33,201 nucleotides of DNA from Anaerolineae bacterium (GTDB lineage Bacteria; Chloroflexota; Anaerolineae; Aggregatilineales; Phototrophicaceae): the NCBI GenBank assembly GCA_030950085.1, contig JAUZRW010000165.1, positions 1 to 33,201 on the forward strand, written 5' to 3'. The translations under genes and the position numbers were made by a program. Numbering within the stretch: the first letter of the stretch is position 1; every line of letters begins with the position of its first letter. Positions 1 through 33,201 of the stretch are shown here, one piece after another. The notes below the pieces were generated by a model. The model worked only from the letters and a program-made list of their open reading frames with translations. It had not been told where the DNA came from and did not search any database.

Positions 1-525
1 GGGGAAGAAATCGGCATGATGGGTGGCAAACCAGATGATTTCATTCGTCGTCCACTACCTTGGGATGCTACCCCCGAAACAGGCGGCTTTACATCCGGCA
101 CGCCATGGCAAGCACTTGAAGAGGGCTTTGAATCGCGCACAATTGCTGGACAAATAGATGACCCTGATTCGTTATTAAGTCATTATCGCAATCTGATTCA
201 TTTGCGAAATGCCCATCCTGCGCTGCAATATGGCGCGACGATTCCTGTCGATTCGTCTTATCGGGCGGCATGGGGCTACTTGCGCTATATCGATGATGAA
301 ACATTACTCGTCGTTCTTAATCTTGATGACCGTGAAGCAGAAGATTACACCTTTGACATTGAAACCAGTCCATTCAGCGAATTTACCAGTGCCGAAGTGA
401 TTTTCAGCACCCATGATGCCGAAGCCAATTTGCCCATGCTCAATGAAAACGGCGGCTTTACGGACTACATCCCGATTGATGTACCTTTACCACCGTATAG
501 CTTGTATGTCATTCGATTACGGTAA
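1..525 (+). CDS. GH13 alpha-amylase-family glycosidase, C-terminal part (5' truncated by window)
   Basis: The frame is open from base 1 and ends at TAA 523-525, so this is the last ~174 residues of a larger enzyme. The segment begins GEEIGM, then has G-K-P-D and R-x-P-L-P-W-D. This matches the late part of the (beta/alpha)8 barrel of GH13 alpha-glucosidase/amylase/trehalose-synthase-type enzymes, where a YGEEIGM motif precedes an R-x-P-M-x-W-D loop. The phrase YRNLIHLRNAHPAL is the usual helix before the C-terminal all-beta domain, which fills the remaining ~100 residues. The family hydrolyses or rearranges alpha-glucosidic bonds. The catalytic residues and N terminus lie upstream of the window, so the exact substrate cannot be assigned. 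The ATG at 16 is an internal Met, not a start. Confidence 0.85.
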   Translation, partial: GEEIGMMGGKPDDFIRRPLPWDATPETGGFTSGTPWQALEEGFESRTIAGQIDDPDSLLSHYRNLIHLRNAHPALQYGATIPVDSSYRAAWGYLRYIDDETLLVVLNLDDREAEDYTFDIETSPFSEFTSAEVIFSTHDAEANLPMLNENGGFTDYIPIDVPLPPYSLYVIRLR

Positions 526-565
526 TGCACATTTTGGGGGCGAGTCAACGATTCGCCTTAATACG

Positions 566-1747
566 CTATGACTGATTGATTCGTTTTTGAGGCAGAAATG
601 CCAGCATAATTCCAATATTAGGCTGAATACCGTCAATCGTTTTTACGACTAAGCCCAATTTCTCTAGTTTCGAGATATCGTTTTGAACTGTCTTATCCGT
701 TTTGTCGGCATATGCTTCTGCAATGCGAGGCGAAATATAGCGAATTTCCGGTATATGAACCCCTTGCATACCTTCCGAAAAAAACTTATCTGACAAGTCA
801 AGAATGAGTTTGCGCCGTCGATTATCGACTAGACTCCCTTTTGTCTCCATGCGGAAGGTCTCAAAAATATAATCGCGCCATGATACTATCCTTTGCTGGG
901 CTTCAATTAGTTTGATTTGCATATCTAAATTATCGACAAAACCTTGCAAAGCGTATTGGATGAATGCCAAAATACCTTGTTCATCTTTACTAGAAAGTGC
1001 CAGATAGCGATAATATTCACTCCGCGTCTCGTTATAATGATTACTGAGCAAATGGGCAGATGTTGTCGGGATACCTGCCGATAAGAGAATTTGGAATTCA
1101 ACCAAACGGGCTGTTCGTCCATTGCCATCAGCAAAGGGGTGTATCCAAGCAATGTGCAAATGGGCAATAATGGCTTTCAGGATACCCAAAACGGCAGGTT
1201 TAGTAATACCTGTGAAGTCATTCAAAAATTTGCAGGTTTCTTCCAGTAGATAACTCAAATCTTCAGGAGGTGCACCCAAATAACGAGCCACAGTGACATT
1301 GTGCTGTCGTATTTCACCGGGTATCACATCTTCTTCTAGGGGTAAATTTTGCAGTACGAGCCGATTGTACTCTTTTATCTCATCAACGGATAACTCAAAT
1401 TCACTAGCTTCAAGTGTTTTTTGTCCGATTAAGTTGTACGCTTCCAAAACATTGTCAATTTCGAGTCCCAAATATTCTTTAGAAGATGGCAATTTCAGTT
1501 TGCCTTCTAAGCGTTGTTTGACTTCTTCTTCTGTCAGAGTGTTGCCCTCGATTGTTGTTGTACTATAGACACCTTTTGTCAGGAAAACAGTGTGTAAAAG
1601 TAGCGCCAGTTTCGGTTGCAACAAGACACCTGCTACATGCTCACATTTTGCCGCCGCTTCACCGAGTAACAACCACAACTTGTAATCTGCTTGTTGTAAG
1701 TCAATCTTAAAATTTATCCAACTATGTGTCTTTTGATATGTCCGCAT
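566..1747 (-). CDS. Fic family protein (AMPylation domain, N-terminal inhibitory helix, C-terminal winged helix)
   Basis: This 393-aa protein carries the Fic signature HPFADGNGRTAR at residues 203-214. The His is the catalytic base, and the D-G-N-G-R loop binds the nucleotide phosphates and metal. The N-terminal Fic_N-like region contains T63-T-T-I-E67-G-N, which fits the [ST]xxxE[GN] inhibitory motif; its Glu normally pushes the ATP gamma-phosphate out of position (class II, self-inhibited Fic). Residues ~300-390 look like a winged-helix DNA-binding domain. Family members transfer AMP, or other phosphate-containing groups, onto target protein hydroxyls. The gene is monocistronic, with a good extended -10 box upstream (1794-1802). 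No antitoxin partner is adjacent, as expected when the inhibitory helix is built in. The target is unknown. Confidence 0.9.
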   Translation of the reverse strand: MRTYQKTHSWINFKIDLQQADYKLWLLLGEAAAKCEHVAGVLLQPKLALLLHTVFLTKGVYSTTTIEGNTLTEEEVKQRLEGKLKLPSSKEYLGLEIDNVLEAYNLIGQKTLEASEFELSVDEIKEYNRLVLQNLPLEEDVIPGEIRQHNVTVARYLGAPPEDLSYLLEETCKFLNDFTGITKPAVLGILKAIIAHLHIAWIHPFADGNGRTARLVEFQILLSAGIPTTSAHLLSNHYNETRSEYYRYLALSSKDEQGILAFIQYALQGFVDNLDMQIKLIEAQQRIVSWRDYIFETFRMETKGSLVDNRRRKLILDLSDKFFSEGMQGVHIPEIRYISPRIAEAYADKTDKTVQNDISKLEKLGLVVKTIDGIQPNIGIMLAFLPQKRINQS

Positions 1748-1793
1748 TTTTGTCCCTATTTATGTCAAAAAACTTTGCCAGCTTCTTGGATTA

Positions 1794-1802
1794 ATTATAG
1801 CA
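1794..1802 (-). promoter_or_regulatory. Extended -10 promoter (TGC-TATAAT) for the Fic gene
   Basis: Read on the minus strand, TGC TATAAT lies about 47-55 nt upstream of the Fic start codon. It is a consensus sigma70-type extended -10; no clear -35 is seen. The same TGCTATAAT string recurs before other genes in the window. Confidence 0.5.
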
Positions 1803-1954
1803 TGATTTTATCCATGAGAAATTGTAAATATTGCGGTAAGAAATGCCTGATTAATTTGAAAAATTGCTTTCAACATTTTCAAATTGCAACAAAGTGCAAC
1901 TCTTTAAGCAGTACAATCTCGATTATAATTTCAACATAAGCAATTTGGTTTGTT

Positions 1955-1963
1955 TGCTATTAT
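1955..1963 (+). promoter_or_regulatory. Extended -10 promoter (TGC-TATTAT) for the phosphohexomutase
   Basis: TGC TATTAT lies ~55 nt before the ATG at 2018. A Shine-Dalgarno AAAGGA at 2006-2011 sits 6 nt before that ATG and supports the start. Confidence 0.45.
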
Positions 1964-2017
1964 GACAACTTATCAATATGAAGTTGAAAATGGATTTCAT
2001 CTAACAAAGGATAACAA

Positions 2018-3454
2018 ATGATTAGTTTTGGTACGGACGGATGGCGGGCTGTCATCGCGGATACCTTTACCTTCGCTAACTTACGCCTCGTGGCACAAGC
2101 TGTCGCGGATTCGATATTGGCGCAACATAAAGGCATAGACGCGCCAGAAGTGGTGATTGGCTATGATACGCGCTTCCTCTCAGACCGTTTTGCCATAGAA
2201 ACAGCTCGTGTGATGGCTGGCAATGGGATTATTGCATGGCTTTCACGGGCTGATGCGCCAACACCTGCGATTTCTTACAATGTGATTGATAAAAAAGCCG
2301 CCGCCGGAATCGTCATCACGGCGAGTCACAACGCACCGCGCTATAACGGCTTCAAACTTAAGGCATCGTATGGCGGCAGTGCCACAAAAGAACAAGCCTC
2401 ACTCGTTGAGCATTACTTGAGAGTCATTGAGCAAGAGGGGCGTGGCGCGCACATTCTGGATTATCAAGAAGCGATGGACTCGAAGCTAATTCGGCGCTTT
2501 GACCCCACATGGATTTATTATCAACATCTGAGCGAATTTATCGACTTGGATAAAATCAGTGACCGCGAACTCACCATTGTCACTGATGCAATGTATGGCT
2601 CAGGACGCGGTTCACTGAATATGATGTTATCACGCACTCGTACCCGTGTGACAGAAATTCGTGGCGATATGAATCCGGGTTTTGGAGGGATTCATCCTGA
2701 ACCGATTGTGCAACATCTCACAGAATTAAGTGCTGCAATTCAGCGCGTTCATGCTGATGTCGGCTTGGCAACTGATGGTGATGCTGACCGTATTGGCGCA
2801 GTGGATGCACAGGGTAATTTTGTTGACCCCCATACTATTTTTGCGCTTGTATTGCGTCATCTGGTTGAGAATAAAGGGATGACAGGGGAAGTCGTCAAAA
2901 CGATTTCGACCACATTTATGATAGACAATATGGCGGCAGAATATGGTTTGACGCTTCATGAAACACCTGTGGGCTTCAATCACATTGCCGATTTGATGAT
3001 GCAGCGCGATGTCCTCATCGGTGGCGAAGAAAGTGGCGGTATCAGTGTGAAAGGTCATATTCCTGAAGGCGATGGTATCCTCATGGGCTTGTTGCTTTTG
3101 GAAGTGATGGCTTATCATAATGCGCCACTGCATGAGATTGTTGCCGATTTACAGCAAACGTATGGACCCACCTGTTATGCGCGGAACGATGTTCGTTTAT
3201 CGACACTTCTTGCCAAAAAAGAGATTGTCAGCCTGTTAGAGAGTCAAGCACCTGCTACTCTTGCAGGTGAAGCAGTCGTGCGTGTGAATACTATGGATGG
3301 AATCAAGTTCTATCTGGCGGATAATAGCTGGTTGTTGATTCGTCCGAGTGGCACAGAACCCGTTTTGCGGATTTATGCCGAAGCACGCACCAATGCGATG
3401 GTGTCAGCGATGCTCAAAGAAGGCGGTGACTTGGGTCAGAAAATTGTCGGGTAA
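2018..3454 (+). CDS. Phosphoglucomutase/phosphomannomutase family protein
   Basis: This 478-aa protein has the full four-domain alpha-D-phosphohexomutase layout. The catalytic phosphoserine loop TASHNAPRYNGFK has Ser103 as the phosphate carrier. The metal loop D253-G-D-A-D257-R binds Mg2+. The sugar-binding loop is GGEESGG, and the C-terminal phosphate-binding loop is RPSGTEPVLRIYAEA. It interconverts 6- and 1-phosphates of glucose and/or mannose, feeding nucleotide-sugar and glycogen metabolism. That fits the GH13 enzyme upstream and the RmlA nucleotidyltransferase at 17 kb, though they are not in one operon. The length is typical of the bacterial PGM/PMM group. GlmM is less likely because its usual catalytic-loop context and length differ, but sequence reading alone cannot settle the sugar specificity. 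AAAGGA 6 nt upstream supports the ATG. Confidence 0.93.
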   Translation: MISFGTDGWRAVIADTFTFANLRLVAQAVADSILAQHKGIDAPEVVIGYDTRFLSDRFAIETARVMAGNGIIAWLSRADAPTPAISYNVIDKKAAAGIVITASHNAPRYNGFKLKASYGGSATKEQASLVEHYLRVIEQEGRGAHILDYQEAMDSKLIRRFDPTWIYYQHLSEFIDLDKISDRELTIVTDAMYGSGRGSLNMMLSRTRTRVTEIRGDMNPGFGGIHPEPIVQHLTELSAAIQRVHADVGLATDGDADRIGAVDAQGNFVDPHTIFALVLRHLVENKGMTGEVVKTISTTFMIDNMAAEYGLTLHETPVGFNHIADLMMQRDVLIGGEESGGISVKGHIPEGDGILMGLLLLEVMAYHNAPLHEIVADLQQTYGPTCYARNDVRLSTLLAKKEIVSLLESQAPATLAGEAVVRVNTMDGIKFYLADNSWLLIRPSGTEPVLRIYAEARTNAMVSAMLKEGGDLGQKIVG

Positions 3455-3531
3455 TGTTGTGTTTAGGGCAAGACAGACCTATCTTGCCCAAAGATATCTC
3501 ATGCAAATGTGATGCAATACGCTTGCGACCA

Positions 3532-4785
3532 TCATTTGCCCGATGATAATCGCCGTAAGATTCCAAACCAGAAAGGTGCGCCTTGTGCAATAGCAATCAT
3601 GGTTGCACCCAAGCCAATGATTTTCGCCAGCCACAATACGAACCAGCCGCTATAATTTCCGGGTATGAAGTTCCACAAGTAACGCGCATTGCCGACACGG
3701 GCATCTGTCGCTTCGTCAGCATCGCCTAAGCCCTCAAAACTCCAACCGAGTGGCAAGCGTAACTCGGACAAATCTTGGGCGGTTGCACTAGCCGCAGCGA
3801 ATGATTCTGCTAGAGTAGCCACGGCATCACTTTGCTGGCTTGTATCTGTGCCACCGTCTGTTGTGTCGTCAATTTGTGTTTGTGCCGTATCGACCTGTGC
3901 TTGTAAATCAGCAATATTGACCTGTTCTGCGGCAATGGTGAGAGCGTCACGTAAAGCAGGGTCATTCCACAAACTTTGTGCCATAAATAGCGAATCGACA
4001 TTCAGCACAACCGCAATTAGCAAGCCAATACCGAGTGACCAATATTGCATGGTCGTCTGGAAGGCAGTAGAAGCGCGGCTCATGCCATTATCGAACCATT
4101 GACCAATTTTCGCCTCAGCTTCTTCTAAACTTTTTGATGTCGCTAAGATAGTCGATAGGGCATTTCTCAGGTATGGGTTTTTGACTTTGCGTAAGCCGGC
4201 CATTAGTGCAATATTGGAGTCTGGTTCTAAGCCAAGTTCGGCAATTTCGCTGTCAATATCTGCCAGAACCTCTACTAGACCTTGCCGATAGGCCTCATCT
4301 TCAAAGCCGGCAATATATTTACGCAGTCTATCAACCCCTTCGCCAGTCGTGGTAATTTGGTTGACCAACAAGCGCAGCCGTCGTCGTTCTTCGCCGGATG
4401 GCATCCCGTCAATCACATTAAGCAATGCGCCAAATAATTCTTGGTCACTATCGACGCGAATAATATTCAACAAAACATTGGTGAAGTTTTGCGGTGCAAT
4501 CCATGTCACATTTTTGAGGGTATTTGTAATAATGGCTTCGACCTGTTCATCATCAAGGCGTTGGTCAGGCAAAACCATATTGCTTTCAACCATATCGACC
4601 AACGGATGGGACAACACTTTTGCCAGAATTTCTTTATCTTTAACCAACTGCTCAATACCATCTCGCAGATGTCTGGCGCGGAGTTTTAGAGAATTAGCAA
4701 TCACAGCGTTGATTTGGGTGACAAGGATACTGAGTAAGCTGTAAATAAATACCATGCCAATCAATACTTCAAGAATAGGTGACAT
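3532..4785 (-). CDS. Conserved hypothetical membrane protein (three predicted membrane segments)
   Basis: I do not recognise a named family for this 417-aa protein. A hydrophobic segment spans ~5-27 (LEVLIGMVFIYSLLSILV). A second spans ~248-270 (SLGIGLLIAVVLNVDSLFMA), and a third lies at the C terminus ~378-405, ending in the run GAPFWFGILRRL. That APFWF tail near the last membrane helix recurs in uncharacterised bacterial membrane proteins of similar size, as I recall. Between the first two segments is a ~215-residue charged, mostly helical region. Between the second and third is a low-complexity Q/D/T-rich stretch (~290-345) that looks flexible and possibly coiled-coil. The start has GAGGA ~5 nt upstream, with a possible TGG-CATAAT -10 (4817-4825, minus). 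It is convergent with the phosphohexomutase. Confidence 0.75.
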   Translation of the reverse strand: MSPILEVLIGMVFIYSLLSILVTQINAVIANSLKLRARHLRDGIEQLVKDKEILAKVLSHPLVDMVESNMVLPDQRLDDEQVEAIITNTLKNVTWIAPQNFTNVLLNIIRVDSDQELFGALLNVIDGMPSGEERRRLRLLVNQITTTGEGVDRLRKYIAGFEDEAYRQGLVEVLADIDSEIAELGLEPDSNIALMAGLRKVKNPYLRNALSTILATSKSLEEAEAKIGQWFDNGMSRASTAFQTTMQYWSLGIGLLIAVVLNVDSLFMAQSLWNDPALRDALTIAAEQVNIADLQAQVDTAQTQIDDTTDGGTDTSQQSDAVATLAESFAAASATAQDLSELRLPLGWSFEGLGDADEATDARVGNARYLWNFIPGNYSGWFVLWLAKIIGLGATMIAIAQGAPFWFGILRRLSSGK

Positions 4786-4960
4786 ATATCCTCACTTTAA
4801 TAATGAGCCAATTTCGATTATGCCATAATTGTAGTGTGAGAATGTGGATGGGGCAAACAATTGAATTCAATCGAAACGGCACTTTGAGACAATTCCTTGA
4901 CACGCCACGTATCGACTGAAATAATCTGCACGATTATTCCGCGTTTATTCGATTGATACC

Positions 4961-6856
4961 ATGCAACAAAAAACACGCCAAACTCGCCTTGCCACAGGTA
5001 CAATGACGCTATTATTGATTGCCGCAAGTCGCCTATTACTGTTGGCAGACTTATCATTTGACCATGACGAGGTATGGTCAATCTGGCAAACTTTCGGCTC
5101 ACCACAAGAGATTATCGCTCGCACACCCTTTGATTGGTCGCCACTCTTTTATCTCACGCTGGGGGCATGGCGATTGCTTGTCGGGATTCGTCCGATAGCT
5201 TTGCGACTGTCATCGGTACTCGCCTTCATGCTGAGTGTGGCACTGACGTATCATCTCGCCCGAAAATTATTTCATAGCGAACGGGCGGCTTGGTTAAGCA
5301 TGTTAGCCTATGCCGGCTTGGGCTATGTGGTGTATTTGAGTGTGTTATTGCGTGCTTATGCAGTGGTCATGATGTTGCTGCCACTTGGCTTGATTCTAGT
5401 GCTGCGTTATTTTGAGCGCCCGGCAATCAAACGGGGAATAGTCTTAGGCTTGTTGATGGCGACTATGTTTTACCTGACATTATCAGCCGTTTTCGCCTTT
5501 TTGGTGCTAGGTATGTTTTCGCTATTTCTGTATCCGCGCAACATTTGGCGTTGGTGGCTTCCGAGTATGACAGCGTTTATCAGCGCCGCAGTCGAGATTC
5601 AGGGCAAAATCGGCATGGTTGCTACTCGTACTGCTGTTGAACTGAACCTGATATTACCGCCTCTACCGCAAGCCTTCATTGAAATTTATCAGGATTATCT
5701 CGGCGCAGCATTTTGGGTATGGGCCGCGTTGATTTTACTCGCTACTGTGATGATTATTATTAACAGAACTATCATGCCGCAAAGTGATGAAAAACTCAAA
5801 ACGGGCGCACACATGGGTACGCCCCTACGTAGGGATGTTATTTTCAGAGGGAAATCTGGTGTAACTCATTATGCCCAAAAGATGGTTTTTCTTGTGATTG
5901 TGATGTGGATAGTCTTGAGTCCGTTGCTGTTGTATGCCGTTCATTCGCGGACAAATTTTTTCGGCGCACGCTACTCTTGGTGGATTGCGTTAGGCATTGC
6001 CCTCTGGATAGGATATGGATTGTCGCGTTTGCCCAAAATAGCGTCAACTATTGTCGGCATTGTCTTGATTGCACTGTTGTTTACGCCACAAGATATCGCG
6101 TCTTATAAGGAGCGCAGTCCTGTTTTTGAGCAAAATTTCGCTTGGCTGGCAGAACATCTTCAACCCGGTGATGTGGTCATGATTGACCCTGAGTGTTCTT
6201 GTGGGCGCTTAGAGCAGTGGGATTATTATATGCGTGTTTACTTTCAGAATGATGTGCGTCTGATAAGCGAAGTAAGCAATGACTATCAACGTATCTGGTA
6301 TGTGCGAACCAGTGGGCAAGAAGATGATACGCTGTTTGCTGATGTACAAGCCCGTCGTGCGCCGGGAGCATTTAGCGGCACGCCCGATTTTTTCTTCCAA
6401 TTGTATAGTTTGCCGCCTGATGTTGAAGGCACTCTCTTTGAAAATAATGTACGTTTTCATGGCGCGGAAGTGCTAGATGATGATGGTATTGAAACAGCGC
6501 AAGTTCTACGTCCAGAAGGCAGCACAATTCGGCTTCGCTTGTGGTGGTCAATTGATGCACCATTAGCGCAAGAATACAGTGTCGGTGTACAGGTTATCAA
6601 TAAACGGACAGGCGATTTATTGACACAATCCGATGGTGCGCCACAAGCCATCCACTTGAATCCTTTCAATACGGGGGAACTCCCAGTAAGCATGTTGGCA
6701 TGGCAACCTAATATCTTTTATATAGAAGAACGCACACTGGAAATTCCGTTTAGGTTACGACGCGAAGCCTTTACTGTTTATCTAACAGTGTATGATTGGC
6801 GCGATGGCAGCCGCTTTGCTGCTGAGGGTGTCAATGCAGATAATCTATGCCTATGA
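4961..6856 (+). CDS. GT39/ArnT-like membrane glycosyltransferase
   Basis: This is a 631-aa polytopic protein. The first helix is followed by the luminal/extracytoplasmic motif F-D-H-D-E-V-W-S, matching the conserved D-E pair of GT-C fold glycosyltransferases (PMT/ArnT, GT39). About ten hydrophobic segments follow to ~residue 385, then a ~245-residue soluble C-terminal domain. Family members move a sugar from a polyprenyl-phosphate donor to protein or lipid outside the membrane; donor and acceptor cannot be named here. Oddity: codons 281-292 (TGAHMGTPLRRD) come from a dispersed palindromic repeat (5801-5835) lying in frame within a cytoplasm/loop segment between membrane helices. No strong Shine-Dalgarno precedes ATG 4961; the in-frame ATG at 5003 is an alternative start. 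It ends at 6856, with no gap to the convergent gene starting at 6857. Confidence 0.8.
   Translation: MQQKTRQTRLATGTMTLLLIAASRLLLLADLSFDHDEVWSIWQTFGSPQEIIARTPFDWSPLFYLTLGAWRLLVGIRPIALRLSSVLAFMLSVALTYHLARKLFHSERAAWLSMLAYAGLGYVVYLSVLLRAYAVVMMLLPLGLILVLRYFERPAIKRGIVLGLLMATMFYLTLSAVFAFLVLGMFSLFLYPRNIWRWWLPSMTAFISAAVEIQGKIGMVATRTAVELNLILPPLPQAFIEIYQDYLGAAFWVWAALILLATVMIIINRTIMPQSDEKLKTGAHMGTPLRRDVIFRGKSGVTHYAQKMVFLVIVMWIVLSPLLLYAVHSRTNFFGARYSWWIALGIALWIGYGLSRLPKIASTIVGIVLIALLFTPQDIASYKERSPVFEQNFAWLAEHLQPGDVVMIDPECSCGRLEQWDYYMRVYFQNDVRLISEVSNDYQRIWYVRTSGQEDDTLFADVQARRAPGAFSGTPDFFFQLYSLPPDVEGTLFENNVRFHGAEVLDDDGIETAQVLRPEGSTIRLRLWWSIDAPLAQEYSVGVQVINKRTGDLLTQSDGAPQAIHLNPFNTGELPVSMLAWQPNIFYIEERTLEIPFRLRREAFTVYLTVYDWRDGSRFAAEGVNADNLCL
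5801..5835. repeat. Dispersed palindromic repeat, family A, inside the GT39 gene
   Basis: GGGCGCA...GCCCCTACG palindrome, closely matching the intergenic copy at 20962-20990 and related to those at 16779, 20088, 27995 and 31103. It is in frame and contributes residues ~281-292 of the glycosyltransferase. Confidence 0.7.
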
Positions 6857-8650
6857 TTATTGGGCATATCTCTTGACTAACGCTTCATGGACACGATTGG
6901 TCACGCGCAAAACAGCTTCAGGATTGTGTTCGCCGAGTGTTCCCCCTTCATCAAGGAAGGCATCGCGTAAAATTTGCCCCCAATTGCCGGTACTACGGCG
7001 CGTTGGGTCAGCGATATATTCTTCTGGAGTTTGTGCGACACGACCACTCGGCGGAACAAGCATCCGACTGATACTCATGTAGACATCATCAATATCACGC
7101 GGACTAATCGCCGGAAAATCAATCAGAGTACGGTGCATGTGCAGACGTTTCATCTCATAAAATTCTGCGAGAGTCATTTTTTTGCCACTCGCGGTCTCGA
7201 TACGAATATCCGACCCTTCACGGTCAGAACAATCTTGTAGCTCTTGATATTTCGCTGTCGTCAAGGGACCGATTAAATCCCATAAATCGTCATCTTGCCT
7301 CATGGGTTCTAAATCTGTGCCATATTTACGATAATAATTCTCAACCAGAACGTGCGTAAACTCAAAATCTGCGAGGACAGCAGCTTGGCGTGAGGCACTG
7401 ATATTGATAGGCATTCCAGTCGATTCTATCGTGCAAATACGCTTATTTGTTCCCAAATCAGGGCGCACACGTCCAATCGGGTTGTGCATCACAGAGATAT
7501 CTTCACCAAGACCACTTTCACACAGCAAACCACGAATAGCAGCGTTGGCGCGTTCTACTTTGAGCAAGTTGCCGTAGCGTTCCAAACCATCATCAGATAG
7601 ATGCGGTGTTAAAGGCAATTCAAGATATCGTCCGGTGACGGTGGTGCTGCGGATGTATTCACGGGTGCAAAGCAATTCAGGGTCGCATGTCCCATTGACG
7701 AAGGGTCCCCCTTTGAGAAATGCTGCATTTGCAATCGCTGTGGCGCTTCGTAGCATGGTATAGAATGTAAATAAACCTAACGCCTCGCTACGTCCAGCAA
7801 TATCGAGATGAATATGGCAGCCTTGCATCCGAAAAATTTGGACAACATTGGCATTGGCATCCATATGATAACGCTGACGGGCAACATCCATTGCTTCGAC
7901 ATATTGTGGAAAATGGGCATTCACTTCGCGCATGACATCCACGGCAGTGTGGACTTTCGCGTTATCCGTGAGCTTAAAATCACTCAAAACAGGATAGGCA
8001 GACATAATCGCGGTATATAATCCGCTTGCCTGACTCGCGCCAATCAGCGATTTCATGATACTTTCTATGGCATGGCGAGTCCGATGATAACCAATACCGG
8101 GTGCCACATGCACTTCGACTTGGTACATACACGCCTCACGGTCAACGGTGGGTGTTATGCCGAGTGTCCGCGCATAGGTGCGATAGACATCTGAAAACTT
8201 CAATACATCTTCTTCTGTCGGCATTGTGCCATCGGGATAATACAGCCCTAATTCGAGTTCTGCTCCTAGCGCCCGTAGTTCAGTCGTCGGATTATGGCTT
8301 TCATGCAGGTTTCGATGATTTACACTAGGATTGAAATTATAGGGAACGGCTGCTTGTAAAGCGGTTTTCTCGTCTCGATAGCGTTTGCTGACAAAACTAG
8401 CGAGAATATGCTGCTGACCATTGATGTTACCTAAGATGACATTGCCTTTATCCGATTCGGGATAGAGTATCGAGATGGGGGTGTCGGTTGCTTCTGAGAG
8501 GTCTTCAAGGAAGAGTTCGTCGTCAGTCGATTCGTTTGCGAGTTGTTTCAGCTTATCGTTAAAACGCCGTTTTTGCTGCTCGATAACTTGCCACGAAATC
8601 TGCTGACTGTAAGCCTCAACCTCATCATTAGAGGGTAGCGAGTCACTCAT
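6857..8650 (-). CDS. Glutamate-cysteine ligase (GCS2)-like carboxylate-amine ligase
   Basis: This 597-aa soluble protein shows features of the GCS2 / carboxylate-amine ligase group (glutamine-synthetase fold). The acidic strand is G-A-E131-L-E133-L-G-L, and a second strand is M-Y-Q-V-E179-V-H-V-A-P. The H-x-H strand is Q-G-C-H279-I-H281-L-D, and ~RVRPDLGTNKRICTIES follows. In this fold such E and H residues ligate Mg2+ around ATP. The family joins an amino acid amine to a carboxylate via an acyl-phosphate; GshA/YbdK-type enzymes make gamma-glutamylcysteine or related amides. An extra ~120-residue N-terminal region precedes the core, and the protein is longer than YbdK-type members. The true substrate is unknown. 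It is convergent with and directly abuts the GT39 gene; the stop codons touch. A weak AGGGA lies ~10 nt before the ATG. Confidence 0.6.
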   Translation of the reverse strand: MSDSLPSNDEVEAYSQQISWQVIEQQKRRFNDKLKQLANESTDDELFLEDLSEATDTPISILYPESDKGNVILGNINGQQHILASFVSKRYRDEKTALQAAVPYNFNPSVNHRNLHESHNPTTELRALGAELELGLYYPDGTMPTEEDVLKFSDVYRTYARTLGITPTVDREACMYQVEVHVAPGIGYHRTRHAIESIMKSLIGASQASGLYTAIMSAYPVLSDFKLTDNAKVHTAVDVMREVNAHFPQYVEAMDVARQRYHMDANANVVQIFRMQGCHIHLDIAGRSEALGLFTFYTMLRSATAIANAAFLKGGPFVNGTCDPELLCTREYIRSTTVTGRYLELPLTPHLSDDGLERYGNLLKVERANAAIRGLLCESGLGEDISVMHNPIGRVRPDLGTNKRICTIESTGMPINISASRQAAVLADFEFTHVLVENYYRKYGTDLEPMRQDDDLWDLIGPLTTAKYQELQDCSDREGSDIRIETASGKKMTLAEFYEMKRLHMHRTLIDFPAISPRDIDDVYMSISRMLVPPSGRVAQTPEEYIADPTRRSTGNWGQILRDAFLDEGGTLGEHNPEAVLRVTNRVHEALVKRYAQ

Positions 8651-8769
8651 ATGATTTTCCCTGCGTGTGTGTACCTTAATGAAAGTTGCCTTAATTTTGA
8701 TTCATTGTCACACATGGCGCAAGTGGGAAATCTGCACAAGGCTTCTTTGGTGGATTGCACGAGGAAGAG

Positions 8770-9429
8770 CTAATCACCTTCTAGCATTTTCGCAACAGAT
8801 TTGAATGTGGCACCCGGACCCGGTAGATTTTCTTGCCACAAGGTTGGTACATGAATTTTCAAGTCCGACATTTGGGCAACGGCGTATTCATCTTCAAATT
8901 CTTGTGGCACAAAAGTTTTCTTATCATTCAACAAATAAAAGCGGCATTCCTCTTTAATCGAGTCGATAATCCAATATTCGGGTACATCGGCTTGCTCATA
9001 CTCATGGAACTTTTCGCCATAATCGCGTGCAGCACTTTCTAGTGACACAACTTCAATCACAATATTTGCTGCTCCATCCATATAAGTCTTTTGAAGATTC
9101 TTTTGATTTTCACCGAGAATAACTTGTATATCAGGTTCACGGCTACGACGTTTCTTTTTACCCTCTTGCTCATACTCATAGCGCATAACGAAGGGTTCTT
9201 GGCGTACATCTCCAATTGGACGTAATTCTAAGTAAGCCTCAATCAAGCGAGTCAGGTAACGTGTTAGCCTGTCATGTTTCTCATGTACGGGTGACATCTT
9301 GATAACCGTCCCATCAATCCATTCACAGAAATCCTCTGCATAATCACGCATATAGACATCTTCTGGCACATCAAAAGCGATAATTTTCCCTGTGGCATTG
9401 ACGATTATCGGCATTTCTACAGTCACCAT
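8770..9429 (-). CDS. Uma2 family (DUF820) putative endonuclease
   Basis: This 219-aa protein has the Uma2 hallmarks: R-E-P-D100 followed by strand I-Q-V-I, then N-I-V-I-E126-V-V-S, and a downstream helix Y-x-x-K140-F-x-E-Y with V-P-E-Y-W-I-I-D. D100 and E126 are the expected PD-(D/E)xK metal ligands. Uma2 proteins are abundant in Cyanobacteria and Chloroflexota, are usually single genes, and have no settled cellular role despite their nuclease-like fold. A basic KKKRRSR patch just before D100 could bind nucleic acid. GAGGA lies ~8 nt before the ATG. It stands alone between the ligase-like gene and icd. Confidence 0.88.
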   Translation of the reverse strand: MVTVEMPIIVNATGKIIAFDVPEDVYMRDYAEDFCEWIDGTVIKMSPVHEKHDRLTRYLTRLIEAYLELRPIGDVRQEPFVMRYEYEQEGKKKRRSREPDIQVILGENQKNLQKTYMDGAANIVIEVVSLESAARDYGEKFHEYEQADVPEYWIIDSIKEECRFYLLNDKKTFVPQEFEDEYAVAQMSDLKIHVPTLWQENLPGPGATFKSVAKMLEGD

Positions 9430-9607
9430 ATCGCATCCTCACATGGCTCTTTTACGTCTATTATACACGAAAATCAAGCATATTGTGGCTTGCAGTGAAT
9501 ACAATCGACCCTATGTGCCGACCTTCTTCAATCCGACTTCAATCCGAAATGTGCCATTCATCATCTATTTCCTCCTGCAATGGTACATACAGGCAAGCAT
9601 CAGGTTG

Positions 9608-9616
9608 TGCTATAAT
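9608..9616 (+). promoter_or_regulatory. Extended -10 promoter (TGC-TATAAT) for icd
   Basis: TGC TATAAT lies 54 nt before the icd ATG. AAGGAG at 9653-9658 is the Shine-Dalgarno. No convincing -35 is seen. Confidence 0.55.
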
Positions 9617-9669
9617 CTTGCCGTTATTTAATGTCAATTCGATAATGATTCTAAGGAGTATTTTACAAG

Positions 9670-10929
9670 ATGGCTTACGATAAAATTGTCGTTCCTGATA
9701 CAGGCGAAAAAATCACATTCACTGATGGCAAAATGAATGTGCCAGATAACCCGATTCTACTATTCATTGAAGGCGATGGTATTGGCTATGATATCATGAC
9801 TGCCAGCAAGCGTATTTGGGATGCGGCAGTTGAAAAAGCCTATGGTGGCAAGAAGCAAATTTCATGGATGGAAGTCTATTCTGGCGAAAAAGCGGCGAGT
9901 GTCTATGATGGCGACTATATGCCAGAAGAAACGTTTCAGGCTTTCCGCGACTACAAAGTCGGCATCAAGGGTCCCTTGACAACCCCTGTTGGTGGTGGCT
10001 TCCGTAGCTTGAATGTAACCTTGCGCCAAGTGCTTGATTTATATAGCTGTGTACGTCCGGTGCGCTGGTTTGAAGGCGTGCCGAGTCCGGTTAAGAATCC
10101 GCAAGATGTGGATGTCGTGATTTTCCGCGAAAATACCGAAGATATTTATGCCGGTATTGAATTTGAAGCGGGAACAGCAGAACAAGCGAAACTCGAAAAA
10201 TTCTTGCGTGAAGAAATGGGTGTCACAGGTTTCTTTGAAGGGGCAGGGTTGGGTGTCAAGCCTGTGAGTGAATTTGGCAGCAAGCGCCTGATTCGCGCTG
10301 CGATTAAGTATGCTATTGAACGTAAGCGTAGCAGTGTCACCTTCGTTCATAAAGGCAATATCCAGAAGTTCACCGAAGGCGCATTCATGAACTGGGGCTA
10401 TGAACTAGCAAAAGAAGAATTCCCCGAAGAAACGATTAGCTGGGAAGATATGGCAGCTAATCATGGCGGTAAAGTGCCAGACGGTAAAATCCTCATTCAA
10501 GATGTGATTGCCGATATCGCTTTCCAGAAGATGCTGCTACGTCCGAAAGAATATGATGTACTGGCGACAACCAACCTCAACGGCGACTACCTCAGTGATG
10601 CGATTGCTGCCGAAGTCGGGGGTGTTGGGATTGCGCCCGGTGCCAATATCGGTGATGAAATTGCGCTCTTTGAAGCTACACATGGCACAGCACCGAAATA
10701 CACCAACCTCGACAAAGTGAATCCCGGTTCGCTCTTGTTCAGTGGTGTGATGATGCTCGAGCATCTCGATTGGTTTGATGCGGCTGACCTCATCACCAAA
10801 GCCTATGAAGCCACGATTGCTGACAAAATCGTGACCTACGACTTTGCGCGTCAGATGGATGATGCCAATGAAGTGAAAACTAGCGAATTTGCCTCTGCCA
10901 TTATCGAGCGCATGGATAAGTTTCTCTAA
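9670..10929 (+). CDS. icd: Isocitrate dehydrogenase (NADP+)
   Basis: This 419-aa enzyme has the length and motif order of E. coli Icd. It decarboxylates isocitrate to 2-oxoglutarate in the TCA cycle, making NADPH. GGGFRS113LNVTLRQ contains the substrate-binding serine at the same number as the regulatory Ser113 of E. coli. [14 protein letters not shown] and the Lys/Asp metal-substrate motifs follow. HGTAPK343Y344 and TYDFAR match the E. coli K344/Y345 and Y391/R395 set that selects NADP+ over NAD+. It is preceded by an extended -10 (9608) and a good Shine-Dalgarno, and is probably monocistronic: a C-rich hairpin repeat follows at 10937. No aceK kinase is seen nearby. Confidence 0.97.
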
Positions 10930-10936
10930 GCGATTG

Positions 10937-10976
10937 CCCTCACCCCTAAATCCCCTCTCCCACAGGCGAGGGGACT
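10937..10976 (+). repeat. CCCTCACCCC-type hairpin repeat after icd
   Basis: CCCTCACCCCTAAATCCCCT... begins 7 nt after the icd stop and contains the stem CCCCTC (10952-10957) / GAGGGG (10968-10973), with an inner CC/GG pair. The sequence is of the widespread 'CCCTCACCCCCnnCCCCTCTCCC' type seen dispersed in many environmental bacterial genomes. No T-tract follows, so any terminator role would be factor-assisted. Confidence 0.55.
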
Positions 10977-11061
10977 CATTAGCAGAGCGGGTGTGATTTT
11001 TGTCATGCCTGTTTTTCTTCTTTGACTATGAACTGCCAATAGGTTTTTCTCTGAGGATGTG

Positions 11062-11838
11062 ATGCGCCTATCATTACTGCTGCTGATTTCGCTAATTTTT
11101 GCTTGTAATCTTGCGACTCCGCCAACTACTGTTGTGCCTACTGCGGCTACGCCGTCTATGACAGCGACCCCTGACGGCTGGGAAACGATTGCCAATGGCA
11201 TCCAACAACGCTGGGTTGTGACGGATGAGGGTTTTGCTTATGAAACCATTCGTATTGACCCCACACAATATACATTTCGGGTTCATTATCGTGAGGGTGA
11301 CGCGCTGACAATTCGTGAATGGCGTGATGAACTAACAGGGGCAATGGTCATCATCAATGCGAACTTTTATACCCCAGAAAACATCATACTCGGTTTGCTC
11401 ATCAGTGATGGGTTCGCTTATGGACGGGCTTACAGCGATAGAGGGGGGACATTTTTTGTACAAAATGGCTCAGTTGGGATTCGCTGGAATACACAGCAGC
11501 CGTATCAGGGCGAGGCTTATGAGCAAGCGATTCAGGCTTTCCCGATGCTGGTGTATAACGGTCAGGCAGTCTATAACAATCGTAACGATACCACGCCATC
11601 GCGCCGCACCGTTATTGGCATAGATGCACAGGGACGAGTCATCATGATGGTGACACCCGGTTTTGGCTCTAGTCTGTATGCGCTGAGTCAATACCTTGTC
11701 ACGACAGATATCGGCTTTGTCCACGCCTTCAATTTGGATGGAGGCGGTTCAACTATGATGCTTCGTTCGGTTGATAATTACATGCTCACCTCGCTTGACC
11801 CTGTTCCGGCTGTTTTGGCGCTCTATGCACAACCTTAA
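11062..11838 (+). CDS. Phosphodiester glycosidase family (NAGPA/DUF2233-like) probable lipoprotein
   Basis: The ~258-aa protein begins MRLSLLLLISLIFAC, a signal peptide whose I-F-A-C could be a lipobox, so it is probably exported and lipid-anchored. A T/P-rich linker follows. The domain has the NAGPA pattern: I-I-N-A-N-F-Y, then G-x-x-I-S-D-G, R-R-T-V-I-G-I-D near residue 190, and the C-terminal F-N-L-D-G-G-G-S-T-M-M, the family's glycine-rich active-site signature. Relatives cleave sugar-1-phosphodiesters (mammalian uncovering enzyme) or act on cell-wall glycans (YngK/SpoIID-associated forms); the substrate is unknown here. The frame also opens with GTG at 11059, but TGAGGA at 11052-11057 fits the ATG at 11062 better. 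It follows icd but is separated from it by a hairpin repeat. Confidence 0.85.
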   Translation: MRLSLLLLISLIFACNLATPPTTVVPTAATPSMTATPDGWETIANGIQQRWVVTDEGFAYETIRIDPTQYTFRVHYREGDALTIREWRDELTGAMVIINANFYTPENIILGLLISDGFAYGRAYSDRGGTFFVQNGSVGIRWNTQQPYQGEAYEQAIQAFPMLVYNGQAVYNNRNDTTPSRRTVIGIDAQGRVIMMVTPGFGSSLYALSQYLVTTDIGFVHAFNLDGGGSTMMLRSVDNYMLTSLDPVPAVLALYAQP

Positions 11839-11860
11839 AGTAGAGTCTGGAAAGATATAC

Positions 11861-11960
11861 AAAAAAGATGAACCACAAAGGCTCAAAGAACACAAAGAAA
11901 CCTATTCAAAATTATGCTCTGCGCCTCTGATTCTCCGATTCTCTGTGTTATGCTTTTTCT
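11861..11960 (+). repeat. Dispersed ~100-bp repeat, family B (AACCACAAAGG type)
   Basis: GATGAACCACAAAGGCTCAAAG ... GCGCCTCTGATTCTC...CTCTGTGTTATGC. This is the reverse complement of the copies at 30921-31033 and 31153-31272, and related to 19888-19993. It fills most of the gap between the glycosidase and glnS. Short ORFs over it are spurious. Confidence 0.75.
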
Positions 11961-12068
11961 TGAAAAATGCTGTAGGCACAGAGTCCACTTCACCCAGCAT
12001 TGAATACCGCGTTGATTATCGTTATGCTTTGAGAGTGATTTCCGCAGCAAACTATAGAAAGTGAAGCA

Positions 12069-13754
12069 ATGACTGATAACGACAAGCCGAAGTCGAATTT
12101 TATTCGTGACATTATCGACGAACACAATAAAAGTGGGCGTTTTGAAGGGCGTGTGCATACGCGCTTTCCACCGGAACCGAATGGCTATTTGCACATCGGA
12201 CACGCCGCCTCTATCTGCCTGAACTTTGGTATCGCAGAGGCTTATGGTGGTCTCTGTAATTTGCGTTTTGATGATACCAATCCCGCCAAAGAAGAACAGG
12301 AATATATTGATGCTATCACCCATGATGTCAAGTGGTTGGGCTATGATTGGGGTGATAGACTATACTTTGCCTCCGATTATTTTGATGAATTGTACGAGAT
12401 GGCACAGCAACTCATCCGTGAGGGCAAGGCATATGTTGATGAACTCAGCCCCGAAGAAATGCGAGAATATCGCGGCACACTGACGAAACCCGGTAAAGAT
12501 AGTCCCTATCGTAATCGCTCTGCCGAGGAAAATCTGGAACTCTTTGAGAAAATGAAAAATGGCGGTTTCAAAGCAGGGGAAGCCGTGCTACGGGCGAAAA
12601 TTGATATGTCATCGGGCAATATGAATATGCGTGACCCAGCAATGTATCGTATTTTGGATGCCCATCATCCGCGCACAGGCGACAAGTGGAAAATCTATCC
12701 GATGTATGATTTCGCACATGGTCAGTCGGATTCAATCGAAGGTATTACCCACTCAATTTGTACGTTGGAATATGCTGACCACCGCCCATTGTATGATTGG
12801 TATTTGCACAATATTGAAATTTTCCACCCACAGCAGATTGAGTTTGCTCGCATCAATGTGACCTATACAATTTTGAGTAAGCGTAAACTGATTCAGTTGG
12901 TACAAGAAGGGCATGTCACAGGTTGGGATGACCCCCGTATGCCGACGATTGCGGGTTTGCGACGACGCGGCTACACTCCGGACTCCATTCGTAACTTTGC
13001 AGATGGGGTCGGCGTGAGCAAGAGCAATGGTGTCGTTGAAATTCAACAGTTAGAATATTACGCCCGTCAAAATTTGAACACCACATCGAATCGTGTGATG
13101 GCAGTTCTCAACCCACTCAAGCTGGTCATCGAAAATTATCCCGATGATTTGGTCGAACATATGGAAGCGGTCAATAACCCCGAAGATGAATTGGCAGGAA
13201 AACGCACTGTTCCTTTCTCGAAAACGCTCTATATTGAACATGATGATTTCATGGAAGACCCCCCGAAGAAATTCTATCGTCTCGCACCGGGACGCGAAGT
13301 CCGTTTGCGTTATGGCTATTATGTCACCTGTACCGATGTCATCAAGGACGATGAGGGTAATATAACCGAATTGCGCTGTAGTTATGACCCTGAAACAAAG
13401 GGCGGTTATGCGCCGGATGGTCGTCGAGTGAAAGCGACATTGCATTGGGTGTCGGCTGACCATGCCATTCAAGCTGAAGCACGCCTCTATAATCACCTCT
13501 TCACAGCAGAATTTCCAGATAAAGATGCTGACAAAGATTTTCTCGAATTTCTCAATCCCGACTCACTGCTTGTCCTAGACCCGATTTATGTTGAGCCGAG
13601 TGTCCAAAATGCGAAAGCTGGAGACCGTTTCCAATTTGAGCGTTTAGCCTACTTCGCAGTTGACCCCGATTCTACGCCAGAGAAGTTGGTTTTCAATCGG
13701 ACTGTGACGCTACGTGACCAGTGGAAGAAAATCCAGAAGAAGAAAAAAAAGTAG
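12069..13754 (+). CDS. glnS: Glutaminyl-tRNA synthetase
   Basis: This 561-aa class I synthetase charges tRNA-Gln directly with glutamine. It opens the catalytic domain with [11 protein letters not shown]42-I-G-H45, the HIGH motif in the GlnRS/GluRS context. The second signature I-L-S-K-R-K-L (~268-274) is the KMSKS equivalent in the GlnRS form. R-F-D-D-T-N-P and [12 protein letters not shown] are also typical of GlnRS rather than GluRS. The C-terminal ~220 residues form the two beta-barrel anticodon-binding domains, and the length matches E. coli GlnS. A lysine run ends the protein. It is convergent with the DEAD-box helicase across a shared hairpin. Upstream, a family B repeat occupies the promoter region; the Shine-Dalgarno is weak. 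Confidence 0.96.
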
Positions 13755-13757
13755 TAT

Positions 13758-13790
13758 CAAAAAAGCCCTGCCAAATTGTAGGGCTTCTTC
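13758..13790 (-). terminator. Rho-independent terminator between convergent glnS and DEAD-box genes
   Basis: The stem is AAGCCCT (13763-13769) / AGGGCTT (13780-13786). On the minus strand it is followed by a T6 run, so it best serves the helicase gene; on the plus strand the tail is poor (CTTCAAG). Confidence 0.7.
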
Positions 13791-13818
13791 AAGATTTGAT
13801 AAGATTTGATGTTGATGC

Positions 13819-15486
13819 TTAGGCGCGAGTGAGGGTTACATTTTGTCCGCGCAGTTTGCCGCCGCGTTTCATGCGCCGTAAAACAGAGTCCACATGGTCT
13901 ATCGGCACATCAATGTAGGTGATTTCTTTCTGAATATCAATCGCGCCAATGACTCGTCCGGGAATGTTGGCTGTACTGGCAACGCTATAAATCACATCAC
14001 CCGGCTTGACACCGCTTGTGCGTCCAACATCCATGCGTAAGCGTACCATATTTTCGTCATTATGCCGTTTGCCACCGCGTCCTTTGCGATTGCGGTCACG
14101 TCCACCATTACTGGATTTACGGTCATTATAACTGCCGCGCTGCTTGCGGTCATAGCGGCTCGATTTTTCTGAGACGGCGCGTATTTCTTCCAATGGATAT
14201 TGAAATTCACGTTCTCGCAACATTTGAACCGCAGCGACAATCACTTGGTCAGGGCTATACCCCTTTTCGACCAGACTATCAATCACATCAGCATAATTGT
14301 CATCTAGTCCTGATTCAATCTGCTTGATAAGAGCCTGTTCAAATTGCGCGTTACGGCTTTTTAGCACATCATCACGACTAGGCAGTTGAGCCTTCGTAAT
14401 GCGCCGTTCGATATATTGTTCGATTCGGCGGAGGGTGTGACGTTCGCGGCTGGTAACAAAGGTGATTGCTTCACCATTCCGTCCGGCTCGCCCTGTGCGC
14501 CCAATACGATGCACATATTCAATCGGCAATTGTGGGATATCATAATTGATAACATGCGATACTTCCGGAATATCGACACCCCGACCCATCACATCTGTTG
14601 CTACAAGGATGGTCAAATGTCCATCACGGAAACGTCCGAGAATACGTTCGCGTTCGTTTTGTGCCAAATCACCATGAATAGCCGATGCTGGGAAACCGCG
14701 CTCTAGTAGCGTTTCTGCCAGTTTTGCTGCCCCTATTTTAGTACGGGTGAAAATCAGCGTATTCTGAATTGTTTCAACTTCCAGCACACGACATAGTGCC
14801 GTCACTTTGTCTCTATCGCGCACCATGAAATAGCGCAATGCGATGTTGTCGCCTGTCACTTCTTCATTTTCAATGCTCACATCTAGCGGATTCCGCATGT
14901 GCTTTTTAGTCACTTTGCGAACAGCAGGGCTAAATGTCGCCGAAAAGAGTAGTGTCTGACGTGTATCGGCGGGTGTTGCACCGAGAATAGTTTCAATATC
15001 GTCAATGAAGCCCATTTTGAACATTTCGTCGGCTTCATCCAAAATCATAAAGCGTACTTTGCTGACATCCATTACGCCCTTACGAATTAAATCGAGTGTT
15101 CGTCCCGGTGTCCCGACGACGACCTGTACACCTTTTCTTAAACGACGTTGTTGGCGCTCATAAGATTGTCCACCGTAAACCGGTAGCACTTTTACACCTA
15201 AACGTTTTCCATAACGATGAACCGATTCTGAGACCTGAATCGCCAATTCACGAGTCGGGGTCAAAATCAGTGTCTGCAAGCCTTCGGGGTCTAGGTGATG
15301 TAAGACCGGAAGGGTGAATGCAGCCGTTTTACCTGTTCCTGTCTGTGCCTGTCCCAACACGTCACGTCCATCGAGCAAAGCGGGTATTGCAGCCGCCTGT
15401 ATGGGTGTGGGATTGACATAGCCAAGTTCGGTGAGCGTGTCCAACAGTGTCGGATGCAAGCCCAGTTCTAGGAAGGTATCTGTCAT
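13819..15486 (-). CDS. DEAD-box RNA helicase with DbpA-type C-terminal RNA-binding domain
   Basis: This 555-aa protein has the complete SF2 DEAD-box set: Q-motif region near residue 30, motif I AQTGTGKT (47-54), PTREL (77-81), TPGR (126-129), DEAD (150-153), SAT (182-184), ATDVMGRGVD and HRIGRTGRAGR. These two RecA domains (~1-370) unwind RNA using ATP. A basic R/G/N/K-rich linker (~440-475) leads to a DbpA-type RNA-binding fold (~478-550). This resembles CsdA/DeaD-type helicases, which act in ribosome assembly and RNA decay, often at low temperature. It has a near-consensus promoter at 15551-15579 and a terminator downstream, so it is probably a single-gene unit. The DeaD/CshA/DbpA subfamily is not certain. 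Confidence 0.95.
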   Translation of the reverse strand: MTDTFLELGLHPTLLDTLTELGYVNPTPIQAAAIPALLDGRDVLGQAQTGTGKTAAFTLPVLHHLDPEGLQTLILTPTRELAIQVSESVHRYGKRLGVKVLPVYGGQSYERQQRRLRKGVQVVVGTPGRTLDLIRKGVMDVSKVRFMILDEADEMFKMGFIDDIETILGATPADTRQTLLFSATFSPAVRKVTKKHMRNPLDVSIENEEVTGDNIALRYFMVRDRDKVTALCRVLEVETIQNTLIFTRTKIGAAKLAETLLERGFPASAIHGDLAQNERERILGRFRDGHLTILVATDVMGRGVDIPEVSHVINYDIPQLPIEYVHRIGRTGRAGRNGEAITFVTSRERHTLRRIEQYIERRITKAQLPSRDDVLKSRNAQFEQALIKQIESGLDDNYADVIDSLVEKGYSPDQVIVAAVQMLREREFQYPLEEIRAVSEKSSRYDRKQRGSYNDRKSSNGGRDRNRKGRGGKRHNDENMVRLRMDVGRTSGVKPGDVIYSVASTANIPGRVIGAIDIQKEITYIDVPIDHVDSVLRRMKRGGKLRGQNVTLTRA

Positions 15487-15550
15487 TTATGCTCCAAAAT
15501 AAAGCCCCACCATCTGGCAGGGCGCGTAGAAAGTTATGTTTCACTTGTGA

Positions 15551-15579
15551 ATTATAGTACAAAATGTATTTTATGACAA
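15551..15579 (-). promoter_or_regulatory. Sigma70-type promoter for the DEAD-box helicase
   Basis: On the minus strand: TTGTCA, a 17-nt spacer, then TATAAT (15551-15556), ~65 nt before the ATG. This is the best two-box promoter in the window. The long leader could carry cold-shock-type regulation, but nothing specific is seen. Confidence 0.7.
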
Positions 15580-15607
15580 TAGGGGATTTGACTATCTTAC
15601 TTTATGA

Positions 15608-16093
15608 CTATGAGTCTGCGCTAGTGAGCATCGCCAATATATCGTTAGCATGACCCTCTTCATGACCGCACATGACATCAATGATTTGACTCAGAGTCAT
15701 CATCCGCAGTGTGGCATGGCGACCTTCTTTATCGAGGAAGGAATCATCGGCTTGCTTATCAAACCATTCCAGCAATTCTTGACGTGATTGTGCCAATGAA
15801 CCACGGGCTTGTTCTAATGTCATTTCTACCTTTTTTTCAACAGAACGTTTATTATAGCGTTCCAAATCATAATCGGCTGGGATAAATTCTTTCCCTTCTG
15901 CATAATGATAAAGCATCCGATTGTGACCCACATCGGCAAGCACCAGATGAATCACCAATTGACGTAACGTCCACTGTGCGCCCTCAGAATAAATTTGTTC
16001 GTCCCCTCTGTCGCCAATGCGGTCTAAGGCATCATTGAGTTTGGCACGCGATGCGGCTAATTTCTGCTGATGTGCTTCCAAACGCTCGGACAT
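15608..16093 (-). CDS. DinB-like superfamily protein
   Basis: This 161-aa all-helical protein has the DinB/YfiT four-helix pattern. A first helix (~5-25) is followed by W-T-L-R-Q-L-V-I-H49-L near the start of helix 2, and C-G-H-E-E-G-H lies in the last helix. The spaced His residues are the expected metal ligands of this superfamily, which includes thiol-dependent transferases (bacillithiol/mycothiol S-transferases, maleylpyruvate isomerase). In many members the substrate is unknown, as here. An extended -10 (TGC-TATAAT, 16127-16135 minus) lies ~35 nt upstream, so it is probably transcribed alone. It is unrelated to DNA polymerase IV despite the name. Confidence 0.8.
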   Translation of the reverse strand: MSERLEAHQQKLAASRAKLNDALDRIGDRGDEQIYSEGAQWTLRQLVIHLVLADVGHNRMLYHYAEGKEFIPADYDLERYNKRSVEKKVEMTLEQARGSLAQSRQELLEWFDKQADDSFLDKEGRHATLRMMTLSQIIDVMCGHEEGHANDILAMLTSADS

Positions 16094-16126
16094 AAAACGC
16101 TCCTAAAATAATCTAATGTCTGTTAG

Positions 16127-16135
16127 ATTATAGCA
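16127..16135 (-). promoter_or_regulatory. Extended -10 promoter (TGC-TATAAT) for the DinB-like gene
   Basis: Minus-strand TGC TATAAT ~35-42 nt before the ATG at 16093. No clear -35 is seen. Confidence 0.5.
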
Positions 16136-16154
16136 ACTTTGCCCCATTTGCACA

Positions 16155-16610
16155 CTATTTTTTCTGCAAAACGGTTTGCAAGATAGCGATGATGGTCTGC
16201 AAGATGGCGCGTGCCTTATCCAATTCTAGCATTAACTCGTCTGTCAGGGTGTAGTCTAAATCAATCGCTTCCTTAAAGGCATGAGCTAACATGCGCTTCA
16301 ACGTAATCGCGTGTTGCAAATCACTGCGAATGTCATCACGGATGTCGCCTTGGTCTACAACCGAAAGCGCAAGGTCGAATAAAAAGGCGTTGGCTGCAAT
16401 GGCTTCGAGTACTGTTTGCAAATTGCCATAGATATTGATTGCGGCAGCCTTATCTATATGAGGATAAATGCCTTTATACAAACGACTCACAACATATGTT
16501 TGCTCAGTCATTTTTCCCAATGCGACAATTTCTTGGATGACTTGCTTGGATTTGCCTGCTTCAATCAGTTGCAGCAATTGTTCATAATATAGGTCGTCGT
16601 GTATTGGCAT
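16155..16610 (-). CDS. Hypothetical all-helical protein
   Basis: This 151-aa protein is not one I recognise. The sequence predicts helices throughout, with no signal peptide, membrane segment or obvious catalytic motif. The N-terminal part (YYEQLLQLIEAGKSKQVIQEIV) resembles the opening of a helical bundle. The end is a heptad-like I/L-rich helix (ARAILQTIIAILQTVLQKK) that could mediate oligomerisation. The only Cys/His content is sparse. It lies 61 nt upstream of the DinB-like gene on the same strand and could be its operon partner, but the DinB-like gene seems to have its own -10 in between. Confidence 0.65.
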   Translation of the reverse strand: MPIHDDLYYEQLLQLIEAGKSKQVIQEIVALGKMTEQTYVVSRLYKGIYPHIDKAAAINIYGNLQTVLEAIAANAFLFDLALSVVDQGDIRDDIRSDLQHAITLKRMLAHAFKEAIDLDYTLTDELMLELDKARAILQTIIAILQTVLQKK

Positions 16611-16778
16611 TCAGTTTGTTTCCCCCTGTGAGTCAGTTACTGCTTCTGCTAATGACATACAACGACAGATGCGCCGCCTTTAATATTAACTCAGTAAATC
16701 ACAGATTCGCAGCTTATTACTATTTTGGGGTCACACCGGACAAGATATATCTCGTCCCTCAGGTCAAAATAGGTCATT

Positions 16779-16807
16779 TGTAGGGACAGCATACATGCTG
16801 TCTGCCG
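16779..16807. repeat. Dispersed palindromic repeat, family A
   Basis: TGTAGGGACAGCATACATGCTGTCTGCCG: arms GACAGCAT / ATGCTGTC. It lies 30 nt past the end of the RmlA gene and could act as a 3' stem-loop for it. Confidence 0.6.
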
Positions 16808-16836
16808 CAAAAACACCAAACTGTGATTCACTGTAA

Positions 16837-17913
16837 CTATACTTCAACGATGGTATTTTCTGCCAATACAAAACGATAGGCAGTAGGCATTCGCTCCGTT
16901 GAAACAACTTGAGCGTTATCTGCCAGCAAACTACGGTCAATCCGACCCGGAATCAAGCGAATGACACAATTATTCATAACAATACTGGCTTCAATCTCGC
17001 TACCTTCAATATGGCAATTGTCGCCGATGGCTGTATAGGGTCCGACATAACTATCTTGGATAATCGTATTGTCGCCAATGATGACCGGTCCACGCACGAC
17101 ACTATTCACAATGCGGCTGTTGTCGCCAATGATGACACGATGCGATACCTCACTATCGCCTTCGATTTTACCGCTTTTAAGTGTCGGCGCTGGGGAATAG
17201 GGTAAACCTTCTAGTACCAACTGATTCGCCAAGATAATCGGTTCTGGCTTACCGGCATCAATATACCAGCCCTTGATTTTATAAGGCGTAATCGCTTTTT
17301 TCTCAGTAATCATCTGTTGAATAGCATCCGTGATTTCGTATTCGCCGCGTGCCGATGGCTTAATTTTACCAATCGCATCAAAAATTGAATTACGAAAGAG
17401 ATAAACCCCCACAATAGCGAGGTTACTCGGCGGATTTTTAGGTTTTTCAATCACACGCTTAATTTCGCCACTCTCAACAACCGCAATCCCAAAACGCGAC
17501 GGGTCAGACACTTCAGCGAGAACAATTGAGGCATCTGCATTTGAAGCTGGGAAAGTCCGTATGAAATCACTCATTTTATCTTGGAATATATTGTCACCCA
17601 AAAACATGGCAAACGGCTCATCGCCCACAAAATCGCGGCATAATCCAGTCGCATGTGCCAAGCCTAATTGCTCATCTTGCACAATGTATTCGAGCTTAAC
17701 CCCTAAGCCATGACCGTTATCAAAGGCTGCGACAATCGGTGACTCCAGATTATTCACGACAATACCAATATCCGTGATTCCAGCCCCTTTGATGGTATCA
17801 ATGGCATATTCAATCAGGTGTTTATTGGCAACAGGCACAAGCGATTTGGGCATCGTGAGGGTTACGGGGCGCAAGCGTGTACCCTGTCCGGCAGCGAGAA
17901 TAATAGCTTTCAT
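16837..17913 (-). CDS. Glucose-1-phosphate thymidylyltransferase, long (RmlA-long) type
   Basis: This 358-aa nucleotidyltransferase begins MKAIILAAGQGTRLRP-x-T-x-x-x-P-K-S, the sugar-nucleotide pyrophosphorylase signature (GxGxRxxPxTxxxPK). M-F-L-G-D-N supplies the catalytic Asp of the metal-binding G-D-N motif. The last ~110 residues are hexapeptide (left-handed beta-helix) repeats rich in V/I-x-G-x-x-x-I, ending N-T-I-V-E-V. This two-domain length fits the archaeal/Chloroflexota-type 'long' RmlA (~355 aa), distinct from the ~290-aa RfbA. It makes dTDP-glucose from glucose-1-phosphate and dTTP for deoxysugars such as rhamnose. The phosphohexomutase at 2 kb could supply glucose-1-P. No rmlBCD genes are adjacent, so a different nucleotide sugar cannot be excluded. 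Confidence 0.85.
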   Translation of the reverse strand: MKAIILAAGQGTRLRPVTLTMPKSLVPVANKHLIEYAIDTIKGAGITDIGIVVNNLESPIVAAFDNGHGLGVKLEYIVQDEQLGLAHATGLCRDFVGDEPFAMFLGDNIFQDKMSDFIRTFPASNADASIVLAEVSDPSRFGIAVVESGEIKRVIEKPKNPPSNLAIVGVYLFRNSIFDAIGKIKPSARGEYEITDAIQQMITEKKAITPYKIKGWYIDAGKPEPIILANQLVLEGLPYSPAPTLKSGKIEGDSEVSHRVIIGDNSRIVNSVVRGPVIIGDNTIIQDSYVGPYTAIGDNCHIEGSEIEASIVMNNCVIRLIPGRIDRSLLADNAQVVSTERMPTAYRFVLAENTIVEV

Positions 17914-18105
17914 AAAAATCCTTCATATTGGCAGTGCGAACAAATACAGCCATCCTACCAAAATTGCCGCATATTCAACAGGCGACGAATCGGCGATTCA
18001 TAGTGTTATACACACATTGCCCATTTTTCATGTAAGAATTGTGTTGAAAAAATCCAATTTCACGACAATCTGACCGTTGCTGTTAATCAATTATCAACGT
18101 TGCTG

Positions 18106-18114
18106 TGCTATAAT
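18106..18114 (+). promoter_or_regulatory. Extended -10 promoter (TGC-TATAAT) for the site-2 protease gene
   Basis: TGC TATAAT lies ~39 nt before the preferred ATG at 18153. Confidence 0.55.
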
Positions 18115-18152
18115 GCCATCATCTATGATTGTCAATTACATGGGAGATGTCC

Positions 18153-18941
18153 ATGTTACTCTTTGGAAATTTTACAGCTTCGGCACTCGTTTCAATTGTG
18201 ATTGTCTTGCTATTCGGTATGGGCTTGCATGAATTTGCCCATGCTTGGGCTGCGGATTATTGGGGCGACCCAACCCCTCGTGAAAATGGTAAATTGACTC
18301 TGAATCCGCTTGCTCATATTAGTTGGGGTGGATGGTTGATGATTATGCTGATTGGCTTCGGTACGGTGGGGTCTGTCTCTATCAACCCAGCACGGATGCG
18401 TGACCCACGTTGGGGGGCATTTTGGGTGGCATTGGCGGGTCCGGTATCGAATCTGATACAAGCCATCATATTCGGCATTTTATTCCGCATTTTTGGCGAT
18501 TCTGGTACGGTATTCTATCTATTTCGTCTTGAACCATGGGAGTTAGCGGCAGCCGGTGGACCTAACACTATCATGAACTTCGTCAATATCTTTTTGTATA
18601 TTGGGGTCTGGTTCAATGTGATGCTTTTTGTGTTCAACTTCATACCATTGTTCCCACTTGATGGCTATCGTGTGCTAATGGGCGTGCTACCGGGGTACTG
18701 GTTGAGCAGCAAACAAGTTCCACAATTTATCCGTGTCAATATACCGCCTCTGTCGCGCTTTTTGCAACAACCCGCTTATGTCTGGCGCGATTGGCAGCAA
18801 GCCACAACCTATGTACTGATGGGCTTGCTGCTGCTGAGTTTTGCGTCGGTCTCAATGGGCTTATCGCAACTCAATTTTCTTGGGATGTTACTCAATGGGC
18901 CCGGCTCATGGATACGTTATTTAATTTCTGGGGTGGGGTAG
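18153..18941 (+). CDS. Site-2 protease family (M50) membrane metalloprotease
   Basis: This ~262-aa polytopic protein has H26-E-F-A-H30 in the first hydrophobic helix, the zinc-binding HExxH of S2P proteases. The third zinc ligand comes in the later motif F-I-P-L-F-P-L-D170-G, a variant of NPxPxxxLDG. About five to six membrane segments are seen and there is no PDZ domain, so it belongs to the compact M50 group common in Chloroflexota and Actinobacteria. These proteases cut transmembrane segments of regulators, but its substrate is unknown. The frame extends up to a TTG at 18129; GGGAG at 18142-18146 is placed for the ATG at 18153, which I prefer. It is followed after 3 nt by the HD protein gene, so the two are surely co-transcribed. 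Confidence 0.9.
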   Translation: MLLFGNFTASALVSIVIVLLFGMGLHEFAHAWAADYWGDPTPRENGKLTLNPLAHISWGGWLMIMLIGFGTVGSVSINPARMRDPRWGAFWVALAGPVSNLIQAIIFGILFRIFGDSGTVFYLFRLEPWELAAAGGPNTIMNFVNIFLYIGVWFNVMLFVFNFIPLFPLDGYRVLMGVLPGYWLSSKQVPQFIRVNIPPLSRFLQQPAYVWRDWQQATTYVLMGLLLLSFASVSMGLSQLNFLGMLLNGPGSWIRYLISGVG

Positions 18942-18944
18942 CCT

Positions 18945-19466
18945 TTGGCGATTCAGCGTATTCGGCAGGGCGTTCGGGCATTATTAGCCTTTACTCAGAC
19001 TGTGGATTATTCACTTGCGGAACATTATCTGAGTGATAGCGAAATGCTACTCTTCACACAGATGGGGCGCAGCGAACAACTTCACAGCCTGAATGTTCTA
19101 CGCTCTGTTTTAGTCCAAAAAGCCGATACACCCCATGCTTTGGCAGTGGCGGCTTTACTACACGATGTCGGGAAGTCGCGTTGTAAGATGGCGGTCTGGC
19201 AAAAGACAATTTCTGTTTTAGTGGAGAAATTTCTACCGCAACTCAATGACCGTCTCAGCCAAGATGATACCGTCACATTTTGGAATGCCCCGTTTGTGGT
19301 CAGGCGTTGGCATCCCAAATGGAGTGCTGAACACTTAGCCGCAGCCGAGTCGTCCGAAACAGTTATCTGGTTAGCCCGTCATCATGCCGATTCAGCTAAT
19401 CAGTGGCAAGACCATCCGTATTACCTGTTATTATTGCGTCTCCAGCAAGCTGATGATGAAAATTAA
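18945..19466 (+). CDS. HD domain phosphohydrolase-like protein
   Basis: This 173-aa protein contains the HD signature A-L-L-H73-D74-V-G-K. H47 lies upstream, His145-146 (A-R-H-H) follow, and a late D170-D171 completes a plausible H...HD...H...D metal site. HD proteins hydrolyse phosphate esters of nucleotides or second messengers, but the substrate cannot be read here. The start is a TTG at 18945, 3 nt after the protease stop, with the G-rich end of that gene serving as ribosome-binding site. The next in-frame ATG would remove ~33 residues. Tight coupling to the site-2 protease suggests translational coupling and a shared signalling or membrane-stress role (inference). A 90-bp repeat with a terminator follows. 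Confidence 0.8.
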   Translation: MAIQRIRQGVRALLAFTQTVDYSLAEHYLSDSEMLLFTQMGRSEQLHSLNVLRSVLVQKADTPHALAVAALLHDVGKSRCKMAVWQKTISVLVEKFLPQLNDRLSQDDTVTFWNAPFVVRRWHPKWSAEHLAAAESSETVIWLARHHADSANQWQDHPYYLLLLRLQQADDEN

Positions 19467-19474
19467 CAATCTTG

Positions 19475-19564
19475 TTTAACAAACTATCTGCGATAATGCT
19501 CTAACATCTGTCTCACAATGTTATCTCGTGTGAGGCGCGGTAAAACCCCGAAAGGGGCTTTTAT
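19475..19564 (+). repeat. 90-bp dispersed element C, copy 1 (ends in terminator hairpin)
   Basis: It starts TTTAACAAACTATC, has a central stem GTCTCACA (19510-19517) / TGTGAGGC (19529-19536), and ends CCCC-GAAA-GGGG-CTTTTAT. It aligns gap-free over 90 columns with the minus-strand copy at 28364-28453 (about 72% identity by hand). Its last ~40 nt are nearly identical to 23013-23052. It could be a small RNA gene or a mobile repeat, and it terminates the protease-HD unit. Confidence 0.65.
19546..19564 (+). terminator. Intrinsic terminator after the HD gene
   Basis: CCCC-GAAA-GGGG stem-loop followed by CTTTTAT. It is the 3' end of element C copy 1. Confidence 0.65.
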
Positions 19565-19627
19565 AGCGCAATAGCAATAGAGCGATACAATAGGAAGAAT
19601 ATTTACAAGCATCGAGGGCTTTTTCTG

Positions 19628-19810
19628 ATGGCAAAAGAAGTCAAAATTGTAACCTTTATCAATGACCGTGAAGGGCGTGAACAAGGCGAAGAAGAACTAA
19701 CTCGTCTAGTTAATGAGGGCTATGAGATTGTTGGCTCTGGTGGTGGCACTGGGGCTGAAATGGTTTGGGGTTTTGTTATCTTGCAACGCGAAACCGAAGA
19801 CGACGAATAG
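19628..19810 (+). CDS. Small DUF4177-like protein
   Basis: This 60-aa acidic protein starts at an ATG with GAGG ~9 nt upstream. The order strand (VKIVTFIN), helix (EEELTRLVNEGYEIV), glycine-rich turn (GSGGGTG) and strand (VWGFVILQRE) recalls DUF4177-type small proteins, in which a helix L-N-x-x-G-x-E-G-W-E-L-V precedes a final strand. Function is unknown for that family. Codon use and the ribosome-binding site argue for a real gene. It sits between the 90-bp element C and a family B repeat, without same-strand partners close by, and no membrane segment is seen. Confidence 0.6.
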   Translation: MAKEVKIVTFINDREGREQGEEELTRLVNEGYEIVGSGGGTGAEMVWGFVILQRETEDDE

Positions 19811-19887
19811 CAAACATCATCGGGCGGCGCGAGTCGCTCGTTTGATTTGTGGCAATATCTCCCTAAATGACCTATCCTTAGTTTGAT

Positions 19888-19993
19888 TATGAACCGCCAA
19901 AACGCCAAGAGCGCCAAATTTCTATTCAAAATTTTTCTTTGCGCCTTTCACCCTTTGCGTCTTTCACCCTTTGCATCTTTGCGTTGTGCATTT
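19888..19993. repeat. Dispersed ~100-bp repeat, family B, with internal duplication
   Basis: GAACCGCCAAAACGCCAAGAGCG...TTCAAAATTTTTC then CTTTGCGCCTTTCACCCTTTGC repeated as CTTTCACCCTTTGC, then CTTTGCG. It is related to 11861-11960 and 31153-31272. The 355-nt gap 19811-20166 holds this repeat and the 83-bp inverted-repeat element. No gene is seen there. Confidence 0.7.
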
Positions 19994-20057
19994 TCAAGAT
20001 ATTTTTTTGGACTCTACGTAAATAGCCAGTCCATAAAAGTCGGATTTTTATAAACCT

Positions 20058-20140
20058 TAGGCGTTACGCACTTCAAGCTAGAAATCGTAGAGGCGACAGC
20101 GTGCTGCGCCCGAAAATAACAGTCAACTGCGTAAGTCCTA
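20058..20140. mobile_element. 83-bp MITE-like inverted-repeat element carrying a family A palindrome
   Basis: Terminal inverted repeats TAGGCGTTACGCA (20058-20070) and TGCGTAAGTCCTA (20128-20140) match at 11 of 13 positions. The element is flanked by the direct repeat AACCT (20053-20057 and 20141-20145), a candidate 5-bp target duplication. The inside (20088-20112) is a family A palindrome. No coding capacity, so it would need a transposase in trans. Confidence 0.5.
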
Positions 20141-20166
20141 AACCTATTATTTGGAGCAAGCACCGT

Positions 20167-20937
20167 ATGTCAACTTCTTATGATTTATCTGGTAAGGTGG
20201 CAATTGTCACCGGAGCATCACGCGGTATTGGGCAATCTATCGCGGAACATTTTGCCCAAGTCGGCGCAAAGGTTGTCCTCGCAAGTCGTAAACAAGAGGC
20301 TCTTGATGAAGTCGCCGCGTCGATTAACGCAAATGGTGGTGAAGCCCTGGCTATTGCGGCACATACTGGAAAAAAAGAGACTTTAGCTGCCCTCGTTGAG
20401 AAAACGGTTGCCACATGGGGTAAGGTCGATATTTTGGTCAATAATGCCGCGACGAATCCGCATTTTGGGCCCCTTTTTGATGCCGAAGATAGTATGTGGC
20501 AAAAAACCATTGAAGTGAATATCATGGGCAATGTTTGGTTGTGTCAACAGGTCGTACCTATCATGCGCGATAATGGGGGAGGCAGTATCATCAATGTCGC
20601 CTCAATCGCGGGTATCAGCCCCGGTCAAATGCAGGGTATCTATAGCATGACGAAAGCGGCTGTGATTAGTCTCACACAAACGATGGCGATGGAACTCGGA
20701 AACGACGGGATTCGCGTTAATGCTATTGCACCCGGTCTAATTCAGACACGCTTTGCCCGTGCTTTGTGGGAAAATGAAACTCTCGCAAAACAGGTCAATG
20801 AGCGAACACCGCTAGGGCGTATCGGTCAACCAGAAGAAATTGCCGCGCTTGCACTGTGGTTAGCGTCCGATTTATCATCATTTGCAACAGGCGCAACCTA
20901 TGTTGTTGATGGTGGCTTGACGCTTGGCTCGTTGTAG
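20167..20937 (+). CDS. SDR family oxidoreductase
   Basis: This 256-aa classical short-chain dehydrogenase has the NAD(P)-binding T15-G-A-S-R-G-I-G22 and N-N-A-A-T near residue 95. The catalytic Ser lies in N-V-A-S-I-A-G and Y159-S-M-T-K163 completes the Ser-Tyr-Lys set. N-A-I-A-P-G and the C-terminal Y-V-V-D-G-G-L-T are typical of FabG/glucose-dehydrogenase-like members. R19 after the first glycine and A-S-R-K at the end of strand 2 favour NADP(H). The substrate is not identifiable. The frame is open upstream to a GTG at 20101, but that start lies inside the 83-bp repeat element. The ATG at 20167 has GGAG 10 nt upstream and fits the family length. It may be co-transcribed with murA, 83 nt downstream. 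Confidence 0.92.
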   Translation: MSTSYDLSGKVAIVTGASRGIGQSIAEHFAQVGAKVVLASRKQEALDEVAASINANGGEALAIAAHTGKKETLAALVEKTVATWGKVDILVNNAATNPHFGPLFDAEDSMWQKTIEVNIMGNVWLCQQVVPIMRDNGGGSIINVASIAGISPGQMQGIYSMTKAAVISLTQTMAMELGNDGIRVNAIAPGLIQTRFARALWENETLAKQVNERTPLGRIGQPEEIAALALWLASDLSSFATGATYVVDGGLTLGSL

Positions 20938-20961
20938 GTATCATTCGCTTATCAAATCACA

Positions 20962-20990
20962 ACGGGCGCACCATGGGTATGCCCCTACAA
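20962..20990. repeat. Dispersed palindromic repeat, family A
   Basis: ACGGGCGCACCATGGGTATG then CCCCTACAA; close match to the copy inside the GT39 gene. It lies between the SDR and murA genes. An in-frame ATG at 20973 within it is not the murA start. Confidence 0.7.
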
Positions 20991-21020
20991 AGCGACTACA
21001 TTTGCAGGAGTGGATACTGG

Positions 21021-22349
21021 ATGCAGGATAAAAAATACATCATTGAGGGCGGACAAGAACTGAATGGCACAGTTACTGTCCAGAGCGCGAAAAATGCGAT
21101 TAATAAACAATTGGTTGCCTCTGTGCTGACAGATGAGCCTTGTATTCTGGAAAATATTCCGCATATTACCGAAGTTGATGGTACGCTGGCGATGCTCGGT
21201 GAAATTGGCACAGCTTACGAATGGCTTGATGATAAGACGCTATTGGTACAAACACCGCATATCGCAGCCAATCTTGTCCCACAAGAATATTCTGGCTTTA
21301 ATCGTATCCCAATTTTGATGCTTGGACCCTTGCTGCATCGGGCGGAAAGCGTCACTGTTCCCGTTGTCGGCGGTGATGATATTGGCAAGCGTCCTGTTAA
21401 TTTCCATATTGATGCCTTAACCAGCATGGGTGTGGAAATCAAGCATGATACCGAGAGTTATACGGCAAGTGTGGGGCGTATCAAAGGGACGATGATTGAA
21501 CTGCCTTTTCCTAGTGTGATGGCGACTGAAAATGTACTGATGACAGCGACACTGGCAGAAGGCACAACGGTCATCAAAAATGCTGCGATTGAACCAGAAG
21601 TTATCGACACTATCTTGTTTTTGCAAAAAATGGGCGCACTGATTCGCGTCGATGTTGACCGTAAAATCATCATTGAAGGGGTCGAAAAATTGCATGGCGC
21701 ACGTCATCGCCCTATTAGTGACCGCATTGAAGTCGCATCATGGGCGGCTGCCGCGCTCGCCACAAACGGGAAAATCACCATTCGTAATGCCCAACAACAA
21801 TACATGATTACCTTCCTCAATAGCTTACGTAAAGTCGGTGGCGGATTTGAAGTAAATGATGAAGGGATTTCTTTCTTCCGTGAACGCGATGACTTATCGC
21901 CGATTCATATTGAAACCGATGTCCACCCCGGCTTTATGACCGACTGGCAACAACCCTTTGTGGTGATGTTGACTCAAGCCGAAGGGGTTTCGATTATTCA
22001 TGAAACAGTCTATGAAAATCGCTTTGGCTATACCGAGGCTTTGGTCGATATGGGTGCGAATATTGATTTGACCAATGCTTGTCTGGGCAGCAAGTTCTGT
22101 CGTTACAAAGACCGTGACCACAAACATAGTGCCATTATTCGTGGGAAAACTGCCTTACAGGGTCATCATGTCGAGATTCCGGATTTGCGTGCTGGATTTG
22201 CCTATCTAGTTGCGGCTCTCGTGGCGGAAGGCACAAGCGAATTGACTAATATTCGCTATATGGAGCGTGGCTATGCTAGTTTGCCAGAGAAATTGCAAGC
22301 GATTGGTGCAACACTGCAAGTTGTTGACCATCCGCTAGAAACAGCTTAG
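21021..22349 (+). CDS. murA: UDP-N-acetylglucosamine 1-carboxyvinyltransferase (MurA), Cys-to-Asp form
   Basis: This 442-aa enolpyruvyl transferase carries the MurA/EPSP-synthase fold. K24-N25 (S-A-K-N), R in G-K-R-P, D308 in H-P-G-F-M-T-D-W-Q, E-N-R-F and D-L-R-A-G-F correspond to the conserved K22, N23, R120, D305, R331 and R397 of E. coli MurA. It transfers enolpyruvate from PEP to UDP-GlcNAc, the first committed step of peptidoglycan synthesis, in the cytoplasm. At the position of the catalytic loop Cys115, this protein has Asp119 (G-G-D-D-I-G), the substitution known to make MurA insensitive to fosfomycin. I choose the ATG at 21021 (GGAG at 21007-21010) because the upstream in-frame ATG at 20973 lies in a dispersed repeat. 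The Sec-candidate gene follows after 40 nt. Confidence 0.87.
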   Translation: MQDKKYIIEGGQELNGTVTVQSAKNAINKQLVASVLTDEPCILENIPHITEVDGTLAMLGEIGTAYEWLDDKTLLVQTPHIAANLVPQEYSGFNRIPILMLGPLLHRAESVTVPVVGGDDIGKRPVNFHIDALTSMGVEIKHDTESYTASVGRIKGTMIELPFPSVMATENVLMTATLAEGTTVIKNAAIEPEVIDTILFLQKMGALIRVDVDRKIIIEGVEKLHGARHRPISDRIEVASWAAAALATNGKITIRNAQQQYMITFLNSLRKVGGGFEVNDEGISFFRERDDLSPIHIETDVHPGFMTDWQQPFVVMLTQAEGVSIIHETVYENRFGYTEALVDMGANIDLTNACLGSKFCRYKDRDHKHSAIIRGKTALQGHHVEIPDLRAGFAYLVAALVAEGTSELTNIRYMERGYASLPEKLQAIGATLQVVDHPLETA

Positions 22350-22389
22350 AGTTTATTTTTATTCCAATTTAGAACGAAGGAAAGACGTA

Positions 22390-22977
22390 ATGCCTTACAT
22401 CAAGCAAGTCGAAGACCACGAGGCGACAGGTGCGGCAAAGCGCGAACTCGATAAGGCATATAAACGTGCCGGACGTGTCTGGAATATCGTGCGAATCATG
22501 ACACCCAACCCTGAAACATTACGCACCTCTATGAATATGTATATGACCATCATGTATGGCGAATCGCCCCTCAGCCGCGCTCAACGCGAGATGTTGGCAA
22601 CTGTCGTCAGCAAAAATAATCATTGCGTTTATTGAACTCGCGCCCACGCACATGACCTCCGTGCTGAGGTTAATTGGTTTGAAACAGAATTAGACGCTGA
22701 CCGTTACGTTAATGCAATTGCCGATGATTGGCACACATCATCCCTCAGCGATGTTGACCGCGCCTTGTGTGCGTATGCTGAAAAAATAACAGTTCACCCT
22801 AAAGCAATGACTGCCGAAGATGTGCAAATTTTGCGTGATTGTGGCTTGTCTGATACAGCTATACATGATGCTGCACAAATCATTGCTTACTTCAATTATA
22901 TCAATCGCGTGGCGGATGCACTCGGCATTGAAAACGAAACATTCGTCCGCGAGTGGGGTGAACTCGATTTAGCTTAG
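22390..22977 (+). CDS. Candidate selenoprotein: carboxymuconolactone decarboxylase/AhpD-like peroxidase-related protein (UGA = Sec82)
   Basis: The reading frame is 195 codons with a single in-frame TGA at 22633-22635, and homology continues on both sides. Residues 1-81 match the start of CMD/AhpD-like peroxidase-related proteins (D-H-E-A-T-G, P-L-S-R-A-Q-R-E-M). The motif is E67...C79-V-Y-U82-T-R-A-H86, exactly the spacing of the AhpD proton-relay set E118/C130/C133/H137, with TGA in place of the second Cys codon. A 7-bp hairpin at 22653-22672 follows the TGA. The likely role is thiol/selenol-based reduction of peroxides in the cytoplasm; the reductant is unknown. GAAGGA lies ~8 nt before the ATG. 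It may share a transcript with murA. An ordinary nonsense mutation or base error is the alternative, but the codon's position and the hairpin argue against it. No sel genes are in the window. Confidence 0.78.
22653..22672 (+). promoter_or_regulatory. Candidate bacterial SECIS hairpin
   Basis: UGACCUC (22653-22659) pairs with GAGGUUA (22666-22672) in 7 bp, including one G-U. The loop CGUGCU (22660-22665) has G at its second position. The loop begins 25 nt after the last base of the TGA. These features meet the published bacterial SECIS rules as I know them (a short stem, G among the first two loop bases, 16-37 nt spacing). It lies inside the coding frame, as bacterial SECIS elements do. Confidence 0.7.
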
Positions 22978-22989
22978 TGTAGGAAAAAC

Positions 22990-23052
22990 CTCTCCATCAG
23001 ACATAATATAATTTTGTGTGAGGCGCAGTGAAACCCCGAAAGGGGCTTTTAT
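22990..23052 (+). repeat. Dispersed element C, copy 2 (3' half) with terminator
   Basis: The last ~40 nt (GTGTGAGGCGCAGTGAAA-CCCC-GAAA-GGGG-CTTTTAT, 23016-23052) are nearly identical to 19528-19564. The 5' half diverges from the other copies. It directly follows the Sec-candidate gene and probably terminates its transcript. The minus-strand version could also terminate the convergent dehydrogenase-like gene. Confidence 0.65.
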
Positions 23053-23127
23053 CCCAATATGTATATGATTGTCATTAAAATCCTAGACAATTCAGATGCT
23101 TTATGACAAAGTTGGCGACTTACACCT

Positions 23128-24150
23128 TTAACTTAATCCAGTTTTGCTCACCAAGACACGTATTTCCGCATTCGACAGTTTCATATCGTGGACAATGCTA
23201 TGAGGCAAATTGTGCTTCTGGGCATATTCCGGTAGCATTTCCAATGTTTGGACAATATCGTCCTCATTGAGACGGTCTAAACGCACGCCAGCATCTAATA
23301 AGGTGTTACGAATAGCCGATGTGTCTTGTCCATGTAAAGCGGCTGCAATCACAATCCCGGGTCCAACAAGGTCAGCATAGGGGATACCGGCTTCGCGTGC
23401 TGCTTTGGGTTCAATTGCATAGGCGAAATATTGCTCTGCCCCCTCTTGTGGGCGATTGTGACCGAGTTGATTGGTCAACTGCACTTCGACACAAATCAAA
23501 TCCAGTAGATTGCGTAAGGCATCCGGACGACCTTCGCCGACACCTTTGGCAATTTTATAGGCTTGTTGGGCGATACCGGCAGCAATACTCGCCGCCCATG
23601 GTTGGAAGCGTTCCTGATAAGTATTTTTCTTCAATTTCGCTGCATATTGCCAATCGAGCAAGCCCGTTGTCATGCTCAGAATTTCGACAATCCCTGTCCC
23701 ACGAATATGCGGTGGCGCACTGCCAACAACCTCTAAGTCGATGATGACTTTCTCGGCGGGACCGGTTGTTTCATAATATACTGAGCCTTCTTTGCGAACA
23801 GCCACTAACGCCGTGAAGAAACCATCAACACTGAGCGCTGTCGGAATAATGACAGAGGGCAATCCTTTTTTCCATGCAACGTATTTTGCCACATCGCAAA
23901 CTAAGCCACCGCCAATGCCATAGACGACTTGCACAGTTTCCGGCAAGCTAGAGACCAATTCTTCCAGAAAATCATGATGTGCCGAATGCGGTTCAGCTTG
24001 TATAACAATCGGTAAATCTAACAGAGAGCCAACCGCATCCCATGCCCGATTGCCCGTGAGAACCGCCGCCGGACGACTTTCCTTAACGGTACTTAATTCG
24101 CGTAATTCAATGCGCGGCAAATTCCAAATGGGTTCTATTGTTTCAGCCAT
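23128..24150 (-). CDS. Glycerol-1-phosphate dehydrogenase/AraM-like protein (dehydroquinate synthase-like fold), altered metal site
   Basis: This 340-aa protein shows the nucleotide-binding G-I-G-G-G-L-V-C-D86-V-A-K-Y-V-A and the following P-S-V-I-I-P-T-A-L-S-V-D-G of sn-glycerol-1-phosphate dehydrogenases (EgsA/AraM), NAD(P)-dependent enzymes that reduce DHAP. The expected Zn/Ni ligands are changed by my alignment. The Asp of G-x-G-D-L-L-S-K is Glu156 (G-I-V-E-I-L-S-M). The His of R-P-x-S-G-x-E-H is Gln240 (R-P-Q-E-G-A-E-Q). The His of the H-G-x-x-V-G-x-G motif is Tyr258. It may therefore be a divergent enzyme or a non-catalytic relative. It is monocistronic and convergent with the Sec-candidate gene. 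The 24151-24403 gap upstream shows only a weak TATAGT -10 candidate. Confidence 0.7.
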   Translation of the reverse strand: MAETIEPIWNLPRIELRELSTVKESRPAAVLTGNRAWDAVGSLLDLPIVIQAEPHSAHHDFLEELVSSLPETVQVVYGIGGGLVCDVAKYVAWKKGLPSVIIPTALSVDGFFTALVAVRKEGSVYYETTGPAEKVIIDLEVVGSAPPHIRGTGIVEILSMTTGLLDWQYAAKLKKNTYQERFQPWAASIAAGIAQQAYKIAKGVGEGRPDALRNLLDLICVEVQLTNQLGHNRPQEGAEQYFAYAIEPKAAREAGIPYADLVGPGIVIAAALHGQDTSAIRNTLLDAGVRLDRLNEDDIVQTLEMLPEYAQKHNLPHSIVHDMKLSNAEIRVLVSKTGLS

Positions 24151-24403
24151 ATTTTTACCTGCCTCAGATGTGCGGACTTATCCAATTAATAGGAATACTA
24201 TAGTGCGGAATGCGACAATTTGCCAGCAGATGGCGTAGGAATGTGTAATAAATTGTACGCTTGTATCTAAAATATGGGAATTTCACTGGATACTGTTGCT
24301 GGATTTAGTCATTTTTTGGCACGAGTTTCAATTGAACATAGCCCTAATTACGATTCTGACAATGGCGTATTTCTTGGCATTATGATGACCTTAGCGAAGT
24401 TGC

Positions 24404-24889
24404 CTATTTTATTTTTGCTGCAATGTAGTCAGGACACAGTTCTTGAATCGTGATATTTGCATCTTCTAGCTTGTCTCTTGACTTTTCCCAATCTGTATCG
24501 GTAGCATTGATAATCAGAGCAGGGGGTTCAAAATGAAGTGCTACTGCAATGAATTTTCTATCAGACGGGTCATCCATAATATTATCCAGCAAGATTGCAT
24601 GACCGTTCTCATCATATTCGACTTCGGTAAACACAATACGGGTCATCGGTTGCGATAGAATGTCGTTTAGATAGCGTTCAGCTAATCCGCCTTTTTTGAT
24701 TTGCCCATGATATTCAGTCAAAATCTTAAACGCCATATCTACAGCGATTTTGTACTCATCTTCTCCCTGACGAAAGGCTTGAAACCACTCAATACAGGCT
24801 TTGATACAATCGGCTTCTATCTGGTCTTTTGGCGGAATCTTATCGACACTTGCCCACACATTGGTATCGACGACCTCAATTCTTACCAT
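24404..24889 (-). CDS. PIN-like domain protein (probable nuclease) paired with upstream ATPase
   Basis: The 161-aa protein begins V-E-V-V-D8-T-N-V-W-A, the PIN first strand with its catalytic Asp. E59 (I-L-T-E-Y), D110 (D-P-S-D-R-K-F-I-A-V-A) and D131/D133 (N-A-T-D-T-D-W) fit the remaining acidic residues of the metal site. PIN proteins are usually Mg2+/Mn2+ RNases (VapC and relatives). It overlaps the end of the ATPase gene by 14 nt, so the two are translationally coupled. It is unusual in that the partner is an SMC/OLD-like ATPase rather than a small DNA-binding antitoxin. Assignment rests on motif reading only; the insert between D8 and E59 is long for VapC. Confidence 0.65.
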   Translation of the reverse strand: MVRIEVVDTNVWASVDKIPPKDQIEADCIKACIEWFQAFRQGEDEYKIAVDMAFKILTEYHGQIKKGGLAERYLNDILSQPMTRIVFTEVEYDENGHAILLDNIMDDPSDRKFIAVALHFEPPALIINATDTDWEKSRDKLEDANITIQELCPDYIAAKIK

Positions 24890-25943
24890 TCAGTGACCTT
24901 TTGAGGGCTGCCATCGTCATTGCTTCTAAATCACCTGTGATGTCCCCAAAGAATTTATCGGGCCAATTCTGAATTTGTCCGTATTCATCGACACCAACCG
25001 ATTGAATAGTCGAGCCATTGTCGCCCATATCACAGAAATACATTTTGATATTATCAGGATTCGCAAATTCATGGTCTTCTTCCGCGATACGTCGTTGTAA
25101 GCGTCGCAATAAATGTTCGCTATGGCTTTCGACAATCAGTTGTAATTTGCGCTCTTGGGCAACATGCAGCATCAAATCAGCTAAGTGTGCCTGTGCGCGA
25201 GGATGCAGATGCAATTCGGGCTGTTCGAGTAGAACAATTGAGTGTCTAGGAGCAAAATATAATAGCGTAATGACTGGTAAAACCTGTGATATACCAAATC
25301 CAACATCTAGCAGATTGCTTATTGCATTGCCAATTTCAACTTGTGTTTCGTAAAACCGATTATCTTTGTCCAACGGATTAACTTTGAATCCACCTACTAA
25401 CCCAGATTTGATTAACCATTTTGATACATTATCCAATAGTTGATTATCCCTGCGAGTAGATTCAATAAGTGCCGCGATTGTGTTTTCTCCATCTGGCTCA
25501 ATTGTATATGGCGCTACGCCTGACCACAGATAACTACGCTTAGGATATAATCGTAGAGGTCCCAAATAATGATAACTAAGAATACCGTCGTCATTAATTG
25601 TGAATGTATTTATACCTTCGTCAACACTATATTCAACATCATTTTTCGCTTGCCACATTCTTAAATCGAAACTAGGTTCAATATTTATTCTTACGGTATT
25701 TTCCAGATTATGCTCAAATACCATCTCACGAAAACCACCAACATCTGTAAAGTCTGATGCTGTTCCCCCAAAGTTTATGGCAAGCCATCGCGTCTTAATA
25801 ATAGTCTGCCAAATGAGCAAAATTGATTGCAATATACTCGACTTGCCAGAGCTATTCGTCCCAAAAAGCAGCGTCAAGGGAGCCATTTCAATATCGAGCG
25901 CTTGCCAGCTTTTGAAGTTTTCTAGTTTCATGCGTGTGAACAT
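24876..25943 (-). CDS. AAA family ATPase with DUF3696-type C terminus
   Basis: This 355-aa protein has the ABC/SMC-like ATPase core of the OLD-type group. It opens F-T-R-M-K-L-E-N-F-K-S-W, then Walker A G28-T-N-S-S-G-K34-S35. Walker B comes with S-I-V-L-L-E-Q-P-E-L-H-L-H-P, and the H-loop with E-S-H-S-E-H-L-L-R-R-L. The tail D-E-Y-G-Q-I-Q-N-W-P-D-K-F-F-G-D matches the DUF3696 signature. Such ATPases bind or move on DNA and are often paired with nucleases in defence modules. Here the partner is the overlapping PIN-like gene downstream. A TGG-TACAAT extended -10 lies at 25983-25991 (minus). The unit is isolated by a terminator from ilvD. No TOPRIM nuclease domain is present, so it is not a full OLD nuclease. 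Confidence 0.85.
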   Translation of the reverse strand: MFTRMKLENFKSWQALDIEMAPLTLLFGTNSSGKSSILQSILLIWQTIIKTRWLAINFGGTASDFTDVGGFREMVFEHNLENTVRINIEPSFDLRMWQAKNDVEYSVDEGINTFTINDDGILSYHYLGPLRLYPKRSYLWSGVAPYTIEPDGENTIAALIESTRRDNQLLDNVSKWLIKSGLVGGFKVNPLDKDNRFYETQVEIGNAISNLLDVGFGISQVLPVITLLYFAPRHSIVLLEQPELHLHPRAQAHLADLMLHVAQERKLQLIVESHSEHLLRRLQRRIAEEDHEFANPDNIKMYFCDMGDNGSTIQSVGVDEYGQIQNWPDKFFGDITGDLEAMTMAALKRSLNGKN

Positions 25944-26003
25944 AGTGTAGGCCTATCTATATCATCGGTCAGACTTAGTTTCATTGTACCATTATTGACA
26001 ACA

Positions 26004-26035
26004 AAAAAGACGCACCGAATTGGATACGTCTTTTT
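26004..26035 (-). terminator. Bidirectional-looking terminator after ilvD
   Basis: AAAAAGACG (26004-26012) / CGTCTTTTT (26027-26035) stem with an inner CC/GG pair. On the minus strand it ends the ilvD transcript before the ATPase gene. Confidence 0.7.
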
Positions 26036-26072
26036 AGGCATAGTACGCTATATTACTACGATTGTGAGTAGG

Positions 26073-27794
26073 TTACAGATTTGTCACTGCGCCATCATCA
26101 GCCTGTTTGACGAGTTTGGCATATTTTCGCATCACCACAGGAACGTTATCACGATTTGGCGGAGTCCATGCTTTGCGGCGAGATTCGAGTTCTTCATCAC
26201 TGAGCAGAACACTAATCCGACCTTCTGCAACATCGACTTCGATTTCGTCGCCTTCTTGCAGTAGACCAATCACGCCGCCTGCCATTGCTTCCGGCGCAAC
26301 ATGCCCAATCATCAAGCCGCGAGTGCCGCCACTGAACCGTCCGTCGGTTATCAGCATCACATCTTGACCCAAACCTTGTCCGACAATTGCCCCTGTCACA
26401 GATAACATTTCGCGCATACCGGGTCCTCCGGTGGGACCTTCATAGCGCACAATCACGACATCACCTTTTTCGATTTGCTGCCCTTGTACCGCAGTCATGG
26501 CATCTTCTTCACACTCGAAAACACGCGCGGGACCTTTGTGATATTGTGATTCATCGCCTTTAAGTTTGACGACTGCTCCGTTTGGTGCGAGATTGCCCTT
26601 AAGAATCACGAAACCGCCAGTTGCTTTAATCGCATCAGCAACAGATTGTCGGACAACTTGCTGTCCGGGTGTTTCTTTTGCGGAAGCAGCTTCTTCGGCT
26701 AAGGTTTTGCCTGTCACCATTTTGGCGCTACCATCTAGTAAACCAAAATCGAGCATTTTGCTAAAGAGCATTCGCATTCCACCGGCTTCGTACATATCTT
26801 TTGCAACGTATTTCCCAGTGGGTCGCATATCGGCAATGATAGGCGTGCGCTGACTAATCGCGGAAATATCATCCAGTGTGAAATCAATACCCAGTTCGCG
26901 TGCAAAAGCTAATGTATGCAAAACTGCATTGGTACTTCCGGCAGTTGCGGCAGCCGAGGCAATCGCATTATCCAACGAAGTACGGGTGAGGAAGTCTCGT
27001 GGACGAATATTACGGTCAATCAAGTCGATTATCATCTCGCCAGCCCGATACGCCACCGATTTTTTCTCTTCATCTTCAGCAGGAACATCTGCCATTCCCA
27101 TCGGACAAATCCCCATCACCTCACTAATCGTTGCCATCGTATTAGCTGTGAATTGTCCACCACAGGCACCGGGTCCAGGACAAGCTAAATCTTCAATTTC
27201 TTGCAATTCCTCAGCATCAATCGTGCCACCTGCTCTGGCTCCAATCGCCTCAAACACACTGACAACATCTAGCTTTTCTTCAACTTCTACACCATTTTGT
27301 TGGACTTTGCGGATACCGGGCGCAATCGTGCCACCGTAAACCATCAATGATGGCACATTAAGGCGGATGAGTGCCATTATCGTACCGGGGATGGTTTTAT
27401 CGCATGACGACAAGGCAATCACACCATCGAGATAATTCGCACGGGCAACCAATTCAATACTATCGGCAATCAGTTCACGGCTGATGAGCGAGGCTTTCAT
27501 GCCCTCTGTTCCCATCGTAATCCCATCGCTGATACTAATGGTATTGAACTCAAGCGGTGTCCCTCCGGCGGCTCTGATGCCTTCTTTCATCGCATGAGCC
27601 AATATCCGCAAATGAAAATTGCAGGGTCCAATTTCTGTCCATGTATTGGCAATGCCGATAATCGGTTTCTTGAGGTCATCATCAGTCAGTCCAATTGCTT
27701 TAAGCATTGAACGGGCTGCTGCGCGGTCATCACCTTCCAGTAATGTGCGGCTATGCTGATTAAGTTTTCTTCCATTTTTTGTGGGTACAGTCAT
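26073..27794 (-). CDS. ilvD: Dihydroxy-acid dehydratase
   Basis: This 573-aa enzyme dehydrates 2,3-dihydroxy-3-methylbutanoate and its ethyl homologue in valine, isoleucine and leucine synthesis. The three Fe-S cysteines are visible: G-P-C58-N-F-H, S-S-C131-D-K-T-I-P-G and P-G-A-C211-G-G-Q-F-T-A-N-T-M. The C-terminal domain has [20 protein letters not shown]. Length and motifs are those of the IlvD (not sugar-acid EDD) branch. GGGAG ~7 nt before the ATG supports the start. It stands alone, with no ilv/leu genes adjacent. A terminator follows at 26004. Confidence 0.97.
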
Positions 27795-27911
27795 AGATTT
27801 TCTCCCATAAATTCAATCTATTGCTTAGGGCGAACCCTGTGTATAGTCGCCTATTGTAACGCAGTCCAGAAGTTGTCGAAATATGGCAATGTGGCTAATG
27901 GTCTATAAAAG

Positions 27912-27942
27912 AAAACCCCATACAGAATCTGCACAGGGTTTT
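27912..27942. repeat. Stem-loop upstream of ilvD
   Basis: AAAACCC (27912-27918) / GGGTTTT (27936-27942), 17-nt loop. A longer-range inverted pair AACCCTGTG (27834-27842) / CACAGGGTT (27932-27940) also exists. Role unknown. Confidence 0.35.
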
Positions 27943-27964
27943 GGTTTTGAGGTATACTGTTTTC

Positions 27965-28106
27965 GTATCTATTCAGCTATCCGTGAGATTCTTCGGACAG
28001 GCAGAATCCTGTCCCTACAATTTGCCTTTTTTGAACCTACCTTCGTGTTCTTTGTGCCTTCGTGGTGAATTTTTAGGCATTTTCTTATGGATAGGTGAAC
28101 AATTAC
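27965..28106. mobile_element. 142-bp IS66-type miniature element (MITE) with 8-bp target duplication
   Basis: The left end GTATCTATTCAGCTATCC (27965) and the right end, read inward, GTAATTGTTCACCTATCC (from 28106) form imperfect terminal inverted repeats. CTGTTTTC flanks both sides (27957-27964 and 28107-28114), an exact 8-bp duplication, the size typical of IS66 insertion. The left end is identical over 18 nt to 33063-33080, at the end of the transposase fragment. It carries a family A palindrome (27995-28019) and half of a family B repeat (28030-28074), and encodes nothing. With the flanking hairpin it fills the 352-nt gap between ilvD and tRNA-Lys. Confidence 0.75.
28030..28074. repeat. 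Family B repeat, partial copy nested in the MITE
   Basis: TTGAACCTACCTTCGTGTTC then TTTGTGCCTTCGTGGTGAAT: the 'CCTTTGTGCCTTTGTGGTTCA' half of family B only. Confidence 0.6.
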
Positions 28107-28146
28107 CTGTTTTCATCCCATAATTTTTCTTCGCTATCAGTTCTAG

Positions 28147-28219
28147 TGACTCCGGCTGGACTTGAACCAGCAACCAATTGATTAAGAGTCAACTGCTCTG
28201 CCAATTGAGCTACGGAGCC
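28147..28219 (-). tRNA. tRNA-Lys (anticodon CUU)
   Basis: The 73-nt minus-strand gene folds fully. The acceptor stem is GGCTCCG/CGGAGTC with discriminator A, the D arm GCTC...GAGC, the anticodon arm GTTGA-CTCTTAA-TCAAT (anticodon CTT, reading AAG), the variable loop TGGTT, and the T arm GCTGG-TTCAAGT-CCAGC. No CCA is encoded. A promoter lies just upstream (28233-28260). Confidence 0.95.
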
Positions 28220-28232
28220 GACTATTGCGCCA

Positions 28233-28260
28233 ATTATATAAATCCATAAGTTAAAATCAA
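28233..28260 (-). promoter_or_regulatory. Promoter of tRNA-Lys
   Basis: On the minus strand: TTGATT, 16-nt spacer, TATAAT (28233-28238), ending 13 nt before the mature tRNA 5' end. Confidence 0.65.
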
Positions 28261-28363
28261 GGGGCAGAATGTAACGATTTACACACACTATCCCTTATTT
28301 TGTGCCTCATAATTGCCCCATTCGCACAATCATGTTAAGGTCATGCTATCTGTTTGCCGCGAG

Positions 28364-28453
28364 GAAAAAGCACCTTTCGGGGTTTCATCTCTTTTCACAC
28401 ACAATTGCAAGATGAGACACGTATTAGAGTGGTATCAAAGATAGTTTGTTAAA
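28364..28453 (-). repeat. 90-bp dispersed element C, copy 3 (minus strand)
   Basis: Gap-free alignment with 19475-19564. The 5' 15 nt and the CCCCGAAAG loop region are identical; the centre is divergent and the tail is T5. It lies between tRNA-Lys and the methyltransferase gene, pointing toward the tRNA. Its terminator stem has one mismatch (CCCC/GGTG). Confidence 0.6.
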
Positions 28454-28466
28454 TTAAGAGGTTATT

Positions 28467-29147
28467 GTGTCACGCGATGATTCATACCAATCTGCGCGAA
28501 CCGCTATGGTACATTTCTTAGAAGAAGTGGGGGGAATGTCCAATCCGCGTTTGCTTAAAAGCATGGCGACTGTACCACGCCACAAGTTCATTCCGGCACG
28601 GTATCATCCACGCGCCTATCATCATATTGCCTTGCCGATTGGTGAGCAGCAAATCATATTGCCACCGATTATAGCAGCTACAATGTTGGAGGCTCTCGCA
28701 CTGACTGGGACAGAGCAAATCTTAGAAGTTGGGACAGGCAGTGGTTATCTCACAGCTTTATTGGAGCAGTTAGGACATTACGTTTTCAGCCTTGAACGCT
28801 CACCTCGTCTAGCAGAAGCCGCTGCCGCACGGCTCTATCGCTTGGGTTATGAGCAATTGGATGTGCATTTGGGCGATGGCAGTCAGGGCTTGCCGGATAT
28901 GGCACCCTTTCATGCTATTATTGCGACTTCGGCTGTACCACGTTTGCCCCGTCCCCTAGCCGCACAAATGTACCCTGATGGTGGGCGAATGGTTATCCCA
29001 ATTGGTGATAAAAAGTCACAAATACTGCAATTGATTATACGACATGGCGACCAATGGCAATCACGGACACTGCGGTCTATCCAAACCACAGCCCTCATCG
29101 GGCGCTTTGGTTTCAAACCGGATAGCCCTCCCTCAGTAGAAGTCTAA
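28467..29147 (+). CDS. pcm: Protein-L-isoaspartate O-methyltransferase family protein
   Basis: This 226-aa SAM-dependent methyltransferase begins at GTG 28467, with AAGAGG 6 nt upstream. V-P-R-H-K-F-I-P and L-P-I-G near the N terminus, then the SAM motif I-L-E-V-G-T-G-S-G-Y-L-T-A-L-L, and later G-G-R-M-V-I-P-I-G match PIMT (Pcm), which methylates L-isoaspartyl residues to start repair of aged proteins. Oddity: the PIMT motif G-x-G-Q-T-I-S-x-P, which holds the isoaspartate, reads G-E-Q-Q-I-I-L-P-P here, losing the Thr/Ser. It could be a divergent Pcm or a PIMT-like methyltransferase with another substrate. Monocistronic; the start-site region adjoins element C copy 3 on the opposite strand. 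Confidence 0.83.
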   Translation: MSRDDSYQSARTAMVHFLEEVGGMSNPRLLKSMATVPRHKFIPARYHPRAYHHIALPIGEQQIILPPIIAATMLEALALTGTEQILEVGTGSGYLTALLEQLGHYVFSLERSPRLAEAAAARLYRLGYEQLDVHLGDGSQGLPDMAPFHAIIATSAVPRLPRPLAAQMYPDGGRMVIPIGDKKSQILQLIIRHGDQWQSRTLRSIQTTALIGRFGFKPDSPPSVEV

Positions 29148-29160
29148 AAATCGACAACAC

Positions 29161-30891
29161 TCAATTATACCATCCGCCAGTATACATGGGTTCGCGTGTT
29201 CGTTCGGTTACTTGGAATGTCTGCATGGCAAGCGTATCATAAATGAACACGTTGAATGTGCCTGTCGCATCCGCAGAATACACAATGTAGCGATTATCTG
29301 GGCTAAAATGCGGCAAAATTTCATTGGCTTCCGATGCAATGATAGAGGTTATCTCAAAGGTTTCCAAATCCATCATGACAATATCACTATTGCCATTAGT
29401 CGAAACACTATAGAGGATGCGTGCGCCATCTGTCGAAAATTCAACATCGTCTTCTAGCGCTTCGCCACGATTATCAGTAAGAACGATTGTGAGAGCTGCC
29501 TGACCTTGTGGTGCATTGTCTCTATCTAACAAAACCAAATCAACACCGCCCGATACCTCGCGTACTGCGACAATCTTCGTCCCAACTGCTGAAACGGCTG
29601 CCGAAACGTAATTTGAACCATCATTGGTCATCTGTGTCAGTTCTTCATTGAGAAAGTCCCACAAATAGACCTCGTTACGGCGGCTATCTGGCGAAAGACC
29701 GATGAAGACCAAATAATTTCCTGTGGATGCAATAGAGGGTCGTGACAAGTCAGTGACAGTCCCAAAGTTCAAATCAAGGATGACCGGAAAACCCGTGGCA
29801 TCATCGGATGACACCATATTCATCACAGCCGAATTGGTATTGGCAATGTAGCGCATGTAGACAATCCGACTACCAATCATGTCAACAGAGGGTGAGGTAA
29901 CGGTCTCATTGTTCAGTTCAAGAATATCGGCACTGCCGGGGTCTAGGCGATAGAGTGCTAAATATTGTGTCGATGCTGGGTTAAGACCACCCCATGCGAG
30001 TATGTTACCGGGCAATGACAAGGGTGGTTCAGGGAAAATACGTGCTGAAATCAATGCCGTTGGTTGGGGTGTCGGTGATGGCGGGATTTCAGTAGCTCTG
30101 ACTAAGCCTGCGACCTCTGTTGCTGTAGGAGACACGAGTGCGACACTCGTGGCAGTTAAATCGGCAGCCGCTTGTGTTTCTGCGATAAACCGCAATGCAA
30201 TATTAGTGGCATTGGCATCTAGTGTTTGGGTCAAGCCAACAACTCGTGCGGTTGCTGTCGCCTTAGTGTTAGCGTCCCTGCTCTTGGCACTACTGATAAT
30301 ACTAAGGCTGAGGAAACACATGAGTAGCGTGAAGATAAGCAATCCGCCGCCAACATAAGCAATATCTCGATTGGTGATACCGGGAATACGCTCATCATCT
30401 AATTGGATAGACCTGATAGATGAGATAGTAGGAAGTTTGACATTAGTAGGGAGTTTAACATTGGTGGGAAGTTTAACATTAGTAGGGAGTTTGACATTAG
30501 TGGGGATACTGATTTTTTGAGGCTTCGATTCCTCGCTATCATCCATCAAGTCATCAAAATCATCACGGATATCATTGATATCACTCACATCCGCAACATC
30601 ATCGACTGTATCAACACTCGTATCAGCGCCCAATGAACCCGACTCCTCTAATGTATTGAGCCTGTCCCACTCGCTATTCGCAAAATCATTATCGGGTTGC
30701 AGTTGCAAAATCTGCTCAAGGACTTCATATTTTATATCATTGTCCGGCATGATTTCTGCTAACTTCACCCAGCCTTCTAGGTTGTACGAATCAAGCTCTA
30801 AGGATTGCTGGAGTAATTGCAGAGCTTCTTGAGTATTTCCGGCTGCAATAGCCTCCAGAGCTTGTTGATAGAATTCTTGAGCATCTGCCAT
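29161..30891 (-). CDS. TPR / membrane helix / TolB-like beta-propeller protein
   Basis: This 576-aa protein has two to three tetratricopeptide helices at ~1-85 (A-L-E-A-I-A-A-G-N-T-Q-E-A-L-Q-L-L). An acidic region follows, then a tandem N-V-K-L-P-T repeat (four copies, ~135-160). A single membrane helix spans ~186-210 (AYVGGGLLIFTLLMCFLSLSII). An extracytoplasmic Thr/Pro linker leads to a ~290-residue propeller with PD40/TolB-type strands (F-S-T-D-G-A-R-I-L-Y-S, F-S-P-D-N-R-Y-I-V-Y-S-A-D). Topology suggests cytoplasmic TPRs and an outside propeller. Function is unknown; it might scaffold or sense envelope components. It is a paralogue in layout of the next minus gene at 31387. ATG start; the Shine-Dalgarno AAGGGG is distant. 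Confidence 0.8.
   Translation of the reverse strand: MADAQEFYQQALEAIAAGNTQEALQLLQQSLELDSYNLEGWVKLAEIMPDNDIKYEVLEQILQLQPDNDFANSEWDRLNTLEESGSLGADTSVDTVDDVADVSDINDIRDDFDDLMDDSEESKPQKISIPTNVKLPTNVKLPTNVKLPTNVKLPTISSIRSIQLDDERIPGITNRDIAYVGGGLLIFTLLMCFLSLSIISSAKSRDANTKATATARVVGLTQTLDANATNIALRFIAETQAAADLTATSVALVSPTATEVAGLVRATEIPPSPTPQPTALISARIFPEPPLSLPGNILAWGGLNPASTQYLALYRLDPGSADILELNNETVTSPSVDMIGSRIVYMRYIANTNSAVMNMVSSDDATGFPVILDLNFGTVTDLSRPSIASTGNYLVFIGLSPDSRRNEVYLWDFLNEELTQMTNDGSNYVSAAVSAVGTKIVAVREVSGGVDLVLLDRDNAPQGQAALTIVLTDNRGEALEDDVEFSTDGARILYSVSTNGNSDIVMMDLETFEITSIIASEANEILPHFSPDNRYIVYSADATGTFNVFIYDTLAMQTFQVTERTREPMYTGGWYN
30427..30505. repeat. 18-bp tandem repeats coding N-V-K-L-P-T
   Basis: Four 18-bp units within the TPR/propeller gene, differing at a few third positions (for example AACATTAGTAGGGAGTTT vs AACATTGGTGGGAAGTTT). 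They are just cytoplasmic of the membrane helix and likely to vary in number between strains. Confidence 0.75.
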
Positions 30892-30920
30892 TTTTTGCTG
30901 TCATCCCCTTAGTATTAAAT

Positions 30921-31033
30921 AGTAATCTACGGTATGTTTTTAGAAAAAGCGTAACGCAGAGAATCAGAGGCACAGAGAAAGATTTTGAATAGAATTCTTC
31001 GTGTCCTTTGTGCCTTTGTGGTTCATCTTTTTT
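30921..31033. repeat. Family B repeat copy, direct-repeat partner of 31153-31272
   Basis: AGTAATCTACGGTATGTTTT ... CTTCGTGTCCTTTGTGCC...GGTTCATCTTTTTT. Same orientation as the next copy and reverse of 11861-11960. The 495-nt gap 30892-31386 is almost all repeat: this copy, a family A palindrome at 31103-31128 and the second copy. No gene is seen. Confidence 0.75.
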
Positions 31034-31102
31034 GAATGACTTTCTTAACCTTACTTTAGTACTTGACCAATTTAATTCTTGACGATTAGATTTGTGTTTT
31101 TT

Positions 31103-31128
31103 CGGGCGCAATACCTTGCGCCCCTACA
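31103..31128. repeat. Dispersed palindromic repeat, family A
   Basis: CGGGCGCAATACCTTGCGCC then CCTACA; perfect GGCGCAA / TTGCGCC arms. Lies between the two family B copies. Confidence 0.7.
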
Positions 31129-31152
31129 TAAGAACTTTTTTGGTCATGTATT

Positions 31153-31272
31153 AGTAACCTTCGGTATGTTTTTATAAAACGCTTAACGCAAAGATGCAAA
31201 GGGTGAAAGGCGCAAAGAAAATTTTGAACTGGATTCTCTGTGTCCTTTGTGTCTCTGTGGTTCATCTTTTTG
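31153..31272. repeat. Family B repeat copy
   Basis: AGTAACCTTCGGTATGTTTT ... GCAAAGATGCAAAGGGTGAA ... TGTCCTTTGTGTCTCTGTGG-TTCATCTTTTT. Shares flanking 22-nt left border with 30921. Confidence 0.75.
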
Positions 31273-31386
31273 TAGTTTCTTACCCGATGTTACTTTTTCT
31301 ATGAACACAGAAAATAGTTAGAAATTATAGAATAATTAGTGAGAAGAACAATGCCTTCTCACATGTTGCGTACCTGTGATAAACGA

Positions 31387-32916
31387 TTAGCGTAAAATCA
31401 CGGAACGGATGGACGGGATTTCTGGGAATAGAACCCGTCTTTCTTGCCCGTCTGGTGTCATGAACACAATTTCATCGGCGCGGTCATCATAGTGCGAGAT
31501 GAAAACAACATAGCGCCCATCATTTGACCACACGGGGGCTGATAAGCGTGAACTACCACGAAATTGTAGTTGGCGGCTGCGGCTGCCATCTGCTGACGAA
31601 ACGAAAATTGATGATTCATTCGCATTACGCGAATCTACATAAGCAATCTGTGAGCCATCAGGAGACCAATGTGGAGATGCTGCTAGACCATTCGTATCAA
31701 CCACAAGTGTTGTCTCGCTATTTGTCAAGTTGTGGACAAAAATATCATTACGCCCTAGTGAATTGCGATCCGATGTGAACAAAATCTGTGTGCCATCTGT
31801 AGACCACGACGGGTCAGTATCGGCAAATATGTTATCAGTCAATTTTTGGACAATGCCCGTTTGAATGTTGAGGAGATAGATTTCAGAATCACCATCTTGT
31901 GTCGCGGCATAAACTATCCGTGTGCCATCGGGTGATAGACTCACAGCCTCAACTGTACCTGTCGGTAGCCGCGATGCTTGGGCTGCATTATCAATATCGT
32001 CAAAATCCGCGACATAGGCTTGAACAATGCTCGGCACAGATTCTCCCTCAGACCCTGTTGATGCTAAACGGGTAAAGGTAATCTGATTGACACTGGGTTC
32101 AATATCAGCGCGGATGATATTATCTGCAAGGCGTTGTAGACCTGTGCCATCCGCAATTGCACGGTACAAAATCCCCGAACTCACATCATCTTCTCCGACG
32201 ATATAGAGTGTGATATTTTCTAACGGCGGTAAGGTTGCTGTTGGTGTCAGTGTCGGTGGAGGGGTTGCGGTATCAATAGGCGTATTTGTTGGTACTGGTC
32301 TATCTGTCGGGCGTTCAACAACTTGACCTCCGATAGGGGGGATATTAGAAATGTTTGTAGGTAGTGGTGTGCGCGTGTCTTCAGGTTTGTCTGTTTCTGT
32401 AGGGGGTATCGGCGTTGCTGTTGGCTCTGGATCAGAAGATGCCAAAAAGAATGAGCCAAGTAATGCCACGACTATGACAACGCCTACTATTCCAAGTATG
32501 ATGAACGGCATGTTTGAGCCGCCTGACCCACGCGAGATACCACCTTTTGGACGAGCTACCTTGTTATCATCGTCAAACACGGGCATTTTCGCACGAGCGG
32601 ACCCGGCTATTTTAGCGTAATCAATTGAATCGCCACTACCAATCACGCCAACGAGACTGTTGATAGCTTCGCGCGCTGCACGGTTGCCGGGGTTGATGGC
32701 GAGCACCTCTTGCAAGCATTTGCGGCGTTGTTTTTGAGACGTTACTGCTGAAGCCATCCAAATCCACGCCAACTCATTGTAACCCAACTGGTTGTTACGA
32801 TCCTGTCGCAGTAAAGCTTCTAATAATTCACGCGCTCTGTCAGCATTGCCTTGTTGAGCTGCCCGTACTCCCGCTTTTAATTGTCGTTCAAACCTCTGAC
32901 GCTGTTGTTGTGCCAA
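31387..32916 (-). CDS. TPR / membrane helix / TolB-like beta-propeller protein
   Basis: This 509-aa protein starts at TTG (32914-32916), with GGAG 8 nt upstream. Residues ~1-95 form TPR-like helices (R-A-R-E-L-L-E-A-L-L). A membrane helix spans ~137-160 (PFIILGIVGVVIVVALLGSFFLA). A long Pro/Thr linker (P-T-A-T-P-I-P-P-T..., ~165-240) is of the type common in Chloroflexota surface proteins. Residues ~245-500 are a TolB-like propeller with repeated S-P-D-G-T-R-I-V-Y-A, S-T-D-G-T-Q-I-L-F-T-S-D-R-N and S-P-D-G-S-Q-I-A-Y-V. The propeller is presumably outside the membrane, for protein or glycan contacts; function is unknown. Same architecture as the 29161-30891 gene, separated by 495 nt of repeats, so not clearly one operon. 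Confidence 0.82.
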   Translation of the reverse strand: MAQQQRQRFERQLKAGVRAAQQGNADRARELLEALLRQDRNNQLGYNELAWIWMASAVTSQKQRRKCLQEVLAINPGNRAAREAINSLVGVIGSGDSIDYAKIAGSARAKMPVFDDDNKVARPKGGISRGSGGSNMPFIILGIVGVVIVVALLGSFFLASSDPEPTATPIPPTETDKPEDTRTPLPTNISNIPPIGGQVVERPTDRPVPTNTPIDTATPPPTLTPTATLPPLENITLYIVGEDDVSSGILYRAIADGTGLQRLADNIIRADIEPSVNQITFTRLASTGSEGESVPSIVQAYVADFDDIDNAAQASRLPTGTVEAVSLSPDGTRIVYAATQDGDSEIYLLNIQTGIVQKLTDNIFADTDPSWSTDGTQILFTSDRNSLGRNDIFVHNLTNSETTLVVDTNGLAASPHWSPDGSQIAYVDSRNANESSIFVSSADGSRSRQLQFRGSSRLSAPVWSNDGRYVVFISHYDDRADEIVFMTPDGQERRVLFPEIPSIRSVILR

Positions 32917-33032
32917 TTTATTTTCTCCACGCCGTTATTTTTATTGTCACTATGGCTAATCATAACCGAGAAGTTCGATTCTTGCATCAGAACTGGGTAA
33001 GAGAAGATATTCAGAAATTTACTTGTATTAAA

Positions 33033-33080
33033 GTATTTATTCACCTATCCATATGCTGTTGAGTATCTATTCAGCTATCC
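33033..33080 (-). repeat. Tandem IS-end sequences
   Basis: GTATTTATTCACCTATCC at 33033 and GTATCTATTCAGCTATCC at 33063: two direct copies 30 nt apart. The second is identical to the left end of the MITE at 27965, and the first resembles its right end. They mark the 3' terminus of the IS66-like element; the second overlaps the transposase stop codon. Confidence 0.6.
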
Positions 33081-33201
33081 ATGAGAAATCAGGCTGTGGT
33101 GCAAAAATCATCTTGAGTGTTTCAAAGATAGACTGCCCCTGACGGCGAGCCGTTTCAAGGATGGAGATGAGGTTGGCGTAAAGTTCAGCGCCCCAATCCG
33201 A
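33067..33201 (-). mobile_element. IS66-like transposase, C-terminal fragment (cut by window end)
   Basis: The minus-strand frame is open from 33201 to TAG at 33067-33069 and gives 44 residues (S-D-W-G-A-E-L-Y-A-N-L-I-S-I-L-E-T-A-R-R ... W-I-A-E). The pattern G-x-x-x-Y-A-x-L-I-S-x-I-x-T-A-R-x-Q-G-x-S-x-F-x-x-L resembles the last helix region of IS66-family transposases (TnpC). The family call is supported by the 8-bp duplication around the related MITE. The catalytic DDE residues lie outside the window, so intactness cannot be judged. Confidence 0.55.

Follow-up and report, generated by a model that had tools for sequence, protein, structure and literature searches.

The window analysed here (the whole 33,201-nt stretch of the contig) carries on its forward strand a coding sequence at 22390–22977 that comprises 195 codons and a TAG stop when its single in-frame TGA, codon 82 at 22633–22635, is translated as selenocysteine (Sec). 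A Shine–Dalgarno-like box (GAAGGA, 22376–22381) is located 8 nt 5′ of the ATG, and the TGA occupies the position of the second Cys of an AhpD-type CxxC motif, giving C79-V-Y-U82 with the Cys79 codon at 22624–22626. The codons of two further residues assigned to a proton relay by homology, Glu67 and His86, are found at 22588–22590 and 22645–22647, respectively, and a SECIS-like hairpin follows at 22653–22672. Upstream, on the same strand, lie a short-chain dehydrogenase gene and an EPSP-synthase-type carboxyvinyltransferase gene, the latter ending 40 nt before the ATG, whereas an iron-containing alcohol dehydrogenase-like gene is encoded downstream on the opposite strand. A small GC hairpin at 23034–23045 followed by a few T is a possible terminator by eye, on which the scan was silent. 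A BLASTP comparison of the flanking ORFs in the window with those around 13 homologues and around the host's own paralogue revealed no shared neighbour, except among close relatives, namely the Actinomarina strains and a pair of congeneric genomes.

Under translation table 11 the frame that opens at 22390 stops after 81 aa. The earlier note had described one TGA interrupting a continuous 195-codon frame at the CxxC position, and translation reproduces this exactly; its expectation that automated annotation would split the gene or call it a pseudogene holds to the extent that the table-11 ORF list returns the 81-aa fragment. As an ordinary ORF caller truncates the gene at this point, a presumably active redox enzyme risks being recorded as a fragment or a pseudogene in genomes of this kind. 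For a random in-frame stop, the chance of falling on codon 82 is ∼1 in 195.

The host's draft assembly, which totals 5.09 Mb in 266 contigs and is 97% complete, encodes a tRNA-Sec with the anticodon TCA (UCA in the RNA; 64.7 bits); selA, selB and selD are present as well, at 571.8, 369.6 and 366.1 bits, respectively. The absence of selA, selB or tRNA-Sec, which the earlier note had named as evidence against its own reading, is therefore not what is seen, as all three are present and selD besides. The host selD has an in-frame TGA of its own (AACAG-U-ASKLGPK; L016, reverse strand, nt 1531; G000:C189), such that the selenophosphate synthetase itself looks like a selenoprotein. A reading of UGA as some other residue (e.g. 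Trp), via a variant code or simple readthrough without Sec, would leave the frame likewise open, but column 82 is occupied in homologues by Cys (or Ser) and not by Trp, and the tRNA-Sec(UCA) is accompanied by selA, selB and selD. Moreover, TGA terminates 4 of the 25 long frames called under table 11 in the window, making a wholesale reassignment unlikely. On these grounds wholesale reassignment was rejected, and we regard any decoding of this codon as a residue other than Sec as exceedingly improbable.

To place the codon in a comparative context, 16 homologues were taken from public genomes. One of the query patterns carried Cys at column 82 (KNNHCVYC), so that Cys forms were, if anything, favoured in the search. 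The 11 closest homologues (44–69% identity) nonetheless all have TGA at column 82, and these span Chloroflexota, Planctomycetota and Candidatus Actinomarina; the five more distant ones have TGT in one case (Bacteroidales) and Ser in four (Pseudomonadota, Acidobacteriota). This answers the question, raised in the earlier note, of whether the column holds Cys or Sec in homologues. A tRNA-Sec is present in all 11 genomes of the TGA carriers (65.7–75.2 bits), whereas genomes encoding a Cys or Ser variant do not exceed 47.7 bits, with the exception of the acidobacterium, which has one. Six of these genomes encode a SelB that passes the cut-off. In the remaining five, all Actinomarina, SelB-like proteins reach 175–213 bits, short of that threshold; three of them are full length, whereas the other two are either split or truncated at the edge of a contig. 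A search of 400 genomes from the host's phylum gave matches in 24 of them, with TGA in all 17 matches above 100 bits; in total, 18 matches from this phylum search, each read individually, add to the 11 homologues with TGA at the motif column. All 17 phylum genomes with a TGA-bearing match have selA, compared with 322 of the 400 overall, a co-occurrence (probability 0.02) that is weak evidence because selA is found in 80% of the phylum sample. The host itself holds a second gene of the family (L034, G000:C76:1366–1905, minus strand), 41% identical, with a CDYU motif and TGA at the same place; downstream of it is a different hairpin, CCGUC-AGUU-GACGG.

These data bear directly on two rival explanations of the in-frame stop. 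A nonsense mutation that truncates an AhpD-like gene at codon 82 would account for the 81-aa fragment returned by a table-11 ORF caller. However, 11 homologues from other species share the TGA at this column, as do the 18 phylum matches and one paralogue; the frame 3′ of the TGA is open and conserved through to the C-terminus in the alignment, and the genome has the full Sec machinery. As conservation of the TGA goes together with that of the downstream frame, the pseudogene was rejected, its likelihood being negligible. Similarly, an error of sequencing or assembly at a TGT or TGC codon would require just one base, and the genome is a draft; yet the same TGA recurs in independent assemblies by other groups and throughout the SECIS-bearing clade. 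An artefact of this kind was rejected on account of the independent assemblies and is hardly conceivable, and the misread TGT or TGC at 22633–22635 that the earlier note had held against its proposal can be set aside with it. Taken together, the gene is almost certainly a selenoprotein gene of the AhpD-like, peroxidase-related family (COG2128/TIGR01926), as judged from the sequence comparisons, and the proposal of the earlier note that UGA is read as Sec gains support from the Sec machinery, the conserved TGA and the SECIS-like hairpin.

The hairpin at 22653–22672 has the sequence UGACCUC-CGUGCU-GAGGUUA, and a simple scan reports it as terminator-like. The bSECIS model, with the constraints used as quoted in PMC13188914, specifies an apical loop of 3–9 nt, a stem of 4–16 bp, a UGA-to-loop distance of 16–37 nt, a G in the first two loop positions and a minimum free energy of −7.5 kcal/mol or lower. 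All of these are satisfied by the window hairpin, which has the loop CGUGCU, a 7-bp stem, a distance of 24 nt and −8.0 kcal/mol for the 27-nt element. A strict hairpin motif search missed the window sequence, since its stem has a terminal T instead of C. Folding of a 50-nt window against composition-matched shuffles gave z −0.13, an ordinary stability, and as the folding energy is not significant the case for a SECIS rests on codon conservation and on pair changes. In support of the former, the codons of D89 (GAC), L90 (CTC) and E93 (GAG) are identical in all 11 non-Actinomarina orthologues (window included), whereas four other invariant Leu codons in the same 11 show a pairwise codon identity of just 0.31–0.53. 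Standard pairs occupy 90% of the stem cells across 15 sequences, as opposed to 26–54% when the partner is slid. At stem pair 24–37 a compensatory exchange is observed, with C–G in 11 sequences and U–A in 4; no other pair has changed at both positions, and the exchange sets a single clade apart. In 8 of 13 sequences (the host's own paralogue included), the natural sequence is matched in folding by <5% of its synonymous recodings. L017, L019 and L026 are not outstanding by this measure, and in two of these orthologues, L019 and L026, the best fold differs from the SECIS-like hairpin. After the active site, members of the clade carry the peptide DLR.E, which homologues with Cys or Ser lack; this fits a peptide that may have been shaped by the RNA element. 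The conserved hairpin also offers a comparative handle for finding further members.

With respect to family, the protein passes the TIGR01926 (peroxidase-related enzyme) profile at 152.2 bits against a cut-off of 81.8, a profile matched by all 17 sequences of the alignment, and the Pfam CMD profile at 43.1 against 23. The cut-offs of three other models are not reached, namely TIGR00777 for AhpD sensu stricto (17 bits; curated cut-off 191.95) and two NCBIfam equivalogs for (seleno)proteins, NF041238 AhpD_rel_CFYUT (84.1 bits; cut-off 175) and the YciW-related NF053654 (25.9 bits; cut-off 310). By its profile matches the protein is thus an AhpD-like member of the peroxidase-related family COG2128/TIGR01926; of the earlier description as 'AhpD/CMD-like' the first half stands, whereas CMD is better replaced by peroxidase-related. 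Among solved structures, those closest to it in sequence are 6k40 (AhpD-like, Deinococcus radiodurans), 2oyo and 3c1l. An AlphaFold2 model built from 17 sequences, with Cys standing in for Sec, has a pLDDT of 93.2 and a pTM of 0.90 and superimposes on 6k40 with TM scores of 0.83/0.86 at 37% identity, so that a fold like that of D. radiodurans DR1765 is predicted. The debrominase Bmp8 is also among the structural matches of the model, at 19% identity and much weaker than 6k40. E67, C79, Y81 and H86 are invariant in the 17-sequence alignment, and the AhpD-type spacing of Glu, Cys, His/Tyr and His is present. In Mycobacterium tuberculosis AhpD, a proton relay runs through Glu118, Cys130, His132, Cys133 and His137, and the peroxidase activity comes from its two cysteines (PMC3141380); the offsets of E67 and H86, which the earlier note had equated with those of E118 and H137, match this spacing.

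These features suggest how the protein may be made and how it may act. The hairpin just 3′ of the UGA would recruit SelB with Sec-tRNA-Sec, such that UGA82 is decoded as Sec. The resulting all-helical protein would possess a Cys79-x-x-Sec82 redox centre served by a proton relay of Glu67, Tyr81 and His86, where fold, relay residues and redox function are those expected from homology. By analogy, Sec82 would be the attacking residue and Cys79 its partner: the selenolate of Sec82 would attack an oxidised substrate, for which a hydroperoxide or a disulfide is the likeliest candidate, a selenenylsulfide with Cys79 would form, and a thiol donor would subsequently reduce it. Peroxide reduction is the somewhat better supported candidate for the main role, and the name 'selenol peroxidase' is one that we infer from homologous proteins. 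Loss of DR1765, the closest studied homologue, renders D. radiodurans more susceptible to H2O2, and complementation is poorer with CxxC variants (PMC8945050), a CxxC-dependent phenotype that speaks against a principal reaction other than peroxide reduction. A selenoprotein acting mainly as a disulfide reductase, as an adaptor that feeds a peroxiredoxin or as a Bmp8-like reductive dehalogenase is nevertheless a real, if less probable, possibility. AhpD doubles as an adaptor for AhpC (PMC3141380), and the host genome contains AhpC-TSA proteins (without TGA), which makes an adaptor role possible; the known AhpD-like protein PA0269 has weak peroxidase activity, and Bmp8 shares the fold. However, the Bmp8 match is far weaker, as noted above, and neither an adaptor nor a dehalogenase role is backed by any neighbouring gene.

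The window gene is an additional example of a selenoprotein type already known. AhpD-like selenoproteins of COG2128 appear in a 2006 list from bacterial genomes (PMC1794560), and the Global Ocean Sampling (GOS) metagenomes yielded in 2008 a CxxU family, 'AhpD-like 1', represented by 299 Sec sequences and 902 homologues with Cys (PMC2398784), in accord with the earlier note's statement on such proteins from marine metagenomes; later selenoprotein lists give TIGR01926 as the family model (PMC9312934, PMC13188914). The window protein shares with the GOS family this model and a CxxU motif with Sec in second place; it is chromosomal and belongs to a genome with nearest relatives in Chloroflexota; in a plasmid search, none of the matches listed reached 36% identity. 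With DR1765 (PDB 6k40) it shares fold, length and the CVY motif at 37% identity in the structural alignment, whereas DR1765 has Cys in place of Sec. The C-x-Y-U-T motif is common to NF041238, yet the match to that profile is partial, covering only positions 155–340 of 357 and scoring 84.1 bits, below the cut-off. M. tuberculosis AhpD and Pseudomonas aeruginosa PA0269 have the same spacing of Glu, Cys, His/Tyr, Cys/Sec and His; PA0269 and the window protein both have Tyr at the third motif place, whereas the AhpD model TIGR00777 assigns the window protein just 17 bits of the 191.95 required.

In a tree of 44 sequences the window gene falls into a supported clade of 16 (98/90) nested in one of 20 (97/90), all of them Sec forms. 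The GOS family includes Cys homologues, whereas in the clade of the window gene Sec forms alone were found, a pattern drawn from the limited sampling of 16–20 sequences. This apparently all-Sec clade with its fixed SECIS is the sole mildly new point. Tentatively, it may represent a strictly Sec-dependent subfamily, spread across Chloroflexota, Planctomycetota and the marine Candidatus Actinomarina, that has retained no Cys form and whose SECIS has fixed both codons and the peptide DLRxE, although we consider this the less likely outcome. If the clade is truly without Cys forms, it would provide a natural test case for enzymes that do not revert from Sec to Cys.

In the literature library searched, no paper turned up on Bmp8, nor any on selenoproteins or selenium use in Candidatus Actinomarina, the members of which (L022–L025 and L027; 3001–3549; genomes of 0.8–1.1 Mb) carry the selenoprotein together with a tRNA-Sec at 71–75 bits. 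Six genomes of one genus in the phylum of the host (L050, L051, L053, L054, L056 and L058) have a Cys form, CALC or CGLC, despite the presence of selA. The four Ser forms (CxYS; L029–L032, from 3001) all fall into one supported clade, and the genome of the acidobacterial one (L030) has both tRNA-Sec and selB.

Follow-up and report, generated by a model that had tools for sequence, protein, structure and literature searches.

A conserved hairpin, most probably a bSECIS, just past the in-frame UGA of an AhpD-like CxxU selenoprotein gene from an Anaerolineae bacterium

The winged-helix domains of known SelB proteins are the part that binds SECIS RNA, and the SECIS element of E. coli fdhF has a bulged U. 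The limits of a general bSECIS model, which concern (i) loop size and sequence, (ii) length of the upper stem, (iii) spacing from the UGA, and (iv) folding energy, are given in the legend to Fig. 2 of PMC13188914. A table of the same 2026 review lists an "AhpD-like protein, TIGR01926, CxxU", attributed there to its ref. 59 and exemplified by MCB9421940.1, and AhpD-like CxxU selenoproteins also appear in PMC1088965 and PMC2398784. Covariance models of bSECIS elements have been built for Epsilonproteobacteria (PMC4607533). A search of one literature library returned nothing closer on Chloroflexi or TIGR01926 selenoproteins, or on bSECIS covariation. Since both AhpD-like CxxU selenoproteins and bSECIS elements were already in the literature, the selenoprotein and signal described here are newly found cases of two known kinds.

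The window, the whole 33,201-nucleotide stretch of Anaerolineae DNA analyzed here, carries an AhpD-like gene with an in-frame UGA (Table 1). A standard ORF list cuts this gene into two short ORFs, 22390-22635 and 22765-22977, so that a redox selenoenzyme of this kind is easily overlooked. The full-length product scores 152.2 bits against TIGR01926, "peroxidase-related enzyme" (cut-off 81.8), and also matches Pfam CMD. Its UGA substitutes for the second Cys of a CxxC motif, and the protein shares with the AhpD-like CxxU entry tabulated in PMC13188914 both the NCBIfam subfamily and the CxxU motif. The closest solved relative by sequence is the AhpD structure 6k40, whose CVYC aligns to the CVYU of the window protein. 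NF041238 (AhpD_rel_CFYUT) and NF053654 (GroundWater_YciW), two NCBIfam (seleno)protein models, describe related AhpD-type families to which the window protein does not belong, as it falls well below both cut-offs (84.1 vs 175 bits and 25.9 vs 310 bits, respectively). The frame stays open for 113 codons past the UGA, and comparison of 55 of these codons with seven relatives gives 29-40 third-position vs 8-15 second-position differences, which indicates that coding conservation continues beyond the UGA.

Table 1. Positions of the gene, its redox motif, and the elements of the hairpin in the window.
Feature	Position	Strand	Basis
Shine-Dalgarno-like AAGGAAAG ahead of the ATG (putative)	22377..22384	+	by-eye reading
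Selenoprotein gene, AhpD-like/peroxidase-related enzyme, 195 residues, Sec at residue 82	22390..22977	+	translation through the UGA
Redox motif codons C79-V-Y-U82 (TGC GTT TAT TGA)	22624..22635	+	CxxC at the same place in Cys homologues
In-frame UGA, almost certainly the Sec codon	22633..22635	+	codon conserved as TGA; Sec machinery in the genome
Hairpin 5' arm UGACCUC	22653..22659	+	folding, comparison of relatives
Apical loop CGUGCU, second base G then U, 24 nt from the UGA	22660..22665	+	CG[U/G] start in 65/65 subfamily members
Hairpin 3' arm GAGGUUA	22666..22672	+	folding, covariation with the 5' arm

The upstream neighbor of the gene is murA, and the downstream neighbor, on the opposite strand, is a glycerol-1-phosphate-dehydrogenase-like gene that scores far below the cut-off of that model. 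Past the gene end, CCCC-GAAA-GGGG-CTTTT at 23034-23050 (plus strand) is by eye a possible terminator, which is absent from the list of a pattern scanner. Farther along, at 24404-25943 (minus strand), an AAA_15/AAA_21 ATPase with DUF3696 adjoins a small protein without a family match; the ATPase bears a weak similarity, far below the cut-off, to the MAD3 defence ATPase.

The genome that contains the window (5.09 Mb, 266 contigs, 97.03% complete) encodes the full set of tRNA-Sec, SelA, SelB, and SelD by which Sec decoding is recognized. The tRNA-Sec scores 64.7 bits against a gathering threshold of 47 and is likewise called tRNA-SeC by ARAGORN, while SelA, SelB, and SelD lie above their cut-offs with 571.8, 369.6, and 366.1 bits, respectively. 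SelB includes the Pfam domains SelB-wing_2 and SelB-wing_3.

Relatives of the window protein were collected by protein searches, which gave matches in 33/101 near-relative genomes, in 24/400 genomes of the phylum at a stricter threshold, and in 91/396 genomes of the class, plus 16 named loci. A short fragment in genome G039 and a degenerate match in G638 were left out of the fetched stretches. The resulting 183 loci, all but one of which (L075) could be placed at the Sec codon, correspond to 178 distinct homologues. Among these, 142 have TGA at the Sec codon position and 36 have Cys, Ser, or Ala codons, proportions that are not those of the whole family because the homologues were collected by similarity to the window protein. 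The window's subfamily, defined by a D-L-R-x-E motif after Sec, comprises 65 collected members, including named Planctomycetota and Candidatus Actinomarina loci, and the codon is UGA in every one of them. Around this UGA, the named locus L042 ("Anaerolineae bacterium") has a sequence identical to that of L016, which comes from a genome of the window's own family. The in-frame UGA of the window gene is almost certainly read as selenocysteine.

An initial annotation of the window had placed a UGACCUC/GAGGUUA stem with a CGUGCU loop 17 nt after the UGA, and the hairpin was found exactly so; the loop does start at +25, and its second base is G. Of the seven stem pairs, one is G-U (22654-22671). 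Both 22633-22672 and 22633-22680, the latter being the segment that had been put forward for folding, have this stem as their minimum-energy and centroid structure. The six inner pairs form with probabilities of 0.55-0.98 over five folding contexts. A competing GCAC/GUGC pairing, described in the annotation as shorter, reaches only 0.02-0.12, with -4.2 vs -8.0 kcal/mol for the stem.

This hairpin resembles the bSECIS of PMC13188914 in its in-frame place after a Sec UGA, its G then U, and its dimensions: the 6-nt loop lies within the 3-9 nt of the model, which calls for G in the first two positions, the 7-bp stem within 4-16 bp, and the 24-nt spacing within the 16-37 nt allowed from UGA to loop. 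Its energy is borderline relative to the model limit of -7.5 kcal/mol or lower, at -8.0 with dangling ends and -7.2 without. It differs from the model in having its own primary sequence (consensus GACCUC-CGKGCY-GAGGUC) and in lacking an Rfam match: a scan of the window at gathering thresholds did not detect the hairpin, and a permissive scan of 22560-22760, taken to E 10, produced no family match on its strand. The hairpin also lacks the bulged U of E. coli fdhF.

Taken from the window sequence alone, the hairpin is weak evidence, and its strength comes from comparison. In our own implementation of the published bSECIS model, a bSECIS-like hairpin follows 65 of the 1456 TGA triplets on the two strands of the window and is also found in 254/2000 synonymous recodings of the hairpin stretch; the identical 7-bp stem at the identical place occurs in 76/2000. 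The fold z-score is unremarkable (48 nt, -0.45; 40 nt, -1.12). The annotation had taken the hairpin as an independent signal in favor of recoding; recoding is supported by the machinery, the conserved UGA, and a covarying stem, but the hairpin is not a strong signal within the window itself.

Codon use in the Sec relatives is constrained where the stem lies. The four inner pairs together with the loop G[G/U] are present in 35/35 Sec orthologues, against 2.29 expected from synonymous recoding. In these orthologues Glu at codon +11 is invariably GAG, and Leu at codon +8 is encoded by CTC in 31 orthologues and by CTT in 4. For Arg at codon +9, CGT (20) and CGG (15) are used but never CGC, although most of the gene's other conserved Arg sites have CGC more often than any other Arg codon. 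Outside the hairpin, the same amino acids show freer codon use within the gene. Mean excess codon identity in the 35 orthologues is +0.27 in the eight conserved hairpin columns and +0.04 in the 73 others (Mann-Whitney p 9e-5, an indicative value in which the relatedness of the sequences is not removed).

The stem also covaries, a check that the annotation had proposed for UGA orthologues. In an alignment of 31 distinct rows, 94.9% of cells pair, and the covariation score of 0.189 is reached by 0/500 shuffles and exceeds those of all six slid versions. The loop-closing pairs +22/+33, +23/+32, and +24/+31 are intact in all 65 subfamily members. The adjoining +21/+34 pair is formed in 63/65 (C-G in 51, U-A in 12), without mismatch except in the two bulged members, L129 and L130, whose helix is maintained via a bulged U. 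Of the outer pairs, +20/+35 is present in 55 of the 65, +19/+36 in 59, and +18/+37 in 56; because these three vary, RNAalifold recovers only the four inner pairs from the 35 orthologues. Within +18..+38 after the UGA, L129 and L130 have Cys (TGT) in place of Val inside the hairpin, and the stem survives by bulging one U.

The +21/+34 coupling links the third base of the Asp codon to the first base of a Val/Ala or Ile/Thr codon five codons downstream. As the two positions, the bulged members aside, pair either as C-G or as U-A, the Asp codon tracks the Val/Ile/Thr codon five codons on. On the subfamily tree each position changes five times, always jointly. Independent changes amount to five pairs on the best tree and to three when only well-supported branches are counted, always the same way; with three well-supported pairs, the number is too small for a sign test (p 0.25). 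A Fisher test gives p 4e-13 on the raw 63 members, with relatedness ignored, and a control at the same codon offset elsewhere in these genes found no coupling (411 cases, p 0.31).

Among the rival explanations, the one that survives best grants that the UGA is recoded as Sec and holds that another structure, longer or overlapping, directs SelB, with the invariant nucleotides serving that structure. Local folds do compete in 8/35 orthologues (L015, L019, L029, L047-L050, and L051), all of which give the core stem a probability of less than 0.5 when 48 nt are folded; for L029, the competing pairing rises to 0.79. Dominance of another structure, which the annotation had named as refuting, is not seen in the window fold; in these eight, 48-nt folding does not favor the stem. 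The strict bSECIS energy limit is failed by 8/35 orthologues. A small GCG/CGC hairpin upstream is also seen in the window fold, and other clades of the family have hairpins in different places. Against these points, covariation and codon constraint fall exactly on the 22653-22659/22666-22672 pairs and the loop. The GCAC/GUGC pairing shows no covariation: 463/500 shuffles pair at least as well, and its pair +15/+27 (alignment columns 18/30) is unpaired in 17/31 distinct rows. A different directing structure is therefore very unlikely.

Even less probable is that coding constraint alone accounts for the hairpin, H-D-L-R-A-E-V happening to yield it, and that the UGA is a sequencing error or a nonsense mutation of one genome. 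Some bSECIS-like hairpin does arise in an appreciable share of the synonymous recodings given above, but the UGA is common to the 65 subfamily members with conservation running on past it, third codon positions are fixed where stem pairing requires it and vary in the rest of the gene, and the conserved UGA and the 63/63 coupling of +21 with +34 contradict this account. The non-Sec homologues speak against it as well. Cys homologues with D/E-L-R mostly use CTG/TTG codons, and the kept Leu-Arg is encoded by CTCCGT/CTCCGG in 0/18 non-Sec homologues vs 61/65 Sec subfamily members. The window's stem is found in 0/36 Cys/Ser/Ala homologues; natural selection preserves it in the Sec genes, and the Cys homologues lack it. 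The initial annotation had named the retention of the stem by Cys homologues for coding reasons as an outcome that would overturn its reading, and the 0/36 and 0/18 counts show the opposite.

An intrinsic terminator after a genuine stop codon is scarcely credible: a pattern scanner does list the hairpin as terminator-like (2 found vs 1.1 expected by chance in the region), but the next bases, ATTGGTTTGA, are not a proper U-run and are not U-rich in relatives, the frame runs on under coding constraint, and the conserved downstream frame implies a transcript crossing 22672. Genome-wide reassignment of UGA, for example to Trp, would explain a frame open through a UGA and is equally remote, given that the other window genes are closed frames under table 11, that homologues have Cys at the UGA position, and that the genome has the full Sec machinery. 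Termination, pure coding constraint, nonsense mutation, and reassignment were accordingly rejected on frame, covariation, homologue, and machinery evidence.

The hairpin is best explained, with a probability of about 95%, as a bSECIS located in the coding sequence just past the UGA of an AhpD-like (TIGR01926) CxxU redox selenoprotein. Judging from sequence, the C-terminal winged-helix part of the genome's SelB would hold the stem-loop, mainly via the loop G then U/G and the closing stem, and would bring Sec-tRNA(Sec) to the ribosome as the UGA enters the A site. Selenocysteine would become residue 82 of the C79-x-x-U82 motif, after which the ribosome would melt the hairpin and read it as D-L-R-A-E-V. 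Reduction of peroxides or disulfides via the Cys-Sec pair is the probable activity of the enzyme, as it is in AhpD with Cys-Cys. The conserved hairpin provides a firm criterion for finding the gene in other Chloroflexota, Planctomycetota, and Actinomarina genomes.

The generic bSECIS model separates Sec from non-Sec homologues imperfectly, and position-specific tests were used for this reason. Without dangles it finds a hairpin in 43/67 Sec vs 3/18 non-Sec homologues, and with dangles 4/18 of the latter are positive. With relaxed settings (loop [N]G[G/U], -5 kcal/mol), a hairpin is found in 110/142 Sec vs 5/36 non-Sec homologues. The Cys homologue L156 (G576:C153:9065-9589) has a hairpin identical in 18/18 letters to that of its Sec neighbors L133 and L142, while the next 45 bases differ at 16-19 places. 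This hairpin is a clade-specific one, different from the window's, and the L156 genome retains tRNA-Sec. L156 appears to have changed recently from Sec to Cys and to have kept its bSECIS as a relic, although its Cys codon may be a sequencing error.

Sec homologues outside the window's subfamily have hairpins at other places, with the loop G at +18 to +20 or at +30. In a 17-member set, ACGGAG/ACGGGG pairs mostly with CUCCGU/CUCCGC at +22..+27 around a loop G at +18, and five of the six pairs are formed in 17/17 members. In another set (seven counted, L098 having been dropped as unrelated), CGGAGC pairs with GCUCCG and the loop G is at +19. In the clade of L058, a paralogue from the window genome, CUYCGUC pairs downwards with compensatory changes and the loop G is at +30. 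In sister clade B, the bSECIS model accepts only 9/17 members, and 10/19 have a bulge at +36. A FastTree phylogeny of the family, which has several long branches and was built after masking 14 residues beginning at the Sec site, groups the window's subfamily with support 96 (its 65 members plus four further Sec rows nested among them). Most of the +18 and +30 members are united there with only moderate support (84).

CTCCGT is shared among Sec clades; no non-Sec homologue with a retained Leu-Arg has it. A tentative reading is that, within one family, the UGA codon stayed fixed while the bSECIS moved by partner switching around a retained arm instead of being built afresh. The Sec-specific CUCCGU (Leu-Arg, +22..+27) would serve as the 3' arm of the hairpin in one clade (ACGGAG-loop-CUCCGU, with the loop G at +18), as the 5' arm in its sister clade (CUCCGUC-AGUU-GAC.., with the loop G at +30), and as both stem and loop in the window's clade, where the loop G is at +26. 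For the divergent Sec homologues L178, L181, L182, L185, L170, L177, and L176, mostly with the motif UTESH, no consistent G[G/U]-loop hairpin was found, and their SECIS may be of another type. Across related clades, and between two paralogues of a single genome, hairpins at several positions serve one UGA, which makes the family well suited to studying which features SelB recognizes and over what distance a bSECIS can shift.

The paralogue L058 (P0002, G000:C76:1366-1905) is a second TIGR01926 CxxU selenoprotein gene of the window genome, 41% identical to the first. It has the UGA at the same codon and differs in its bSECIS-like hairpin, which lies four bases further downstream than the window's and has a tetraloop AGUU at +29..+32. 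The SelD gene of the genome (L011, G000:C189:10782-11735) itself carries one in-frame TGA, followed by a bSECIS-like hairpin of -8.1 kcal/mol with its loop at +34.
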